From contig JAHCHG010000008.1 in NCBI GenBank assembly GCA_026129865.1, positions 1 to 64,000 on the forward strand: a stretch of 64,000 bases of DNA. Direction: 5' to 3'. The notes beneath the pieces are model-generated. The model saw only the letters and a program-made list of their open reading frames with translations, ran no database searches and was not told the origin of the DNA. This document shows positions 1 through 64,000 of this stretch, piece by piece (the first letter of the stretch is position 1; each line of letters starts with the position of its first letter). Source of the stretch: Pyrinomonadaceae bacterium. GTDB taxonomy: Bacteria; Acidobacteriota; Blastocatellia; Pyrinomonadales; Pyrinomonadaceae. The position numbers and the translations under genes are program-made.

Positions 1-6
1 ATCGAA

Positions 7-279
7 ATGGAAATTATCGGAACTTTAGTACTGATTTTGGGAAGTTTGGTGGCGTTTGTCGGCTGGATCTGGCTGATCGTGATCGGTTTTAAACAGGGCG
101 GCGCGCTTTGGGGAATTTTGATAATTTTGTTCAGCTGGCTTGCGGGATTGATCTTTTGCATAATGCATAAAACGGGCTGGGTTCCGCTGATACTGATGAT
201 CGCGGGCGGAATCATCGCTTCGATCGGGGTTGTCCCGATGGTGATGGGGCAGATGGAGAATATGCCGCGAACATATTAA
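7..279 (+). CDS. Small hydrophobic membrane protein, unknown function
   Basis: This is a 90-residue protein made almost entirely of hydrophobic stretches, with about three predicted membrane segments (roughly residues 4-28, 33-52 and 58-80) and a short polar C-terminus. I do not recognise a family. The stop lies 4 bases before the start of the VanZ-like gene, so the two are probably co-transcribed. The window starts only 6 bases upstream, so the ribosome binding site cannot be judged and a further upstream start cannot be excluded. Confidence 0.6.
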   Translation: MEIIGTLVLILGSLVAFVGWIWLIVIGFKQGGALWGILIILFSWLAGLIFCIMHKTGWVPLILMIAGGIIASIGVVPMVMGQMENMPRTY

Positions 280-283
280 GCCA

Positions 284-760
284 ATGGCGTTTTCGACAAA
301 ATCGAACAACTGGCGGCGTGTCGTTCGTTACGCGCCGCTTATTTTATGGGTCGGCGTGATCTTTTTTGCGTCATCGACGGCGGGCTCGATGAACCACACT
401 TCGCGGTTTATTAGACCGTTTCTCGAATGGATTTTCCCCAACACGCCGGCGGAGATGATAACGATCTATCACGGTTACATTCGCAAAGCCGCGCATTTTG
501 TTGAATATGCGATACTTGCGTTCCTTGCTTCGCGGGCGTTTTGGACGTCGTCAAGATCTTTCGTTCAAAAATACTGGCAAATTTTCGCGTTCGCTTTTGC
601 CGCCGCGGTTGCATCGTTTGACGAATATAACCAGAGTTTCAACGCGCAGCGCACCGGAACGGTTTACGACGTCATGATCGATTGCGCAGGCGCGGCGTTT
701 ATGGTCGCTGCGCTTTCGATCTGGTTCTATTTTGCCAGGACAGGATCGAAGCAGCCTTAA
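284..760 (+). CDS. VanZ-like family membrane protein
   Basis: The 158-residue product has four predicted membrane segments. It carries the two signatures of VanZ-like proteins: RKAAHFVEYAIL near residues 63-74, and a DEYNQSF...R.GTVYDV.ID stretch near residues 113-134. VanZ relatives are integral membrane proteins. The founding member gives low-level teicoplanin resistance, but most homologues have no known role. The gene follows the small membrane protein by 4 bases. Its stop overlaps, tail to tail, the stop of the TonB-dependent receptor on the other strand. The family call is firm; no specific function can be assigned. Confidence 0.85.
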   Translation: MAFSTKSNNWRRVVRYAPLILWVGVIFFASSTAGSMNHTSRFIRPFLEWIFPNTPAEMITIYHGYIRKAAHFVEYAILAFLASRAFWTSSRSFVQKYWQIFAFAFAAAVASFDEYNQSFNAQRTGTVYDVMIDCAGAAFMVAALSIWFYFARTGSKQP

Positions 761-3700
761 AAGCTGAATTTAACTCCAAGCCGCACGGAACGCCCGGTCT
801 GAAAGAGGTTCGACGCGTTGTAATCGTTTCTAATTCCCGACGAGCTGACGCCGCGCGCATTCAGATAGTTTTGAACAAATTGCCGAATCCCGTCTTTGTT
901 GAAAATGGTGTTGTAAACATCGGGCTGACTGCCGCAAGTCGTGCAGCCGCTTTGAGTTAACACGGTCGATCGGAAATCCGTAATGCTGATCGAGGTTTGA
1001 CGGCTTAGAACATTGCGTTCGTCGAAAAGATTGTGAAGAACGATGAAAGGCTCAAGCGAAAATCTGTTGTCCTGTCCGAAATTATATTGATGACTGACCA
1101 TCAGATCGGTTTCCGAAAATGTTCCCGTCCGCCCGAGGTCGCCGCGCCCGAAAAGGATCGATTGCTGTAAACCGTAAAGGCTGTACATCGTTGTCAATGG
1201 TGTGCCGGATTGAACCGTTGTAAATGCCGAAACCGTAGTGCGGTTTACCAAATTATCCGCCCAATCGAACACATAACCGCCGAAAGCCTTGAAAACATGC
1301 GGTCTGTCGGTCGCAAGCCTGCCGGAGTCCGAATTTCCGTTGGCGTCAAAACCGCTTGACGGAAGGTCAAAATATCTGGTCGAGTTCGGTGCCGAACGAC
1401 CGAGTTCGTCCGAACTCGTGAGACCGGAGTAAGTTCCTTTCAATCGGCTGTATGTGTAATTGACGTTGAAGAAAAATCTCGGATGTCGTTTATCGACAAT
1501 TACTTCTAAAGCGTCATACCGTCGTTCGGCTTTTGGACATGGGTAGCCGGCATCGCGCGTAACTCTGCACACAACACCTTGTCCCGGATTTCCGATAAGA
1601 CGCTGTTCGCTGCCCTGCGCGTTGAAAAATCCGATGTCCTCGATCGGGTTTTTCAGGTTTCTTCGAATATAGCGTCCCGTCAGAGAAGACAGATTGCCGA
1701 GCTTCTGTTCGAATCCGACGGTAAATTCTTCGGTTCGCGTCGGTTTTATTTCGGGATCGAAAAGCGTCGGGTCAAATGTTGGAATAATTATCTGGCTCGG
1801 GATAAAGAAGTTGAGCTGGCAAACAGACCATCCCATTGAGTTGATGATCGGACATTCGCCGAAAGGCTTGTCGATATTACCGCCGAGAATTCTTTCCGGA
1901 GTGTAATTGGTATACGACGCACCTCGCGAAGGAAGAATTTCAAAATAATCGCGATAAAAGAACTGCGACAAATTGCCTTGGAAAGCTTCGAACTTCAGCC
2001 GGTCGAAATGCCAGCCAAAATTGCCGAAAAGCTTTGTCTTGCCGTTACCTAATACATCGACCGCTGCGCCGACGCGCGGCGCGATCTTGTAGCCCCATCC
2101 AAATTTGAAGCCGTCATCTTTTCCGTAATCGGGCGTGTTTTCGTTCTCAAAACGAATTCCCAGATTTAACGAAAGCCTACCGATATTCCATGAATCTTGA
2201 GCAAACAGGGCTTGGTTCCTGTTAGACGATTCGCCGACCGAACCGAACCGCTGCAGAAATCCCGAACCCAGATTGCCCGGCGTCGGAGTCAGTCCGATCA
2301 ATGTGCTGATCGGAATGTTATAAAAAAGATTGACGATTCCCGCCTCGACATATCCTTCTGCAATATCGTTGGAAATATGGTTGTATTGGTACCCGAATTT
2401 GAAAATGTGGCGTCCGCCAAGTTCGATCCCGTAGAGCGAAGCGTCCGCGCCGAAAGTTGTGCGCTTAGAAACCTCTCGATCGCGGACAAAATTGTTTGAG
2501 GTGTTTTGAAAGCCGCGCGAACAGTTTGAGCCGGGAACGTTTGCAGGGCTGCCGGACGTGCTGCAAATGTATCGAGTGGTTCGCGGAAGCCCGTAACTGT
2601 TGAGTTTTTCGTTCAAAAACGAACGACCAGCGCGGAAATTGATCAAAAAGTTTTTTGTCGCGTCAATACTTACCTGCCCGTTGACCGTGTTCGCATTTTG
2701 TCTTCCGCCGCGCGTTGCGAGCAGCGCCGCACCGCGCAAACCGCCGAACGATTGCGGAACGCCGCCCAAGCCTTCTGCCGCAGACGGCAAAATTCCATCT
2801 TGATCGATCGGATTGTAGAGGAACGTTCCCATCATTCGAAGCCGTTTGACCGGCTGGGCATCCAACCGGAAATAGGCGAAATCGGTGCGAACTTTCGCTT
2901 TATATTCTACCGATTCCGTAACTGTACGATTCGTCGGATCGGAACTCGAAAAGTAACCGATCGTCCGCTTATTCGAATAGATCTGCGGCGAATAGGATCC
3001 GAAGAACCAGAATTTTTCCTTCAAGATCGGACCGCTGAGAGTCGCAGACGGAAAATAAGCGGTTGAATCGTCCTTGTTCGGCTGAAAAAATTCGATCTGT
3101 CCGGCGCCTGAACCGAAGCGGCTCAGAATCAAGTTCGGTCTACCCTGCAGTTTTGCGGGCGAGAGCGAAAAGCCAAAATTTCCACGCCAATTATCGTTGC
3201 CGCCTTTCGTTACAACGTTTATAACGCCTCCGAGCGCGCCGGAAAATTCGGCGTTTATTCCGGCGGCATTGACCTGAGCTTCTCTGATGAGTTCAAACGG
3301 CAGTTCGTTGTTGGCGTCCAACTCGCCGCTGCGAAAGTTCGTGACTTCCTGTCCGTCAATAAAAAACGTATTGTCCGAGCCCGAGCCGCCGTCGATTTGA
3401 AACCCGCCGACGAGCGGTTCCGAGCGAACGTTCGGAATGAATGTTAAAAGCGAGGGGAAAGTTGTGCCGACGGGAAGTTTTTGAATCCGAGGATGCAGAA
3501 ATGCGTATCGGAGATCGGGTGATGGACCAGTAAATGAATCTTTACTGTACGATTTGGGATGCCCAAATGTTGGAATCTCCAATACAATCGCCATTTGTGT
3601 GCGGGAATCGCTATAAACGTCGACTTTGAAAATGCCGGTGATGAATCCTAAGCTAGAAACCCGCAATTCATAGGTTCCTGCCGGAATCGCGGGTAGAATG

Positions 3701-3918
3701 AATCTGCCGTATTCGCTAGTGGTGATCATCTTGGAAAATCCACTTGTATTCGAAGCGCTTACAATTTTTATTGACGCACCGGGCACGACCGCGCCGCTTG
3801 CGTCATTGACGGTTCCTTCGATCGAACCGGTGGTTCCCTGAGCAAAGAGATTAGTTGAAAAAAAGAGTGTGATGAAACCGAGTGCAAATGCTGAGAAGAT
3901 CGATGATCGATTAAACAT
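757..3918 (-). CDS. TonB-dependent receptor, Oar-like, with carboxypeptidase-regulatory-like domain (receptor 1)
   Basis: This is a predicted outer-membrane transporter of about 1053 residues. A signal peptide ending near LFAQ is followed by a carboxypeptidase-regulatory-like beta-sandwich (about residues 28-110, GSIEGTVNDASGAVVPGA). A plug-like region follows (IDGGSGSDNTFFIDGQ; FSGALGGVINVVTKGG), then a long beta-barrel ending in the aromatic C-terminus LGVKFSF. This architecture is typical of the expanded Oar-type receptors of Acidobacteriota, whose substrates are mostly unknown. I chose the ATG at 3918 rather than a start at 4029. It gives a clean signal peptide and has a GGAGG Shine-Dalgarno about 10 bases upstream. 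The gene ends against the VanZ-like gene. Confidence 0.9.
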   Translation of the reverse strand: MFNRSSIFSAFALGFITLFFSTNLFAQGTTGSIEGTVNDASGAVVPGASIKIVSASNTSGFSKMITTSEYGRFILPAIPAGTYELRVSSLGFITGIFKVDVYSDSRTQMAIVLEIPTFGHPKSYSKDSFTGPSPDLRYAFLHPRIQKLPVGTTFPSLLTFIPNVRSEPLVGGFQIDGGSGSDNTFFIDGQEVTNFRSGELDANNELPFELIREAQVNAAGINAEFSGALGGVINVVTKGGNDNWRGNFGFSLSPAKLQGRPNLILSRFGSGAGQIEFFQPNKDDSTAYFPSATLSGPILKEKFWFFGSYSPQIYSNKRTIGYFSSSDPTNRTVTESVEYKAKVRTDFAYFRLDAQPVKRLRMMGTFLYNPIDQDGILPSAAEGLGGVPQSFGGLRGAALLATRGGRQNANTVNGQVSIDATKNFLINFRAGRSFLNEKLNSYGLPRTTRYICSTSGSPANVPGSNCSRGFQNTSNNFVRDREVSKRTTFGADASLYGIELGGRHIFKFGYQYNHISNDIAEGYVEAGIVNLFYNIPISTLIGLTPTPGNLGSGFLQRFGSVGESSNRNQALFAQDSWNIGRLSLNLGIRFENENTPDYGKDDGFKFGWGYKIAPRVGAAVDVLGNGKTKLFGNFGWHFDRLKFEAFQGNLSQFFYRDYFEILPSRGASYTNYTPERILGGNIDKPFGECPIINSMGWSVCQLNFFIPSQIIIPTFDPTLFDPEIKPTRTEEFTVGFEQKLGNLSSLTGRYIRRNLKNPIEDIGFFNAQGSEQRLIGNPGQGVVCRVTRDAGYPCPKAERRYDALEVIVDKRHPRFFFNVNYTYSRLKGTYSGLTSSDELGRSAPNSTRYFDLPSSGFDANGNSDSGRLATDRPHVFKAFGGYVFDWADNLVNRTTVSAFTTVQSGTPLTTMYSLYGLQQSILFGRGDLGRTGTFSETDLMVSHQYNFGQDNRFSLEPFIVLHNLFDERNVLSRQTSISITDFRSTVLTQSGCTTCGSQPDVYNTIFNKDGIRQFVQNYLNARGVSSSGIRNDYNASNLFQTGRSVRLGVKFSF

Positions 3919-4279
3919 ATTACTGAGCCTCCGAAGGATAATAAAAACGATTAATGGGGATCGGCACATGACCATAAGGCAACTTGTAAACCTAAGCATT
4001 AGACATACATACGGATTCCGTTGAAACAACAGAGAATTCAGTGGTTTACGATTCCGTCAAAAGTCCACAATGGAAGTCGAAAACATTCAAGCGATGTCAT
4101 TGACAGAAAAAAATGGATTTTGCGTTCGAAAATCTGGATAATCGACTGATAATTTCTAAATGCAGTTTGCCTGTTCGTAAATTTGGTAAGCGATAGATTT
4201 TAGGCTATTATCAGAACATTAAACGGTAATTATTCGTAGAAAAATCAGCAGAAACAAGAAATGAAAGGAGATCGATAGA
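3919..4279. other. Divergent intergenic region between receptor 1 and the SPFH gene
   Basis: These 361 bases hold no convincing gene. The left end carries the GGAGG ribosome binding site of receptor 1 (reverse strand, about 3929-3935). The right end carries AAAGGAGA at about 4263-4270 for the SPFH gene. A plausible sigma-70 promoter for the SPFH gene is listed separately. No repeat or strong terminator was seen. Confidence 0.5.
4183..4211 (+). promoter_or_regulatory. Putative sigma-70 promoter of the SPFH gene
   Basis: A TTGGTA box (4183-4188) and a TATTAT box (4206-4211) are separated by 17 bases; each matches the consensus at four or more positions. This would give a leader of about 60 bases before the ATG at 4280. 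Confidence 0.4.
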
Positions 4280-5440
4280 ATGGGAATTTGGGATAAAGTA
4301 AAAAACGAAGCGTTGAATCAGTTTATTGAGGTCATCGAGTGGCTGGATGAATCGAAAGATACGATCCTTTACCGGTTTCCCGTTCACGGACAGGAGATCA
4401 AAAACGGTGCGCAGCTGATCGTCCGTGAGTCGCAGGCGGCGGTCTTTGTTCATGAAGGACAAGTCGCCGACGTTTTCGGTCCGGGAAAATACACGATCGA
4501 CGGCGGCAATACGCCGATTCTGTCAAAGCTCGGCGCTTGGAAATACGGATTTAATTCGCCTTTCAAATCGGAAGTTTATTTTGTTAATACAAAACAATTT
4601 ACCGATATGAAATGGGGCACTTCGAATCCGATCATGCTTCGCGATTCCGATTTCGGCATCGTTCGCCTGCGTGCATTCGGTGCTTATAGCCTGCGCGTAG
4701 CTGATCCGTCGACATTTATCAAGGAAGTTGCCGGTACGAATGCGCATTTCGATACCGAAGATATTGACGAGCAATTGAAACGCGCGATCGTTACCGAATT
4801 TTCCGACGCGATCGGTGAGATGAAAATTCCGGCGTTGGATCTCGCGGCGCAGTATAAAGAGATCGGCGAAGCGATCCGCGCAAAGATCAACGTGGATTTC
4901 AGCTCATACGGGCTTGAGGTTACTAAGTTTTATGTCGAGAACGTAAGTCTTCCGCCGGAAGTCGAAGAGGCGATGGACAAACGCGCTTCGATGGGCGCTC
5001 TGGGCGACGCTCAGAAATATATGCAGTTTCAGGCTGCGGACGCGCTTCGCGACGCTGCTCAGAACGAAGGCGGCGGCGCCGGACTCGGCGCTGGACTCGG
5101 AGCCGGATTTGCCGTCGGCGGTCAGATGGCAAATGCCTTTGGTCAACAGGCGCAGGGCGGCGGTCAGGGACAAGGTCAGTCGAATCAATCCATTTCCTGT
5201 CCGACATGCGGAAAAGCGAATGCTCCGGGAACAAAATTTTGCGGCGATTGCGGCGGAAAAATGGAAGTTTCGAAAGTTCCGTGTGTAAAATGCGGAGCCG
5301 AGCTTCGCGAAGGAGCGAAGTTCTGTTCGGAATGCGGTTCGTCGCAGGAAAAACAAAAATGCACGAACTGCCAGGCTGAACTTAATGCCGGTGCTAAATT
5401 CTGCAACGAATGCGGAACGAAGGTCGAGGCGAGCGAATAA
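4280..5440 (+). CDS. SPFH-domain protein with three C-terminal zinc ribbons (YdjI/virion-core-like)
   Basis: The 386-residue protein opens with a region typical of the SPFH/prohibitin-like 'virion core protein' family: a YRFP motif, then the GAQLIVRESQAAVFVHEGQ stretch, then an alpha/beta SPFH core to about residue 235. A Gly/Gln/Ala-rich linker follows (about 255-305). Three CxxC...CxxC zinc ribbons then start near residues 308, 338 and 363 (CPTC...CGDC, CVKC...CSEC, CTNC...CNEC). There is no signal peptide or membrane helix. Family members are thought to scaffold membrane-associated assemblies; the exact role is unknown. An AAAGGAG site precedes the ATG, and an intrinsic terminator follows, so the gene looks monocistronic. 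Confidence 0.85.
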   Translation: MGIWDKVKNEALNQFIEVIEWLDESKDTILYRFPVHGQEIKNGAQLIVRESQAAVFVHEGQVADVFGPGKYTIDGGNTPILSKLGAWKYGFNSPFKSEVYFVNTKQFTDMKWGTSNPIMLRDSDFGIVRLRAFGAYSLRVADPSTFIKEVAGTNAHFDTEDIDEQLKRAIVTEFSDAIGEMKIPALDLAAQYKEIGEAIRAKINVDFSSYGLEVTKFYVENVSLPPEVEEAMDKRASMGALGDAQKYMQFQAADALRDAAQNEGGGAGLGAGLGAGFAVGGQMANAFGQQAQGGGQGQGQSNQSISCPTCGKANAPGTKFCGDCGGKMEVSKVPCVKCGAELREGAKFCSECGSSQEKQKCTNCQAELNAGAKFCNECGTKVEASE

Positions 5441-5463
5441 TAAGCAGGTAAATTAGACAAATT

Positions 5464-5496
5464 GGCGAAGGCTTTTGTCAGTCTTCGCCTTTTTCG
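5464..5496 (+). terminator. Rho-independent terminator after the SPFH gene
   Basis: A GGCGAAG...CTTCGCC stem with a 12-base loop is followed directly by TTTTTCG. It lies 23 bases after the SPFH stop codon. Confidence 0.75.
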
Positions 5497-5585
5497 TTTG
5501 ATTCGCGTCAGTTTTGCGCCTTATGAAGTAGCTTGCGATTGATGTAAAATCGAGAATCATTAACTTTAAGCGGAGTAAATTTAAT

Positions 5586-5762
5586 ATGGCAATTAGCCCC
5601 GAACTTTTGGAAATTTTACGCTGTCCGAAATGCAAGTCGGAAGTAAAAATCAAAGACGATCAAAGCAGTTTGAAATGCGTAAACCCTGAATGCAGCTTGG
5701 TTTATCCGATCCGCGACGAGATTCCTGTGATGTTGATCGAAGAAGCGACGGTTGAGGAATAG
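5586..5762 (+). CDS. Trm112 family small zinc-binding protein
   Basis: This 58-residue protein starts MAISPELLEILRCPKCKSEV and continues through a second CVNPEC pair and a YPIRDEIPVML segment. That is the full consensus of short bacterial Trm112-like proteins (YcaR type). Eukaryotic Trm112 activates methyltransferases. Bacterial members usually sit beside envelope or methyltransferase genes and have no settled function. GGAG lies about 11 bases before the ATG. The four Cys residues (two CxxC-like pairs) are all present. The nonamer repeat block follows the stop directly, and the glycosyltransferase gene starts 171 bases downstream. Confidence 0.85.
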   Translation: MAISPELLEILRCPKCKSEVKIKDDQSSLKCVNPECSLVYPIRDEIPVMLIEEATVEE

Positions 5763-5768
5763 TCGGAT

Positions 5769-5914
5769 GAGTCTGGCGAGTCGATTGAGTCTGGCGAGTC
5801 TGGCGAGTCTAGCGAGTCTTGCGAGTCTTGCGAGTCTTTCGGGTCGTTCAAGTATGGGACTCCGTCGACTCGCCAGACTATATGGACTCGCTAGACTCGC
5901 AAGTCTCGCTAGAC
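5769..5914. repeat. Nonamer tandem repeat (GAGTCTNGC) with inverted arm
   Basis: Nine consecutive 9-base units of the type GAGTCTNGC run from 5769 to 5849; the last two are degenerate. After a short spacer, inverted copies (GACTCGCCAGAC, GACTCGCTAGAC, GACTCGCAAGTC) run from about 5867 to 5914. The whole block can fold into a long imperfect hairpin. Both strands are open in all repeat frames (Ser-Leu-Ala or Arg-Leu-Ala repeats), which creates spurious reading frames. Confidence 0.9.
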
Positions 5915-5933
5915 CCGGGAGATTCCAGTCCCA

Positions 5934-6998
5934 ATGAACCCGATCGATTGGCAAAAAGTTGATAAGGTGCTCGTTGTTCGTCTGCGTTCAATCGGCGATA
6001 CGGTTTTGTCGACGGCTTCGCTGATCGCGCTCCGCCGGTTTTTGCCTAACGCGCGGATCGATATTTTGCTCGAAGATTGGGTCGCACCGCTGTTGGACGG
6101 ATTTCCGGCGGTCGATAATGTTTTGAGTGCCTCAAACGTCGTTAAAGAACGATTCCGCCTGGCGCGAAAGATCAGAAAGACTAAATATGACATTGCGATA
6201 AACCTGCACGGCGGCACGACTGCCGGTTTTTTTGTCCGCGCGAGCGGGGCGAAATACCGGATCGGATATGAAAATTATCAATATAATTTCCTTTACAATC
6301 ATCGCCTTTCGTCGGCTTCCGATTATTGGAAAAAGGAAAAAACGCATTCCGCCGAACAACAGCTCGCGCTTCTGGGTTTTATCGGCGTGCCCGTGGACGA
6401 CCGACCGAAAACCCGTTTGACTGTAACAGATGACGCGAGAAAAACTGTTAACGACAAGTTGATTTCCAGGGGAATCGACGGAAACGCAAAACTCGCGCTC
6501 ATTCATCCCGCCGCAGCTTTTTCGACGAAACAATGGGCGACGAAAAACTTCGCAAAGGTCTGTGATTATTTATCCGACAAGGACATTCATCCCGTCGCGG
6601 TCGCCACCGGAAAGGAAAATGCAGTACTCCAACGATTAGAGAAATTGGCGGATTCGCCGCTGTCAAGTTTTGACGATCTGTCGCTTCCGGAAATTACGGC
6701 GCTTGCCGCGCGTTCGCGGATATTTGTCGGGAACGACTCGGGAATTGCTCATATCGCAGCAGCCGTCGGAACACCGAGCATTGTTATTTTCGGTTCCTCA
6801 AACCGTGAACACTGGCATCCATGGACAGACGCGCCAAATGAAATTGTATTCGAAAAATTTTCTTGCCAGCCTTGTGCAGGCTATTTTTGCAAAGAATTTG
6901 ACGAGCCGAGATGTATTTTAGATGTGAAAATTGAAACCGTTGTCGCCGCGATCCAGCGAAATTTAGTTGAAAGTTCGGCGGCAGAAAAGGTAGAGTAA
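5934..6998 (+). CDS. Glycosyltransferase family 9 (heptosyltransferase-like)
   Basis: The 354-residue protein has the N-terminal signature VLVVRLRSIGDTVLSTASL and an internal lipid-oligosaccharide path (AINLHGGTTAGFFVRASGAK). Its C-terminal donor-binding motifs are FVGNDSGIAHIAAAVGTPS (about residues 263-281) and CSCQPC-like cysteines near PCAGYFCKE. These are the features of the ADP-heptose:LPS heptosyltransferase family (GT9). Such enzymes add sugars to the lipopolysaccharide inner core at the cytoplasmic face of the inner membrane. No other LPS genes lie beside it, so the sugar and acceptor cannot be named. The length is normal. Confidence 0.9.
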   Translation: MNPIDWQKVDKVLVVRLRSIGDTVLSTASLIALRRFLPNARIDILLEDWVAPLLDGFPAVDNVLSASNVVKERFRLARKIRKTKYDIAINLHGGTTAGFFVRASGAKYRIGYENYQYNFLYNHRLSSASDYWKKEKTHSAEQQLALLGFIGVPVDDRPKTRLTVTDDARKTVNDKLISRGIDGNAKLALIHPAAAFSTKQWATKNFAKVCDYLSDKDIHPVAVATGKENAVLQRLEKLADSPLSSFDDLSLPEITALAARSRIFVGNDSGIAHIAAAVGTPSIVIFGSSNREHWHPWTDAPNEIVFEKFSCQPCAGYFCKEFDEPRCILDVKIETVVAAIQRNLVESSAAEKVE

Positions 6999-7066
6999 GC
7001 AAACTGGAAGAATTCTGACATGGAAGACCGGCAGCCAGTTGTCGATGATAAATATTGAGTAAAGAA

Positions 7067-7309
7067 ATGTTGACCGACTACATCAAAGCGGCGCTGAAAA
7101 AAGCGCATTACGAAATTTTAGAAGACGACGGGACTTTTTACGGCGAAATTCCCGGTTTTCAAGGTGTTTGGGCGAATGCTGAAACTTTGGAACAATGTCG
7201 GGATGAATTGGAAGAGGTTCTAGAAGAATGGCTTTTCTTTAGAATTTCGAGAAACCTTGATGTGCCGGAAATAAATAACATCAAGTTAAAAATCGAACGC
7301 GTAGCCTGA
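7067..7309 (+). CDS. hicB: HicB family antitoxin
   Basis: The 80-residue product starts MLTDYIKAALKKAHYEILED and continues with DGTFYGEIPGFQGVWA. This is the partial-RNase-H fold consensus of the HicB subgroup without a large C-terminal DNA-binding domain. HicB neutralises the mRNA-cleaving HicA toxin. I prefer the ATG at 7067 because family members begin MLT(D/E)YI; a TTG at 7055 would add four residues. The stop is only 10 bases from the stop of hicA, which lies on the opposite strand. That arrangement is odd, because the genes are normally co-transcribed. Confidence 0.8.
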   Translation: MLTDYIKAALKKAHYEILEDDGTFYGEIPGFQGVWANAETLEQCRDELEEVLEEWLFFRISRNLDVPEINNIKLKIERVA

Positions 7310-7319
7310 CCCTGTGTAA

Positions 7320-7538
7320 TTAAAGTTTTTGCCAGTCTTCTATACTAATTTCAGCCTGCCGAAGAATTCGCCGCAACAATGGGATTGATATGTCCCCACG
7401 ATGCGGATTTGGAACTGTTAAGGTCCTCGAACCATTTTGCATTTGCGGATGCTTCCCGCCCGAAAATGGACCCTCCCAGCCAAGTTTGCGTAGATTGCGA
7501 ATTAGATCCTTTTGTTTAATTGGTGCTAATGAGGGCAT
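7320..7538 (-). CDS. hicA: HicA family toxin (putative mRNA interferase)
   Basis: This 72-residue protein has the HicA dsRBD-like fold signature: KQKDLIRNLRKLGW, then GGKHPQM with the catalytic-type His, then TLTVPNPHRGDISIPLLRRILRQAEIS. HicA toxins cleave mRNA and are held inactive by HicB. The sequence is full length and intact. It faces the hicB gene tail to tail instead of sharing an operon with it. Upstream lies a strong hairpin (7573-7615) within the presumed leader. Confidence 0.85.
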   Translation of the reverse strand: MPSLAPIKQKDLIRNLRKLGWEGPFSGGKHPQMQNGSRTLTVPNPHRGDISIPLLRRILRQAEISIEDWQKL

Positions 7539-7572
7539 TTGCTGACTCCATAAATTTAAACTTAAACGAAAC

Positions 7573-7615
7573 GAGCCGCCAAAATCCAGGACAGAATTCC
7601 TGACTTTGACGGCTC
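7573..7615. repeat. Long imperfect palindrome upstream of hicA
   Basis: GAGCCG at 7573-7578 pairs with CGGCTC at 7610-7615. The arms continue inward through a CAAAATC/GACTTTG region to an AGGA...TCCT tip, giving a stem of about 17 pairs with few mismatches. In the hicA direction it sits in the presumed 5' leader; in the other direction it could end transcription coming from hicB. Confidence 0.7.
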
Positions 7616-7731
7616 AATGTTTTATTGATCCCTGTTAGTTCTGAGAAACTAATCATCAGAACTGACACCATTCTAGCGACATCTGCAGATATCGTCAATT
7701 TTCCTAAAGCCCTGTTTCTGCCTAGCTATTC

Positions 7732-7760
7732 TTGACACATCCCTAATACCCAATTAGTAT
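7732..7760 (+). promoter_or_regulatory. Putative sigma-70 promoter of ffh
   Basis: A consensus TTGACA (7732-7737) is followed after exactly 17 bases by TAGTAT (7755-7760). The predicted start site is about 30 bases before the ffh ATG. No closer gene could use it. Confidence 0.6.
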
Positions 7761-7796
7761 TTATAGTTTCGGCTCTAATGCCTGAATTGTCTTTAT

Positions 7797-9296
7797 ATGT
7801 TTGAGTCGCTGTCCGACAAATTAAAGAGTACGTTAAAGAATCTGCGGGGTGAAGGAAAGCTTACGCAGGAGCATGTCGATGCGGCTTTAAAAGAGATTCG
7901 AATGGCGCTGCTCGAAGCAGATGTCAATTATAAAGTCGCCAAAGATTTCGTCGAAGCGGTTCGCGCAAAGGCGGAAGGTCAGGAAGTTTGGCAGGATCTT
8001 AAACCGCATGAACAGGTCGTCAAGATCGTTTATGACGAACTTGTAAATCTGTTCGGCGGAACGAGTTCTCGGCTTGTTTTTACAAAACAGATTCCGAATG
8101 TCGTGATGATCGTCGGACTTCAGGGTTCGGGTAAAACGACCTCGACGGGTAAGATCGCCAAATGGCTTGCGGATAATCAGGAGCGCAAACCGCTTCTTGT
8201 TTCGGTCGACGTTTATCGTCCCGCGGCGCGCGAACAGCTTAGAGTTGTCGGCGGTGCGGTTAAACAGGCGGTTTTTCAGGATCGTGAAACAAACGACCCG
8301 TTAACCCTTGTCCGTGGTGCTATGAAGCACGCGGAAGAAGTCGGATACGACACGCTGATCATTGACACTGCCGGTCGCCTGCATATCGATGACGAGCTGA
8401 TGGACGAGCTCGAAAAGATCAAGGCGGAGACCAAACCGGTTGAAGTTTTGTTCGTGGCAGATGCGATGACCGGTCAAGACGCGGTGCGCTCGGCGGAAGA
8501 ATTTCATAAACGCGTAGGCATTACCGGCGTTGTTTTGACAAAGATGGACGGCGATGCGCGCGGCGGCGCGGCGCTTTCGATCAAACAGGTTATTGGACAG
8601 CCTGTGAAATTCGTCGGTGTCGGCGAAAAATACGACGCTATCGAACCGTTCTATCCGGACAGAATTGCTCAAAGAATTCTCGGAATGGGCGACGTTCTGT
8701 CGCTGATCGAAGAAGTCCAGGGCAAGATCGACGAAACGGAAGCGAAAAAACAGCTCGAAAAAATGACGAGCAACCAGTTTACGCTGGAAGATTTTCGCGC
8801 ACAGCTCGGGCAGATGAAAAAGCTCGGGTCGATGTCAAAATTGATGAAAATGCTGCCGGAACAAATGACCGGCGGTTTGCAGATGACGGACGAACAGTCC
8901 GAACAGGTCGAAGTTCAGCTGAAAGGTACTGAAGCGATCATCGATTCGATGACCAAACAGGAACGCCGCGACCATAAGATCATTAACGCCAGCCGGAAAA
9001 CACGCATCGCGAACGGCTCGGGTAAAACCATCGCTGAGGTTAACCAGCTTTTGCGGCAGTACGAACAGATGAAGAAAATGATGCAGCAGATGAACCGCGG
9101 CGGACTTTTCTCAAAACTCGCGGGAAGCGCGATGGGCGGACTTGGCGGCGGGCTTGGAAACATGCTCGGCGGCGGATTGGGCGGAATGTTCGGCGGCGGT
9201 TCAAAACCGGATTTTGACAACAGTTATGACGAGGCAACCGATTCGTTAAGCAAACGGTTAAAGAAAAAGAAAAGGCACAAGAAAAGGAGAAAATAA
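7797..9296 (+). CDS. ffh: Signal recognition particle protein Ffh
   Basis: The 499-residue GTPase binds 4.5S RNA and the signal sequences of nascent membrane proteins and delivers them to FtsY. The N domain covers about residues 1-90. The G domain carries GLQGSGKTT (107-115), DVYRPAAREQL, DTAGRLHID and TKMDGDARGG. The methionine-rich M domain follows from about residue 325. The C-terminus is unusual: a Gly-rich tract (GGLGGGLGNMLGGGLGG) and a basic tail ending KKKKRHKKRRK. It heads the rpsP-khpA-rimM-trmD-rplS-rnhB cluster, as in many bacteria. A good promoter lies directly upstream. Confidence 0.97.
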   Translation: MFESLSDKLKSTLKNLRGEGKLTQEHVDAALKEIRMALLEADVNYKVAKDFVEAVRAKAEGQEVWQDLKPHEQVVKIVYDELVNLFGGTSSRLVFTKQIPNVVMIVGLQGSGKTTSTGKIAKWLADNQERKPLLVSVDVYRPAAREQLRVVGGAVKQAVFQDRETNDPLTLVRGAMKHAEEVGYDTLIIDTAGRLHIDDELMDELEKIKAETKPVEVLFVADAMTGQDAVRSAEEFHKRVGITGVVLTKMDGDARGGAALSIKQVIGQPVKFVGVGEKYDAIEPFYPDRIAQRILGMGDVLSLIEEVQGKIDETEAKKQLEKMTSNQFTLEDFRAQLGQMKKLGSMSKLMKMLPEQMTGGLQMTDEQSEQVEVQLKGTEAIIDSMTKQERRDHKIINASRKTRIANGSGKTIAEVNQLLRQYEQMKKMMQQMNRGGLFSKLAGSAMGGLGGGLGNMLGGGLGGMFGGGSKPDFDNSYDEATDSLSKRLKKKKRHKKRRK

Positions 9297-9300
9297 TTGA

Positions 9301-9344
9301 TAGTTGATAAAGGTTAATTTTTTTTGACTATCAGCTATCAACTA
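9301..9344. repeat. Inverted repeat between ffh and rpsP
   Basis: TAGTTGATA (9301-9309) is complementary to TATCAACTA (9336-9344). A run of eight or more T residues lies in the loop. It may act as an intercistronic attenuator or processing site. Confidence 0.5.
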
Positions 9345-9364
9345 TTAACTATCCATTATTAAAT

Positions 9365-10006
9365 ATGTTAGCAATCAGATTAATGAGAATGGGAGCGAAA
9401 AAAGCTCCGTTTTACCGCGTGATCGTAAAGGAAAAACGTTCGAAACGCGACGGCAAATATTTGGAAAATCTCGGCACTTACAATCCGATGACCGAACCGG
9501 CGGAGATCAATTTAAATCACGACCGGATCGAATATTGGATGAGCGTCGGTGCACAGCCTTCGGAAACAGTTGCGAGCCTGATCAAGCATAATCCGCGCAT
9601 GACCGAAGAGGAAAAAACTGAACGTGATCAGAAGCGCATCGAAGCGAAAGAAGCTAAAAAAGCTGCTGAACTGAAAGCGAAAGCCGATAAAGCAGCCGCT
9701 GAAAAAGAAAAAGCTGAGAAGGAAGCTGCTGAAAAAGCTGCCGCCGAAAAAGCTGAAGCCGATGCTGCCGCGGAAGCTGCTGCACCTGCTGAAGCTGAAT
9801 CTGCAGAAGAAACAGGTGCTGAGGCTGCTCCGGCAGACGACGCTGCTGCGGAAGGCAAGTCGGACGCGGACGCTGCCGATGACGGAAAATCGGACGCCGA
9901 TAAAGCAGATGATGGAAAATCGGACGCCGATAAAGCTGAAGACGGAAAATCGGATGCCGATGCGGCTGACGATGGAAAATCTGACGCTGACAAAGCCGGC
10001 GCTTAA
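9365..10006 (+). CDS. rpsP: 30S ribosomal protein S16 with a long repetitive C-terminal extension
   Basis: Residues 1-80 are a normal S16 (MLAIRLMRMGAKKAPFYRV, then DGKYLENLGTYNP, ending near SLIKHNPRM). S16 stabilises the 30S body during assembly. The usual bacterial protein has about 80-90 residues; this one has 213. Residues 85-160 form a Lys/Glu/Ala-rich, probably helical segment. The last 50 residues are five tandem decapeptides of the type DDGKSDADKA, encoded by five 30-base units. The reading frame is uninterrupted, so the tail appears to be translated. The gene sits between ffh and khpA in the conserved order. Confidence 0.95.
   Translation: MLAIRLMRMGAKKAPFYRVIVKEKRSKRDGKYLENLGTYNPMTEPAEINLNHDRIEYWMSVGAQPSETVASLIKHNPRMTEEEKTERDQKRIEAKEAKKAAELKAKADKAAAEKEKAEKEAAEKAAAEKAEADAAAEAAAPAEAESAEETGAEAAPADDAAAEGKSDADAADDGKSDADKADDGKSDADKAEDGKSDADAADDGKSDADKAGA
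9851..10000 (+). repeat. Five 30-base tandem repeats inside rpsP
   Basis: Five direct units of 30 bases each begin GA(A/C/T)GG(C/A)AA. They encode the acidic decapeptide repeat at the S16 C-terminus. Units differ mostly at third codon positions. Confidence 0.85.
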
Positions 10007-10024
10007 ACTTTAATAAAATTGATT

Positions 10025-10258
10025 ATGAAAAACGCCGTCGAAAAGATCGTCAGCGCGCTTGCCGACAACAAGGACGAGGTCGAAATTACGGAAACGGTCA
10101 GCGAAAAAACGACCGTGATCGAAGTTCGTGTTGCGGAAAGCGATATGGGACGTTTGATCGGTCGGCAGGGACGAACGATCAAAGCGATCAGAAGTCTGCT
10201 GTTTTTTGCCGGACAGAAACAGGGACGCCGGTTTTCGCTGAATGTGTTGGAAGGATAA
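10025..10258 (+). CDS. khpA: KH-domain RNA-binding protein KhpA
   Basis: This 77-residue single-KH-domain protein has the GxxG-type loop in MGRLIGRQGRTIKAIRSLL. KhpA proteins lie between rpsP and rimM in many bacteria and bind RNA, often with KhpB; in Gram-positives they affect cell division. I chose the ATG at 10025 rather than a TTG two codons earlier. The stop codon abuts the rimM ATG directly, which indicates translational coupling. Confidence 0.93.
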   Translation: MKNAVEKIVSALADNKDEVEITETVSEKTTVIEVRVAESDMGRLIGRQGRTIKAIRSLLFFAGQKQGRRFSLNVLEG

Positions 10259-10783
10259 ATGAGCGAAGAACTTGTCGCAATCGCAAAGATTCTGCGAACG
10301 CGCGGGCTTCGCGGAGAAACGGTCGCGGAAATGCTGACCGATTATCCCGACAGATTTGAAAATTTAAAGAAAGTTTTCGCAGTTTCGCCGAAAGGTCAGA
10401 AAACGGAGATCGAGCTGGAAAAATTCTGGTTTCAGAAGGACCGTATCGTCTTGAAATTCAAGAATTTCGATTCGATCGAATCGGCAGAAACTCTCCGCGA
10501 TTCGCTGATCTCGATTAGCGAAGATGAAGCCGTCGAACTCGAACCGGACGAATATTTCGACTGGGAACTTCAGCAATGCCGCGTTGAAACTGTCGAAGGA
10601 AGACAACTCGGAAAGGTTCGCGAGGTCATGCGAACGGGCGGAACGGAAATTCTGGTTGTCGAAGACGAAGAGAATGCAAAACGAGACTATCTTGTGCCTT
10701 TTGCCGCAGCCATTTGCGTTGAGATCGACATAGAAGACCGGTTGATCAAGATCGATCCGCCTGACGGACTTTTGGATTTTTAG
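10259..10783 (+). CDS. rimM: Ribosome maturation factor RimM
   Basis: This 174-residue 16S rRNA processing factor has the N-terminal barrel ([15 protein letters not shown]) and a C-terminal PRC-barrel ([13 protein letters not shown] and [14 protein letters not shown]). RimM helps mature the 3' domain of the 30S subunit and binds S19. Its start codon follows the khpA stop without a gap. The next gene, trmD, begins 55 bases downstream after a dispersed repeat-like element. Confidence 0.95.
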
Positions 10784-10785
10784 AC

Positions 10786-10830
10786 GGAGCGCGGGCAGCC
10801 GGTCCGCAATGAGCGCAACGCGCCAAAAAA
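10786..10830. repeat. Dispersed repeat, copy A
   Basis: This GGAGCGC...GCAATGAGCGC...AAAAAA element lies between rimM and trmD. It shares its framework with the element at 15513-15559; the central arms differ but each is self-complementary. Two copies in one 64-kb window suggest a genome-wide palindromic family. Confidence 0.6.
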
Positions 10831-10838
10831 GTGCTCGC

Positions 10839-11546
10839 ATGAAGATCGATATTTTGACAATTTTCCCCGAATTTTTTACCGAAGTTTTCGATTTCGGCAT
10901 CATTCGTCGGGCGAAAGCGAAAGGAATTGTCGAAATAAACGCGGTCGATCTTCGTGAGTTTACTTCCGACAAGCATAGAACTGTCGACGACAGACCATTC
11001 GGCGGCGGCGACGGAATGGTTCTCAAATGCGAGCCGGTTTTTGCCGCAATTGAAAATTTATTGGGGACTTCGGATCGAACCGGGTTTCCAAAAGGAACAA
11101 GGGTCGTTCTGCTTTCGCCCCAGGGACGAGTGTTCAAACAGAGGGTTGCGCGCGAGTTTTCGACCGAGATCGAACATTTGATCCTGATCTGCGGTCGGTA
11201 TGAAGGCATCGACGAACGTGTTACTGACGCGCTTGTCGACGAAGAGATTTCGATAGGCGATTACGTTCTATCGGGCGGCGAACCGGCGGCTTTGGTAGTG
11301 GTAGATGCGATCACGCGTCTCTTGCCGGAAGCGCTTGGAAGTGAAACTTCTGCGGAGAACGATTCGTTTTCGGATGGAATTTTAGATTTTCCGAACTATA
11401 CGCAGCCGCGTGAATTTCGCGGTATGGAAGTTCCGGAAGTACTTTTAAGCGGCAATCATGCCGAAATCGATAAATGGCGGCGCCGAAAAGCGCTGGAAAA
11501 AACAGAAAAGAACAGAAAAGATCTATTAACTAAGGAGAATGGATGA
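10839..11546 (+). CDS. trmD: tRNA (guanine-N1)-methyltransferase TrmD
   Basis: This 235-residue SPOUT methyltransferase makes m1G37 in tRNAs that read CNN, UGG-type and related codons, and prevents +1 frameshifting. The start ATG at 10839 gives the canonical [14 protein letters not shown]-terminus; an upstream ATG at 10809 would add ten unconserved residues. Visible motifs are [26 protein letters not shown] and [15 protein letters not shown] in the trefoil-knot SAM site, and a C-terminal [19 protein letters not shown]. It precedes rplS as in most bacteria. Confidence 0.97.
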
Positions 11547-11609
11547 TGTGATTAGTTCGAGGTTTTCACCGGAAAACTTTATGAACGCTCACCTCTCTCC
11601 GAAAATAAT

Positions 11610-11981
11610 ATGAACCGTTTAGACAGCATTGAGCAAACTCAATTAAAAGAAGACGTTCCGAGCTTTCAGCCGGGCGACAACATTCGCGTACATGTTCGCA
11701 TTACCGAGGGCGGCAAGGAACGTCTGCAGGCTTTCGAAGGCATCGTGATCGCGAAAAAACACGGCGGCGCACGTGAAACCGTTACCGTTCGTAAGATCAG
11801 CTTCGGCGTGGGCGTCGAGCGTATTTTTCCGCTTCACGCGACTGTCATCGATCACATCGACGTAGTTCGCCGCGGGAAAGTCCGCCGTGCGAAGCTTTAC
11901 TATTTGCGTGAACTTCGCGGAAAAGCCGCTCGAATTCAAGAGCGCGATACACGCGGAAAAGCGAAGAAAGAAACAGCATAA
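11610..11981 (+). CDS. rplS: 50S ribosomal protein L19
   Basis: This 123-residue L19 lies at the 30S-50S interface. Diagnostic motifs are [50 protein letters not shown] and [23 protein letters not shown]. It ends the rpsP-trmD-rplS block; a 15-base inverted repeat lies downstream before rnhB. Confidence 0.97.
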
Positions 11982-12049
11982 AGCCTATTTAAATTTGCGG
12001 TCTTACAGCCTTTAACTTAGTTCGCACAATTATGTTCACAGCACTTCGG

Positions 12050-12116
12050 AATAGATGATAACCGGCTAGATTAGAGATGAAAGCTATTCGTCTTTATCTT
12101 TCGGTTATCATCTATT
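12050..12116. repeat. Perfect 15-base inverted repeat between rplS and rnhB
   Basis: AATAGATGATAACCG (12050-12064) and CGGTTATCATCTATT (12102-12116) are exact reverse complements separated by 37 bases. There is no adjacent T-run, so it is a REP-like or mobile palindrome rather than a simple terminator. Confidence 0.7.
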
Positions 12117-12152
12117 ATCTTTTATCTAGTCCGAATTATTTTTAGTTCCAGT

Positions 12153-12812
12153 TTGAATTCTGCAAATCCAGATAAGATCATTCGCAAATCACTAACAGCA
12201 AATAGCGATCTAACCATCGGATTAGATTTTGAACGGCAGGCAAATGCCGAAGGTTTTAAGTTCGTTACCGGAGTTGATGAAGTCGGGCGCGGATGTTTGG
12301 CGGGTGCCGTTGTTGCAGGCGCAGTAATTTTGGATCTTTCGAAACCTTTGCCCGAATTTTTGAACGACTCAAAAAAACTTTCCGCTAAAAAGCGCGAGAT
12401 CATTGCCGAAGAAATTAAAACAAACGCTTTGGCTTACGCCATCGGACAGATCGAAGCCGAAGAAATCGACCGCATAAACATTTTGGAAGCTACCAGAAAA
12501 GCGATGATCCTCGCCGTTCAAAACTTAAAATTAAAAGCCGATTTTCTGTTAATTGACGCGCTCCAACTAAAAAACATAGATCTTCCCCAAAAAGGAATTA
12601 TCAAAGGCGATTCCGTTTCCGCCTCCATCGCCGCCGCTTCGATCATTGCGAAAGTTTATCGTGATAATCTGATGAAAGACTTTGCCGAAATTTATCCCGA
12701 ATACGGTTTTGAGAAACACGCCGGATACGGCACGAAAGTGCATTTTGAAGCGATCAAACAATTCGGCGCGTGTCCGCTTCACAGAAAAAGCTTTCGCGGC
12801 GTTATTCAATGA
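12153..12812 (+). CDS. rnhB: Ribonuclease HII
   Basis: This 219-residue enzyme cleaves the RNA strand of RNA/DNA hybrids and single ribonucleotides in DNA. The active-site motif GVDEVGRGCLAG (about residues 39-50) supplies the Asp-Glu pair. Later acidic residues sit in LLIDAL and in the KVYRDNLMKDFAEIYPEYGFEKHAGYGT stretch. The assigned start is a TTG, because no ATG or GTG lies close upstream of the conserved core. The first 35 residues are poorly conserved, so the true start may be further in. Confidence 0.93.
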   Translation: MNSANPDKIIRKSLTANSDLTIGLDFERQANAEGFKFVTGVDEVGRGCLAGAVVAGAVILDLSKPLPEFLNDSKKLSAKKREIIAEEIKTNALAYAIGQIEAEEIDRINILEATRKAMILAVQNLKLKADFLLIDALQLKNIDLPQKGIIKGDSVSASIAAASIIAKVYRDNLMKDFAEIYPEYGFEKHAGYGTKVHFEAIKQFGACPLHRKSFRGVIQ

Positions 12813-12837
12813 TTTATGAAATTTCATTCGACAAGCT

Positions 12838-13041
12838 ATGAATTTGAAACTGTTTTTGTTGGCGAAAATGGAAAAAGCGGTCGAAATCGTAAAACGAAAA
12901 ACAGCAGAAATTTCTTTTCGAATTGATCAAAACCAAAATCAACTAATAAATTTAGTGAAAATTCCCGGCGGAAGTATTCAGTTTCGATTAGGTCAAAGCC
13001 GGAAAATGGCGCTTAGAGATTTCCCGTCCGAAGAGCGCTAA
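12838..13041 (+). CDS. Hypothetical small protein, possibly a degraded gene
   Basis: A 67-residue frame follows rnhB. I recognise no family. Another frame opens at the ATG at 12816 (MKFHSTSYEFETVFVGENGK...) and stops after about 35 residues. The two frames could be parts of one frameshifted gene. The 302-base gap between rnhB and the M24 peptidase holds nothing else that I can support. Confidence 0.25.
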   Translation: MNLKLFLLAKMEKAVEIVKRKTAEISFRIDQNQNQLINLVKIPGGSIQFRLGQSRKMALRDFPSEER

Positions 13042-13114
13042 TTTCCGCGAAAATCAAACGGTCGGATACGCCGGCTAAAGCGAGACTCCAACTCATAAAA
13101 TCCTTAAATAATTT

Positions 13115-14470
13115 CTACCGATTCGGCTTCAATTCTCGTGGAATCGTCATCAATTCCGTCTGTCTGCCGTCGATATACCAAACCTTTTCGCCGTCGAAAA
13201 AGGCGTCTTCTTCTAGCATTATCCGGATCTCTTTTTTCCAATCTTCGATGAAAACTCCGGCGTTTAGTTCGATCGAATGCGCGGTCATCGGGTAAAGCGG
13301 ATAATCGCCGTTGACGGGAACTCCGCCTTGCTGATCCCAGAGCCCGATGGTCGTTCCGGCGGCATGTCCGTGAAAACCGATCGGATGCGTGTAAATTGTG
13401 CATTTCAGGTTTTCGGTTTTACATTGCGCGAGCGAGTTTTTGAGAATTTGATTTCCGGTCAATCCGCTTTTGAAATTTCCCGTCAAAATGTCTTGAACAC
13501 GATTTCCTTTTTTGAATGCATCCTGCAAAAATTTTGGGGCTTCTTTTTCGCCTGATTTCAGAACATAAGCATGCTGCTGAGTGTCGGTATTCAGACGCAG
13601 ATACGTGATTCCAAAGTCAACGTGAAGCAGATCGCCGGGCAAAATCACCTGATCCTCGGGACGGTCGGAAAATGCGCGGAGATGTTCGAAAGATTCGGGA
13701 TCTTTTCTTTGGATCGAAACGGACGGATGAAACCACGTCGTAAAACCGAGTTCGCGGATTCGATCACGATACCACCAGACGACATCATCGGTTGTTGTTA
13801 CGCCGGGCTGAATCGCTTTTTCCGAAAAACCTTCGGCAATGATCTGTTTCGCCATCCGAACGATCTGCGGATAAACCGCCATTTCGCTTTCCGTCCGAGT
13901 TTCAAGCCAGCCGATGGCGACATTTTCGGCGGAAACTACGCGCGGTTTTAAGTTTGCCGGAAGTGCGTTTATCAATTGATCGTATTGCATCGAAGAAATA
14001 CCGTCAGCGAGCGCAAAATATTCAGATTTGTTTACGCCGATCTTTTTCGGATTTTTCGCTGCAATGAATTCCGCTAACGCTTTCCATTGATCGGGCTGTT
14101 TTTCCGGTTCCCAAATCTTTTTAAACATTTTTCCGACCGCATAACGCGCCATCGCGTTAGTTTCGAGTCTTTTGCCTTCGCCCGGATCGTAAATGACGAG
14201 CATCGTATTGCGCCGCGCCGATTGCCAGGTCGAAGGTAGAAAAGTCTTCAAAACCGGATCTTCATTGTATTCGCGCGAAACGATCACCCACATATCAACA
14301 CCGCTTCGACGCATAATTTGGGGCAAAACGGTTTCGATCCTTTCATTAAGCCAGCGATCAATCACCTGCGCCTGATCACGCATATTCAGCGTTTTGGGGA
14401 AATATGGATTTTGAGCGGAAATTGAAACGGAGAAAATGAATAAAAACGCAATTGTGATAAATTTTTTCAT
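13115..14470 (-). CDS. Secreted M24 family metallopeptidase (Xaa-Pro aminopeptidase-like)
   Basis: The 451-residue protein has a clear signal peptide (MKKFITIAFLFIFSVSISAQ), so it acts outside the cytoplasm. An N-terminal creatinase-like domain is followed by the pita-bread catalytic domain. Metal-ligand motifs are visible in order: LHVDFGITYLRLNTD (two Asp), a His in THPIGFHGHA, SIELNAGVFIED, and a Glu in IRIMLEEDAFF. The family hydrolyses Xaa-Pro or related dipeptide bonds with two metal ions. Another secreted peptidase (M28) lies 1.2 kb upstream on the same strand, with dapF between. Confidence 0.88.
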   Translation of the reverse strand: MKKFITIAFLFIFSVSISAQNPYFPKTLNMRDQAQVIDRWLNERIETVLPQIMRRSGVDMWVIVSREYNEDPVLKTFLPSTWQSARRNTMLVIYDPGEGKRLETNAMARYAVGKMFKKIWEPEKQPDQWKALAEFIAAKNPKKIGVNKSEYFALADGISSMQYDQLINALPANLKPRVVSAENVAIGWLETRTESEMAVYPQIVRMAKQIIAEGFSEKAIQPGVTTTDDVVWWYRDRIRELGFTTWFHPSVSIQRKDPESFEHLRAFSDRPEDQVILPGDLLHVDFGITYLRLNTDTQQHAYVLKSGEKEAPKFLQDAFKKGNRVQDILTGNFKSGLTGNQILKNSLAQCKTENLKCTIYTHPIGFHGHAAGTTIGLWDQQGGVPVNGDYPLYPMTAHSIELNAGVFIEDWKKEIRIMLEEDAFFDGEKVWYIDGRQTELMTIPRELKPNR

Positions 14471-14477
14471 AATAAAA

Positions 14478-14581
14478 GTCAGAACCGTCTGCGGTAGGGG
14501 ACGGTTTAAGTTTGGTGTCTTTTAATTTAATAGATTGTCTATTACAGCGTTTAACCATCCGCTACCGCAGATGGTTCTGAC
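14478..14581. repeat. REP-like inverted repeat element between dapF and the M24 peptidase gene
   Basis: GTCAGAACCGTCTGCGGTAG (14478-14497) and its reverse complement with one mismatch (14562-14581) flank an AT-rich 64-base core. Sub-terminal GACGGTTTAA/GTTTAACCATCC sequences extend the pairing. It begins 8 bases after the M24 start codon on the upstream side and ends exactly at the dapF stop. The element looks like a paired REP or a miniature inverted-repeat element. Confidence 0.75.
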
Positions 14582-15463
14582 CTAACTCAGCCACTCGCCG
14601 CAAAAAACGAGATCCGCGCGTCCTGTAATCATCATTTCGTCATCTTCGCGCCAGACGGCTTCGGTCGTTCCGCCTTCCGCGTGAACCGAAACTTTTCTGT
14701 CGGTTTTGCCGATAAAAACGGAGGCGACCGCCGCTGCGATGGAGCATGTTCCGGACGAAGATGTTTCGCCCGCGCCGCGTTCCCAGATGCGGATTTGGAT
14801 ATTTTCCCGATCTAAGATTTTTATAAAAACAACATTCGTTCGTTCGGGAAACGCATCTGTAAAAGATTCGATCTCAGCTCCGGTTCTGCGCCAGTCAAAT
14901 TGGTCGAAATCTGCGTTCTCTTCAACAAAAAGGCACACTACCGGATTTCCGACATTTACATACAAAAAGCTTACGAACTCGTCTTCGTCCCAAAGACTCT
15001 TCGTAATTATTCCCGGAGTGTAAGATTTGCCGCCAAATTCCGCTTCAAAAACGGGAGATTTCGGAAGATCGAAATTTGGTTTTCCAAGTTCGGCACTGAA
15101 CCAAAAGGTATTTTGATCTTGCGTCAGAAATTCGTAAAGTTTTATTCCACTTTTAGTTTCTAGCCTTAAATTCCTGTCCGACCAAAGGTCTTTATAGTAA
15201 AGATACGCGACCGCACACCGCGTTCCGTTTCCGGAAAATCCGGCTTCGCTGCCGTCGGGATTGACGATTCGACATGAATAATCGGCTTCCGATCCGTTAA
15301 TTTTTTTAATAATCGCAATGCCGTCCGCGCCGGCGCCTGTGTTACGTTCGCAAATTCGACGCGCAAGTTCCGAAACATCTAAAACGCCGCTGAGCCGCTC
15401 GTCCTCGACGACGATGTAATCGTTACCGAAACCGTGAAATTTAGAGAATGCTATTAAAACCAT
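14582..15463 (-). CDS. dapF: Diaminopimelate epimerase
   Basis: The 293-residue enzyme interconverts LL- and meso-diaminopimelate for lysine and peptidoglycan synthesis. Recognisable motifs are FSKFHGFGNDYIVVED, NTGAGADGIAI, and FSGNGTRCAVAYLY with the first catalytic Cys (C83). At the second catalytic position the usual GETxACGTG reads GETSSSGTC. Ser237 therefore replaces the catalytic Cys, and a Cys lies three residues later (C240). The protein is otherwise full length. The start ATG lacks a clear Shine-Dalgarno. Confidence 0.88.
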   Translation of the reverse strand: MVLIAFSKFHGFGNDYIVVEDERLSGVLDVSELARRICERNTGAGADGIAIIKKINGSEADYSCRIVNPDGSEAGFSGNGTRCAVAYLYYKDLWSDRNLRLETKSGIKLYEFLTQDQNTFWFSAELGKPNFDLPKSPVFEAEFGGKSYTPGIITKSLWDEDEFVSFLYVNVGNPVVCLFVEENADFDQFDWRRTGAEIESFTDAFPERTNVVFIKILDRENIQIRIWERGAGETSSSGTCSIAAAVASVFIGKTDRKVSVHAEGGTTEAVWREDDEMMITGRADLVFCGEWLS

Positions 15464-15512
15464 TTTAAAAATGACCGGAGCGAAATCAACGACTGGAGCT
15501 TAAGCAACGACT

Positions 15513-15559
15513 GGAGCGCAAGCGTCCTCGCTTGCAATGAGCGCGAAAGCGCGAAAAAA
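15513..15559. repeat. Dispersed repeat, copy B
   Basis: The sequence GGAGCGCAAGCGTCC...GCAATGAGCGCGAAAGCGC...AAAAAA lies between dapF and the M28 peptidase. It matches the framework of the element at 10786-10830. Truncated pieces (GACCGGAGCG, GACTGGAGC) lie just before it, and a CAAGCGAGCCGCTTACGCTCC palindrome lies after it (about 15622-15642). Confidence 0.6.
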
Positions 15560-15646
15560 ACTTCTCCGGCAGCAACTCGATTCGATCTCAAACGCCGTTT
15601 CCGCCGCTTTCGCGCCGGTGCAAGCGAGCCGCTTACGCTCCAATCT

Positions 15647-17524
15647 TTATTTTCTGGCTTCCGGAGTTATTTTCAAAGTCAATGTTTCGGCACCGCGAAC
15701 AACGACTATCTCGTATTCTTCGCCCGCCTTCATTTCGCCGAGGACGAAAACGTAATCCGAAATATTCTTGATGTCGCGACCGGCAAGCTTAATTATTTTG
15801 TCGCCTGCCTTCACGCCCGCTTTTGCCGCGGGCGAGCCGTCACGGACTCCGTCAAGGCTTAAACCGTCGTTCGCGCTGTCCGCGTACCCCGGAACCGTTC
15901 CGAGCGAAACATTAAAACCGCCGCTTCTGCCGCCCATCGTTCCCGAACTCTGCGCCTGCGTGTAGGTCGGTCTTGTCGGATTTTGATCGATCGATCTGAC
16001 GATATCGCCGACAAATTCCGTTACCTTTTCTAAACCCCGATAATTGATCTTGTCCGATGTGTCCGAAGGTTTGTGATAATCGCTGTGCGTTCCCGTGAAA
16101 AAGAAAAGCACGGGAATTTGCTTTCCGTAAAATGATGAATGATCGCTCGGTCCAAAACCGTCCTGATTTAATTGAAGAGCAAAATTTGAAACATCGCTTT
16201 CACCGTTTGAACTTCCGACGGAAGAAGTTTTAGCAAAGGTCATTTTTACAGGAAATTTCGCGTTTTTAGTATTGATAAGATCGTTCCATTCAGCTGCCGT
16301 TCCGATTCCGCCGATTGTTAATTTATTTTCATTAAGTCGCCCGACCATATCCATATTTATCATCGCCACGGTTTTATCGAGCGGAAAAACGGGATTATTG
16401 ACATAAGCCTTTGACCCGAGAAGTCCTTCTTCTTCGCCGCCGAACGCGATGAAAATTATCGTGCGTTTGTTGTTTTTGTCTTTTCTGAATTGCCGCGCGA
16501 GTTCGAGCATCGCAGCGACTCCGGAAGCGTTGTCGTCAGCGCCGTGATGGACGTCTTTCGAATTCGGATCAAGACTAGATTTTCCGCCGCGACCGAGGTG
16601 GTCGTAATGCGCGCCGATAATGATCGCTTCGTTTTTCAAAACCGCATCGCGACCTTCCAAAACTCCGATCACGTTATAGCCCTGCGCCGTGTTTTTCGGC
16701 AGATCGACCGTTACCTGCGCGTTCAATTTCGGTCGGTTGGCAAGCTTGATATCGATGCTCTCCGGCGCGTCCTTGCGCATCGCGATCCATTTTTCAAGCT
16801 CATTCAGCGAATTTAAGTCCTTTTCACCGAGGAGTTTCGCACCCGCTTGCCTCGAAATGATCATTACCGGGATCGAAGCCTCACCGAGCGATTGATCGTA
16901 ATCAAGCTTTGCGTATTTATGCTTAGAAAATTCTTCTTCGGCAGATATTAAAATGAGTCCCGCGGCACCTTTGTCAGCGGCGATCTTAGCTTTGGCGCGA
17001 GCATCGGCAAACCGTGCGAACGGCGACCGCGGTCCGCCTTCGTCCGGCGTTCCTTCGAATACAAGCGCGATCTTATTTTTAATATCAATGCCATCGTAGC
17101 TGTCGTATTTTTGTTCGGCAGCAGCGATCCCGAAACCGGCGAAAACGACCGGAACATTCGGCAGATCGGAATTTGCAGAAAATCCGACCGGCATCCAATC
17201 GGTCTTGATGTTCAGTTTTGAATTATTTATCGAAAGCTGATTTTTCAGAGACAATTCGACGCCCGTAACGAACGGGAACGTCTGCATAAAAGTGTTCAGC
17301 GAAGCAGCCGGTTTCAGCTTATACGCCGCAAATTTATTGGCGATATAACCCGACGCATAGGTCGCTCCGGTTTCGCCGGTCTTTCTGCCTTCGAGCTTTT
17401 CAGATGCAAGATACGCGACGTGCGAACGAAGCCGTTTTTCTTCCTTCGAAGGTTTGGATTTTTGCGCCGAAACGCCGGTCAGTAAAAATAGGACTAATAA
17501 AAAACTAAATAAATTCTTTCTCAT
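15647..17524 (-). CDS. Secreted M28 family zinc peptidase with PA and PDZ domains
   Basis: The 625-residue protein has a signal peptide (ending TGVSAQ), an N-terminal M28-associated region and a PA-like insert (about residues 110-260). The M28 catalytic domain has all expected metal ligands: GAHYDHLG, HHGADDNASGVAAMLELAR, FGGEEEGLLGS, INMDMVGR and GPSDHSSF. A C-terminal PDZ domain (about 525-620, DGSPAAKAGVKAGDKIIKL) probably docks substrate or partners. The family comprises extracellular or periplasmic aminopeptidases. It is followed 5 bases upstream by a small secreted protein gene on the same strand, which suggests an operon. Confidence 0.92.
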   Translation of the reverse strand: MRKNLFSFLLVLFLLTGVSAQKSKPSKEEKRLRSHVAYLASEKLEGRKTGETGATYASGYIANKFAAYKLKPAASLNTFMQTFPFVTGVELSLKNQLSINNSKLNIKTDWMPVGFSANSDLPNVPVVFAGFGIAAAEQKYDSYDGIDIKNKIALVFEGTPDEGGPRSPFARFADARAKAKIAADKGAAGLILISAEEEFSKHKYAKLDYDQSLGEASIPVMIISRQAGAKLLGEKDLNSLNELEKWIAMRKDAPESIDIKLANRPKLNAQVTVDLPKNTAQGYNVIGVLEGRDAVLKNEAIIIGAHYDHLGRGGKSSLDPNSKDVHHGADDNASGVAAMLELARQFRKDKNNKRTIIFIAFGGEEEGLLGSKAYVNNPVFPLDKTVAMINMDMVGRLNENKLTIGGIGTAAEWNDLINTKNAKFPVKMTFAKTSSVGSSNGESDVSNFALQLNQDGFGPSDHSSFYGKQIPVLFFFTGTHSDYHKPSDTSDKINYRGLEKVTEFVGDIVRSIDQNPTRPTYTQAQSSGTMGGRSGGFNVSLGTVPGYADSANDGLSLDGVRDGSPAAKAGVKAGDKIIKLAGRDIKNISDYVFVLGEMKAGEEYEIVVVRGAETLTLKITPEARK

Positions 17525-17529
17525 AATAA

Positions 17530-18045
17530 TTAAAAGTTGTCGTAACCGCTGTAACAGTCAGCATAGATCGGAACGCGGTAAGGCTTGTCCGTTCTAAACC
17601 GTACGGCAGTTTCCGGAATGGACGGCTCCGTCGACGGAAGCTCAGCGCCGCGATCGATTCTCCAAATCTCAAGCGATGTTCTTTCGCGAAAACCGCCGTC
17701 CTTGAGTTCCACCGATTCAAGCGGAATTTTAAACCTGGAATTCAAATATAACGGAACGCCTTTAGCAAAATTTAAACCATCGTCGCGATGCGGATAGGAT
17801 AATTTCGTGTATGTTAGCCCGATGCTTTCGTCCAAAACGTTGTGTCTTCTGTAACGCCCGCCGTAATAAATTATATAAATTTTAGAATCCGGCTTATCGG
17901 AGATTTCCTGGGCTAACACATCAAGTCTTTGCATGGCATCGCCGCACGGGATTCTCGAGAACTCGGTGAATTTTTTCGCATCTTGCGCCGAGACGGCGAG
18001 GCACAAAAGCAAAACAGTAAAAATTATGCTAAATTGACTTCGCAT
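17530..18045 (-). CDS. Secreted hypothetical protein
   Basis: This 171-residue protein has a signal peptide (MRSQFSIIFTVLLLCLAVSAQ). Mature features are the region PCGDAMQRLDVLAQEI followed by IYIIYYGGRYRR, and a C-terminal ADCYSGYD. I do not recognise a named family. It lies 5 bases upstream of the M28 peptidase on the same strand, so the two are probably co-expressed. Confidence 0.7.
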   Translation of the reverse strand: MRSQFSIIFTVLLLCLAVSAQDAKKFTEFSRIPCGDAMQRLDVLAQEISDKPDSKIYIIYYGGRYRRHNVLDESIGLTYTKLSYPHRDDGLNFAKGVPLYLNSRFKIPLESVELKDGGFRERTSLEIWRIDRGAELPSTEPSIPETAVRFRTDKPYRVPIYADCYSGYDNF

Positions 18046-18063
18046 AGCACACCAATCCGCGGT

Positions 18064-18840
18064 TTACTGCTTCAATTCCAAAATGCTCTGCTGACTCACC
18101 TGAATGAGCCCGCGTTTCGGGCGGTCGAGATCGATAATTATAAAAACGATCAAAACGATCAGCAGAGTCATCAAAACGGTCGCGACGACAGGGCGTTTTC
18201 CGCCGAGACCGCTCGCGTAGCCGAGTATCGCTCCTGAAACCGCAAAAACAACAAACAGTAGAAACAGAACGACTTCCGGGACGTGCATCTGCTGCAGCGC
18301 ATTGCGCTTTCCCTGGCTGTCGATCATTTCGTTGAGCGAACTTATAAAAAGTCCTGTTGTTACAGGTCGCGGATCGACCTCGGTCGCCGCGACGGCTTTC
18401 GCCCAGATCTCGTTTTGCAGCGCGCCGGCTTTTTTATTAAATTCGGCGCGCGCTTCCGTTTCGGTCAGGTCTATTCCGCCAACCTCGATACGAAGATCGA
18501 CATACTTTTGAAGCAGAGCTTTTTCTTCGGATCTGAAGGGTTCGGGAAGAAGTTCTGTCCGCAAAATCGCCGTGCCGATCGCGTTTGCTTCGGAAATTAC
18601 AGCCTGGCTGCGGTTGTCGTAACGGTTCAGCGACATGCTGAACGTAAACCCGAGGAGCAATGCGAGCAAGCCTAACATCCCAGCCTGGATCGCATTCGTC
18701 TGCGAACGGATCTCCTCATCGGAACGGTTTTGGATGGCAACGCCGATGCGAAAACCGATCTCATTCGCCAAGACAATGACGACGAATAAAAGAATTGCGA
18801 TGAGAATACTGCTTTGGTTATACAAGATCTCTTCCTTCAT
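18064..18840 (-). CDS. DUF4239-like (bestrophin-like) membrane protein
   Basis: The 258-residue protein has four predicted membrane helices: about residues 11-33, 52-68, and two near the C-terminus (VVLFLLFVVFAVSGAILGY; VATVLMTLLIVLIVFIII). The central polar region carries NAIQAGMLGLLALLLGFTFSMSLNRYDNR and SEANAIGTAILRTELLP, which are hallmarks of the DUF4239 family related to bestrophin-type channels. The function is not established. It is on the same strand as the two secreted proteins downstream. Confidence 0.75.
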   Translation of the reverse strand: MKEEILYNQSSILIAILLFVVIVLANEIGFRIGVAIQNRSDEEIRSQTNAIQAGMLGLLALLLGFTFSMSLNRYDNRSQAVISEANAIGTAILRTELLPEPFRSEEKALLQKYVDLRIEVGGIDLTETEARAEFNKKAGALQNEIWAKAVAATEVDPRPVTTGLFISSLNEMIDSQGKRNALQQMHVPEVVLFLLFVVFAVSGAILGYASGLGGKRPVVATVLMTLLIVLIVFIIIDLDRPKRGLIQVSQQSILELKQ

Positions 18841-18910
18841 TCCCGGATCTTATTAGCGGCAATTTCCGTCATCCAAAATTTAAGATCGGTCGGACCTATT
18901 CCCCTTTTGA

Positions 18911-19993
18911 TTATTCAACCCAATCGGCGATAAATACATTGGTATCGCCTTGAGTTTTCGCATTTCGGTTCGAAGCAAACACCAGTTTCTTGCCATCCGG
19001 CGAAAACATCGGAAAACCGTCGAAAGATTCGTAATAGGTAACTCTTTCCAGTCCGGTTCCGTCAACATTTATCAACGCCAGGTCAAAGTTGCGTTTTCGT
19101 TCGTCGTCGGCGAAATGATTCGTACAGAAGATGATCTTTTTGCCGTCCGGCGTAAAAAACGGAGCGAACGACGCATCGCCGAGTTTTGTTACCTGTCTTT
19201 TGTTTGTGCCGTCCGCGTTCATTACCCAGATCTCAAAATTGTTCGGTTCTATCAGATCGTTCGCGAGACGATCTTTATAACGAGCGATCTCGGCTTCGGT
19301 TTTCGGATGATAGGCGCGGTAAACGATCTGTTTTCCGTCCGGCGAAAAGAACGCGCCGCCGTCGTAGCCAAGCTCGGTCGTCAGACGTTTGACGTTCTTG
19401 CCGTTTTTGTCCATCACGTAAAGATCAAGGTCGCCGTCGCGTGTCGATGTAAAGACGATCTTTTTCCCATCGGGCGAAACGGTCGCTTCAGCATCATAAC
19501 CGGCGGTTTTTGTCAGCTGTTTGATCTTTGAACCGTCCGCCTTCGCTGAAAAAATGTCATATGTCGGATAGATCGCCCATACATAACCCTTTGAAAAATC
19601 GGGGTTCGGCGGACATTCTTTGCTTCCGAGATGGGTTGAACCGTAAAGAATACTCTTGTCGTCCTTGTAAAAATATGAACAGGTAGTCCGACCTTCACCG
19701 TTTGAAACCATCTTGACGTCGGAACCGTCAATATTCATCGTGTAGATCTGATCGCAGTCGCGTCCATCGCGTTTCGATTGAAAAATCAGCTTTTTACCGT
19801 CGCTCGAAAAATATGCTTCGGCATTTTCGCCTTCGAAAGTAAGCTGTCTGATATTTTTTAGATGTTTTTCGCCTTCAACGGAAAGTTCGTCCGAATGATC
19901 ACCGGATATGTCCGACCGGTCAAAGGAAATATTTTTACCCGAAAAAGCAGAAACCAAGAGAAAAAGCGTAATTGTAAATGATAATAATTTCAT
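18911..19993 (-). CDS. Secreted TolB-like PD40 beta-propeller protein
   Basis: The 360-residue protein has an N-terminal signal peptide and a series of PD40/WD40-like blades. Each has the form SPDGKKIVF.S.RDG..(D)LYVMDxDG: for example FSSDGKKLIFQSKRDGRDCD, VSPDGKKIVFTSTRDGDLDL and FSPDGKKLVFASNRN. About six blades are visible. TolB-type propellers mediate protein contacts in the periplasm; free-standing ones like this are common in Acidobacteriota and have no defined ligand. No Tol/Pal genes lie nearby. Confidence 0.85.
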   Translation of the reverse strand: MKLLSFTITLFLLVSAFSGKNISFDRSDISGDHSDELSVEGEKHLKNIRQLTFEGENAEAYFSSDGKKLIFQSKRDGRDCDQIYTMNIDGSDVKMVSNGEGRTTCSYFYKDDKSILYGSTHLGSKECPPNPDFSKGYVWAIYPTYDIFSAKADGSKIKQLTKTAGYDAEATVSPDGKKIVFTSTRDGDLDLYVMDKNGKNVKRLTTELGYDGGAFFSPDGKQIVYRAYHPKTEAEIARYKDRLANDLIEPNNFEIWVMNADGTNKRQVTKLGDASFAPFFTPDGKKIIFCTNHFADDERKRNFDLALINVDGTGLERVTYYESFDGFPMFSPDGKKLVFASNRNAKTQGDTNVFIADWVE

Positions 19994-20072
19994 AGTTAGA
20001 TCGAAATAGAAGTTTTTAGAATTGTAACATTTGAGCCGCGCTAAACATTAACCGCGGTAGATTAAATAAACT

Positions 20073-20100
20073 TTCACAAATTTGGTTTAGCTCTTATAAT
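20073..20100 (+). promoter_or_regulatory. Putative sigma-70 promoter of the desaturase-like gene
   Basis: TTCACA (20073-20078) and a perfect TATAAT (20095-20100) are separated by 16 bases. The predicted leader before the ATG at 20195 is about 88 bases. Confidence 0.5.
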
Positions 20101-20194
20101 ATCCGCAATCAAAGCTTTATAGAAATTAGTCGGAGCAATAATTTGCGAGTTCCTTGAGCGAATCTGATTTAACGATGCGCTCGAATCCTTAGTT

Positions 20195-21034
20195 ATGAAA
20201 CTGACTTTCGAAACAAAGCGAGAAGTTCTCGAATGGTACGAGAAACAGCCGCGAACTTTGACGAAGGAATTTGTTGATGAAATCAACTGGAAAGATGTAA
20301 AAAATTATCCTTTGGACAAAAAGTTCATCCCGGTTCTGTTCTTTATGCGCGACGTCGAAACGATGACAGACGTTTATTATTCGGAACTTCGGAGAACTCC
20401 GACCGGGAAAGATCCGCACATCAGCAAATTTATGGAACGCTGGGGCGTTGAAGAACTAATGCACGGCGAGATAATAAACCGTTTCCTGAATGAATACGGG
20501 ATCGAAACCGATGAAAATTGGCAGCAGAAAGTTTACGGTTCGGTTCCCGCTTCATACACTGCGCTGAATTATCTGTTTTCTGCGGTCGCAACGCTTGTCG
20601 GTAAAAAATTTACCGGAACGCATATGGCATTTGGCGCGATCCACGAAATGTCGACGATGCAGGGATACAGGCGGATGATGGAACTTGCCGACCATCCGAT
20701 CTTAAATAAAATTTTGACGGCAATTGTTCGCGAAGAATCTGCGCATGCAACGTTTTATCGTTCCGTAGCGCGGATCGAGCTGAAACAATCCGGTATTTCG
20801 CGAAAACTCGCTCGTTTTATCGTAAAGAATTTCTACACACCGGTCGGAACCGGAGCAAAGCCTGAGAACGAATCCGTTTATGCGATCGGTACACTTTTCG
20901 AAGGTCGCGAGGGCGAAGACTGGATCGACCGCAACGTAACCGCGCGGCTGCAGACGCTTCCGGGACTCGACGGAATAACGACCGTGACCGAGCGGATCGC
21001 AAATTTCGCACGTGCCCACAAAAGTCCGGCGTAA
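20195..21034 (+). CDS. Di-iron acyl-ACP desaturase-like protein
   Basis: The 279-residue, mostly helical protein has the ligand set of the ferritin-like fatty-acid desaturase 2 family: a first Glu in MRDVETMTDVYY, then EELMHGEII (ExxH), then EESAHATFY (second ExxH). Family enzymes introduce a double bond into acyl-ACP using a di-iron centre. No signal peptide is present. The gene ends 2 bases from the stop of the MBL hydrolase on the other strand. The substrate is unknown, and an N-oxygenase-type relative is also possible. Confidence 0.8.
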   Translation: MKLTFETKREVLEWYEKQPRTLTKEFVDEINWKDVKNYPLDKKFIPVLFFMRDVETMTDVYYSELRRTPTGKDPHISKFMERWGVEELMHGEIINRFLNEYGIETDENWQQKVYGSVPASYTALNYLFSAVATLVGKKFTGTHMAFGAIHEMSTMQGYRRMMELADHPILNKILTAIVREESAHATFYRSVARIELKQSGISRKLARFIVKNFYTPVGTGAKPENESVYAIGTLFEGREGEDWIDRNVTARLQTLPGLDGITTVTERIANFARAHKSPA

Positions 21035-21036
21035 GT

Positions 21037-21993
21037 CTATTTTTTGTAAACTTCGACGCCGTCTAAGATCTCCAGTCCGATTCTTCCTCGGCTTTCAGCG
21101 TAATCGAGATGAGCGATCGCTTCCGATATCGCGAGAAATCGATGAACATCTTTCCCGATAGCGTTTGGAAAAAGTTTCTTCGCAATTTCAAAAGCAGTTG
21201 AACCATCGCGGTCGATTAGCGCGATGACCGCTTTTTGACGATCGTCGATGGCGCGGACATAGCGGTTAAATATCTCTTCAAAATCGGTTATCGGTTCGCC
21301 GTGTCCACCGTAAACCAATGTCGGCGAATGAGATCGGATGCGCGCAAGACTGACGAGGTATTCTCCAAGCGAAGCAAAACGCCGCGATCGATCGATCGGA
21401 TCGGGCGAAACGATCGGATTCGGCGTTATTCGTTTCAAGACACAATCGCCGACGATCAATGTTCTGTCTGCGGCTCGAATAAACGAACATGATCCCGGCG
21501 TATGTCCCGGCGTATGCAGAACTTCGAGCGAACCGGCGGAAAACTCAAGTTCCATTTGATCGGATAATTTTCGATAATCGCTTTCTTCAAGCGAATCCGT
21601 CAGCAGCGAAATTTCGGAATACGTTTGCGCCATCTCCTGAATGATAGAGCCGGGAACGCCGGCGCGAGTCATAAATTCCAAATTCTCGTGCCGTCCGCCC
21701 TGACCGAAAAGATGACCCGTTTCCCAATCGTGAATAAATATCTCGGCATTTTTCGATTCATCGCGAACGCGTTTTGCCAATCCGCAATGATCTTCGTGAG
21801 CGTGTGTCAGAACAATTCTGCCGATATCCGAAAACTCGACGCCGTTTCGTTTCAACTTTTCGCGGAGAACTTTTGCGGCTTCATCCGTTTTAGGACCCGC
21901 GTCGATCAGCGTCAGCGGATCATCCTTGATCAGATAAACGTTGACATCGCCGACATAAAACGGCGTTGGAACTGAGATCGGAATTATTTTCAT
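21037..21993 (-). CDS. MBL-fold metallo-hydrolase
   Basis: The 318-residue enzyme has the metallo-beta-lactamase signature THAHEDHCG (about residues 69-77), then LHTPGHTPGSC, an Asp in IVGDCVL, and YGGHGEPI. The C-terminal part resembles the helical tail of the LACTB2/glyoxalase II-like subgroup. These supply a di-metal site for hydrolysis of thioesters, lactones, phosphodiesters or similar bonds; the substrate cannot be read from the sequence. I use the ATG at 21993 (MKIIPISVPTPFYVG), which matches how such proteins start, rather than one six codons upstream. Confidence 0.85.
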   Translation of the reverse strand: MKIIPISVPTPFYVGDVNVYLIKDDPLTLIDAGPKTDEAAKVLREKLKRNGVEFSDIGRIVLTHAHEDHCGLAKRVRDESKNAEIFIHDWETGHLFGQGGRHENLEFMTRAGVPGSIIQEMAQTYSEISLLTDSLEESDYRKLSDQMELEFSAGSLEVLHTPGHTPGSCSFIRAADRTLIVGDCVLKRITPNPIVSPDPIDRSRRFASLGEYLVSLARIRSHSPTLVYGGHGEPITDFEEIFNRYVRAIDDRQKAVIALIDRDGSTAFEIAKKLFPNAIGKDVHRFLAISEAIAHLDYAESRGRIGLEILDGVEVYKK

Positions 21994-22073
21994 ATTAAGA
22001 TCGCCGATCATATTGATCTGAAGCAGATTAGATCGCAGGCGTATTCACGGTATAATAGCGTTTCAAAATTCAA

Positions 22074-23276
22074 ATGCGAAATTCGCGCGGCGACACGATC
22101 GGGAAAATTCTAATAGTCGGCGGGGGACCGGCTGGTTCGTCGCTGGCGATTCGTCTTGCGAACCAAAATTTCGACGTTACCCTGGCGGACAAGGACATTT
22201 TTCCGCGCCATAAACTATGCGGCGAGTTTATATCGCCGGAATGTTTCTCGCATTTTTCCTCGCTCGGTGTTTCCGACGAGATATTTGAAGCCGGCGGCGA
22301 AAAGATCGCGGAAACGCGTTTCTTTTCAAACTCGGGAAAGAATGTCTCGATCCCGAGCGCTTTTTTCGATCCGGAAAACCGCGGCGCGCTCGGGCTTAGC
22401 CGGTTTCGGATGGATCACATTTTGTTGGAACGAGCGCGGTCGGTCGGAGTTGAGGTAATTGAAGATTCGACCGCAACCGGATTGGAAATTGAAGACGACA
22501 GGGTAAATGGAGTTCATTTTCGAAGTTCCGACGCGAGAACATTTTCGGTAAAAGCCGATCTAATAATCGACGCGACCGGGCGAACGGCGGTTCTGGAACG
22601 GTTCCATAGACGCGAATCGGGAAATAGTTCAAAGACCGGCGCGCGCAAGTTTGTTGGATTTAAAGCTCATTTCAAAAATGCCTCGATCGACAGAAATGTT
22701 TGCGAGATCTATTCATTTCGCGATGGTTACGGCGGACTAAATTTTGTGGAAGACGATTTGGCGAATCATTGTTTTCTCGTCCGTGCTGAACTTGCGAAGG
22801 AGTTCGGCGGCGACGCTGATCGGATATTGCATGAAGCTGAGTTTACAAACACGGGCGCAAAGCGGGCGCTGACCAATGCCGAACGCGTTACCGAATGGAT
22901 CGCGGTCGCGTTTGACCGGTTTGGAGCGAAAAACCTTTCGTCAGCTCCATGCTTAATTTCTGTCGGCGATTCTTCAGCGTTTATCGATCCGTTTACGGGA
23001 AGCGGAATGTTGATGGCGTTCGAAAGCGCGGAAATTCTTGATTCAGCCATTACGACGGGGCGGCGCCGGTTCGAAGAGATTTTTGCAAGATATGAAGAAT
23101 TGCATTCGGCTGCGTTTCGAAAGCGGCTTCTAATTTGTTCGTTGATCCGGCACGCCGCGTTTTCTCCGACTCTTGCCGAAACCGCGATCTCCGTCCTTAG
23201 ATCGAGCCGAATAATTCGCAGATATGTTTCGACCGCGACGCGTTCGCCCAAAACCATAAGAAAATTAAACACTTAA
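22074..23276 (+). CDS. FAD-dependent oxidoreductase, geranylgeranyl-reductase-like
   Basis: The 400-residue flavoprotein starts with a dinucleotide fold (ILIVGGGPAGSSLAIRLA). It has KLCGEFISPECF, which places it in the GGR-like group of NAD(P)/FAD oxidoreductases, an ADLIIDATGR motif, and the second FAD-contact motif GDSSAFIDPFTGSGM (about residues 301-315). Related enzymes reduce isoprenoid chains or act as halogenase- or hydroxylase-like monooxygenases. No pathway partner lies beside it apart from the desaturase-like gene 1 kb away. Confidence 0.82.
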   Translation: MRNSRGDTIGKILIVGGGPAGSSLAIRLANQNFDVTLADKDIFPRHKLCGEFISPECFSHFSSLGVSDEIFEAGGEKIAETRFFSNSGKNVSIPSAFFDPENRGALGLSRFRMDHILLERARSVGVEVIEDSTATGLEIEDDRVNGVHFRSSDARTFSVKADLIIDATGRTAVLERFHRRESGNSSKTGARKFVGFKAHFKNASIDRNVCEIYSFRDGYGGLNFVEDDLANHCFLVRAELAKEFGGDADRILHEAEFTNTGAKRALTNAERVTEWIAVAFDRFGAKNLSSAPCLISVGDSSAFIDPFTGSGMLMAFESAEILDSAITTGRRRFEEIFARYEELHSAAFRKRLLICSLIRHAAFSPTLAETAISVLRSSRIIRRYVSTATRSPKTIRKLNT

Positions 23277-23505
23277 ATTGATCAAAACCGTTTTTTTACT
23301 TGATTATTAAGCCTCTTTGCGATTAAAATTCCCTGTCTATCAATTCATAATCAAGCTGTAAGTTCGAATCAAAAATTTAATCTGGTGTTAGTAAAAACGC
23401 CTTACGCGGCGAAGATCGAAAAATGTCGCGATTTCGTGTACCGCTCTTCGTAGTTAAGAACTGACAGGGTCGTAATAGAGTTTCAAATATAAGGAGTTAA
23501 ATCTA

Positions 23506-26500
23506 ATGAATGTATTTTCTTGGCGAATTTCCGGTTTAGCCGAAAAATGTTTAATGCTTGCGGTTGTGTTCATGCTTTCCGCGACCGCCGCGTTCGCCCA
23601 GGCGCAGGCGTCGACAGCCGATCTGAGCGGATCGGTGCTTGATCCGAACGGCGCTGCAGTTCCCGGAGCAACGGTTACCGTAAAGAATTCCGCAACCGGA
23701 ATTTCCCGAACTGTTACGACGAACGATTCCGGCGAATACCAGATCTTTGCTTTGCCCCCAGGTGAATACGAAATAACAGCATCGGCTTCGACGTTTAAGA
23801 CCGCTGTAATTTCCGGCATTAAACTTACTGTCGGTCAGCGAGCCGAGCTGAATGTTCCGATCGAGATCGGAACTTCCGACGTAATCGTAAATGTTCCGAT
23901 CGATGCTGTCGCGCTTGTCGAAACAACGCGAACGACCGTTTCCACGACGATCGATTCACAAAAGATCGAAAATCTTCCCATCAATGAACGCAGTGCGACC
24001 GGCTTTGCATTGACCGTTTCAACGGTTGGACGCGACAACGGTCGCCCGATCGGTCCCGCGCCGACGTCAGGTTTGAACATCGGCGGGCAGCGCGGACGTT
24101 CGACGCTCGTTCAGGTTGACGGTGCCGATTTTACCGATAATTCGATCAACGCTGCGCGGACAACTGTTTCGCAGGAAGCGGTTCAGGAATATCAGATCGC
24201 CACAAACTCGTACGCGCCGGAATTTGGACGTGCAACGGGCGGTATTGTAAACGTCGTTACAAAACGCGGGACGAACGAATACAAAGGAAATATTTTTGGA
24301 TTTATCCGCGACAAGAGCATTCAGGCGCGCAACGCATTCGCGCCGATCGATAACCCGGATTTCCGCCGCACCCAATTCGGCGGAACCATCGGCGGTCCGA
24401 TCGTTAAAGATAAAACATTCTTTTTTGCATCTTACGAAAGACGCCAGCGAGATGAGTCGGGCTTTTTTACAAGCAATGTCGCACGTGATCTGACGGCAAG
24501 CGTTACAATTCCGGTGATCGCCGGTTTGAATCCGATCGCACGAACTTTCGGAAATCTTACGCCCCAGCAGGCAGCGATCATCAATGCGGCAATCGCCAGC
24601 GGCAATTCGACCGCGATCTGCGGAGCGCGTGCTTACGCATTCTTTGCGTCAAGCGGCGGCACGACGGCATTGACGGGCAGCAATCCGCTGATCAGTCCGA
24701 ACGACGGCAGTCTTTGTCCCGCAATTTCGCCGATCGGTCCCGGTGCGATCGGGCAGCGATTTATTCTTTCCGGCGCGCCTGTTCCGGTCGGAACCACCGG
24801 AACGAACGGATTGCCGATCGCATTTCGACCGCTGAACGATCTGCAAAAGATCTTTCCGGTTACCGAACGGTCAAACTTCTTTTCGGTTCGTGGGGATCAC
24901 AGTTTTAATGACGACAACCAGCTTTCGCTTCGATTCAGCTATAACCCCGGCATGATCACCGGTATTCAGGTAGAATCGCAAAACCAATCGCTTGGTCAGA
25001 ACGATTTTTCACGAACCGGTATCCAGGAACTGAAAGATTATTCGTTCACCGCGGGATTGAATTCGATCCTTGGAACGTCAATGGCGAACGAATTTCGTTT
25101 CACCTTCGGACGGCGCGACACAGTGTTTAAGTCGCAGAATGGCGAAGCGGTTGCATTTAATATTTCAGATGCCGCATTCATCGGTCGTGAACTTTTCTCG
25201 CCCGTCGACCGCACGGAAAAACGCTATCAGTTCGCTGATAATTTAAATTACGTTGTCGGAAGCCACACTTTGAAATTCGGCGGCGACATAAATTTTATCG
25301 AAATTCCTGCGGCGGTATTTGAACTGAACTTTGCCGGACTTTTCAATTTCGGTCCATTTGCTGCAACAAATTTGAATCCCGGATTTGCCGGATTCCCGGA
25401 TTTTACACCGGTTCAATCATATGGGCTCGGTCTGCCTTCGACGTTTATTCAGGGGTTTGGAAATCCGGTCAGCCAGATCAAAAACAAACCGCTCGGTTTG
25501 TTTGCTCAGGACACATGGAAAGTAACTCCTAGATTTACCATCAATTACGGGGTGCGGTATGACGTAGAATTTACCGAAACGATCGCGCCGGTCGGCATTA
25601 CCGATCCGTTGTCGGGAATCGTACTTTCGGCTAACGATGTTTTGACGGCGCAGGACGCGCTCGGGGTTCAGCAGGGAATTCCGCGCGATAACAATAATTT
25701 CGCACCGCGTTTCGGGTTTGCGTGGGATACCTTCGGTGACGGTAAAACAGTTCTCCGCGGAGCTCTTGGTCTTTTCTACGATCACCCGCTGCTCGCCGTC
25801 GCGTTTAACTCGGACATTGCCGATGCCGCGCAGCAGCAGCAATCGGTTTTGACCGCAGGAAGCCCTTCGCCGACCGCGCTTTTGAACGCGGCTCAGGTTT
25901 TCCAGGGAACGGTTTGTGTTCCCGGAGCGGCTTTGACACCGGTTTGCGCGCCCGGAACCGTAACACCGGGCGTTGCACCGAGCGCTCAATACCAATTTGG
26001 TCGCCAGCGCTTTAATGATCAAACCTTTTCGGGTTTCGGTGCGGTTCTTCCGTTCACGCTTCCGATCGCCAAGGATTTTGAATACGCTTCGGCAACGCAG
26101 GCTAATTTGACCCTCGAACGCCGTCTGACAAAGGATATGGCGCTTTCGGTCGGATACATTTTTGTCGGCGCGCACCATCTGCCGCATCCGACGGATCTGA
26201 ATACGCCGAACACGGCTCTGCAAATTCAAAATTTCCAGCGCTTTTTCGGCGGTGCACTTCCGGGCAGCACACAGGCGGCAGTTGCTTTTTCGATTCCGAC
26301 AACGGCACCGGGCACACCTGCCGGCGTCGGCTGCGCGGTCGTTATTCCCGGAATGGTAGCTCAATGTCCGGGCGGCAGAGTAGTCGCTCCGGCTATTGCA
26401 AACTTCTTCCGTCCGAATGCACCGAACTACTTCCTGGCATCGGCATTATCAGGCGGAGCGGTTACCAAAGCCGTACTTGATTCACAAATCGTCGGAAGCT

Positions 26501-27285
26501 TGAGAACACCCGGTGCGATCACGCCGTTCGGCGCGGTCAATGCCCAGGTTTCCGATGGAAACTCAAGCTATAACGCGATGAATATCGAGTTGAAACGCAG
26601 ATTTGCCGATAACTACACGTTCTCGGCTTCGTACACCTGGTCGCATTCGATCGATGATTCTTCAGATCTTCAAACGCTTTTGATCCCGCAGGATCCGAAA
26701 CGTTTCGGATTGGAAAAATCAAACTCATTGTTCGACCAGCGCCATCGATTCGTTTTTAGCGGATCGCTTATGTCGCCGCAGGGATGGCGAAGTGCGGACA
26801 GCGCTTGGAAGAAGGTCTTCGCGGACTTTACCATCTCGCCGATCATAGAGCTTTCGTCGGGTCGTCCGTTCAACATCATTACAAATACGGATACCAACAA
26901 CGACCAATCGTCGCAGACCGACAGACCGAGTGTTTTGCCGGATGGAACGCTTTGCGTTCCCGGAAGAACTGCGGGGTGCACGCCTTTGATCACGAACGGC
27001 GAATTTTCGATCGGAAATCTCGGCAGAAACATGGGAATCACGCACGGATTTGCTTCGGTCGATCTTCGCGTTGCGAGAGCGTTTCACTTCGGTGAACGAT
27101 TCCGCATTGACCTGATCGCGGAAGGTTTCAACCTGTTCAACCGGTTTAATGAAGGATCGGCTTCGCCGTTCTTTGATGCTGTAAACTCGTTCGGACAGCG
27201 CAACGGTGCCGGACGTTATTACAGCCGCCCGACTGCGGCTTACGATTCGCGTCAGTTCCAGTTTGGCGCGAAGTTCAGCTTCTAA
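23506..27285 (+). CDS. TonB-dependent receptor, Oar-like, with carboxypeptidase-regulatory-like domain (receptor 2)
   Basis: The 1259-residue outer-membrane protein has a signal peptide (cleavage near AFAQAQA) and an N-terminal regulatory-like beta-sandwich (STADLSGSVLDPNGAAVPGA, about residues 36-120). A plug follows (VDGADFTDNSINA; EFGRATGGIVNVVTKRG), then a long barrel ending FQFGAKFSF. It shares domain order with receptor 1 but is about 200 residues longer, mainly through large extracellular-loop insertions around residues 340-430 and 780-960. AAGGAG precedes the ATG by 10 bases, and a strong intrinsic terminator follows, so it is a single-gene unit. The ligand is unknown. Confidence 0.93.
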   Translation: MNVFSWRISGLAEKCLMLAVVFMLSATAAFAQAQASTADLSGSVLDPNGAAVPGATVTVKNSATGISRTVTTNDSGEYQIFALPPGEYEITASASTFKTAVISGIKLTVGQRAELNVPIEIGTSDVIVNVPIDAVALVETTRTTVSTTIDSQKIENLPINERSATGFALTVSTVGRDNGRPIGPAPTSGLNIGGQRGRSTLVQVDGADFTDNSINAARTTVSQEAVQEYQIATNSYAPEFGRATGGIVNVVTKRGTNEYKGNIFGFIRDKSIQARNAFAPIDNPDFRRTQFGGTIGGPIVKDKTFFFASYERRQRDESGFFTSNVARDLTASVTIPVIAGLNPIARTFGNLTPQQAAIINAAIASGNSTAICGARAYAFFASSGGTTALTGSNPLISPNDGSLCPAISPIGPGAIGQRFILSGAPVPVGTTGTNGLPIAFRPLNDLQKIFPVTERSNFFSVRGDHSFNDDNQLSLRFSYNPGMITGIQVESQNQSLGQNDFSRTGIQELKDYSFTAGLNSILGTSMANEFRFTFGRRDTVFKSQNGEAVAFNISDAAFIGRELFSPVDRTEKRYQFADNLNYVVGSHTLKFGGDINFIEIPAAVFELNFAGLFNFGPFAATNLNPGFAGFPDFTPVQSYGLGLPSTFIQGFGNPVSQIKNKPLGLFAQDTWKVTPRFTINYGVRYDVEFTETIAPVGITDPLSGIVLSANDVLTAQDALGVQQGIPRDNNNFAPRFGFAWDTFGDGKTVLRGALGLFYDHPLLAVAFNSDIADAAQQQQSVLTAGSPSPTALLNAAQVFQGTVCVPGAALTPVCAPGTVTPGVAPSAQYQFGRQRFNDQTFSGFGAVLPFTLPIAKDFEYASATQANLTLERRLTKDMALSVGYIFVGAHHLPHPTDLNTPNTALQIQNFQRFFGGALPGSTQAAVAFSIPTTAPGTPAGVGCAVVIPGMVAQCPGGRVVAPAIANFFRPNAPNYFLASALSGGAVTKAVLDSQIVGSLRTPGAITPFGAVNAQVSDGNSSYNAMNIELKRRFADNYTFSASYTWSHSIDDSSDLQTLLIPQDPKRFGLEKSNSLFDQRHRFVFSGSLMSPQGWRSADSAWKKVFADFTISPIIELSSGRPFNIITNTDTNNDQSSQTDRPSVLPDGTLCVPGRTAGCTPLITNGEFSIGNLGRNMGITHGFASVDLRVARAFHFGERFRIDLIAEGFNLFNRFNEGSASPFFDAVNSFGQRNGAGRYYSRPTAAYDSRQFQFGAKFSF

Positions 27286-27309
27286 ATAAAGAAGCACACT
27301 TATAAGATT

Positions 27310-27345
27310 CGGCTGAACGTGCAGAATCGTTCAGCCGTTTTTTTT
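27310..27345 (+). terminator. Rho-independent terminator after receptor 2
   Basis: CGGCTGAACG and CGTTCAGCCG form a perfect 10-base-pair stem with an 8-base loop, followed by eight T residues. It begins 25 bases after the stop codon. Confidence 0.9.
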
Positions 27346-27396
27346 GTTAGATCGGATACTGTTTCATCGGTTTACGACTTCAGATCATAGGGTATT

Positions 27397-28374
27397 TTGG
27401 ACAAAATAGAGCTAACAAATTTTATTCGAAAGATCGCGGTCGATCTGGGTTTTGACAAGATCGGCTTTGCCAGAGCAGAGGCTTTGACAGCGCAAAATGA
27501 ATTGTTGATACGATGGCTAGATCGCGGATTTCACGGCGAGATGCGCTGGATGGAGCGAGAACCGGAAAAGCGTAGCGATCCGCGGATACTCTTCCCGCCG
27601 GCACGTTCGGTAATTGTCGTTGCCCGCAATTATTTCACGCCGCATGAACATCCGGAATCGGCGGAAATGGGGAAGATCTCCCGCTACGCGTGGGGCGACG
27701 ATTATCACGACGTGATGAAGGGACTTCTTTTTCGGTTGGTCGATGAAATAAAGACAATAAAGCCGGAAATGGAAAGCAAGGTCTGTGTCGATACCGCACC
27801 GATAATGGATAAAGCATGGGCGGTACAAGCCGGATTGGGATGGATCGGGAAACACTCAAATTTAATTACGAAAGATATCGGCTCTTGGGTATTCCTTGGT
27901 GAGATCCTGACCGATCTTGAGCTGGTTTACGATGTGGACAAGATCGAAGACCATTGCGGAACCTGCACAAAATGTCTGGATGCGTGTCCAACCGGCGCGA
28001 TAGTTGAGCCGTATGTCGTCGATTCGAACCGCTGCATTTCATACGCAACCATCGAACTCCGCTCCGAAGAAATGCCGCAGGAGATCACCGAAAATCTCGA
28101 CGGATGGCTTTACGGCTGCGATGTTTGCCAGGATGTTTGTCCGTGGAACCGGTTTGAAGAACCGACTTCCGAAACGCGTTTTGAACCGCGTCCCGGGCTT
28201 GTTGCGCCGGAGCTTGAAGAAATAGATAGAATGACGGCGGAATCGTATGCGGAAAAATTTCGACGAAGCGCCGTCAAACGTACGAAACTTACCGGATTAA
28301 AGCGCAATGCACGCGCTTTGAAAAGCAAAATCAAATTACCAGCCGGTCTTTTTCCGGCAAACGACAAAAAATGA
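27397..28374 (+). CDS. queG: Epoxyqueuosine reductase QueG
   Basis: The 325-residue cobalamin- and iron-sulfur-dependent enzyme performs the last step of queuosine synthesis in tRNA, from epoxyqueuosine to queuosine. Evidence is the N-terminal region GFDKIGFARAEAL, the IMDKAWAVQAGLGWIGKHSN stretch, and two 4Fe-4S clusters in CGTCTKCLDACPTGA and CDVCQDVCPWN. The start is a TTG. The length matches the shorter QueG forms without a HEAT-repeat tail. The stop overlaps the next start by 4 bases (ATGA), which indicates coupling. Confidence 0.95.
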   Translation: MDKIELTNFIRKIAVDLGFDKIGFARAEALTAQNELLIRWLDRGFHGEMRWMEREPEKRSDPRILFPPARSVIVVARNYFTPHEHPESAEMGKISRYAWGDDYHDVMKGLLFRLVDEIKTIKPEMESKVCVDTAPIMDKAWAVQAGLGWIGKHSNLITKDIGSWVFLGEILTDLELVYDVDKIEDHCGTCTKCLDACPTGAIVEPYVVDSNRCISYATIELRSEEMPQEITENLDGWLYGCDVCQDVCPWNRFEEPTSETRFEPRPGLVAPELEEIDRMTAESYAEKFRRSAVKRTKLTGLKRNARALKSKIKLPAGLFPANDKK

Positions 28375-29354
28375 GATCATCATCAGTTCAAAAATTTACA
28401 ATACTTTTCGCAATTATTTTTGCGTCATTCGGCGCCGCAACATCGGTCGATGCTGCCGGAAAAGTGATCGTCAGCGTTACCGAGGCGCGCGTTCGGGAAT
28501 CGCCGAATCTGAATTCGAAAATTCTTGGTAAAAGCCGTCTCGGCAAGGTTTACGAGGTTAAGAACAAACGCGGCGATTGGTACAATATTACGTTTGAAAA
28601 CGGAAAGTCCGGCTGGATCTCGGGCACAATTGTCGAACAATTTGACGCGTCAAAAAAGGGTCAGATCTATTCGAGGCTCGCGGACAAATATCTGAACCGT
28701 CCGAATCTTACGTTTAACGATGCTGCCGAGCTTTCAGAATTTTTGAACGTTATTCAAAATGAAATTGTAGGTTCCGACCGCGAACCGGAGTTATCGCTGA
28801 AACGCCTGGCGGCGCTGGCTGCAGCAGTCAATTTAATTCCTTTGGATAAAGTGGATACCGGCGTTTACCGCGAATTTACCGAAGCCAACGAGAACGACAT
28901 TGTGTACAGCGAACCTGCCGGGCAATATTTCGTCGTCGCAGAACGTTATTGGGAACTTCGTGAACGGTTTGCATCGCACCCGCTAGCCGACGAGATCGCA
29001 TGGCAAGGATCGCAGACGGCTTTGCCCGGAGAATGCGAAGGTTATCTGGTCTGCCATCTTTTCAACGTTCGCGACACGGACGGAAAATATTTGGAATTAT
29101 ATCCGAACGGAAAATATACCGGTCAGGCGCTGAAAAAAATGTCCGAATATCTTGCTTTCATGGCAGAAGCCGCCGGTGGTAAATCGCCGACGGGGTATTA
29201 TTTGCCTGATGATGCGGAAGATCGCCAATCTTTCCGACGTTTGATCTCCGAATTAAGATCGATAGTGTCGAAAATTAAAGGTACTGCCGGTACAGGGATC
29301 ATAAACGATCTTAAGAAGATCGAAAACGGCAAGTTCGACCAAGATCCGGAATAG
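28371..29354 (+). CDS. Secreted SH3-domain protein
   Basis: The 327-residue protein has a signal peptide (cleavage near SVDAAG) followed by a bacterial SH3 domain (about residues 30-95: VSVTEARVRESPNLNSKILG, then WYNITFENGKSGWISG). The remaining 230 residues are an unassigned, mostly helical region containing ELYPNGKYTG and a polar C-terminus. Bacterial SH3 domains often bind the cell wall. The gene overlaps queG by 4 bases and ends 2 bases from the stop of the opposing reductase gene. Confidence 0.78.
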   Translation: MRSSSVQKFTILFAIIFASFGAATSVDAAGKVIVSVTEARVRESPNLNSKILGKSRLGKVYEVKNKRGDWYNITFENGKSGWISGTIVEQFDASKKGQIYSRLADKYLNRPNLTFNDAAELSEFLNVIQNEIVGSDREPELSLKRLAALAAAVNLIPLDKVDTGVYREFTEANENDIVYSEPAGQYFVVAERYWELRERFASHPLADEIAWQGSQTALPGECEGYLVCHLFNVRDTDGKYLELYPNGKYTGQALKKMSEYLAFMAEAAGGKSPTGYYLPDDAEDRQSFRRLISELRSIVSKIKGTAGTGIINDLKKIENGKFDQDPE

Positions 29355-29356
29355 CA

Positions 29357-30430
29357 TCAATTTGCAGATACACGTTTGCCGATATTTTCACGAACCACGC
29401 CTTCGATCTCAAGGATAAGATCTGCGCCGTAAGCTTTGGCAGGAGTTTGAAACCCGGTTTCATAAGATCCATCTAGAATTTTTTCAATGATCTTCAGCGC
29501 GGTCAGGTAAGTTGTTGTATAGCCTTCGGGACAAATCTGACGCGCTTCGAGCCGGTTTCCTTTGTTGTCGATGACCTGTCCCCACAGGTATGTTTTTCCA
29601 TTTTTTCGTGCATTCGCGTCGGGACCGCCTTCGGGAATCTGCTTCATTAAAAAATTCTGCACCGGCTCTGTTTTCAGCAGCCAGCCAAGGTAGCGGCTCA
29701 TTTTTAGAAGCGTCAGCTGCTTTTCCGGCACGACGGTGTAAACTTCGATATTCGGAATACCGGTTGAGTAATACGCGGTCGAAACATCACCCCAGGGAAT
29801 GGTCGTCGCAGTTTTTTTCTCTTCGCCAAAATCGATCTCGCGCGATTTATAGGCTGCCGGAACCGAGACGATCTGCCCGTCTTTGCGAATGGCTCCGCCG
29901 CTGCCGATATTCATCGTCATTGTTTTTTGGGTTCCGTGCGAAATTCCTCCAAGCCCGTGAAATGCAAGACTCAAGTGAGTCGCCTCAGGCAGCCGGTTCT
30001 TCAGATGGAGCGCGAGACAGTCTGAGGGAACTACGTCAAATCCGACGCCGGGCATTATCATGATCCCGGCTTTCTTTGCCTCTTCGTCGCGTGCGGACAT
30101 CGCTTCGAAAACCGAGATCTCGCCGGTAATGTCGAGGTAGTGAGTCCCCACGTTCAAACACCCGTTGACCATTTGTTCAGCAGTCTGCGAGAAGGGTCCG
30201 GCGCAGTGGAGCACAAGATCGACCTCTTTCAAAGTATATTCAAGAGATTTCTTATCTTCGAGTGAAAACGTTCTAAATCTTAACCCCAGCTCTTTCGCCA
30301 GCGGTTCTATTTTAGTCTGGCTGCGCCCGCCGAGAATCGGCTCGAGCCCGCGCTTTATCGCCTCGCGCGCGATCAATTCGCCGGTATAGCCGTTTGCGCC
30401 GTAGATAAGAAAATTGGTGAATGTTCTCAT
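29357..30430 (-). CDS. Saccharopine dehydrogenase-like NAD(P)-binding oxidoreductase
   Basis: The 357-residue protein has an N-terminal Rossmann motif (LIYGANGYTGELIAREA) and LVLHCAGPFSQTAEQMVNGC, followed by the C-terminal catalytic-like domain. It belongs to the saccharopine dehydrogenase NADP-binding superfamily, close to the trans-acting enoyl reductases and short-chain-like reductases annotated in many soil bacteria. A role in lysine metabolism is not implied. The substrate is unknown. Confidence 0.82.
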   Translation of the reverse strand: MRTFTNFLIYGANGYTGELIAREAIKRGLEPILGGRSQTKIEPLAKELGLRFRTFSLEDKKSLEYTLKEVDLVLHCAGPFSQTAEQMVNGCLNVGTHYLDITGEISVFEAMSARDEEAKKAGIMIMPGVGFDVVPSDCLALHLKNRLPEATHLSLAFHGLGGISHGTQKTMTMNIGSGGAIRKDGQIVSVPAAYKSREIDFGEEKKTATTIPWGDVSTAYYSTGIPNIEVYTVVPEKQLTLLKMSRYLGWLLKTEPVQNFLMKQIPEGGPDANARKNGKTYLWGQVIDNKGNRLEARQICPEGYTTTYLTALKIIEKILDGSYETGFQTPAKAYGADLILEIEGVVRENIGKRVSAN

Positions 30431-30460
30431 GCGAGTTTGAAAATATGGCAGGGCAAAAAA

Positions 30461-31168
30461 CTAAGGAAAAAGATTAAGTTTCAACGCCTGGGTTTTTTGA
30501 AGTTTATCAAGAAATTCGACACGTTCGATCTCGCGGGCGCCGAGCGATTCAAAATGCGGCGTCATCACCTGAATATCGATCCAGGTCGAACCGCGCTTTT
30601 CGAGATGGTCGATCAAAAAAAGCAATGCAAACTTCGACGTGTTTGAACGAAGATGAAACATGCTTTCTCCGCAAAAAACACCGCCGGCGTCAATACCGTA
30701 AAGACCGCCGACAAGTTCTTCTCCGTCCCAAACCTCGACGCTGTGCGCCCATCCAGCCCGGTGAAAATCCTTGTAAACCGAAACGAAATCGTCGGTTATC
30801 CATGTTCCGGATTCGTGACTTCTTTTAACCTCAGCGCATTTTTCGATAACCGAACCGAAATCCCGGTCGATTGAAATATTAAACTGATTCCGCCGACACT
30901 CCTTTCGAAGCGTTCGCGGAAGATGCAGCTCGCTGAATTCCAAAATTGCGCGCTGCTCGGGACAGAACCACGGCAGCGGCAGGCGGTCGATATGCCACGG
31001 GAAAATACCGGAAGAATAAGCATTTTTCAAATTTGCAACAGTCAGGTCGCCGCCGAATCCGACGATGTCGCGGGCATTATAGTAAAAATCGCCGAACAGA
31101 ACCCACTCGGTAAACTGATGTGTTCGCGGATCTGGAAAATTGATCGATGCCGACATTTCGGGAATCAT
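30461..31168 (-). CDS. aat: Leucyl/phenylalanyl-tRNA-protein transferase
   Basis: The 235-residue enzyme transfers Leu or Phe from tRNA to N-terminal Arg or Lys, marking proteins for ClpS/ClpAP. Diagnostic motifs are GGDLTVANLKNAYSSGIFPW, LPWFCPEQRAIL, TWITDDFVSVYKDFHRAGWAHSVEVWD, GGLYGIDAGGVFCGESMFH and WIDIQVMTPHFESLGAREI. Another start at 31156 (MSASINF) is possible. It lies in a minus-strand housekeeping run with rsfS and nadD. Confidence 0.95.
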   Translation of the reverse strand: MIPEMSASINFPDPRTHQFTEWVLFGDFYYNARDIVGFGGDLTVANLKNAYSSGIFPWHIDRLPLPWFCPEQRAILEFSELHLPRTLRKECRRNQFNISIDRDFGSVIEKCAEVKRSHESGTWITDDFVSVYKDFHRAGWAHSVEVWDGEELVGGLYGIDAGGVFCGESMFHLRSNTSKFALLFLIDHLEKRGSTWIDIQVMTPHFESLGAREIERVEFLDKLQKTQALKLNLFP

Positions 31169-31288
31169 TCTATCAAATCACGACGAATCCTTTTATTAAA
31201 TAATGACCTGGAAATACCGATTTTCCGAAGCCCGGATCGGAGAAGCGTCAAGGTTCGCAAGGTACGTCAGACGGAGATCTGCCGCAGA

Positions 31289-31738
31289 TCAAAGATATTC
31301 CGCGGGAATCTCAACCTTTTTGGCATCGCGCCAGAGCCGCGCCAGGTCGTAAAACTCACGCGCTTTTTCTTCGAAAATATGAACGATAAAGTCGCCGTAA
31401 TCGAGGAGGACCCATTCTCCGGTCGCGTAACCCTCAATTCGGAGTGCTTTTACATTGAGATCCTTTTTCAAACGTTCGTTTATCTCATCCGAAATTGCCT
31501 GGACCTGACGCGTGTTGGCTCCGCCCGCAATGACAAAATAATCAGCAAAACTGGCGATCTCGCGCAGATCAAGCGCAACAAGATCGAATGCCTTTTTCTC
31601 GGCAGCGCACTTGATAGCGAGCTTGATCTCTTCGTCGAGCGACTCGAATGGAGTTGTTTGAACCGCTTCGGCGGCGTCGTCAGGAATTTCGCGTTTTAGC
31701 GACCGATCCTTTGAAATTTCTTCTTCTGTTTGAGTCAT
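31289..31738 (-). CDS. rsfS: Ribosomal silencing factor RsfS
   Basis: This 149-residue DUF143 protein binds L14 and blocks subunit joining when nutrients are short. The core runs from about residue 35 (AIKCAAEKKAFDLVALDLRE) through YFVIAGGANTRQVQAISDEI and EGYATGEWVLLDYGDFIVHIF. The first 30 residues are an acidic extension that is not part of the family core. It is downstream of nadD in the usual nadD-rsfS order, 19 bases apart. Confidence 0.95.
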   Translation of the reverse strand: MTQTEEEISKDRSLKREIPDDAAEAVQTTPFESLDEEIKLAIKCAAEKKAFDLVALDLREIASFADYFVIAGGANTRQVQAISDEINERLKKDLNVKALRIEGYATGEWVLLDYGDFIVHIFEEKAREFYDLARLWRDAKKVEIPAEYL

Positions 31739-31757
31739 AATTCACTTAACCAAAAAT

Positions 31758-32408
31758 TCAATATCTGTAAAGTTCGTACTTTTCAATATAATTTGCAACT
31801 TCCTCCGGTACAAATGTTTTCCACGCAGCATCGGATTTTCTGATCAGAGCCCGAATTTCGGTCGATGAAACATCCGCCTGAACTGCGTCCGTAAAATAGA
31901 TCCTTTGCTCGTGCGAATTTTCCAACCTGTTCGCAGATGCTCCGCGAAGATCGATTATTCGCTTTGAAATCTCATCCGGAATATGTCGAGTTTCGATGGT
32001 TATTCCCGGACGCGTGACGACAATGATATTTACCGTTGTCAATACATTCTTCCAGTCGCGCCAGGTGTCGATCTCCATCCAGGAATCGGCGCCCATCACA
32101 AAAAAGATCGAAAAATCTGCGTGAAGAAGCTTTAGCGAATGAAGCGTTTCGATTGTGAACGGGCGTTCCGGTGCTTCAACTTCTATTGTCGAAACCTTAG
32201 TATCCGCTTCACAACGGGTCGCCAATGCAAGCATCGCAAACCGGTGGAAAGCGGAAATCGACTGCACCTCACGTTTATGCGGCGCCCGAAATGCCGGAAT
32301 GAAAGTGAACGATTCCAAAGCGAAAATGCGCGTCAAACTTTGGGATATTTGAAGATGACCGATGTGAGGCGGGTCGAATGAACCGCCGTAAAATGCAATT
32401 CGTTTCAT
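31758..32408 (-). CDS. nadD: Nicotinate-nucleotide adenylyltransferase
   Basis: The 216-residue enzyme joins ATP and nicotinate mononucleotide to deamido-NAD. The nucleotidyltransferase motif GGSFDPPHIGHL near the N-terminus (HxGH) and the C-terminal SSTEIRALIR motif are intact, as is FVMGADSWMEIDTWRDWK. The start overlaps the stop of the upstream hypothetical gene by 4 bases (ATGA), so translation is probably coupled. It belongs to an obgE-hypothetical-nadD-rsfS run. Confidence 0.95.
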   Translation of the reverse strand: MKRIAFYGGSFDPPHIGHLQISQSLTRIFALESFTFIPAFRAPHKREVQSISAFHRFAMLALATRCEADTKVSTIEVEAPERPFTIETLHSLKLLHADFSIFFVMGADSWMEIDTWRDWKNVLTTVNIIVVTRPGITIETRHIPDEISKRIIDLRGASANRLENSHEQRIYFTDAVQADVSSTEIRALIRKSDAAWKTFVPEEVANYIEKYELYRY

Positions 32409-32707
32409 TCCTGAACCAGTTTTTGAAAATGCGAGATTATCTCGAGCAAGATCTTTTCAGGGCATTTATCGTCTTTCACGTAAAATTGATAATCGCCGTA
32501 TTGGTTATTAACTGCGAAACGATGTTCCCGAAATTCAAACTCGACCCAGATCTCCAAAATACCGTCAACTTCAAACCGAACGATCTCGGCTCCTCGCAGT
32601 TCTTCTAAATGATCAGCAAACTCATCAAAAAAAGCCGATTCGACCGGCAGATCGACGAAATGCCGCCACCCGTCGCGGCGAATTTGTTCCAGATCTTCAC
32701 TGAACAT
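32405..32707 (-). CDS. Conserved-looking hypothetical protein between obgE and nadD
   Basis: This 100-residue acidic protein contains [20 protein letters not shown] and [25 protein letters not shown] do not recognise a family. The start at 32707 overlaps the end of obgE by 11 bases and its stop overlaps nadD by 4 bases, so it sits tightly in an operon. The longer frame starting at 32731 would lie inside obgE and lacks support. Confidence 0.7.
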
Positions 32708-33743
32708 CAAACTCAAATTCCTCTTCCTCATCGACCGCGTTTTCTGCGATCTCGTCCAGCATCTGAGCGACCCGGTAAACTAGATCCTTCGTGCCGACAT
32801 TAGTAACAGATGAGATCGCAAAGAAAGGAACATCGTCATCGAGCGCGCGCCGGCGAAGATTTTCAAGCCTTTCAGGGTCGTCGAGCGCGTCGATCTTGGT
32901 CGCAACAACGATCTGCGGACGCTGGGCGATCTTTGGATTATAGTTTTCCAGTTCGCGATTGATCACTTCGTAGTCTTCTACCGGATCACGACCGGAAAGC
33001 GATGAAACATCGACAAGATGAAGCAGCAGTTTGGTTCGCTCGACGTGCCTTAAAAATCTATCTCCGAGCCCCGCGCCTTCGGACGCGCCTTCGATCAATC
33101 CCGGAATGTCGGCAACGACGAACGAACGAAAATCGCCTATATCGACGACTCCCAAATTCGGTTCGAGCGTGGTAAATGGATAATCCGCGATCTTTGGCTT
33201 AGCAGCCGAAACAACCGATATTAAAGTTGATTTTCCGGCATTTGGAAAACCGAGTAGTCCGACATCTGCAATAAGTTTTAGTTCGAGCTGGAGTTCGCGC
33301 TCTTCGCCGGGACGACCCGTGTAATGATATTTTGGCGCGCGATTTGTCGGCGTTGCAAAATGCTGGTTGCCCCAACCGCCCTTTCCGCCTTTCGCTGCAA
33401 GAAAGCGCTGACCGGGTTCGGTAAAATCGAACATCAACTCGTTATCTTCCGCATCAAAGACCTGAGTTCCAACCGGAACTTTCACAATAATGCTTTCCCC
33501 TTCCTTGCCGTGCCGGTTCGAACCTTCCCCATGACGCCCGCGCTGCGCCTTGTGTTCGGGATTATATCGCAGATGCAGCAAGGTATTTACGCCCTCATCC
33601 GACTCGAGCCAAACGTCGCCGCCGTTACCGCCGTCGCCGCCCGAAGGACCGCCTCGCGGAATGAATTTCTCGCGGCGAAAAGCGGTTACGCCGTTTCCGC
33701 CGTCGCCGGCTTTTACTTTTATCTTTACGCGGTCAATAAACAT
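32697..33743 (-). CDS. obgE: GTPase ObgE/CgtA
   Basis: The 348-residue GTPase acts in 50S assembly and the stringent response. The glycine-rich Obg fold covers residues 1-157 ([21 protein letters not shown], then [15 protein letters not shown]). The G domain has [29 protein letters not shown], a VATKID motif and a final SSVTNVG motif. A C-terminal acidic tail replaces a full OCT domain. I use the ATG at 33743 rather than a TTG three codons earlier. The terminator of the upstream ncRNA lies about 55 bases before the start, so obgE must have its own promoter or rely on readthrough. Confidence 0.95.
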
Positions 33744-33797
33744 TGTGTTCAATTGTAGAATTAATGCAGGACGTTGGCAAAATGCTTTTGAAACAGC

Positions 33798-33842
33798 AAT
33801 AAAAAGAAGGCGAAACCTTGATCGCTCAAGTGCTTCACCTTC
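33798..33842 (-). terminator. Rho-independent terminator of the candidate ncRNA
   Basis: On the minus strand GAAGGTGAAG...CTTGA pairs with TCAAG...TTTCGCCTTC around a 4-base loop, and TTTTTATT follows. It lies between the ncRNA body and obgE. Confidence 0.8.
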
Positions 33843-34318
33843 TCTTATCCTTTGAAAGAATACCGAAGTATTCTAAAGGGGTTTGGCAATTTTCACATGT
33901 ACACGCTACTTGTTGCCGGTTTTTGTATCCCGAGAAAACTCGCGGCGAGCAATTCCCGGTCAGCAATTCGATCTAACTTTCGTTCGACCGCTGTGCCTCT
34001 CTCAAAACACATTGCCGATAGGTTTTTGTTGTGGTGGCTTTTCCTCCACCGCCGGTTACGTGCCCGGCAACGAGGCTTATCAGAATAAACCGATAAGCGG
34101 CGTCGCTCCCTTTTGGCGGTTCCTTTCCAAAAAGTGTTGTCCGTTTTTATCCGAACAACTCGAAAGATCATTTCTGGTCTTTCTTAAGCCAAGCCTTTCG
34201 GCTTCGATCCGAAGCGTCATAGCAGCTTATTTCCGTCTTCTGCTGCTCTCAGACATCGCGTCGCCGCGTTGTCCGCCGCTCTCCGGCTCGGTCAAAACAC
34301 CGTAATGTTTTTGACTTA
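33799..34318 (-). ncRNA. Candidate structured noncoding RNA, about 520 nt, unassigned
   Basis: The 916-base obgE-rpmA interval holds no credible protein but a dense series of hairpins on the minus strand. A strong promoter precedes it and an intrinsic terminator ends it. Perfect or near-perfect stems include 34291-34315, 34221-34246, 34201-34215, 34162-34183, 34136-34159, 34111-34132, 34075-34098, 34051-34068, 34033-34050 and 33858-33873. The last is capped by a UUCG tetraloop closed by C-G. I looked for RNase P (GAGGAAAGUCC, ACAGAA), tmRNA (tag, CCA end) and SRP RNA (GGAAG...AGCAGCC) signatures and found none. The positions of both ends are inferred. The family is unknown to me. Confidence 0.7.
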
Positions 34319-34325
34319 TGAATGG

Positions 34326-34353
34326 AGTTTACACCCGTTTTTTTGGAAGTCAA
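34326..34353 (-). promoter_or_regulatory. Sigma-70 promoter of the candidate ncRNA
   Basis: On the minus strand TTGACT (34353-34348) and TAAACT (34331-34326) are separated by 16 bases. The predicted start is near 34318, directly before the first hairpin. Confidence 0.65.
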
Positions 34354-34406
34354 GTAGAAAATACTTTAACTATCTCATTGATTTTACTGAATTTAGGTGG
34401 CTGGTC

Positions 34407-34524
34407 TGTGGAAAACTTATCTACGCCGCTGTGGAAAAACTTGTGGAAAATCGACGAACATTTTGGAATGCCTACTTTATAAATTTCAGCACAAAGCGCG
34501 TTCAACGCATGCGCCTGTGGAAAA
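34407..34524 (+). promoter_or_regulatory. Cluster of DnaA-box-like sites
   Basis: TGTGGAAAA occurs four times on the same strand (34407-34415, 34430-34438, 34442-34450, 34516-34524). Each is one mismatch from the DnaA box TGTGGATAA. A weaker TTATCTACG lies at 34417-34425. An AT-rich stretch of about 70 bases follows (34541-34610). The layout resembles an origin or a DnaA-regulated site, but no origin-typical gene (dnaA, dnaN, rpmH) is in the window. Confidence 0.4.
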
Positions 34525-34603
34525 CTGAAAAAACACGGCGCAAAAATTTTTTTTCAGATCATTATTTTTCTTGTAACAATCAGTAAAATTCTGAGAAAAA
34601 CGT

Positions 34604-34642
34604 AAAAAAACCGCTTCTGGACTATTTCAGAAGCGGTTTTTG
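34604..34642 (-). terminator. Rho-independent terminator after rpmA
   Basis: CCGCTTCTG (34611-34619) pairs with CAGAAGCGG (34628-34636). On the minus strand it is followed by seven T residues. It lies 18 bases after the rpmA stop and separates the rplU-rpmA unit from the ncRNA. Confidence 0.88.
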
Positions 34643-34659
34643 AAGTTTTCACGTCTACG

Positions 34660-34944
34660 TTAAACGGTCTTCGGCTCCAATTCCTGAGCGCCTTCAGCAT
34701 ATACGCTGATGAACTTACCTTTCTGACCTTTATTTTCGAATTTTACAAATCCTTCGATCAAGGCAAACAACGTATCATCCTTTCCGCGTCCGACGTTTTT
34801 GCCGGGCTTCCATTTCGTGCCGCGCTGACGCGCCAAAATGTTACCGCCGAGTACATGCTCGCCGCCGAATTTCTTTAAGCCTAACCGCTGCGCGTTTGAA
34901 TCGCGTCCGTTTCTCGATGAACCTACACCTTTCTTATGAGCCAT
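34660..34944 (-). CDS. rpmA: 50S ribosomal protein L27
   Basis: The 94-residue L27 starts [20 protein letters not shown] and continues [20 protein letters not shown] and [20 protein letters not shown], the full family consensus. The N-terminal tail reaches the peptidyl-transferase centre. An upstream start at 35010 would add 22 non-conserved residues and is rejected. It follows rplU by about 100 bases and has its own terminator. Confidence 0.97.
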
Positions 34945-35041
34945 AATTCGATTTTCGATTTTGGAATATGGGTTTTGGATTCTAAATCGAAAAACACGAT
35001 CTAAAATCAAGCATCCAAATTCTAAAATCTACATTCCTCCG

Positions 35042-35332
35042 TTAAATCTTTTCGATCTTAATTTCTGTGAAGCCCTGTCGGTGCCCCTGTTTGCGCTTAT
35101 ACTGTTTGCGGCGTTTCTTCTTAAAGACAATGATCTTGTCGGCGCGTCCGTGCCCAACGACAGTAGCGCTGACGGTCGAACCGGCGATCTTGGCGTCTTT
35201 GCCTTCACCGGTCAAAAGCGCGTCGATCTTGATCTTTTCGCCTTCTTTGCCTTCGAGGGTCGGAACGCGCAAAGTTTGCCCTTCTTCCACCGCGAACTGT
35301 TTGCCGCCTGTTTTAATAATTGCGTAACTCAT
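35042..35332 (-). CDS. rplU: 50S ribosomal protein L21
   Basis: The 96-residue L21 starts MSYAIIKTGGKQFAVEEGQ. It carries GHGRADKIIVFKKKRRKQYK and the C-terminal KQGHRQGFTEIKIEKI, the rRNA-binding signature. GGAG lies 10 bases before the ATG. It leads the rplU-rpmA pair. Confidence 0.97.
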   Translation of the reverse strand: MSYAIIKTGGKQFAVEEGQTLRVPTLEGKEGEKIKIDALLTGEGKDAKIAGSTVSATVVGHGRADKIIVFKKKRRKQYKRKQGHRQGFTEIKIEKI

Positions 35333-35473
35333 TGTTTGATTATCTCCTTTGCAACAGGCAAAAACTGTCTGCCAGTCGAAAAGTTACGATTATACGGGAG
35401 CCGGTGCGGTTGAGTCAATTTGCAAAGCAAAAATCCGGATCAATATCGGAAGAAATTTCATGCTTAGATTTTC

Positions 35474-36046
35474 TCAAATAAGATCCGGATCTTTTACGGC
35501 GGCGATAAACGGCAGATTTCTGTACCTTCCGGCGGCATCAAGCCCGTATCCGACGACAAATCTATTTGGAATTTGAAACCCGCAGTAATCGATAACAAGC
35601 TCTTTTTTTATGCGCGGTTCCGGTTTATCAAGCAATGTTGCGATCTTTAGCGAATTAGCACCGCGCGAACCGAGGATCTCCATCAAACGAAACAAGGTAA
35701 GCCCCGTGTCGACGATATCTTCACAAATTATGACATCCTTTCCTCGGATCGGATTTGTCAGATCTTTCAGAATTTCCACGTCGCCGGTCGAAACAGTCCC
35801 GTCCTTGTAGCTCGAAACCGCCATGAAATCGATCGAAAGCTTTAGATCGATATGACGGATCAGATCTGAGAGAAAAATGCAGGAGCCTTTTAAAACACCG
35901 ACCACGACTAAGTCCTTTTCCGCATAGTCGCGGGTTATTTTCGCGCCGATCGCCTTAACTCGTTCGCTGATGATCTCAGCTGAAAACATTTGCTCAAGAT
36001 TTGGGTTAGTAAATTCCGATCCGGTACCGGATGCTGCTGCGGTCAT
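35474..36046 (-). CDS. hpt: Hypoxanthine phosphoribosyltransferase
   Basis: The 190-residue purine-salvage enzyme converts hypoxanthine or guanine and PRPP to IMP or GMP. Motifs are VVGVLKGSCIFLSDLIRHI, the flexible-loop SSYKDGTVSTGDVEI, the PRPP site VIICEDIVDTGLTL, and a C-terminal FVVGYGLDAAGRYRNLPFI. The first 15 residues (Ala/Ser/Thr-rich) are outside the conserved core. Confidence 0.94.
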   Translation of the reverse strand: MTAAASGTGSEFTNPNLEQMFSAEIISERVKAIGAKITRDYAEKDLVVVGVLKGSCIFLSDLIRHIDLKLSIDFMAVSSYKDGTVSTGDVEILKDLTNPIRGKDVIICEDIVDTGLTLFRLMEILGSRGANSLKIATLLDKPEPRIKKELVIDYCGFQIPNRFVVGYGLDAAGRYRNLPFIAAVKDPDLI

Positions 36047-36158
36047 CTTTTGTCTCCAAGAATTTGATTGAAAAAACTTTTGGAAATACTATTCCAAAGA
36101 GGCTGGACAGACAAGTTATCGACCGGACAACTTTCGATCTTTTCAACCAAAAATTGTT

Positions 36159-36935
36159 ATGGCAACTGATAATGAAACCCGTGATCGAGTTCGCGCGCTG
36201 GTAAAAGAGGTTCTGGCGAATGCTGAGGGCGTCGATGCAAAACCCGCTGAAAGCTATCCGAAGCGGCTCGTCGTAAACTCGCTGCAGGAACGCAGCGAAA
36301 AGGACTTTGACCGAGATGAGTCGGCAAAGTCTTTAATAACGGAAGACGATCTTCGCGGACTTGAACAGGGCGCGAGGCTGCGCGTTGATGCGGCTGCCAA
36401 GTTTACGCCGCTTGCCGACGATCTTGTAAAAGAAAAAGGACTTGTTTTGATCAAAAAACAAAGCCGGACAGCTTTGACAAAGATCCGTTCGGTTGCTATC
36501 GGCTGCGACCACGGCGGATTTGAAACGAAAGAAAAACTGAAGCATCATTTGGCGGATCTTGGCGTAAGTGTTCGCGATTTTGGAACGAATTCGAAAGAAG
36601 CGGTCGATTACCCGGATTACGCACACGCCGTCGCGAAGGCAGTTTCCGAAAATCAAGCCGATGCGGGAATCATAATCGACGGCGCAGGGATCGGCAGTGC
36701 GATGACCGCTAATAAGGTTCCCGGAGTTCGCGCTGCGGCGTGTTATTCGGAAGCACTTGCGCGAAATTCGCGTGAACATAACGGGGCGAATGTCTTGACG
36801 CTCGGAAGCGGTCAAAATTCGTTCGAAGAAATCAAAAATATAACTACCGCCTGGCTTTCGACGGAATTAACGGAAGAAAGGCACAAGAAACGCGTCGGGA
36901 AGATCGACAATATCGAAAAACAGTATAAACGGTAA
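36159..36935 (+). CDS. RpiB-like sugar-phosphate isomerase with microcompartment-type N-terminal extension
   Basis: Residues 110-258 are an RpiB/LacAB fold ([61 protein letters not shown]). RpiB interconverts ribose 5-phosphate and ribulose 5-phosphate. The usual catalytic Cys in ICGTGIG is Asp174 here (IDGAGIG). The 110-residue N-terminal part starts with an amphipathic helix ([15 protein letters not shown]) and includes [14 protein letters not shown], a TPLA-D motif that I associate with proteins from bacterial microcompartment loci. It lies 13 bases before deoC. The extension and the paired deoC suggest a sugar-phosphate-utilising microcompartment enzyme; no shell gene is in the window. 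Confidence 0.8.
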
Positions 36936-36948
36936 TTGCCGCGATTTT

Positions 36949-37806
36949 ATGGACAACAGTACTTACGAAAAATTGGTGGAACAGATCACAGATCTCGTTC
37001 TTTCGAAAATGGACGGCGGCGAGCCGTTTGCGGCGTCATTTTGCCGTGCCGATGTTCAGCGGATCGTTGACGCCGGCGCGTCGCGAATCGGGATCGTTCT
37101 TGGCGAAACCGCGACCGCGCACGATTGGGCTTCACTTATCGATCATACTTTGCTGAAGCCTGAAGCGTCCGAGTCGGACATAAAGAAACTTTGCAACGAG
37201 GCGATCCAGTTCGGCTTCGCGTCGGTTTGCGTCAATCCGACATGGGTAAAACGCGCCGCCGAGTTTCTAAAAGGTTCAAATGTTCCGGTTTGTACGGTAA
37301 TCGGTTTTCCGCTCGGCGCGACGCTGCCTGATGTTAAGGCTTATGAAGCGCGGCGCGCGATATTTAACGGCGCTCGCGAAGTGGATATGGTGATCAATAT
37401 CGGCGCTCTGAAATCGGGCGACGATTGCGCCGTCGAAGACGACATTCGCGCCGTCGCGGAAGCCGCACACGAAAATGGAATTTTGCTGAAAGTTATCATC
37501 GAAACAGCGCTTCTGACCGATGAAGAAAAGGTGCGCGCGTGTCTTGCGTCAAAAAATGCGGGCGCAGATTTCGTAAAAACTTCGACCGGATTTTCAAAAG
37601 GCGGCGCGACGGTCGAGGACGTAAATTTAATGCGCCGAACCGTCGGAAAAGCGCTCGGCGTAAAAGCCTCAGGCGGCGTGAAGGGAATAGAAGACGCGCG
37701 AAAAATGTTCGAAGCCGGCGCAACCCGAATCGGCGCATCTGTCGGCGTAAAGATCGCGCAGGAAGCAAGCGGAATCAAGTCAGACGCTGCAGTCGGAAGT
37801 TATTAA
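36949..37806 (+). CDS. deoC: Deoxyribose-phosphate aldolase with N-terminal helical extension
   Basis: The 285-residue class I aldolase splits 2-deoxyribose 5-phosphate into glyceraldehyde 3-phosphate and acetaldehyde. The Schiff-base Lys210 is in [16 protein letters not shown]. Other core motifs are [11 protein letters not shown] (Asp65), [19 protein letters not shown] and [13 protein letters not shown]. The first 60 residues are not part of the family. They begin with an amphipathic helix ([17 protein letters not shown]) followed by a linker, which resembles cargo-encapsulation peptides of bacterial microcompartments. The gene follows the rpiB-like gene closely, and acetaldehyde is a typical microcompartment intermediate. 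The catalytic call is firm; targeting is inferred. Confidence 0.92.
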
Positions 37807-37817
37807 TATTGGGCGGG

Positions 37818-38231
37818 TTATTCGTATTCTTCAAAAAAGAGGTCGAACCCATTCCGCTGCAAACCTCTCTTCAGAGCTTCGTCGCGTGTCCAAATTTCCG
37901 CTTCGAGTTCTAAGGCAAGTGCAACAAATGGCGTGTCCTTCTCGTCTACATCGCCGCATAGTCTATAGGCTTGAAGAAAATTGGCGGTGGAAATTGAATC
38001 TTCACTGATGAAAGTTACGCGGCTGAACAATTTTTGAAGCAGCTCATAAACTTCGTCTTCGGAAGCCTTTGATTTATGCAGAATTCGTTCTTTATGTTTG
38101 AAAATTTCTACAGCGAGAAAGTTGGGTGCATAAAAACTAAGGCTTTGTCGATCAAAGATTTCCCTGATTTTTGAACTGCCCGCTCGCAGACCGGCAAATA
38201 GAACGTTAGTGTCCACAACAATCGCTTTCAT
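37818..38231 (-). CDS. PIN-domain toxin (VapC-like)
   Basis: The 137-residue PIN-domain ribonuclease has its acidic set: VVDTNVLFAG, FLAVEIFKHKE, DVDEKDTPFVALA and IWTRDEALKRG. PIN toxins cleave tRNA or rRNA in type II toxin-antitoxin pairs. The start overlaps the stop of the upstream small gene by 4 bases (ATGA), the usual antitoxin-toxin arrangement. The toxin is intact. Confidence 0.85.
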   Translation of the reverse strand: MKAIVVDTNVLFAGLRAGSSKIREIFDRQSLSFYAPNFLAVEIFKHKERILHKSKASEDEVYELLQKLFSRVTFISEDSISTANFLQAYRLCGDVDEKDTPFVALALELEAEIWTRDEALKRGLQRNGFDLFFEEYE

Positions 38232-38449
38232 CTTGGCGATTCGATAAATTTAGACTTATTTTTTTCCCACCAATTTGCCTTGATCTCTTCGCCAAAATCT
38301 TCGATAGATTCGTCCAAATCTACTTTGTTCGCTAAATATTCAAGCCGAATCTTCTCTATTAACTTGAGTAAAAATTCTTTGTCTACAAAATTTTTATCAA
38401 TTGATATTAAGAACTTTTCGTCGGTTGTTTCCAGACCAATGTTTTGCAT
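38228..38449 (-). CDS. Probable antitoxin partner of the PIN toxin
   Basis: The 73-residue acidic protein ends with WWEKNKSKFIESPR. Its C-terminal half is the likely toxin-binding part. No DNA-binding fold is obvious. The ATG at 38449 has GGAG 9 bases upstream; the longer frame from 38479 lacks support. It overlaps the PIN gene by 4 bases. The role is inferred from position only. Confidence 0.65.
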   Translation of the reverse strand: MQNIGLETTDEKFLISIDKNFVDKEFLLKLIEKIRLEYLANKVDLDESIEDFGEEIKANWWEKNKSKFIESPR

Positions 38450-38548
38450 CTCTTTCTCCGAGAACAATTGTAACAGCATTGTTCAAGATGACCGCAACAA
38501 ATATGCGTTAAAATTGACGGGATATTTAACTAAGAATTTTAATCGACA

Positions 38549-39727
38549 CTAAGGTATCGAAAAGAAATCCAGTTTACGGATCTTGTCCGCTGCACTTGAT
38601 TTATAAGTTAAGGACTTTCGAAAAAACTCCAGCCCCTCTTCCTTTTCGTTTAACTCAAAATATTTGATGTAACCGATGAAGTAGTTCATGAAGCCGAGCG
38701 CATTCGCTCTTCCGTCGGGATATTTTTCGCTCTTGTAACTAAAATCAAATGTGCCGTAATTGCCCCGAGATTTTGTGTTTTTCTCCATCAAATCGATCGA
38801 CTTTTCGGCGTATTGAATCGAAAGGGTCAAATATTTTCGATCCGAGTCTTTAATAAACCTATCAAAGCCAACCGACGCAAGAGTTAAGGTTACGTCAAGA
38901 AATTCGGGTTCGTGCTCAAGAATTTGCGCGCCGGCGTCAAATAGATCGTCAATATTATTTTTGACAAAAGAGTCGTTAAAATACCTATAGCGCCTCTCCT
39001 TCAGATCGGTCCGATACTGATGAAATAACGAAGCTATTTTCGCTACAGCACTTTCAAGGTAATCAACTTGAGGCTGAAAGAGGGCGTCATGCCCGTATTT
39101 TTTAATATATTCCTTTGAAGCTTCAAGAGCTATTCTCTTTTGCTCGGTCGTTCCTCTGCGATTATCAATGAATATTTTATAAAGTTTTTCATTTTCATTA
39201 ATTTGTCTTTCAAGATCCTTTTTGTAATTTTCCGGCTGCTCAAGCGCTGCAAGTCTTTTCTCAAAATCAGGCAGCATTAATTTTAGATATCCGACCTGAT
39301 CCTGGAGTTCCGGCGATTTATCAAAAACTCGGATCGCCTGTTTCATAAGAACTATGAATTTTAGAGTCTCGTCATAACCAATACCGTTTTTGAAACACCT
39401 TTCGGCTCCTGACAGTTTCTCCAGGATGTCCGTTTTGGCTGATTCCGATGCGTTGTCAAAGATCGTGCCGATCAGCAGATCGCCGGCGCCGGCATCTCGC
39501 AGTAATTTTTCGGACATCGGGTCGAGCACAAAATCGACCTTTCGGATAAGGGTTTCGTTGATCAGCTGTGCATTTATTGTATCGACTGATTTTTCACTTT
39601 TGTCGTTTATCTTCGAAAAAATATAACCGATTTCAAGAGGCTTTTCCTGCGCGAAAATTTGTTCCGCATTCACCGAAAAGGAGGCGTTGATCAAGATTAG
39701 AAATAGGCTGGCTGATCGGAAATTCAT
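38549..39727 (-). CDS. Secreted hypothetical protein with the shared LTPEIE-type N-terminal module
   Basis: The 392-residue protein has a signal peptide (cleavage near SVNA). Its module (about residues 60-90, LIRKVDFVLDPMSEKLLRDA then AGDLLIGTIFDN) is a divergent form of one in two neighbouring proteins. The rest is helical and resembles tetratricopeptide-like repeats without clear consensus. I do not recognise a family. It is on the same strand as the TPR-TonB protein and kinases upstream. Confidence 0.65.
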   Translation of the reverse strand: MNFRSASLFLILINASFSVNAEQIFAQEKPLEIGYIFSKINDKSEKSVDTINAQLINETLIRKVDFVLDPMSEKLLRDAGAGDLLIGTIFDNASESAKTDILEKLSGAERCFKNGIGYDETLKFIVLMKQAIRVFDKSPELQDQVGYLKLMLPDFEKRLAALEQPENYKKDLERQINENEKLYKIFIDNRRGTTEQKRIALEASKEYIKKYGHDALFQPQVDYLESAVAKIASLFHQYRTDLKERRYRYFNDSFVKNNIDDLFDAGAQILEHEPEFLDVTLTLASVGFDRFIKDSDRKYLTLSIQYAEKSIDLMEKNTKSRGNYGTFDFSYKSEKYPDGRANALGFMNYFIGYIKYFELNEKEEGLEFFRKSLTYKSSAADKIRKLDFFSIP

Positions 39728-39800
39728 ACGTTTAAATCCTGTTTTCTAAGAAATATAATACAAAATCGTCAATTTTCGAAGATAATTTTCGACCGGTTTA

Positions 39801-39850
39801 AAAACGCCGAAACGGCGCTTGGATTTTCGAAGATCCAAACGCCGTTTCTA
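39801..39850 (-). terminator. Rho-independent terminator after the TPR-TonB gene
   Basis: AACGGCG-TTGGAT and ATCCAA-CGCCGTT form a long stem (39811-39847) around an 8-base loop. On the minus strand GGCGTTTTT follows. It ends the TPR-TonB gene. Confidence 0.75.
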
Positions 39851-39868
39851 TATTTACCTTAAAACCGT

Positions 39869-41017
39869 TTACCGCAAAAAGCTGTAAACGATATAGCCTT
39901 TTGCTTTTACCGGCTGCCCGTCGATCAATACGGGCTTAAACCGCGACCGGCGCGCCGCCTGCTCGGCGGATTCGCGAAGCAGGCGGTGACCGTCGGCGGC
40001 TTTTGCGCCCTTAACTTCTCCTTTTTCATCGAACTCCACTTCGACTTTTACCTGACCGGTCAAATTTAGATTTTTCGCGATCTGCGAATAGATTGGTGAA
40101 GCCAGTTCAATTGCCTGCAGAGGTCCAAGCTGACCGAGCTCGACAAATTCCGGAATCGCTTTTTCGGTTTTAACGCCAACCGGTGCAGGCTCATTTTTGG
40201 ACTTGTCTGCCGATTCCGGCGAATTAACCGGCGATGCGGTTTGGGCGGTTTGCTTTTCTGCTGCGCGGGCACGTTCGTCTTCTATACGTTTTAGATGATT
40301 TATCGCAGAAATATTTTTCGGATCGATCTCCAGGATCTTTTTATAATCATCGATCGCTTTAAGCTGATCGCCGTTCTTTTCGTAAACATTTGCGCGGTTT
40401 GAATAGGCAATTATCTCGGTCGGATCTAGTTCAATGACGCGGTCGTAATCCCGCAATGCCGATTGATAATCCTTATTTTTTACAAAGATCAACGCGCGGT
40501 TCAAATAGATCGACGAATTTCCGGAGTCCAGCTCGATCGCTTTGCCATAATTTTCCAATGCCTTTTCAAACTCACCGTTTCGAAAATTTTCATCGGCTGA
40601 CTTCTTGTAAAATGCAAAATCGAGTACCGGCACGGCAGGCTCGATCTTTTCGGGTTCGGGCTGTTTCAGAGGCAGCTTTTGTTCGATCACGGTGTTCGTT
40701 TTTACGATAACGGAACGCCGTTTTATCGCACCGATCAGATCGCTGCCCGCGCCTGTGCTTTCGAGTTCTTTTTCGATCTCGGGCGTCAGCGAAAAGGTTA
40801 TTCCGCGTTCGTCGACAGCGCCGGCAAGAATTCGATTTCGTTCAACCAGCGTAACTTTGTTTGAACGCAAACCGATCAGAATATCTGCGAGACTAAGCTG
40901 AGCCTGAGCATGGACCGAAACGGAAAACGCCATCACAGACAACAAAACCGACGCTGAAAAAACAAACGCGGGCATTAAATGTTTCGTCGATTTACTTAAT
41001 AAATTTAGTTCGGACAT
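39869..41017 (-). CDS. TPR-containing TonB-type energy transducer with LTPEIE module
   Basis: The 382-residue protein has a signal anchor (about residues 15-38), then the shared module (41-101: VDERGITFSLTPEIEKELES). Three or four TPR repeats follow (about 133-250; SIYLNRALIFVKNKDYQSAL, IIAYSNRANVYEKNGDQLKA). The C-terminus is a TonB domain (LTGQVKVEVEFDEKGEVKGA, then RRSRFKPVLIDGQPVKAKG). TonB domains couple the inner-membrane proton-motive force to outer-membrane receptors. Such TPR-TonB fusions are common in this phylum, and the two large receptors in the window are possible partners. AAGGAAAA precedes the ATG. Confidence 0.82.
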   Translation of the reverse strand: MSELNLLSKSTKHLMPAFVFSASVLLSVMAFSVSVHAQAQLSLADILIGLRSNKVTLVERNRILAGAVDERGITFSLTPEIEKELESTGAGSDLIGAIKRRSVIVKTNTVIEQKLPLKQPEPEKIEPAVPVLDFAFYKKSADENFRNGEFEKALENYGKAIELDSGNSSIYLNRALIFVKNKDYQSALRDYDRVIELDPTEIIAYSNRANVYEKNGDQLKAIDDYKKILEIDPKNISAINHLKRIEDERARAAEKQTAQTASPVNSPESADKSKNEPAPVGVKTEKAIPEFVELGQLGPLQAIELASPIYSQIAKNLNLTGQVKVEVEFDEKGEVKGAKAADGHRLLRESAEQAARRSRFKPVLIDGQPVKAKGYIVYSFLR

Positions 41018-41048
41018 TTGATGTTTTCCTTTGATTTTCTTTCTATCA

Positions 41049-42767
41049 CTAATCGATCTTTATCAGATCGTCGACTGTGACCTTCTTTTTTGGCGAATCG
41101 TTGATCAGATCGTCCACGGACACTTTTTTCTTATCCTGAACTGCCGGTGCCGGCGCTTCCGGCTTTTTCGACTCGGCTATTTGAACCGGTTTTGAACGGA
41201 CCTGATTTGGAGCGGACACCTCAGCAGGCTTTTCCGGCGTCTGATCGGCGGCAAAGCTGCTCGGATCAGACTCGGCGTCGCTGACCGTTTCAGTTTCAGC
41301 CGGCGTTTCAGGCTGCGAAGGGGTCTGCACGGACGGCGAGTCGCTGACGACGTCCGGTACCGTAACGGGCGGAGCCGAAGAAGCGGAGGACGTAACCTTG
41401 AGCACGCCGAACGCACCGGCGCCGAGAGCGATCAGTAAGCCGAATACGGCTGCAAATTTTACGAGCGGATTTCGCTTTTTCTCGTTTTCGCCGAGTAAAA
41501 ATGCGAATTCCGTGTCGGTTTCGGTTTTCTCCGACATGTCCCAAACGACATCAAATTCTTCTTGCCATTCTTCGGCGACAACGTCGGTTTGAACATCGGG
41601 TTCGACAGATACAACGATCGTTTCTTCAATTTCTTCCGGCGCAATGTCCGGCTGAAGATCAACCGATTCCCGCACTGCTGCAACATCGGAAACAGCTGCG
41701 GCAACATGTTTTTGGCGAAAGGTTTCCGGCGAAACGGTTGCTTGCAGAGGCTCTGCTTCCGTGCGGCGCGACGGGCGTTTCAGCTCGCCGGCGGCAATTC
41801 GTTCGCGATATGCGCGCAGATCCGGGGCTTTTGAAGCTTCGCTTCGGAGCTTTTCCGCTTTGCGTTCGCGGTGGACATTAAACGCACTGACGATCTCCGT
41901 CCTCATTTCAAGGGCATTGGTGAATCGGTTCTCACGTCGAATTTCCAAAGCTTTCAGCAAAAAGGCTTCGATCTCCGGCGAAATTTCGGGATTCAGCTTT
42001 GACGGCAAAATAATCGGATCGTTATGACCTTCTAAAATTTCGATCGATCGTTCCAGCGCGTCGACCGCCGGTTGACCGGTAAGTAACTGGTAAATAACCG
42101 CGCCGACAGCGAAAAGATCCGTTCGCCGGTCCGGCGGCAAAAGCAAGACCTGCTCGGATCGCTCATCGTAATCGTTCAAAATAACGCGTGTCGTTCCGGC
42201 ATCGAGCTTTTGCCAGATCAATTCCAGCGCGGAATATGCAATGTTCGCCGAATCAAAGATCACTGTGTTTTGATGAACATTGCCCGGTACGGAAACGCCC
42301 GTCGAAAGCAGCTTTATCTTTCCCGAAGACGTTACGTGAAAGTTCTGGGGTTTGAGATTAAGGAACAGGATCTTTGGCGAAAGCGAATGAAGATAATTCA
42401 GCGCTTCCAACGTTTGTTCGCACCAGTTTACGACATCCGGAACCGCAAACGATTCGTCGCTTTTTTTGAGAAGATCGCCGATGTTTTTCCCGTCGACCGA
42501 TTCCATTACGAGAAAATGCCCGTTCGATTCGGTGAAATGATCCAGCACACGCAGAAATCCTTCGTGCTTGATCCGTTCCAGAAAATTAGCTTCGAAATCA
42601 AACAAATTTTTCGAATCGGGATTCGAACTCAAGCTAGATTCGATCTTTTTGAGTAAGACTTTTTCATTGGTTCGAGTGTCCAGTGCCTCAAAATATGAAA
42701 CCACTTTTCCCTGTCCGAAAAGTCTTGTGATCTGATATTTTCCTTGTTGAAGTTGCTGATTCTGCAT
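41049..42767 (-). CDS. Hanks-type pseudokinase with a membrane segment and Pro/Glu-rich C-terminus
   Basis: The 572-residue protein has a protein-kinase fold (about residues 10-290). The nucleotide-binding Lys (VLLKKIE) and helix-C Glu are present. The HRD motif is FLN (135-137, in FLNLKPQNF) and DFG is STG (155-157), so both catalytic aspartates are missing. A membrane helix lies near residue 445. The outer part is Pro/Ser/Glu-rich and ends with two copies of a KV(S/T)VDDLI motif. This predicts a sensor or scaffold rather than an active kinase. The gene lies in line with an intact kinase gene upstream and a TPR-TonB gene downstream. Confidence 0.85.
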   Translation of the reverse strand: MQNQQLQQGKYQITRLFGQGKVVSYFEALDTRTNEKVLLKKIESSLSSNPDSKNLFDFEANFLERIKHEGFLRVLDHFTESNGHFLVMESVDGKNIGDLLKKSDESFAVPDVVNWCEQTLEALNYLHSLSPKILFLNLKPQNFHVTSSGKIKLLSTGVSVPGNVHQNTVIFDSANIAYSALELIWQKLDAGTTRVILNDYDERSEQVLLLPPDRRTDLFAVGAVIYQLLTGQPAVDALERSIEILEGHNDPIILPSKLNPEISPEIEAFLLKALEIRRENRFTNALEMRTEIVSAFNVHRERKAEKLRSEASKAPDLRAYRERIAAGELKRPSRRTEAEPLQATVSPETFRQKHVAAAVSDVAAVRESVDLQPDIAPEEIEETIVVSVEPDVQTDVVAEEWQEEFDVVWDMSEKTETDTEFAFLLGENEKKRNPLVKFAAVFGLLIALGAGAFGVLKVTSSASSAPPVTVPDVVSDSPSVQTPSQPETPAETETVSDAESDPSSFAADQTPEKPAEVSAPNQVRSKPVQIAESKKPEAPAPAVQDKKKVSVDDLINDSPKKKVTVDDLIKID

Positions 42768-42937
42768 AAGTTATAAAGTCGGTCGTCCAGATTAGAACCG
42801 CGGCTTAAGATGCGAGAGATGAGGTTGTCGAGAATTGAGGAGGTCTTAAGACCGGGCTATAGTATAACGCCTCGATCAAAAAAATGAAAGTGTTTGTTTT
42901 GTATGTTTAAAGATTTTTTAACGACGGGCGTTGGCAT

Positions 42938-42970
42938 GAAAAAAGGGTGCGACGTTCGGTCGCGCCCTTT
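42938..42970 (-). terminator. Rho-independent terminator after the duplicated-domain gene
   Basis: On the minus strand GGGCGCGAC and GTCGCACCC form a stem with a 5-base loop, followed by TTTTTTC. It lies 22 bases after the stop codon. Confidence 0.8.
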
Positions 42971-42991
42971 GCTTGATCAACTTAAGTTCTA

Positions 42992-44137
42992 CTAAGGTTG
43001 GGTAAACGAAAATGGATAATAATTCAGATGCTTTATCAAAGTTCCGTCCGGATAGATCAGATCTGAATGCACCTGCAGCGAATGTTTGCCTTTCGGCAGA
43101 TTAAATTCCTCATAGGGAATAAACGCCTTGATATCCGTAAAATCCGTCGACGGGTAGAGCGGAGTCAGATCGATATAAACCGCCGTCTGACCGCCTTTGC
43201 TGCGGTAAGAAGCATTGTCCGTGTACAGTTTATCGCCGTTCGCTTTTTCAAAGAAAACGACGAACTGAGAGGCGACGCCTTTCATATTCTGGATATTGAT
43301 CTTCGCATGAACGCGCATTCCGAGTTTTCCGTTTTCCTTAACGTTATAATCGACCCACATTTTATCGAACGTCACATTCGCATCCGATACAGTTTCAACC
43401 GGTTTCGGATTTTTGAAGATGAATTCGTAAAGATCGAGATGTTTGATCAGCACAAATTTGTCGGTGACCAGATCTGCATCAACCCGCAGATTGTGATCTC
43501 CGTAGGGAAGTGTGAATTCTCTGTACGGAATAAAGACCGCATAATCCGAATAAACCGCCGGATCGTACGCCGGAGCAATCCGCCGGAACGCCACCAGCTG
43601 ACCGTCGACGGAGTATTTCGGATTTGAGCTTGTCAGCGGGTCTCCGCCTTTGGTCTCGAAATAAACGGCAACATAACCCGGCACGTTGAGCATGTTGCTG
43701 ACGGTAAATTTCACATGGACGCGCATGCCTTTTTCGTCGTCTTCGGTTACATCGTAATCAACCCAGAGCTTTTCAAACGTAACTGCAGGAACTTTCGATG
43801 TGTTTCGGGCGGGCGTCGGCGTCGGGGTTGAAAGCCGCGGGGAATTTAAACGGATAGCGTTGATCAAAGCGACGCTCGCGCCGGCAGTTTTGAGTTCGCG
43901 TTCTATTTCCGGAGTTAGACGAAATGTCACGCCGCGGTCATTTACGCGCTTGATGACAAAAGCGTTTTTCTGAGCCAGGGACATTCCCGAACTGGTTGAC
44001 TGCAAAGCTGTTAAGACAGCTGCAAGCGTCAGCGGGTCGTTTTGCGCTTCGACTTTTTGAAGGTTGAAAACAAGCGCGGAAAACGACAGCATTCCGATTA
44101 AAAGTGCAATTTTGAATGAATATAATTTGGAATTCAC
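42992..44137 (-). CDS. Secreted protein with LTPEIE module and two tandem repeat domains
   Basis: The 381-residue protein has a signal peptide (cleavage near KVEAQ), the shared module (about residues 36-98: VNDRGVTFRLTPEIEREL) and a short TPTPTP linker. Two homologous domains follow (about 119-241 and 255-378), each starting (V/A)TF(E/D)K(L/M)WVDY and ending with a (L/V)IKHL(D/N) segment. The fold is probably a beta-sandwich. The start is a GTG with GGGAG upstream. I do not recognise a family; the duplication is clear. It lies between the kinase and pseudokinase genes. Confidence 0.7.
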   Translation of the reverse strand: MNSKLYSFKIALLIGMLSFSALVFNLQKVEAQNDPLTLAAVLTALQSTSSGMSLAQKNAFVIKRVNDRGVTFRLTPEIERELKTAGASVALINAIRLNSPRLSTPTPTPARNTSKVPAVTFEKLWVDYDVTEDDEKGMRVHVKFTVSNMLNVPGYVAVYFETKGGDPLTSSNPKYSVDGQLVAFRRIAPAYDPAVYSDYAVFIPYREFTLPYGDHNLRVDADLVTDKFVLIKHLDLYEFIFKNPKPVETVSDANVTFDKMWVDYNVKENGKLGMRVHAKINIQNMKGVASQFVVFFEKANGDKLYTDNASYRSKGGQTAVYIDLTPLYPSTDFTDIKAFIPYEEFNLPKGKHSLQVHSDLIYPDGTLIKHLNYYPFSFTQP

Positions 44138-44279
44138 GATAATTGATCAACTCCCGTAATTTTTTTCGAGTTTTGGATCGAACAAGCGGATGATCCAAGT
44201 TTTCCGATTTTGGTTGAATAAACCTGCGATCCGAAGACGCCTACCGGCGGGAAAATTTGCGTTTTCAATCGATAAACTA

Positions 44280-45893
44280 TCAGCAGTCGTCCGTAAAGAT
44301 ACAGTCCATATTTTTCGGTTTCGGTGTCGCTCGTCTGACCGGAGTCGGTTTTGCGACGACGGGTTTTGGCGTCGGCTGCGGTCTTGGATCGGCACCCGGC
44401 TTTGTGACCGCGGTTTCGGGCGTCGACGGCGCCGGAGTTTTATCCGGTGTCGACTCGGTTTCCGGCAGATCGGCTGTTCCGCCGACGATCTCCGGCTGCG
44501 GCGTCGCCGTCGGTGAAGGACTCGCCTCGACAACCGTTGAATTCGGATTTCCTCCGTTAACCTTAGCCGGCTGTGCGCGGACGACGAAGTACCAAACACC
44601 GACAGCGCCGCCGGCGATCATCAAAAGCAGAACGCCCGCGATCGGGACAAGCCAGATCAGCGCACTTCGACGCTTTTGCTCGGCAGGAGCGGAAAATGTC
44701 TGAGCCGGCGCTTGGAATCCGGCAGCGACGGGCATGGCACCCGTTTCCGGCGGCAAATAGCCCTCGCCGCCGGTATCACTGCTTTTTACCGGGAAACTCA
44801 CGGTTTCCGGCGAAGGCGGAAATCCGCCGGTTTGCGTTTGCGGGATGTCGCTTAGAATCGCGGTTTTTTCACCATGAAAAGGTGACGGAATCTGCGGCAG
44901 CGTCGGGTCGGAAGGAAAATCGGAAGCGCCGAGCTGTACGGTTTGCTTCAGCGTAGGATTTGCACCGGCTTCGATGATCTTATGCAGTTCGCTCCGCATT
45001 TCAGCGGCGTTGGCAAACCTCTCTTCACGCCTGATCTTCATTGAACGGATCAAAAAGCGCGAAAATTCGGGTGAGATCTCGCTGTTCAGACTGATCGGAT
45101 CGACAAGCGGATCCTGCTTTCCATCCCAGATATCTATTGCGCGTTTCACTGCTTCTGCGGGCGCGGTGTTCGTCGCAAGATGATACATCGTCGCTCCGAG
45201 AGCAAACAGATCGCTTCTGACATCGGCGGTCTGCTCGAGAAGCGGTTCGATCTTTTCGCCGTATTTATGCGTTATTACCGCAAGAAACGTCGGATCCAAA
45301 ACACGAAGCATTTGCTCGAGCGGAGAATAATTCAACGTCGCCGCAATAAATGTTTTGTTCGAAACTGTGTCGGCTGTTTTCGCATCGGTTCCTTTTGCGA
45401 TCCCAAAATCGAGCAGTTTGATCTTCTGACGCGACGTAATTTTTAGATTCTGCGGTTTTATATCGCGGTGAATGACGGGCGGATCCTGAGAATGGAGATA
45501 ATCGAGCGCGTCGAGCAGGCGGTCCGTCCATTCCATAATTGTTGAGATCGGAAACGGCGATCTTCGCTCATTCAAAAGTTTACCGAGATCGTCGCCGTCG
45601 ACGAGCTCCATTACAAGGAACTGCGCGTCGTCTTCGGTAAAGTAATCTTTAACATGCGGAATGTTTTCATGATTTACTTTGGCAAGTATCTTTGCTTCGC
45701 GCTCAAACGCCAGCTGCGCCATTTCCTGCGCTTTTGTGTCATAAGCGGACGACAGGTTTATCGTTACCTGTTTCAGCGCGACAGATGTTTCGAAAACATT
45801 GTCGTGCGCTTCGTAAACCGCACCCATTCCGCCCTGCCCCAGCTGGCGGATGACCTTATAACGACCACGTAGAATTTCACCTTGTTGCAGCAT
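44280..45893 (-). CDS. Serine/threonine protein kinase (Hanks type)
   Basis: The 537-residue kinase has an intact catalytic domain (about residues 10-280): GQGGMGAVYEAHD glycine loop, VALKQV lysine, VIHRDIKPQNLKI catalytic loop, LLDFGIAKG magnesium loop, and a helix-C Glu. A Pro/Thr-rich juxtamembrane region is followed by one membrane helix (near residue 410) and an extracytoplasmic Thr/Pro-rich tail. There are no PASTA repeats. I use the ATG at 45893 (MLQQGEILRGRYKVI); a TTG at 45917 is possible. It is the upstream member of the group with the pseudokinase. Confidence 0.92.
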   Translation of the reverse strand: MLQQGEILRGRYKVIRQLGQGGMGAVYEAHDNVFETSVALKQVTINLSSAYDTKAQEMAQLAFEREAKILAKVNHENIPHVKDYFTEDDAQFLVMELVDGDDLGKLLNERRSPFPISTIMEWTDRLLDALDYLHSQDPPVIHRDIKPQNLKITSRQKIKLLDFGIAKGTDAKTADTVSNKTFIAATLNYSPLEQMLRVLDPTFLAVITHKYGEKIEPLLEQTADVRSDLFALGATMYHLATNTAPAEAVKRAIDIWDGKQDPLVDPISLNSEISPEFSRFLIRSMKIRREERFANAAEMRSELHKIIEAGANPTLKQTVQLGASDFPSDPTLPQIPSPFHGEKTAILSDIPQTQTGGFPPSPETVSFPVKSSDTGGEGYLPPETGAMPVAAGFQAPAQTFSAPAEQKRRSALIWLVPIAGVLLLMIAGGAVGVWYFVVRAQPAKVNGGNPNSTVVEASPSPTATPQPEIVGGTADLPETESTPDKTPAPSTPETAVTKPGADPRPQPTPKPVVAKPTPVRRATPKPKNMDCIFTDDC

Positions 45894-46065
45894 TTTCGAT
45901 TGACAATTATTAACCAATTCGGCTCAAAAGAAAAGAAATAAATGCCTTACGGATAATTTTAATTGGCAAAGCCGGACTGATAACTTAAATCATATGGAAT
46001 AACAGGATAAGCGTTCGGACTTATAAAATCGAATCTGAAAGAACGGTTATAACGAAGAGGAGTTT

Positions 46066-47058
46066 ATGGCGGAAAAAATTAGATCACGCGAAATAACGCC
46101 GGAAAATCTTTATCTAAACCGGCGAAATTTTATTCGTGCCGGAGTTTTTGCCGGTTCGACACTCGCGACCGCGGGAGTTTATAAACTGATAAATCCGCCG
46201 CCGCCGAAAGAGGTTGAAACGGCGCCGATCGAAAATGTCGTTGCATCGACCGAATCCGTTGCCGGTGATGAACTCACGTCACTGGAAAACATTACGAACT
46301 ATAACAATTTTTACGAATTTTCAACCCGCAAGACCGCCGTCGCACGGGCGGCGGAAGATTTTGTGACCGAACCGTGGTCGATCTCTGTCGAAGGCGCCGC
46401 CGGCAAGCCGCGCGTTTTCGGAATGGATGAAATTTTGAAATTTACTCAGGAAGAAAGGATCTACCGGCTCCGATGCGTCGAAGGCTGGTCGATGGTAATT
46501 CCGTGGGTAGGATTTCCGCTACGAACGCTTTTGAACAAAGTGGAACCGCTTTCTTCTGCGAAATATGTTGCGTTTCAAACGTTTTATGACGGTGCAAATC
46601 CAAAAGTAAGCGGCGTAAAATTGCCGCAGGGTGCAAACTCAATGCAGTCCAGTTTCGGCGCGGGGATCGAATTTCCTTACGTAGAAGGTTTGCGAATAGA
46701 CGAAGCGATGCATCCTCTTGCGATCGTCGCGACGGGACTTTACGGGAAACGGCTTCCGAATCAAAACGGCGCTCCGGTTCGTCTGGTCGTTCCGTGGAAG
46801 TACGGTTTCAAGAGCATTAAATCGATCGTCAGAATTCGTCTGACGGAGACAGAACCGCCGACCACCTGGAACATAGCAGCGCCGGGCGAATATGGATTTT
46901 ATTCAAATGTTAACCCCGAAGTTGCTCATCCGCGCTGGTCTCAGGCAAACGAACGCAGGATCGGCGAAATTGGAATGCGCAAAACCCTTATGTTCAACGG
47001 TTACGCGGATGAAGTCGCGTCTCTTTACAGCGGAATGGACCTGCGGAAAAATTTTTAG
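46066..47058 (+). CDS. msrP: Protein-methionine-sulfoxide reductase catalytic subunit MsrP
   Basis: The 330-residue molybdoenzyme repairs oxidised methionines in periplasmic proteins. It begins with a twin-arginine-type leader (NRRNFIRAG, then a hydrophobic stretch), consistent with Tat export. The molybdenum ligand Cys lies in [15 protein letters not shown]. Other conserved parts are the [16 protein letters not shown]-like region and [13 protein letters not shown]. The next gene, msrQ, starts 15 bases downstream and encodes its membrane haem partner. Confidence 0.95.
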
Positions 47059-47073
47059 ATCGAATATTACTCA

Positions 47074-47694
47074 ATGAACGACGCCAAGAACGACGCCAAA
47101 TTTTATAAGATCTTGATCTTTGTCAATTCCGCTGTGCCGCTCGCGCTGTTGGGTTGGGATGCGTATTTCGGAAGGCTTGGCGCAAATCCGATAGAATATT
47201 TTCTTCGGACGACCGGAGTTCTGACGCTTGTTTTTTTGCTTTTGTCGCTGTTGATAACTCCGCTCAGAAAAATATTCGGGTGGAATCAGCTGATAAGATA
47301 TCGCCGGATGATCGGGCTTTTCGCATTTTTCTACGGCGCCGTTCATTTAATGACTTACAGCGTGTTCGACAAAAGTTTTCGGATCGGCGCGATCGTCGAC
47401 GACGTTTGGGAGCGACCGTTCATCGCGTTTGGAATGGCGGCGTTTATCATGCTCATTCCGCTTGCGGTTACTTCGACAAATGGGATGATCAAACGGCTTG
47501 GCGGGAAGAACTGGCAGCGGCTACACCGGCTTGCCTATTTAGCCGGAATTGCAGGCGTCGTTCATTTTTTTATGATCCAAAAATCCGACTATTTTTATCC
47601 GGTAATTTTTGGGGTTGTTCTCGTTGTCTTGCTAGGTTATCGATTAGCGAAGTCGAAATTCGCCGCTCAAAAACTTTCGGGTCAGATAAGATAA
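47074..47694 (+). CDS. msrQ: Haem-binding membrane subunit MsrQ
   Basis: The 206-residue protein has about six membrane helices. It belongs to the ferric-reductase-like transmembrane family that passes electrons from the quinone or flavin pool to MsrP. Helix-borne haem ligands include His in FFYGAVHLMTY, RLHRLAYLAGIAGVVHFFM and neighbouring positions. The length is normal. It converges on the helicase-loader gene (stops 5 bases apart). Confidence 0.93.
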   Translation: MNDAKNDAKFYKILIFVNSAVPLALLGWDAYFGRLGANPIEYFLRTTGVLTLVFLLLSLLITPLRKIFGWNQLIRYRRMIGLFAFFYGAVHLMTYSVFDKSFRIGAIVDDVWERPFIAFGMAAFIMLIPLAVTSTNGMIKRLGGKNWQRLHRLAYLAGIAGVVHFFMIQKSDYFYPVIFGVVLVVLLGYRLAKSKFAAQKLSGQIR

Positions 47695-47699
47695 ACGAT

Positions 47700-48491
47700 C
47701 TATTTTTTTAGCGGGGCGATCTTATCGAAATTTTTCCGAAAATCTTCGCCGCTGATAGTTACTGTCCTGCACATTTCGTGAAGACGCGAACGAAGTCGAA
47801 CGCCGATCCGGTCTTCTAAGGTCTCTTCACGTTCGGAGCCTCTTTCATCGGGATAATTCGTCGTAAAGATCGTCATTTTCTGATCGTTGTATCGCGAATT
47901 TATGATATGCGCCATTGTGTCGCGAACCCAATCGGTCGGTTTTGCCGCACCGATCTCGTCCAAAACCAGAATCTCCGCGTCAAATACCGGAGCCAGGATC
48001 TTAAGCTCCGAAGTTTTCGAAATGCTGTTATATGAATCCTGAATATTTTTAAGCAGAGCGCCGAATTCGTAAAACAGACAGGAAAATCCGCGTTCGGTCA
48101 GACCCTTAAGAATCGAAACCGCCAAATGCGTCTTGCCGACACCGACCGTTCCGCTCAAAAGCAATCCGCGGTCAACCGCCGGATATTCCATCGCCAACCG
48201 AGTTGCGTAACGAAACGCGCGTTCCTGCGAAGCGTTAAAGACCTTGAAACTGTGAAAATGACATTCGGCGTATCGTTTTGGAAGCTGCGCACGTTCGATC
48301 AAATGCGAATGGGCTTTTTTCCGCCGGCATTCGCAATTTCGCGCGCCTTTGCCGGCGACCACCTCAAGCCCGGTGCCGAAACATATTTTGCAGATCGCCT
48401 CATCCGACGAATCGTCGTCAAATTTTTCGTCCTCTTCATCGATATTCGGCACGACGAACAACGGTCTGATTTTCGCGTTTTCTTGCGGCAT
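47700..48491 (-). CDS. DnaC/IstB-like ATPase (helicase-loader type)
   Basis: The 263-residue AAA+ ATPase has a Walker A motif ([16 protein letters not shown]), a Walker B motif (EILVLDEIG) and IFTTNYP sensor-1. An N-terminal cysteine cluster (CKICFGTG...CEC) probably binds zinc, as in DnaC/DnaI-type loaders. No transposase lies beside it, so IstB function is unlikely; a replicative helicase loader is the best guess. It stands alone. Confidence 0.8.
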
Positions 48492-48726
48492 TTTCGTTTT
48501 ACAGAGACTAAATTTTCTGGGAAAAAATAAAAAAATCCGGATTTAATTTCGGGGAACTGTGTTGGATTATATCACTAGATAGATCGAATTCAAGTTCGGT
48601 TTCAAATTAATAAAACCCAATAAACATCGGCAAAAATCTCGTTTGCCGATGTTTTTCTACGCAAAAAACCGGTTATCCGAAGAGTTCCGGAAGCCAAAAA
48701 AGATTAAATTTCCGTTTGCTGCATTT

Positions 48727-48754
48727 TTGACAATAACCTGCTGTGCTATATTAA
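48727..48754 (+). promoter_or_regulatory. Putative sigma-70 promoter of the receiver-like gene
   Basis: TTGACA (48727-48732) and TATTAA (48749-48754) are separated by 16 bases. It lies inside a longer upstream-extended frame and supports the shorter start at 48784. Confidence 0.5.
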
Positions 48755-48783
48755 ACCTGTATCTGAAACTTCCTCAACGAATT

Positions 48784-49242
48784 ATGAGTATTTTTAAAAG
48801 TCTTTTGATCAAACTTGGGTTGGCAGATCTGAGTGCCGAACGAAGTCCGATCTCGGTGTTTTTACTCGATGACGACAAGCGGCGGCACCGTTGGTTTCAG
48901 AAGAGATTTTCGGGCGATCTGATCGAGATCGCGGAAACGGTGGAAGAAGCAAAGCAGATGCTTTCGAGCTATAATTATGACGCGATCTTTTTGGATCACG
49001 ACCTGCTGCCGCATCATTATGAATCGAACGATCATGACGATTTTCAAAACACCGGTTACGAAATTGCGCGCTGGCTTGATGAAAATCGGAAACTTCAGCG
49101 GGCGGCAACAATAATCGTTCATACGCGAAATGCGGACGCCGCGATCGGAATGGTCGAAACGCTAAGAAGATCGGGGAGAACGGTCGAATATTGCGCGTTT
49201 CCGATGCTCGATCTGAAGATCAAAAATTATTGGAAGCGATGA
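48784..49242 (+). CDS. Receiver-like protein (cyclic-phosphate-processing receiver type)
   Basis: The 152-residue protein resembles a response-regulator fold: ISVFLLDDDKRRHRWFQKRF, then YDAIFLDHDLLPHH and ATIIVHTRN. The HDL after LD, and the HH and DHDD residues, fit the group annotated as cyclic-phosphate-processing receiver domains, which are linked to RNA or nucleotide signalling. The phospho-accepting Asp may be D in FLDHD. The start at 48784 is chosen because the promoter lies within the longer frame. A terminator follows, so the gene is monocistronic. Confidence 0.65.
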   Translation: MSIFKSLLIKLGLADLSAERSPISVFLLDDDKRRHRWFQKRFSGDLIEIAETVEEAKQMLSSYNYDAIFLDHDLLPHHYESNDHDDFQNTGYEIARWLDENRKLQRAATIIVHTRNADAAIGMVETLRRSGRTVEYCAFPMLDLKIKNYWKR

Positions 49243-49270
49243 AAAGAATGTGAAATTTTAACCGCTAAGA

Positions 49271-49301
49271 AAGGCTGCAATTCGAACGCAGCCTTTTTTT
49301 G
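49271..49301 (+). terminator. Rho-independent terminator after the receiver-like gene
   Basis: AAGGCTGC and GCAGCCTT form an 8-pair stem with a 9-base loop and are followed by TTTTTG. Confidence 0.8.
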
Positions 49302-49340
49302 TCTTCGGCGATATGTTTTTTGACTGAACGGAGTAAAACT

Positions 49341-50159
49341 ATGAAAACTAAAGGCTTATTATTTGTCGCATTGCTATTTCTTTCAACTGCCGTCAGCGCT
49401 CAGAACGCGGAGGTTTCGACACGCGAAATGGAGCGCATAAACTGGATGGAATTTAAGGAATTTATTCCTTCGAAGATCAATACCGTTATTTTGCCGACGG
49501 GTACTCTCGAACCGCACGGCGTCATTAACAACGGTGCAGACAATACCGCCCCGACGGCTATGGCGAAAACCATCGCGGCGGGCGTAAATGCGATGATCGC
49601 TCCGACACTTCCTTACGGAATTACCGGCAGCATGGAAGCTTACCCGGGAGCTTTTCAGATCAGCGAAGCTGCATACCGCCCGTTTGTGAAGGAAATTTTG
49701 GAAGGTCTCGCAAAGAACGGTTTTCGAAATATTATCATTATGAACGGACACGGCGGCGGGCAAACTGCCGTTCTTCAATCAGTCGCGGCGGAGGTCGCAA
49801 AGGAGAAAAACGTCCGAACTCTGGTAATTAACTGGTGGTCGTTCGCCTCCGACGAGACGAAAGAGGTTTTCGGCGAAGACGGTGGACACGCCGGATTGAA
49901 TGAAACCGCGTTTATCCAGGCGATCGACCCGACGCTCGTCAACAGAGCGCGGTACAAGGACGATCTTGCCACTGCTTATCCAAAACCGGGGACATGGAGT
50001 GCGGTGCCGTTTCCGTCGTCGATCGGGCTATATCAGGAAGGTCAGGGATATGTAAAATTCGATCAAAAGAAAGCCGACGAATATTATCGAAAAGTTACAG
50101 ACAAAGTGGCGAATTTGATAACCGAGGTTGTTAGAAAATGGGACATGGCTGGTCTTTAG
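49341..50159 (+). CDS. Secreted creatininase-family amidohydrolase
   Basis: The 272-residue protein has a signal peptide (cleavage near TAVSAQ) and the metal-binding motifs of the creatininase/MftE fold: LPTGTLEPHGV, NGADN, IIMNGHGGGQ and GGHAGLNETA. The family opens cyclic amides or cuts short peptide amides. Export is unusual for this family, but similar secreted members occur in Acidobacteriota. The ATG at 49341 has GGAG 9 bases upstream; the longer frame from 49299 lacks a signal peptide. Confidence 0.88.
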   Translation: MKTKGLLFVALLFLSTAVSAQNAEVSTREMERINWMEFKEFIPSKINTVILPTGTLEPHGVINNGADNTAPTAMAKTIAAGVNAMIAPTLPYGITGSMEAYPGAFQISEAAYRPFVKEILEGLAKNGFRNIIIMNGHGGGQTAVLQSVAAEVAKEKNVRTLVINWWSFASDETKEVFGEDGGHAGLNETAFIQAIDPTLVNRARYKDDLATAYPKPGTWSAVPFPSSIGLYQEGQGYVKFDQKKADEYYRKVTDKVANLITEVVRKWDMAGL

Positions 50160-50273
50160 ATATCAAGCCGCAAGTGAAAATCTGCTAATACGTTGGAAAT
50201 ACATGAAACTAATTTACGATGGAGGACGTTTAAGTTTTGACCGGAAATACAATCCGGTCAAAACTACATAAAT

Positions 50274-50876
50274 ATGAAAACAGGAGTACAAAGCAGAGAA
50301 GTTCGCGAAGCGCTGCTCGACGCAACAGATCGACTTTTGGCGCGCTCGGGTTATAAAAAAATGACGATAGACGAACTCGCCTCCGAGGTCGGAATCGGAA
50401 AAGGCAGCGTTTACCTGCATTTTACGAGCAAGGAAGAGATCGCGCTTTCGCATATCGACCGGATAATCGAACGATTGACGGTCGAATTAAAGAAGATCGA
50501 AAAAGGTGAAATATCGGCTGCGGAAAAGATCCGCAAAATGTTAAAACTGCGTGTTCTGTTTCGCTTTGACAGTGTTCAGCATTATACGCAAAGCATAAAC
50601 GATCTCCTTTCCGCTCTGCGTCCGAGCTTGCTTGCGCGGAGAAAAGGTTATTTCGACAGCGAAGCCGCGATATTTGCAGCCGTTATCGAAAACGGCGTCG
50701 ACGACGGAGAATTTTCTTCGTTCGATCCGACGGCTGCCGCCGACGCATTGCTGCTCGCGACAAATTCGCTTTTGCCATTTAGTCTGACGACAAAAGAATT
50801 AGGCGAACGCGCGGAGATCGAGGAAAAAACGGCTCGGCTTTCAGAAATGCTGCTCAACGGCTTGATCCTTCGCTGA
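50274..50876 (+). CDS. TetR/AcrR family transcriptional regulator
   Basis: The 200-residue regulator has the N-terminal TetR helix-turn-helix (about residues 8-55: REALLDATDRLLARSGYKK, then TIDELASEVGIGKGSVYLHF). The C-terminal ligand-binding part is helical and unassigned. It lies 18 bases before an S41 peptidase gene on the same strand and may co-regulate it. Targets and inducer are unknown. Confidence 0.9.
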   Translation: MKTGVQSREVREALLDATDRLLARSGYKKMTIDELASEVGIGKGSVYLHFTSKEEIALSHIDRIIERLTVELKKIEKGEISAAEKIRKMLKLRVLFRFDSVQHYTQSINDLLSALRPSLLARRKGYFDSEAAIFAAVIENGVDDGEFSSFDPTAAADALLLATNSLLPFSLTTKELGERAEIEEKTARLSEMLLNGLILR

Positions 50877-50894
50877 ACTTCTTTGCGAAAAGTT

Positions 50895-51986
50895 ATGAAG
50901 AACTTTCTAGCAATTATGATGATCTTACTTACGGTATGTGCCGGCGCCGCAACGGTTTCGGCGCAGAGCGAAGATATGACGATCGACGGCGACATACGGT
51001 CGAATGTGATAACCGTCATGCTTCAAAAACTTAACCGCTCATACGTGTTTCCGGAAGTTGCAAAACAGATCGAAACTTCCATCAAACAAAAGCTTGAGAA
51101 AAAGGAATACGACCGGATAACAAGCGCGCGCGATTTTGCGAAACAGCTGACCGAAGATCTTCAGGCGGTTAGCCGCGACAAGCATATGAGGGTGCGATTT
51201 TCCGAAAAGAAACTGGTCGAAGGAGACAGGGACGGCGAACCGTCTGAAGATGAAAAAGCAAGGTTTGCGCGACTTTTGAAGACGACCAACTACGGTTTCG
51301 AACAGGTCGAATGGCTTCCGGGAAATATCGGCTACATTCGTCTGCGCGGTTTTACGGATGAAAAACTCGGTGCCGAAACGGTTGCGGCAGCGATGAATTT
51401 TGTTAAAGACACAGATGCGCTGATCTTCGATCTCAGAAAGAACGGCGGCGGAAACCCGGCGATGGTCGCGCATATTTGTTCGTATTTGTTCGGCGAAAAG
51501 AAAGTTCACCTGAACGATCTTTTCTGGCGCGAAGGCAACGAAACCAACGAGTTTTGGACTGATCCGAACGTTGCCGGGAAAAAATACGCGGGCGACGTTT
51601 ATGTTTTAACTAGCAGCAGAACTTTTTCGGGTGCCGAAGAATTTTCGAATAATTTAAAGGTTTTAAAACGCGCGACGATCGTCGGCGAAACGACCGGCGG
51701 CGGCGCAAATCCGGGCAGTTATTTTAGACTTACCGATCATTTCGAAGTCTTTATTCCCACCGGAAGAGCGATAAACCCGATCACAAAAACCAATTGGGAA
51801 GGCACAGGCGTAGAACCGGACGTGAAAGTTTCGCGGGAATTAGCATTAAAAACCGCACATTTGCTGGCACTGAAAAAATCTCTGCAAAACGCCAGGGAAG
51901 AAGATGAAAAGCGTGCTCTGAAACGGTTAATTGAAGATCTTCAAAAGGAAATTGCGGAAGAAAAAACTCCGAATTCCGTAAAGTGA
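50895..51986 (+). CDS. Secreted S41 family peptidase (C-terminal-processing-like)
   Basis: The 363-residue protein has a signal peptide (cleavage near TVSAQ). An N-terminal helical domain is followed by the S41 catalytic core: GYIRLRGFTDEK, ALIFDLRKNGGGNPAMVAHI, the Ser-containing YVLTSSRTFSGAEEF, and GETTGGGANPGSYFRL. No PDZ domain is visible, so it is closer to the tricorn-core/IRBP-like group than to CtpA. It follows the TetR gene by 18 bases. A perfect hairpin between it and the hybrid kinase may end both transcripts. Confidence 0.9.
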   Translation: MKNFLAIMMILLTVCAGAATVSAQSEDMTIDGDIRSNVITVMLQKLNRSYVFPEVAKQIETSIKQKLEKKEYDRITSARDFAKQLTEDLQAVSRDKHMRVRFSEKKLVEGDRDGEPSEDEKARFARLLKTTNYGFEQVEWLPGNIGYIRLRGFTDEKLGAETVAAAMNFVKDTDALIFDLRKNGGGNPAMVAHICSYLFGEKKVHLNDLFWREGNETNEFWTDPNVAGKKYAGDVYVLTSSRTFSGAEEFSNNLKVLKRATIVGETTGGGANPGSYFRLTDHFEVFIPTGRAINPITKTNWEGTGVEPDVKVSRELALKTAHLLALKKSLQNAREEDEKRALKRLIEDLQKEIAEEKTPNSVK

Positions 51987-51996
51987 GCTTTAGCCG

Positions 51997-52021
51997 GGAG
52001 ACGCTGTTTTAAGCAGCGTCT
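51997..52021. terminator. Convergent hairpin between the S41 gene and the hybrid kinase gene
   Basis: GAGACGCTG (51997-52005) and CAGCGTCTC (52013-52021) form a perfect 9-pair stem between converging genes. T-runs are weak, so it may be a bidirectional, weaker terminator. Confidence 0.5.
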
Positions 52022-52031
52022 CAACTCGCGT

Positions 52032-55000
52032 TCAAGCTTCGACCAGCTCATCGGCTGGGACGAAGCTGCGTTGGATGTTTTCGAGCGTTGCTATCAGGTC
52101 GGGAAAAGATCTTTCAAGCAATGAAAACATCTCGGCGGCTTCCCGGAAGTCGCCTTTTTGCGATGCTGTCTCGATCGCAAAGGAAAGTTCTGAAATTGCT
52201 GCAGCGCCGACATTTCCGCAGCTTCCTTTCATTCCATGCGCTTCAACTCGAATTCGGGAAAGATCTTTATCGGAAACAGCCGCGCCAAGCGCCTGCAGAC
52301 GAATGGCGGAATCTTCGATGAAAAGTGTAATGATCTCGTCGACAACTTCAGATCCAATCTCGGCTGCGAGTTCATCCATCCTGCATTTGATCGAGTCGAA
52401 TTGATCGCCGCGCGCAATTTGCTTTTCTTCCGGATCGACCGAATCGTGAACGTCGAGCAAAGATTCGTCCGGGCGGTTCATCCATCGTTCGATCTCAGAA
52501 CCTAATTGCTGCTGAGTAAACGGTTTAGCCAGACAATTATCCATGCCCGAAGAAAAACATTTTTCTACTTCTTCCGGAAGAACATTTGCAGTTATCGCAA
52601 TGATCGGCAGACGCGTTTCAGGAGTTTCGTTTTCGCGAATCCGCTCCGTTGCAGCGTATCCGTCGAGTTCCGGCATCTGACAATCCATCAATATAAGGTC
52701 GTAAGAGCGCTTTTCCAGAGCAGCCAAAGCTTCGAACCCGTTGCCGGCAACGTCAGCCTGATAGCCAAGCCGGGAAAGCTGGATCTTAATGAGTTTTTGA
52801 TTTACGGCGTTGTCTTCGACCAGCAAAATGAGTCCTTTGTTTTTGGTACGCTGTTCTGTCAGCGAATGACGCGTGATCAGCTTTTTATTTTTTCTGCGCC
52901 GGTCGTCGATCCGGACCTTTTCGCCGTTTGTGATCGCGGTAATGCAGTCGAACAGATCGGTTTGCTTGATCGGCTTTGTTAGATAACCATCGATGTTGAT
53001 TTGTTTGGCGATCCTTCCATGACCGCGTCTGCCGAACGAGGGCATCAGGATCAAACGCAGAGATTGGAGCGATTCGATCGCCCGAAGTTCGCGCGCGAGC
53101 TTGAAACCGGTGATGTCCGGCATTATAAGATCGAGGATCGCAAGATCGAACGGGTTGCCGGATCGAGCGGCATCGGCGGCTTTTTCTATCGCCTCAGTTC
53201 CGCACGAAGCTTCGTTAACAGCAACGCCCTTGGATTCGAGCTGGTGGCGCAAGATCTCGCGGTTCGTGGAATTGTCGTCAACGATCAAAACTTTGAGTCC
53301 GTCAAGCGCGGCGTTCTGCTTGATCCGGCGATTTTCCGTAAACGGCTGCTTTTCGAAAGCAGCTGTAAAAATAAATGTCGAACCTTCGCCGGGAACGCTT
53401 TCTACGCTCAATGAACCGTTCATCATTTCGACGAGCTGTTTTGAGATCGTCAATCCCAAACCTGTTCCGCCGAACTTTCGGGTTATCGAACCGTCGGCTT
53501 GAGAAAATGCTAAGAACAGAGTTTCCTGCGCATCCGGATCGATCCCGATTCCTGTGTCGCGAACCGAAAATTTCAGTACGACCTGTCGTTTCGATTCCTT
53601 TTCCTTTTCAACTCTAATGACGATCTCGCCTTTTGCGGTAAATTTTATCGCGTTGCCGATCAAATTGGTCAAAACCTGACGCAGTCGTCCCGGATCGCCG
53701 CAGAGCGCGACCTCGACATCGCTGTGTACGAGCGACGCGAGTTCGATATGTTTCGCCGCTGCTTGATTTGCGAAGATCTCGACCGTGTTTTCGATCGTGC
53801 TGCGGAGGTCAAAGTCGATCTTATCAAAACGTAGTTTGCCGGCTTCAAGCTTTGAAAAATCAAGAATGTCATTGATTATTTCCAGCAAAGATTCTCCGCT
53901 TGCTTTGATCGTTTCAAGATATTGCCGCTGCGTTTTAGTCATTGGCGTGTCGGCGAGCAGATCGGTCATACCGAGAATTCCGTTCATCGGCGTTCTGATC
54001 TCGTGCGACATGTTCGCAAGAAATTCGGCTTTTACACGCGCCGATTCCAAGGCAACGTTTCTCGCATTTGTCAGCTCGGTCTCTATACGGTGGCGGTCGG
54101 TAACGTCAACCGCATGAGCGAGAATATGAGGCTCAGTTCCGGGCGTTTGATAGAGCGTGTTGTTAAATTCCCAGAGTCTGCGTTCGCCGTTCCGGCAGAC
54201 GACGTTGAACAGCCCGGAAAGCTCGCCTTTGTTGGCGATCTGTACTAGATAACCATCGAAAAATCGTCTGGCAGAGCGGGGCATAAACTCAGCAATTCGC
54301 TTTCCCTGCATTTCTTGCGGGGAATAACCGAGAGAATTTGCTGCCGCCGGATTGATCGAAATAAGCGTTCCGTCCAATCGGTGAGTGCAGATATAGCCGA
54401 GACTTTTTTCAATGATGTCGCGGTTATGCTGTTCGCTTGCACGCAGTTCTTCACTAGCGCGCTGGCGTTCCAAAATCTCGTGCCGGAGATCGTTATTTAT
54501 CACGACCGATTCCTGATTTCGCCGCCGAGATTCCTGCGTAAAATAAACGGCGATTATCAGCAGCACGGACATCGTCAGTCCGATCATTAAAACGATCTCA
54601 TCATTTGCCGTGTGAAGATCGGCGATCGTCTTTTCATTCGGATAGATCTTCGCGCGCCATTCGGCAGTATGTGTTTTGATCTGTCGAAATTGAGCAAGTT
54701 GATCTTGAGTCTGCGAAGCCGGTTCCCCGTGAGTAAAAATCGTTTCGTCGCCGTCTTTTACATCCAGCCCATAACCATTAAAAAAAGCCGCGGGAATGAT
54801 CGAACGAAATAACTCGTCGGTCCTGAAAACGCCGATAATAAAACCCTGGAATTTATCGTCGCGAAAGATCGGCGAGTAAATGATTATTCCGTTGCCGCCC
54901 TGCGACAGCGTATGTTTTCGCGTTAAAACCGTTACGCGGTTTGCCTTTGCGAATTCGATCGCTCGCCGTCTATCGGTGTAGGTTTTAAGATTTAAACCGA

Positions 55001-56003
55001 CCGCGGCTTCGTTACCGGCAGCCGGCGTAACCCAACGGATGACAAAATCGGGATCAGCCCATTCGACGGCTTGATACGCAGCGTAGTCGCGGATGAACCT
55101 GTCGGCATCTGCCTTCCATTCCTCATACGGCGTTCCGTGTTCGTGGTTGGTCCACCGGTTCGCCATTTGTTCGATCGTCAAAATTCTAGAATTTATCTCG
55201 AGTTCGACCTGCTGTTTGATGTTGTTCGCTTCCTGCTCGACAGCAAGTTCAATGCCCGCTTTTTCATGAACGTAAAGCGCCTGCCAGAGTGCAAGGGTAA
55301 TAGTCAATGAACTGACAGTTACCAGCGCCGGAAGCCAGTATGGTGCGCTTAAGTTTCTCCGAACGCCTTCGCCCCACGCGAGTGCGATCATCGCAAGACC
55401 CGCGAAGATAAGCCCAAACGCGGTTTGCAGAGCTACCGATGTAAATTGTCCCCAGCCATATTTAAAAGGAAATCCGGAAACATAGCCGACAAGCGCGACC
55501 AATCCGAGCGCGGTCACGACCGCGCCGGTCAATCCGGTAGTCAGCAAAGAAAAGCTGCCTACTTTCGAGTTTCGCGCCAATATCAGCCCGGCAGCGATCA
55601 AAAGAAAGCAAAGGGAAGTTGCCGGTGCCATTCTACCCGGAAAAAAGGCATTAGATTCCGTCGCCGCTTTTACCAGAAGTTCATCGATCCCAAAATCCAA
55701 CCCCAGCGGATATTGAATCAATGAAGCGACCGCGACAAATAATAAGAGAACGGTAAACACGCAGGAAATTCTGCGTTTCAAAGGGTTTAATGTTAATGCA
55801 AGTCCGCACAGCAGAAATCCGAGTGAAGTGTTGAACGTCATCGGAGCAAAACTCGGAAATACGGCAGAAAAGCCGGATATTCCGGCGTGCCAGCCGATCA
55901 GAGCGGTAACGCTGATCAAAACAACAGTTAAACTTAAAACTAGTTGAGCATGGTCGAAAACGTTCCGTGCAGTACGCGGAGCTGTTGGGAGTTCGGATTT
56001 CAT
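52032..56003 (-). CDS. Large hybrid sensor histidine kinase (CHASE-PAS-HK-REC-REC-Hpt)
   Basis: The 1323-residue sensor has about seven membrane helices (residues 18-245), a CHASE-like extracytoplasmic domain (about 260-430), another helix near 472-490, and a PAS domain (about 530-640). A HisKA domain follows with phospho-acceptor His667 in MSHEIRTPMNG, then HATPase (about 775-890, with GTGLGLTI). Two receivers follow (about 910-1025, LIVDDNS...ILDLIMP; about 1075-1190, LVEDNAV...LMDCQMPELDG). A C-terminal Hpt domain has His in EAHGMKGSCGN. This is a complete phosphorelay in one protein. No output regulator lies beside it. Confidence 0.95.
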   Translation of the reverse strand: MKSELPTAPRTARNVFDHAQLVLSLTVVLISVTALIGWHAGISGFSAVFPSFAPMTFNTSLGFLLCGLALTLNPLKRRISCVFTVLLLFVAVASLIQYPLGLDFGIDELLVKAATESNAFFPGRMAPATSLCFLLIAAGLILARNSKVGSFSLLTTGLTGAVVTALGLVALVGYVSGFPFKYGWGQFTSVALQTAFGLIFAGLAMIALAWGEGVRRNLSAPYWLPALVTVSSLTITLALWQALYVHEKAGIELAVEQEANNIKQQVELEINSRILTIEQMANRWTNHEHGTPYEEWKADADRFIRDYAAYQAVEWADPDFVIRWVTPAAGNEAAVGLNLKTYTDRRRAIEFAKANRVTVLTRKHTLSQGGNGIIIYSPIFRDDKFQGFIIGVFRTDELFRSIIPAAFFNGYGLDVKDGDETIFTHGEPASQTQDQLAQFRQIKTHTAEWRAKIYPNEKTIADLHTANDEIVLMIGLTMSVLLIIAVYFTQESRRRNQESVVINNDLRHEILERQRASEELRASEQHNRDIIEKSLGYICTHRLDGTLISINPAAANSLGYSPQEMQGKRIAEFMPRSARRFFDGYLVQIANKGELSGLFNVVCRNGERRLWEFNNTLYQTPGTEPHILAHAVDVTDRHRIETELTNARNVALESARVKAEFLANMSHEIRTPMNGILGMTDLLADTPMTKTQRQYLETIKASGESLLEIINDILDFSKLEAGKLRFDKIDFDLRSTIENTVEIFANQAAAKHIELASLVHSDVEVALCGDPGRLRQVLTNLIGNAIKFTAKGEIVIRVEKEKESKRQVVLKFSVRDTGIGIDPDAQETLFLAFSQADGSITRKFGGTGLGLTISKQLVEMMNGSLSVESVPGEGSTFIFTAAFEKQPFTENRRIKQNAALDGLKVLIVDDNSTNREILRHQLESKGVAVNEASCGTEAIEKAADAARSGNPFDLAILDLIMPDITGFKLARELRAIESLQSLRLILMPSFGRRGHGRIAKQINIDGYLTKPIKQTDLFDCITAITNGEKVRIDDRRRKNKKLITRHSLTEQRTKNKGLILLVEDNAVNQKLIKIQLSRLGYQADVAGNGFEALAALEKRSYDLILMDCQMPELDGYAATERIRENETPETRLPIIAITANVLPEEVEKCFSSGMDNCLAKPFTQQQLGSEIERWMNRPDESLLDVHDSVDPEEKQIARGDQFDSIKCRMDELAAEIGSEVVDEIITLFIEDSAIRLQALGAAVSDKDLSRIRVEAHGMKGSCGNVGAAAISELSFAIETASQKGDFREAAEMFSLLERSFPDLIATLENIQRSFVPADELVEA

Positions 56004-56197
56004 TTTAAATCACTTGACGATCCGGTAATAGAAACCGGAAATTCGCCGCAGCAAGGTTAACAATAATGAGAGCCGGAAAACGGAAAAGAGGAAATTCTCA
56101 TTCAAGAATGCCAAATATAAATTAACAAGTTTTAACGATGGCAGTCAAGAAATAACATCGGCTTTCACGTAAGATCTAACTAGATAAAGAGATGATC

Positions 56198-57409
56198 TCA
56201 ATTTTTTAATTTTCCGAATTTCTTTAGGATCTCGATCGTTTGGTCGATGGGAAGTGCGGGGACAATGCGATTTTCACGACCTTTCATCGTTTCGGCACGA
56301 AGGATCGAATTGTAGATCGCTTCCTCCGTTGCTTCGATCGCGGCGAGAAACAGAGGCGACATTGCGTCGTTCTTTACCAGATTTCTTACGGAAATGTTGG
56401 CGTCGTTCGCCCGGATACGGTTTTCAGGCGCGGTCGAGAACGCAATTACGTAATCGCCGCTGCCGTTCGTTCCGGCTGCACCTGTTCGCGCAAGTCCGAG
56501 CATTGCTCGTGCAGCTAATCGATTTAGATTTCGCGCGTCGATCGGCGCATCTGTTGCGATAACGATGATTATCGACCCGTCTGCTGAATCGTTCAGATCG
56601 CCGGACTCGTTCCGAGATGTTTTGAGAGAATCCCGAAGATAGTATTTGTCCAGTTCAACTCCGACCGGAACGCCGTCGATAGTCAGCACGCCGCCGAAAT
56701 TGGACTGAACGAGCACGCCGACTGTGTAGCCTCCGAGCGATTGGGGCAGCTTTCGGGACGATGTTCCGATACCGCCTTTCCAGCCGAACGCGACCGTTCC
56801 GGTGCCGGCACCGACGGCGCCTTCTTCGACCGGTCCGGATCTAGCTGTTTCGATCGCGGCAAAAACATTGTCGCGAGAAATATGCCGCCCGCGAATGTCG
56901 TTCAAAAAACCGTCGTTCGTTTCCGCGACCAGCGGATTGATCGACTGAACGTTATCGTTTCCGGGCAGCGCCAGCATGTAATCGAGAAGAAAATCGCCCG
57001 TTTTCGGCACACTCAGGGTCGATGTGAGCAGGATCGGCGTTTCGATCTCGCCGAGCTCATTGACCTGAGTCGAGCCCATCAATTTACCAAAACCGTTCCC
57101 GACAAAGACCGCGCCGGGCACCTTTTCAGAAAACAAATTTCCCGGATGCGGCAAGATAGCGGTTACGCCTGTTCGGATGTTTTCGCCTTTTATGATCGTC
57201 GAATGACCAACCTTTACGCCGGCGACGTCGGTTATCGAATTAAATTCACCGGTCGGTAGAATGCCGACCGTCACCCCGATCTCGCGAACACGCGGACGTT
57301 TCCCGGCAACATTCGCGGATTGTGCAAAATTCTCTGCCGAAATTGTGAAAAGGACGAAAATAAAGCAAACCAATTTGAAAAAATTGCGGCATTTCAAGCT
57401 CGATGTCAT
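56198..57409 (-). CDS. Secreted P1 (S58) family peptidase, DmpA-like
   Basis: The 403-residue protein has a signal peptide (cleavage near ENFAQS). It matches the DmpA/BapA aminopeptidase family: VGILPTGEFNSITDVAGVKV, GNGFGKLMGSTQV, and the autoprocessing region KGGIGTSSRKL, whose Ser becomes the N-terminal nucleophile. C-terminal motifs are IIVIATDAPIDARNLNRLA and RAMLGLARTG. Family members release N-terminal residues, including D- or beta-amino acids. The ATG at 57409 has GGAGG 8 bases upstream; the frame from 57463 is longer but unsupported. Confidence 0.9.
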   Translation of the reverse strand: MTSSLKCRNFFKLVCFIFVLFTISAENFAQSANVAGKRPRVREIGVTVGILPTGEFNSITDVAGVKVGHSTIIKGENIRTGVTAILPHPGNLFSEKVPGAVFVGNGFGKLMGSTQVNELGEIETPILLTSTLSVPKTGDFLLDYMLALPGNDNVQSINPLVAETNDGFLNDIRGRHISRDNVFAAIETARSGPVEEGAVGAGTGTVAFGWKGGIGTSSRKLPQSLGGYTVGVLVQSNFGGVLTIDGVPVGVELDKYYLRDSLKTSRNESGDLNDSADGSIIIVIATDAPIDARNLNRLAARAMLGLARTGAAGTNGSGDYVIAFSTAPENRIRANDANISVRNLVKNDAMSPLFLAAIEATEEAIYNSILRAETMKGRENRIVPALPIDQTIEILKKFGKLKN

Positions 57410-57463
57410 AGTTTTGCCTCCGATAATTGCAATAATTATCAGCGCGAATGGCGAATACGACAA

Positions 57464-57495
57464 ATCGCCGCAGGCAGTTTAACCGCTGCGGCGAT
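57464..57495 (-). terminator. Hairpin after the stress protein gene
   Basis: ATCGCCGCAG and CTGCGGCGAT form a perfect 10-pair stem downstream of the universal stress protein gene. The T-run on the minus strand is short, so termination may be partial. Confidence 0.55.
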
Positions 57496-57536
57496 CTATT
57501 TAACATTTTCGGCAATTACTTTACCTACCAGTTTGA

Positions 57537-57995
57537 TCAGCCAGGATCAGCCGGTCGCCTAACGATCAGCACAGAACATGGAGCGTGATGCATGACCGCG
57601 TCCGAAACGGAACCGACCATCATTCGTCCCCAAAATCCGCGCCCGTGAGAGCCGACAACGATTACATCGGCGTTCCAGTCGACCGCTGCTTCGACTATTT
57701 CGCGACCGGGCGAACCATTACGAACCTCGACCTCGGGTTCAATGCCGGAAATTTCATTTCGCAACGTTGACGCCGCAGTTTCAGCAAATAGTTCCGCCTG
57801 TTTCTTCGCCTCGTCTTCGAGTTCCTGGTAATAATCTGCAGAAATTGCGAATGGCTCGCCGGCTACCGGAAAGACGTTTTCATAAACCGAGATCACCTTA
57901 AACACAGCGCTGCCCGATCCTCCGAAGATCTCAAGGGCTTTTTCCGCCGCCGCTTTGCTATGTTCCGACCCGTCTGTAGCGAGCATTATTTTCAT
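57537..57995 (-). CDS. Universal stress protein (UspA family)
   Basis: The 152-residue protein has the UspA fold: MLATDGSEHSKAAAEKAL at the start, and the ATP-binding pattern GSHGRGFWGRMMVGSVSDAV with PCSVLIV at the end. Usp proteins help cells survive starvation, hypoxia or oxidative stress. It is the last gene of a DUF5335-LDH-like-Usp operon. It overlaps the LDH-like gene by 38 bases, which is unusually long. GGAGAA precedes the ATG. A sigma-54-type promoter upstream of the operon probably controls it. Confidence 0.93.
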   Translation of the reverse strand: MKIMLATDGSEHSKAAAEKALEIFGGSGSAVFKVISVYENVFPVAGEPFAISADYYQELEDEAKKQAELFAETAASTLRNEISGIEPEVEVRNGSPGREIVEAAVDWNADVIVVGSHGRGFWGRMMVGSVSDAVMHHAPCSVLIVRRPADPG

Positions 57996-58896
57996 ATAAT
58001 TTCTCCGGCTTTTTTACCTCGATCGATCTATTTAAATCGTCCTCAAACCGGCGCAGCTTTGCCGCGCTCGAGGCGAGTGCGAGCCGTTCTTCCGGTTCTA
58101 TTTTTAACTCGATTACCTTTTCCACGCCGCTCCCCGAAATGACGCAGGGTTGATTCATAAAAACGTTGCTGATGCCGTACTGTCCGGTCAAATAAGCCGA
58201 CACAGGTAAAATCGTTCGTTCGCTTTTCAAGATCGAACGGCAGATCACGGGAATGCAGCTGCCGACCGAAAACAGTTGACCAAATGTTATCTCGCGGGCG
58301 GCAGCGACAGGTTTCGCCCTGTCTTCGACCAACATCGAATCAAATCCCGGACAGTTGGGGTCGCAGTTTTCGATCGACGAAACCGCAGACCGCCGGGCTG
58401 CGCACCAAACTGCTGCTGAAACGTATCGTTTTTCCGCTGCATCAAAATATTCCCCCGAGGAACGTCCCGACCCGATCACCTGCCGCGCCGGGATCCGCGA
58501 CGCGTTCAGAGCAACTTTTGCGAGCAGATCAACCGGTTCGACCGCGACGATTAGAACGGATTTGAACCCGTTTAATCGAAGTTCGTCAGCCGTATTATGT
58601 ACCTGTATCGCATTGCCGACAAGACTGTCGTACAGCGATTTATCCTGACTAGTCCGAACGGCATTTGCAAGCACGACGATGTCTGAACAGGCGGCGTCTT
58701 TGCTCGTTCCTTGCCGAATTTTTACAGTTCGACCGATCGGCATCGAATGCAGAATGCTGTTGAGTTCGTTCGAAATGCCGTCGACGTCGTCAACAAGGAT
58801 AAGTTCATCGATTCCGCCGTCCGTCAACAGCGAATATAGATCTTCAGCTCCGAAATTGCACGCCCCGATTATTGCGACGCTTTTTGCTTTTCGCAT
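57958..58896 (-). CDS. Lactate/malate dehydrogenase homologue lacking active-site residues
   Basis: The 312-residue protein has an LDH/MDH fold: an N-terminal AIIGACNFGAEDL Rossmann-like start, and a C-terminal half with ILPVSAYLTGQYGISNVFMN and QPCVISGSGVEKVIEL, as in L-LDH. The usual catalytic stretch (GEHGDSE) is replaced by RYVSAAVWCAARRSAV, and the substrate Arg and Asp of the DxxR region are not visible. It may be a sensor or regulatory subunit, not an active dehydrogenase. AGGAG precedes the ATG. It is the middle gene of the stress operon and its end overlaps the Usp gene by 38 bases. Confidence 0.8.
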   Translation of the reverse strand: MRKAKSVAIIGACNFGAEDLYSLLTDGGIDELILVDDVDGISNELNSILHSMPIGRTVKIRQGTSKDAACSDIVVLANAVRTSQDKSLYDSLVGNAIQVHNTADELRLNGFKSVLIVAVEPVDLLAKVALNASRIPARQVIGSGRSSGEYFDAAEKRYVSAAVWCAARRSAVSSIENCDPNCPGFDSMLVEDRAKPVAAAREITFGQLFSVGSCIPVICRSILKSERTILPVSAYLTGQYGISNVFMNQPCVISGSGVEKVIELKIEPEERLALASSAAKLRRFEDDLNRSIEVKKPEKLYENNARYRRVGT

Positions 58897-58908
58897 ACCG
58901 GCGATCTC

Positions 58909-59295
58909 CTAGGTAGTCTTTGCGGCGCGCTCGTGTCCGAATCCGGAAACTCTTGAGTCACGCGGATTCGTAAAACGAACGAGAGTTTTCGTTCCGTCGC
59001 TCTCTTCGATATCAAGTGTTCCGCTTACATTGTCGGTCGCCTCGAACGCAACCATTTTCGGCGCGAAAATGTTATGCGAAAGATGTGTTCTTGCCCGGTT
59101 TCCGACGGAGATTTCGATGGACGAGCGCTCGTCATTTTCGTCGAGAGTTATACCGTTAAACGGCAAACCGCTGCTTATCATTTGTGCGCCGGATTCGCCG
59201 GAAAGGATCTGGATCGAGGTTTCAAAATCGACCATTTTCCGGCTCAATTCGTCGAAATACTCTTTCCATTGATCTTTATTGATTATTATAGTCAT
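58909..59295 (-). CDS. DUF5335-like protein
   Basis: The 128-residue protein contains WKEYFDELSRKMVDFETSI, then SGAQMISSGLPFNGI and THLSHNIFAPKMV, ending with an ESDGTKTLVRF segment. This matches the DUF5335 family as I remember it, which is common beside stress and cross-membrane genes; function is unknown. AAGGAG lies 9 bases before the ATG. It is the first gene of the operon with the LDH-like and Usp genes, and a sigma-54-type promoter lies about 42 bases upstream of its start. Confidence 0.75.
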   Translation of the reverse strand: MTIIINKDQWKEYFDELSRKMVDFETSIQILSGESGAQMISSGLPFNGITLDENDERSSIEISVGNRARTHLSHNIFAPKMVAFEATDNVSGTLDIEESDGTKTLVRFTNPRDSRVSGFGHERAAKTT

Positions 59296-59336
59296 AACCC
59301 AAACTCCTTGAATTGATCTTTGTAAGCGAATGACAG

Positions 59337-59352
59337 CGCAAGCGGTATTCCA
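59337..59352 (-). promoter_or_regulatory. Putative sigma-54 promoter of the DUF5335-LDH-Usp operon
   Basis: On the minus strand TGGAAT (59352-59347), then five bases, then TTGCG (59341-59337) reproduces the -24/-12 layout TGGCAC-N5-TTGC with GG and GC at the right spacing. The start site would be about 12 bases downstream, leaving about 30 bases to the ATG. Confidence 0.5.
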
Positions 59353-59427
59353 CGACAGTATTCAAAGGCTCAACGGGCGCTTTGCTTAGGATCCGGTGGT
59401 TAACCGGCAGAACAGCCTCCGGATTCC

Positions 59428-59489
59428 GCGAAAAAATTCGCAGTCCCTACAACTAATGTGCGGATATTTTCGCAGCGTTTTTCGCGAAA
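59428..59489. promoter_or_regulatory. Palindromic activator-site candidates between the divergent sigma-54 promoters
   Basis: GCGAAAAAATTCGC (59428-59441) and TTTCGCGAAA (59480-59489) are perfect palindromes sharing the TTTTCGC/GCGAAAA half-site; a further half-site TTTTCGC lies at 59467-59473. They lie about 40-90 bases upstream of one promoter and 75-140 bases from the other, within the usual range for enhancer sites of sigma-54 activators. Confidence 0.5.
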
Positions 59490-59514
59490 CCCTCTAAAAT
59501 CCGGTGCTTCAGGA

Positions 59515-59530
59515 TGGAACAAACGTTGCA
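59515..59530 (+). promoter_or_regulatory. Putative sigma-54 promoter of the small membrane protein gene
   Basis: TGGAAC (59515-59520), AAACG, then TTGCA (59526-59530) matches TGGCAC-N5-TTGCA with one mismatch. The start site would be near 59542, leaving a 45-base leader with AGGAGA before the ATG at 59588. Confidence 0.6.
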
Positions 59531-59587
59531 GTGCAGCTTTGTATCTGCGGAGTGAAACCGCTCAACAAAAACTAGGAGAAAAGATCA

Positions 59588-59833
59588 ATGGTGATAAAGA
59601 TTTATAAGGCGCTCTGGTTAATAGTAAGTTTGATGGCAGCAGGAATCTACTTTTCCGGTTTGATGTCAGAAATGATGCTGGTTGTGTTCGGCTTTCTGCT
59701 GTTTGGAATGATCTTTATGGGAATGATAGGTGTTCTACCGCTGACAATTTCACATCCCGTGGAAGTAAAGAGTTCCGAGAAGGTCGAAGATTCGGCACAG
59801 GCGCCTTCCGTATCGCATGCGCATTTAGCTTGA
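59588..59833 (+). CDS. Small membrane protein, sigma-54-linked
   Basis: The 81-residue protein has two predicted membrane helices (about residues 6-25 and 30-56, rich in Met) and a polar tail with VKSSEKVEDS ending in HAHLA. I recognise no family. AGGAGA lies 9 bases before the ATG. The gene is transcribed divergently from the DUF5335 operon, from a sigma-54-type promoter, and faces the hybrid kinase gene (20 bases between stops). Confidence 0.7.
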   Translation: MVIKIYKALWLIVSLMAAGIYFSGLMSEMMLVVFGFLLFGMIFMGMIGVLPLTISHPVEVKSSEKVEDSAQAPSVSHAHLA

Positions 59834-59853
59834 TCCTGAAATGTCTCCTTTCG

Positions 59854-61416
59854 TTACGCGCGGTCAAATAATTTTGCCAGCGTATTCAGGATCTCGCCGG
59901 CGGTAAACGGTTTTTCCAAACCGCCGTCGATGTCAAGCTGCTCGAGCTGTCCGGATTGTTTGTCGTTTAGCAGTCCGGACATATAAACGATCTTGATATC
60001 AGGAAACCCGGCTTTTATCTCGCGAATCAATTGAATCCCTCCGAACTTAGGCATCGCGATATCTGTGATCACTAAATCGATCGCGGTGCCATTTTTTTCC
60101 AAGATCGAAAGCGCTTCTTCGCCGCTTCCGGCAGTCAATACATTGTAATCGAATCGCGTCAGCGCAGCTTGAGCTGTTTCGCGTATCGACTCCTCGTCAT
60201 CTACGACTAAAATAGTTTCATTGGCGCCGCGCGGAAACTCGATCGAACGTTTTGCCGCGGTGCGGGTATTTCCTACATTTGCAGCCGGAAAATATATCGC
60301 AAAACTGGATCCGATATCGCATTCGCTGTAAACGTTAAGATAACCGTCATGACTGTTGACAATGCTTTGAACCGTCGCAAGCCCGAGCCCTGTTCCTTTC
60401 CCAATGTCTTTTGTTGTGAAGAACGGGTCAAAGATCTTAGTTCTAAGTTCGTCAGGAATTCCGGTTCCGGAGTCGGAAATTTTTAACAGAACATATTCGC
60501 CGACCTTTGCGTTGTAAACCGCTTTTGCCGAATCCTCGTCCAAAAACACATTTTGTGCGGAAATTTTTAGCGTACCGCCGTCCGGCATTGCGTCGCGCGC
60601 GTTGATGCAGATGTTCATCAAAACCTGATGGATTTGTGTCGGGTCGGCAAGTATCGGCATCAGTTCGGTATCGATCTGAAATTTGATCTCGATCGATTTC
60701 GGAAAAGTTTCCTTCAGTACTTTCACAATATCCTTTATCAAATGCTTTAGCTGAACTCCGATCCGTTCGCCTTTCATCCCGCGCGCGAAACTTAGAACGA
60801 GCCGCACGAGATCGGAACCGCGTTCGGCATTTTCACTGATAACATCAAGCCATTTCTTCGTTTCCGGATCCGGATCGTTCATCCGAAGCATGTCAAGCGA
60901 CATCATTATCGGCGAAAGAATATTATTCAGATCATGCGCGATGCCGCCGGCAAGCGTTCCGATCGATTCCATGCGCTGAGCCCGTAAAAGCTGCTCTTCA
61001 GCGCGTTTTTGCGAGGTTACGTCGTTTCGGATCGAAACATATTGATAAGGTTTGCCTTTCGCGTTGAGAAACGGAACGATCGTTGTGTCGACCCAGTAAA
61101 AAGTTCCGTCTTTTGCACGATTGCGAATAACTCCCCGCCAGACTTTTCCGTTCGCGATGGTGCGCCAGAGTTCTTCGATGAATTCCTTCGGATGATAGGC
61201 AGAATTGATCAGCCGATGATCCTGCCCGATCAATTCTTCACGTTTGTATTTCGAGATCTCGCAGAATTTGTCGTTAACAAAAGTGATCTTTCCGCTCTGA
61301 TCGGTAATCGCAACGATCGACGATTCATCAAGGGCATACTTGATGTCGGAGAGTTCCTTTGTCAGATCGCGGTTTTCTTCGGCGAGCAGATCATTTTTTT
61401 TGCGTTGGATCTTCAT
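59854..61416 (-). CDS. Cytoplasmic PAS hybrid histidine kinase with C-terminal receiver
   Basis: The 520-residue kinase starts with a short coiled-coil (residues 1-25), then a PAS-PAC domain (about 28-145; [21 protein letters not shown], then [12 protein letters not shown]). HisKA follows with His in [11 protein letters not shown]. HATPase (about 250-375) has [11 protein letters not shown]-terminal receiver (about 395-515; [22 protein letters not shown]) completes it. No membrane helix or signal peptide is present, so the stimulus is cytoplasmic. Its start overlaps the end of the regulator gene by 26 bases, so the two form one unit. Confidence 0.94.
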
Positions 61417-62788
61417 CTTCGTTCTTACCGCTTTTATTCAATCGATAACGCAGTTGATCGCGCGAAATGTCGAGTAATTTCGCTGCATGCGTCATGTTTT
61501 TTCCAGCCCTTTGATAGGCTTGCCGCGCAAGATCGTTCTGCAGTTCTTCAAGTGAAATTCCTTCGGGTGGCAGCGTGAAAACAACGCCGGACTCGAAGCC
61601 TCCGCCGGATGACGCAAGATCGAACGGCAAATGTGCGGTCGTTATCTCTTCGCCTTCTTCAAGGATCGAAGCTCGTTCAATAACATTTCTGAGCTCACGG
61701 ACATTGCCTTTCCATTCGTAATCGAGAAAGATCCGCTCCGTAATTTTGGACAGCCTGCGCAAATTGGAATCCTTGCTTTTTCGACGTGCAAGGTCAATGT
61801 AATGCTGAGCCAGGAGCAAAATATCGTTGCCGCGTTCTCGAAGCGGAGGAATTTCGATCTTAATGATGGATATTCTGTAAAAAAGGTCGAGCCGAAATTC
61901 TCCGTCTTCGCTTCGTTTCTTCAGATCGCGATTCGATGCGGTAATTATACGGACATCGAGCGAAATATCCTTCAGTCCGCCGATGCGGCGAACGACGCCG
62001 TCTTCAAGTACGCGAAGCAGTTTAGCCTGAAGCGAAAGATCCATTTCACCGATCTCGTCCAAAAAGATCGTGCCGCCGTCAGCGCGCTCGAAAAGACCTT
62101 CTTTTCGCGATTTTGCATCGGTAAACGCTCCCTTTTCGTAGCCGAAAAGCTCCGATTCGATAAGCGTCGCGGGCAGCGCGGCGCAATTTATCGCCAGATA
62201 AGGCTTTTTTGCGCGGTCGGAGGCAGAATGGATCGCGCGCGCAAAAAGATCCTTTCCGGTGCCGGTTTCCCCCTGTAAGAGAATGGCGGAAACATCGGAA
62301 CGCGCCACCTTTGCGGCAAGTTTCTTCGCCTTCTGCATCGGGTCGGATTCGCCGATGATCATTTCAAAACTTAGATCGCGGTCATCGCGCGCGATCTTCA
62401 GCTCGCGGCGAAGATCCCGCGTTTCAAACGCATTTTTTAACGTAACCCTTAGTTCTTCGAGCCTTACGGGCTTGCCGATAAAATCGTACGCGCCGTTTCG
62501 GAGCGCCGCCACAGTATTTTCGACATCGACATTTCCGGTGACCATCACAACTACGGCATCGTTATTCTTAGATTTGATGTCCGCCAAAACATCCAGCCCG
62601 GAACCATCCGGCAGATCGATATCAAGAAGAGTAACTTCCGGTTCTTCCGATTCGTACAACGACAAAGCCTCTGCAACCGAAGCCGCCTCGGCAACTTCGT
62701 AGTCCCACGCCCGCAAAGCCTCGCCGAGCGTCATTCGCATGAACCGCTCGTCATCGACAACTAAAATTTTCTTCTTGATCGTTCCCAA
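61391..62788 (-). CDS. NtrC-family sigma-54-dependent response regulator
   Basis: The 465-residue protein has a receiver (about residues 8-120; ILVVDDERFM, then a phospho-acceptor Asp in VTLLDIDLPDGSG). The AAA+ domain (about 145-375) has Walker A GETGTGKDLFARA, the sigma-54-contacting GAFTDA loop (a variant of GAFTGA) and FLDEIGEM. A C-terminal Fis-type helix-turn-helix has MTHAAKLLDISRDQLRYRL. The start is a TTG. It leads the unit with the hybrid kinase. Two sigma-54-type promoters with shared palindromes lie 1.9 kb away, at 59.3-59.5 kb. Confidence 0.95.
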   Translation of the reverse strand: MGTIKKKILVVDDERFMRMTLGEALRAWDYEVAEAASVAEALSLYESEEPEVTLLDIDLPDGSGLDVLADIKSKNNDAVVVMVTGNVDVENTVAALRNGAYDFIGKPVRLEELRVTLKNAFETRDLRRELKIARDDRDLSFEMIIGESDPMQKAKKLAAKVARSDVSAILLQGETGTGKDLFARAIHSASDRAKKPYLAINCAALPATLIESELFGYEKGAFTDAKSRKEGLFERADGGTIFLDEIGEMDLSLQAKLLRVLEDGVVRRIGGLKDISLDVRIITASNRDLKKRSEDGEFRLDLFYRISIIKIEIPPLRERGNDILLLAQHYIDLARRKSKDSNLRRLSKITERIFLDYEWKGNVRELRNVIERASILEEGEEITTAHLPFDLASSGGGFESGVVFTLPPEGISLEELQNDLARQAYQRAGKNMTHAAKLLDISRDQLRYRLNKSGKNEDEDPTQKK

Positions 62789-63119
62789 CGTGTCTTTTCC
62801 GATATTCTACTTTACAGCAATTCAATAATATATGGAGAAACTTTTCAACGAAGCCGGAAAGAAGGTCGGTAGCTAAAATTATCGCTCGAACCTACTTCAG
62901 CCAGAACGCGACAGTCATGCATTCGATCACCAATTACGAAGCAGCCGCCGGTTGCCTGCCGATCTTAGTTCGAACGCACTTAAGATTTACCCGCCAAATC
63001 GATGATGGAATGAAGCAGCAGAAAACATTTTGTGCCGGCGTTTTTTGGAAAAAAAGACTGCCGGATAAGATAAAAATTACCCGGACAGTCTGGTTAATTA
63101 AATGATTGACGGGAAAATG
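62789..63119. other. Intergenic region between the regulator and the repeat protein
   Basis: These 331 bases hold no convincing gene; a 62-residue plus-strand frame at 62917-63105 lacks any family motif. The terminator of the repeat protein lies within it (63048-63091). Confidence 0.5.
63048..63091 (-). terminator. Rho-independent terminator of the FG-GAP-like gene
   Basis: On the minus strand AGACTG-CCGG-TAA pairs with TTA-CCGG-CAGTCT around an 8-base loop, followed by TTTTTTT. It lies 28 bases after the stop codon. Confidence 0.8.
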
Positions 63120-64000
63120 TTACGGCACTGCGGAGGTCGGAATTGGGATGTCTCCAACAGCACCGAACGCAGCGGCTGAGAAACCTTCGGTAGATTTCAA
63201 AACGTACCAGACGGATTCCGACGGACGGAAAACGGCTGCGTCGAATTTTCCGTCACTATCGTAATCGCCCGGAACGGGTTGGTCGCCGGGTGCGCCGAAC
63301 GGTATTGTGTAAAAAGATCCGTCTTCACTGCGAACGATGTACCAGGTTCCGTTCGATGGTCGCCAAACCGCGAGGTCCGCCTTTCCATCACCGGTGTAAT
63401 CACCGGGAACAAGACCGTCCTCCGACGTTCCGAGAATTGCTGCAAAGACTTGCCCATTAGAGCTTCGTCTTACCCACCATTCCCGATTTGACCCGTTTAT
63501 CCGGGTTATAGCAATGTCCGATTTTCCGTCGCCGTCATAATCTTCGGGAACCGGTACGTCGCCCGCGGACCCGAATGTAATAATATCTGTTCCGCCGCCT
63601 GACGATCTTATTATGTACCAGGTTTGGTTCGAAGGTCTGAACAGCGCGATGTCCGCTTTTCCGTCCCCGTCATAGTCTCGCGGAACCGGAAGGTCTTCGG
63701 AAATGCCGAAACCGAAAGCGTAATAGGAAAAGTCTTCGGAGCGCAAAACAAACCATTTGCCCTCCGACGGACGATAGAAGGCAATATCCGTTTTTCCGTC
63801 CCCCGTAAAATCGGCAGGTGTGATCTTATCGGTGGACGCTCCGAACTGAACCGCAAACGTGATATTCGCCGAACTCCGGTTTACCCACCATTCGCCTGCG
63901 CCGGGTCTAAAGATTCCGATGTCCGTTCGCCCGTCGCCGTCGAAATCGAACGGAGGGCGCTTTGAAATTCTTGGACGGTACCAATCGGTTACGGAATCCG
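63120..64000 (-). CDS. FG-GAP/VCBS-like repeat protein, N-terminus beyond the window
   Basis: At least 293 residues are visible, and the frame stays open to the window edge. Six or more repeats of about 45-50 residues follow the pattern (V)P.DYDGDGK.DIA.FRPS...WY...S, with the Asp-rich D(Y/F)DGDG(K/R)xD loops that bind calcium in FG-GAP/integrin-like propellers. Such domains are usually exported. The N-terminus and any signal peptide are not in view. The gene is read toward the regulator gene and ends at a good terminator. Confidence 0.85.
   Translation of the reverse strand, partial: DSVTDWYRPRISKRPPFDFDGDGRTDIGIFRPGAGEWWVNRSSANITFAVQFGASTDKITPADFTGDGKTDIAFYRPSEGKWFVLRSEDFSYYAFGFGISEDLPVPRDYDGDGKADIALFRPSNQTWYIIRSSGGGTDIITFGSAGDVPVPEDYDGDGKSDIAITRINGSNREWWVRRSSNGQVFAAILGTSEDGLVPGDYTGDGKADLAVWRPSNGTWYIVRSEDGSFYTIPFGAPGDQPVPGDYDSDGKFDAAVFRPSESVWYVLKSTEGFSAAAFGAVGDIPIPTSAVP

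Follow-up and report, generated by a model that had tools for sequence, protein, structure and literature searches.

The window, the 64,000-nucleotide stretch of DNA analysed here, encodes on its minus strand, at positions 33799 to 34319, a structured noncoding RNA of about 520 nucleotides. The gene is defined by its homologues and their alignment, by its predicted fold and by covariation along the full length of the molecule. The RNA fits no known family; its broad type, the large structured RNA whose biochemistry is not established, is already known. As far as searched, the RNA family and its association with a cluster of DnaA-box motifs are new. The best explanation, which we hold with fair confidence, is a new, family-restricted, trans-acting large RNA with its own promoter and terminator and a probable coupling to DnaA; the RNA would probably serve as a scaffold, possibly as a homodimer, in replication or growth.

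Along the minus strand, rplU (35332-35042) and rpmA (34943-34660) are followed by an intrinsic terminator belonging to rpmA (34641-34606), an AT-rich stretch, the RNA gene and obgE (33752-32697), which is preceded by a promoter-like site of its own (33780-33752). The initial annotation had placed an uncharacterised, independently transcribed structured RNA here. Its interval is correct to within a few bases, rplU-rpmA (35332-34660) and obgE (33752-32697) are indeed the flanks, and the description is supported by the lack of an Rfam match, by covariation, by the conserved promoter and terminator and, as to transcription, indirectly by RNA-virus contigs with fragments of the RNA. The separation of rpmA from obgE by the RNA, which it also pointed out, is present in the window but is just one among several contexts and is not diagnostic.

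The RNA is predicted to start at A34319 or A34317, and its 3' end is the end of the terminator U tract. A sigma-70-type promoter (34326-34353, minus strand), already proposed in the initial annotation, consists of a -35 box TTGACT at 34353-34348 and a -10 box TAAACT at 34331-34326, separated by a 16-nt spacer. Promoter-type sites in that region taken alone are at chance level (2 found, 1.7 expected); in 62 of 83 homologous loci, however, the corresponding position carries a TTGA[CT]-type -35 box followed by a TAnnnT -10 box, as against 16 of 637 control windows. The intrinsic terminator, also anticipated, is a hairpin with a U tract at 33799-33845; a simple terminator scan did not list it, and the alignment supports it, the U tract being conserved in 79 of 81 homologues. 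Conservation thus supports the prediction that the RNA is transcribed from a sigma-70-type promoter of its own and ended by its own terminator. A conserved A/T-rich element, TTAAAGTATTTTCTACTTGAC (34349-34369, minus strand), abuts the -35 box; as a signal shared by a regulon it was rejected, since a genome-wide search with up to 3 mismatches found no second site and returned just the RNA locus. In genera g3 and g10 (e.g., L020, L023, L026 and L030) the conserved sequence AAAATAAAACACACAAAAA, directly ahead of the -35 box, takes the place of DnaA boxes.

The minus-strand RNA folds with -199.9 kcal/mol, z = -8.1 against dinucleotide shuffles; for the opposite strand z = -5.6. In the alignment, G-U combinations make up 11.2% of cells and A-C plus C-A 2.6%, a fourfold excess of wobbles over mismatches which identifies the minus strand as the RNA strand. 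The consecutive stable hairpins noticed on one strand in the initial annotation, including the CUUCGG and terminator hairpins, are real, and the covariation in homologues that it proposed to look for is extensive: on a tree of 81 homologues, over the whole length of the RNA, 450 compensatory double changes fall in the 135 consensus pairs, 96 of which have at least one, compared with 15-48 for slid pairings and a mean of 20 and a maximum of 43 for 300 random re-pairings of the same columns. An alignment of the core (30 sequences) contains both-sided changes in 20 of 30 pairs, and 94% of cells pair; these values are reached by none of 500 shuffles, and slid versions pair 24-55% of cells. A stricter tree-based all-pairs null flags 3 pairs, all within the structure; because this null is over-dispersed, event counts are compared with slid and shuffled pairings instead.

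Read from 5' to 3' on the minus strand, the RNA begins with a hairpin at its very start, followed by a multibranch domain (34205-34290) in which a closing helix, 34290-34281 paired with 34214-34205, surrounds two hairpins, with compensatory events in the closing and inner helices. Next come the hairpin AAGCC-GAAA-GGCUU (34191-34204), whose GAAA loop is invariant (81/81), a variable hairpin, and a hairpin (34136-34159) with the near-invariant loop GGAUAAAAAC, which is kept in 75 of 81 homologues and whose stem accumulates up to 17 compensatory events in a single pair. The alignment of 81 homologues then delineates a hairpin (34109-34134) with a self-complementary loop hexamer (34123-34118), and a further hairpin closes at 34101-34072, before the near-invariant core. 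This most conserved part, which runs from GCCUCGUUGCCGG to CGUAACCGGCGGUGGAGGAAAAGCCACCACAACAAAAACCUAUCGGCAA (34012-34080), comprises two hairpins and invariant single strands, and its 65 near-invariant nucleotides hold the single strand ACAACAAAAACC. A closing helix identified by compensatory events, 34017-34012 paired with 33966-33961, encloses a variable domain (33961-34017). Two more hairpins lead to the CUUCGG tetraloop hairpin (33859-33872), supported by the alignment and by compensatory events and present where a UUCG loop had been described, and then to the terminator. At one locus (L008) the 5' part, i.e., the promoter and the first domain, is absent and the DnaA-box cluster abuts the rest, through either a deletion or an assembly fault.

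Of the 119 genomes of the window's family (Pyrinomonadaceae by named matches), 82 match R1, a covariance model of the 150-nt core; they are spread over 19 of 29 genera. The RNA is single-copy in all R1-positive genomes except two, G006 and G152, which have two copies on different contigs, maybe because of the assembly or a mixture of strains. The homologue search by sequence that the initial annotation had suggested, run as a blastn-type comparison with relatives, gives significant matches (E below 1e-9) in about 37 family genomes. Among 396 genomes spread over the phylum, R1 matches are confined to Pyrinomonadaceae. The exact core motif, searched in 84,980 species, matched 41 contigs, all of which also match R1; 40 are titled as Acidobacteria or one of its subgroups (Pyrinomonadaceae, Blastocatellia, Chloracidobacterium or Aridibacter) and one just as 'bacterium'. 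Phage and plasmid records contain no match. A putative distant homologue in another family of the class (L162 in G065, 23.9 bits) was rejected because it maps to the 3' end of the coding sequence of a GTPase, judged rsgA-like from its translation, and the weak R1 matches L163-L169 are regarded as chance. The RNA was not found in several genomes of the family with a completeness of 90% or more, and it is therefore neither universal in the family nor essential in these members.

Comparison with described RNAs places it in no known family. A cmscan of the whole 64-kb window against 4227 Rfam families gives no match at the gathering score, and relaxed E-values yield no credible match around the RNA; a scan of 16 homologous loci finds none over the RNA and one spurious microRNA match outside it. 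The comparison with Rfam 15 took in OLE, GOLLD, ROOL, group I and II introns and SRP; the initial annotation likewise could not match the RNA to RNase P RNA, tmRNA, SRP RNA or a riboswitch with a familiar core. RNase P RNA, tmRNA and 6S RNA are free-standing structured RNAs like the one described here; the locus was rejected as any of them, as the same genome encodes its own copies elsewhere, all on other contigs (RF00010 at C16:345901-346292, 266.9 bits; RF00023 at C4:38755-39131; RF00013 at C1:177114-177325). The Acido-1 and Acido-Lenti-1 motifs (RF01686 and RF01687) are noncoding RNA candidates from Acidobacteria (PMC2864571), and the RNA does not match their Rfam models. A protein-coding gene was likewise rejected: the longest closed ORF varies across homologues from 27 to 117 aa in the sense and from 32 to 160 aa in the antisense direction, core lengths differ by non-multiples of three, and a search across the homologues found no conserved reading frame. 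Open-access full texts searched for the RNA do not describe it.

The genes around the RNA change from genome to genome. Many genomes have it between rpmA and obgE; elsewhere its neighbours are HIT-domain, glyoxalase and EamA genes, an acetyltransferase with a cupin, an ABC permease, or genes of no recognised kind. At L096, L121 and L122, genes for MacB/FtsX-type ABC permeases adjoin the RNA, intervening between it and obgE in the first two of these loci. Since the contexts vary, the RNA acts in trans, or at least not on its neighbours.

What accompanies the RNA across these different contexts is a cluster of DnaA-box motifs, an element that the initial annotation did not contain. Four motifs TTTTCCACA, recognised by motif match and by conservation upstream of the RNA, lie on the minus strand at 34407, 34430, 34442 and 34516 (34407-34524). 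They are the only four TTWTCCACA sites in the 64-kb window and fall within 118 bp, on the upstream side of the -35 box at a distance of 54-171 bp. In cyanobacteria TTTTCCACA serves as the DnaA box (PMC4674748), and it fits TTWTNCACA, the consensus used for E. coli (PMC12371093). Over 82 loci, 157 such motifs occur in 15.6 kb upstream of the RNA and 5 in 315 kb of flanking sequence, a 636-fold enrichment; one or more motifs are present at 61 loci and two or more at 50, and their spacings recur. About a quarter of the RNA loci, mainly in genera g3 and g10, are without boxes, and the link to DnaA is therefore not universal. Because the promoter region usually carries the cluster, transcription of the RNA is probably coupled to the amount or the nucleotide state of DnaA. 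From the conserved motifs we infer DnaA binding at the upstream region. A fuller version, in which DnaA binds the boxes and switches on a self-dimerising RNA of about 520 nt that controls replication or growth, is tentative.

The cluster might instead be a locus for titration or switching of DnaA, like datA or DARS, with the adjacent RNA gene unrelated to it. The boxes are clustered with repeated spacing away from the replication origin, as this explanation would have it, and at 54-171 bp upstream of the -35 box they are beyond typical activator sites. The joint occurrence of cluster and RNA in different contexts is, on the other hand, unexpected for unrelated elements, and in genera g3 and g10 the RNA occurs with no boxes beside it, so an independent titration locus is conceivable but unlikely. 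E. coli datA, DARS1 and DARS2 also have clusters of DnaA boxes outside oriC in noncoding DNA; here, by contrast, a conserved gene for a large RNA goes along with the motif cluster.

In the preferred reading, that of a trans-acting large RNA probably coupled to DnaA, a catalytic or scaffold role, which the initial annotation gave as usual for large RNAs this dense in helices, may apply. Judging from its architecture, the RNA would probably act as a folded scaffold, alone or with protein, and possibly as a homodimer joined by its self-complementary loop, in a role that is not universal and may be linked to replication or growth. The loop hexamer (34123-34118) reads UGAUCA in 38 of the 81 homologues, GGACCC in 17, GGAACC, the hexamer found in the window, in 12, GGUACA in 4, UAAUUA in 3 and GGAUCC in 1. 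Of the 81 homologues, 73 have pairable bases at positions 1 and 6 and 80 at positions 2 and 5, and among the 62 unpaired six-column windows the hexamer ranks first for self-complementarity; compensatory events total only 4, with 3 at positions 1 and 6 and 1 at positions 2 and 5. Self-complementarity of the loop in most homologues suggests that the RNA forms a kissing homodimer; the pairing could be a local extension of the hairpin. Kissing contacts between identical subunits are seen in known large RNA oligomers (PMC12286853).

An indirect indication of transcription comes from viral sequences. The core motif matches two levivirus-type IMG/VR contigs, L125 and L126, one with genes for a phage maturation protein and an RNA replicase and the other with a gene for a phage maturation protein, as identified by Pfam. 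Each contains no more than a fragment of the RNA (3162-3474 of the sense strand in L125 and 202-390 in L126), in sense orientation, with abrupt junctions and 90% identity to cellular copies. Leviviruses are RNA phages with no DNA stage, and the molecules joined in these contigs were therefore RNA or cDNA. Most simply, the contigs are chimeras that include an abundant cellular transcript, and real viral recombinants are possible; the fragments indicate that the RNA is probably transcribed. Positions 1-201 of L126 are neither the RNA nor evidently levivirus. A pattern match in a third viral contig, L127, was rejected, as this contig does not contain the RNA.

Were the RNA a regulator that base-pairs with mRNAs, possibly with Hfq, its A-rich single strands would bind Hfq or the targets. 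AACAAAAAC matches the A-R-N pattern, the terminator ends in a U tract, and Hfq is encoded in 109 of 118 family genomes, which is necessary for an Hfq-dependent RNA but not sufficient. The usual Hfq-dependent RNAs are, however, far smaller and less conserved in architecture, while this one has about 520 nt, long-range helices and a near-invariant 65-nt core, and a base-pairing regulator of this type is rather improbable.

A DnaA-box cluster with nearby T-rich stretches is also what an origin might display, and RNA II of ColE1, a plasmid replication primer, is similar in length to the RNA. A chromosomal or secondary replication origin at this locus, with the RNA serving it as a linked primer or regulator in the manner of RNA II, is nevertheless very improbable. 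In two near-complete relatives (G117 and G097) the RNA lies within a region of constant GC-skew sign that extends for hundreds of kb to either side, and contig C20 of the window's own genome has no skew turn at the RNA; in G097 the sign reverses at the ends of the contig, about 0.8 Mb from the RNA. The locus was rejected as the chromosomal oriC, in spite of its motif cluster, because of this constant skew sign, and the RNA finishes at a terminator. A search of about 1.2 Mb of G097 did not find dnaA.

The window and many relatives have the RNA on the 5' side of obgE and in the same orientation, a position that a cis-acting leader or riboswitch of obgE would account for. The RNA ends, though, in a conserved terminator, obgE has its own promoter-like site downstream of it, and the downstream genes are not constant among relatives; the changing contexts show that the RNA is not a leader of obgE, and this explanation, already refuted by context, deserves next to no credence. 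A sponge for CsrA/RsmA of the CsrB type, with GGA in hairpin loops, is highly improbable and largely refuted: GGA does occur in several conserved loops (GGAUAAAAAC, AAGGAAC and AGGAAAA) of an RNA with its own promoter and terminator, but it is hardly enriched (14.2 per RNA, 11.7 expected), and CsrA is present in just 12 of 118 family genomes and absent from most carriers of the RNA (e.g., G002, G008, G009, G015 and G016). CsrB, CsrC and RsmZ resemble the RNA in being free-standing and hairpin-rich with some GGA in loops, and differ in consisting of repeats where the RNA has a unique conserved core.

The closest parallels to the trans-acting large RNA favoured here are the large ornate RNAs OLE, GOLLD and ROOL, for which cryo-EM structures are available (PMC12286853). 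They too are large bacterial RNAs that combine numerous conserved helices with conserved single strands rich in A, may form homo-oligomers through kissing loops, and have a biochemical function that is not established. The RNA described here has no sequence or structure match to them in Rfam, belongs to a different taxon, was not found in phage or plasmid records and has a promoter region with DnaA boxes.

Bacteria have few large RNAs of such deep structure, and every new family has pointed the way to unsuspected biochemistry. The DnaA boxes, located away from the origin, connect this RNA, in a specific way that can be tested, with a known regulator and with the cell cycle; connections of this kind were largely lacking for OLE, ROOL and GOLLD when they were discovered. 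The RNA resides in a family of soil bacteria represented here mostly by metagenome assemblies, and if its proposed control by DnaA is true, it would constitute an RNA arm of the DnaA regulon, without known counterpart.
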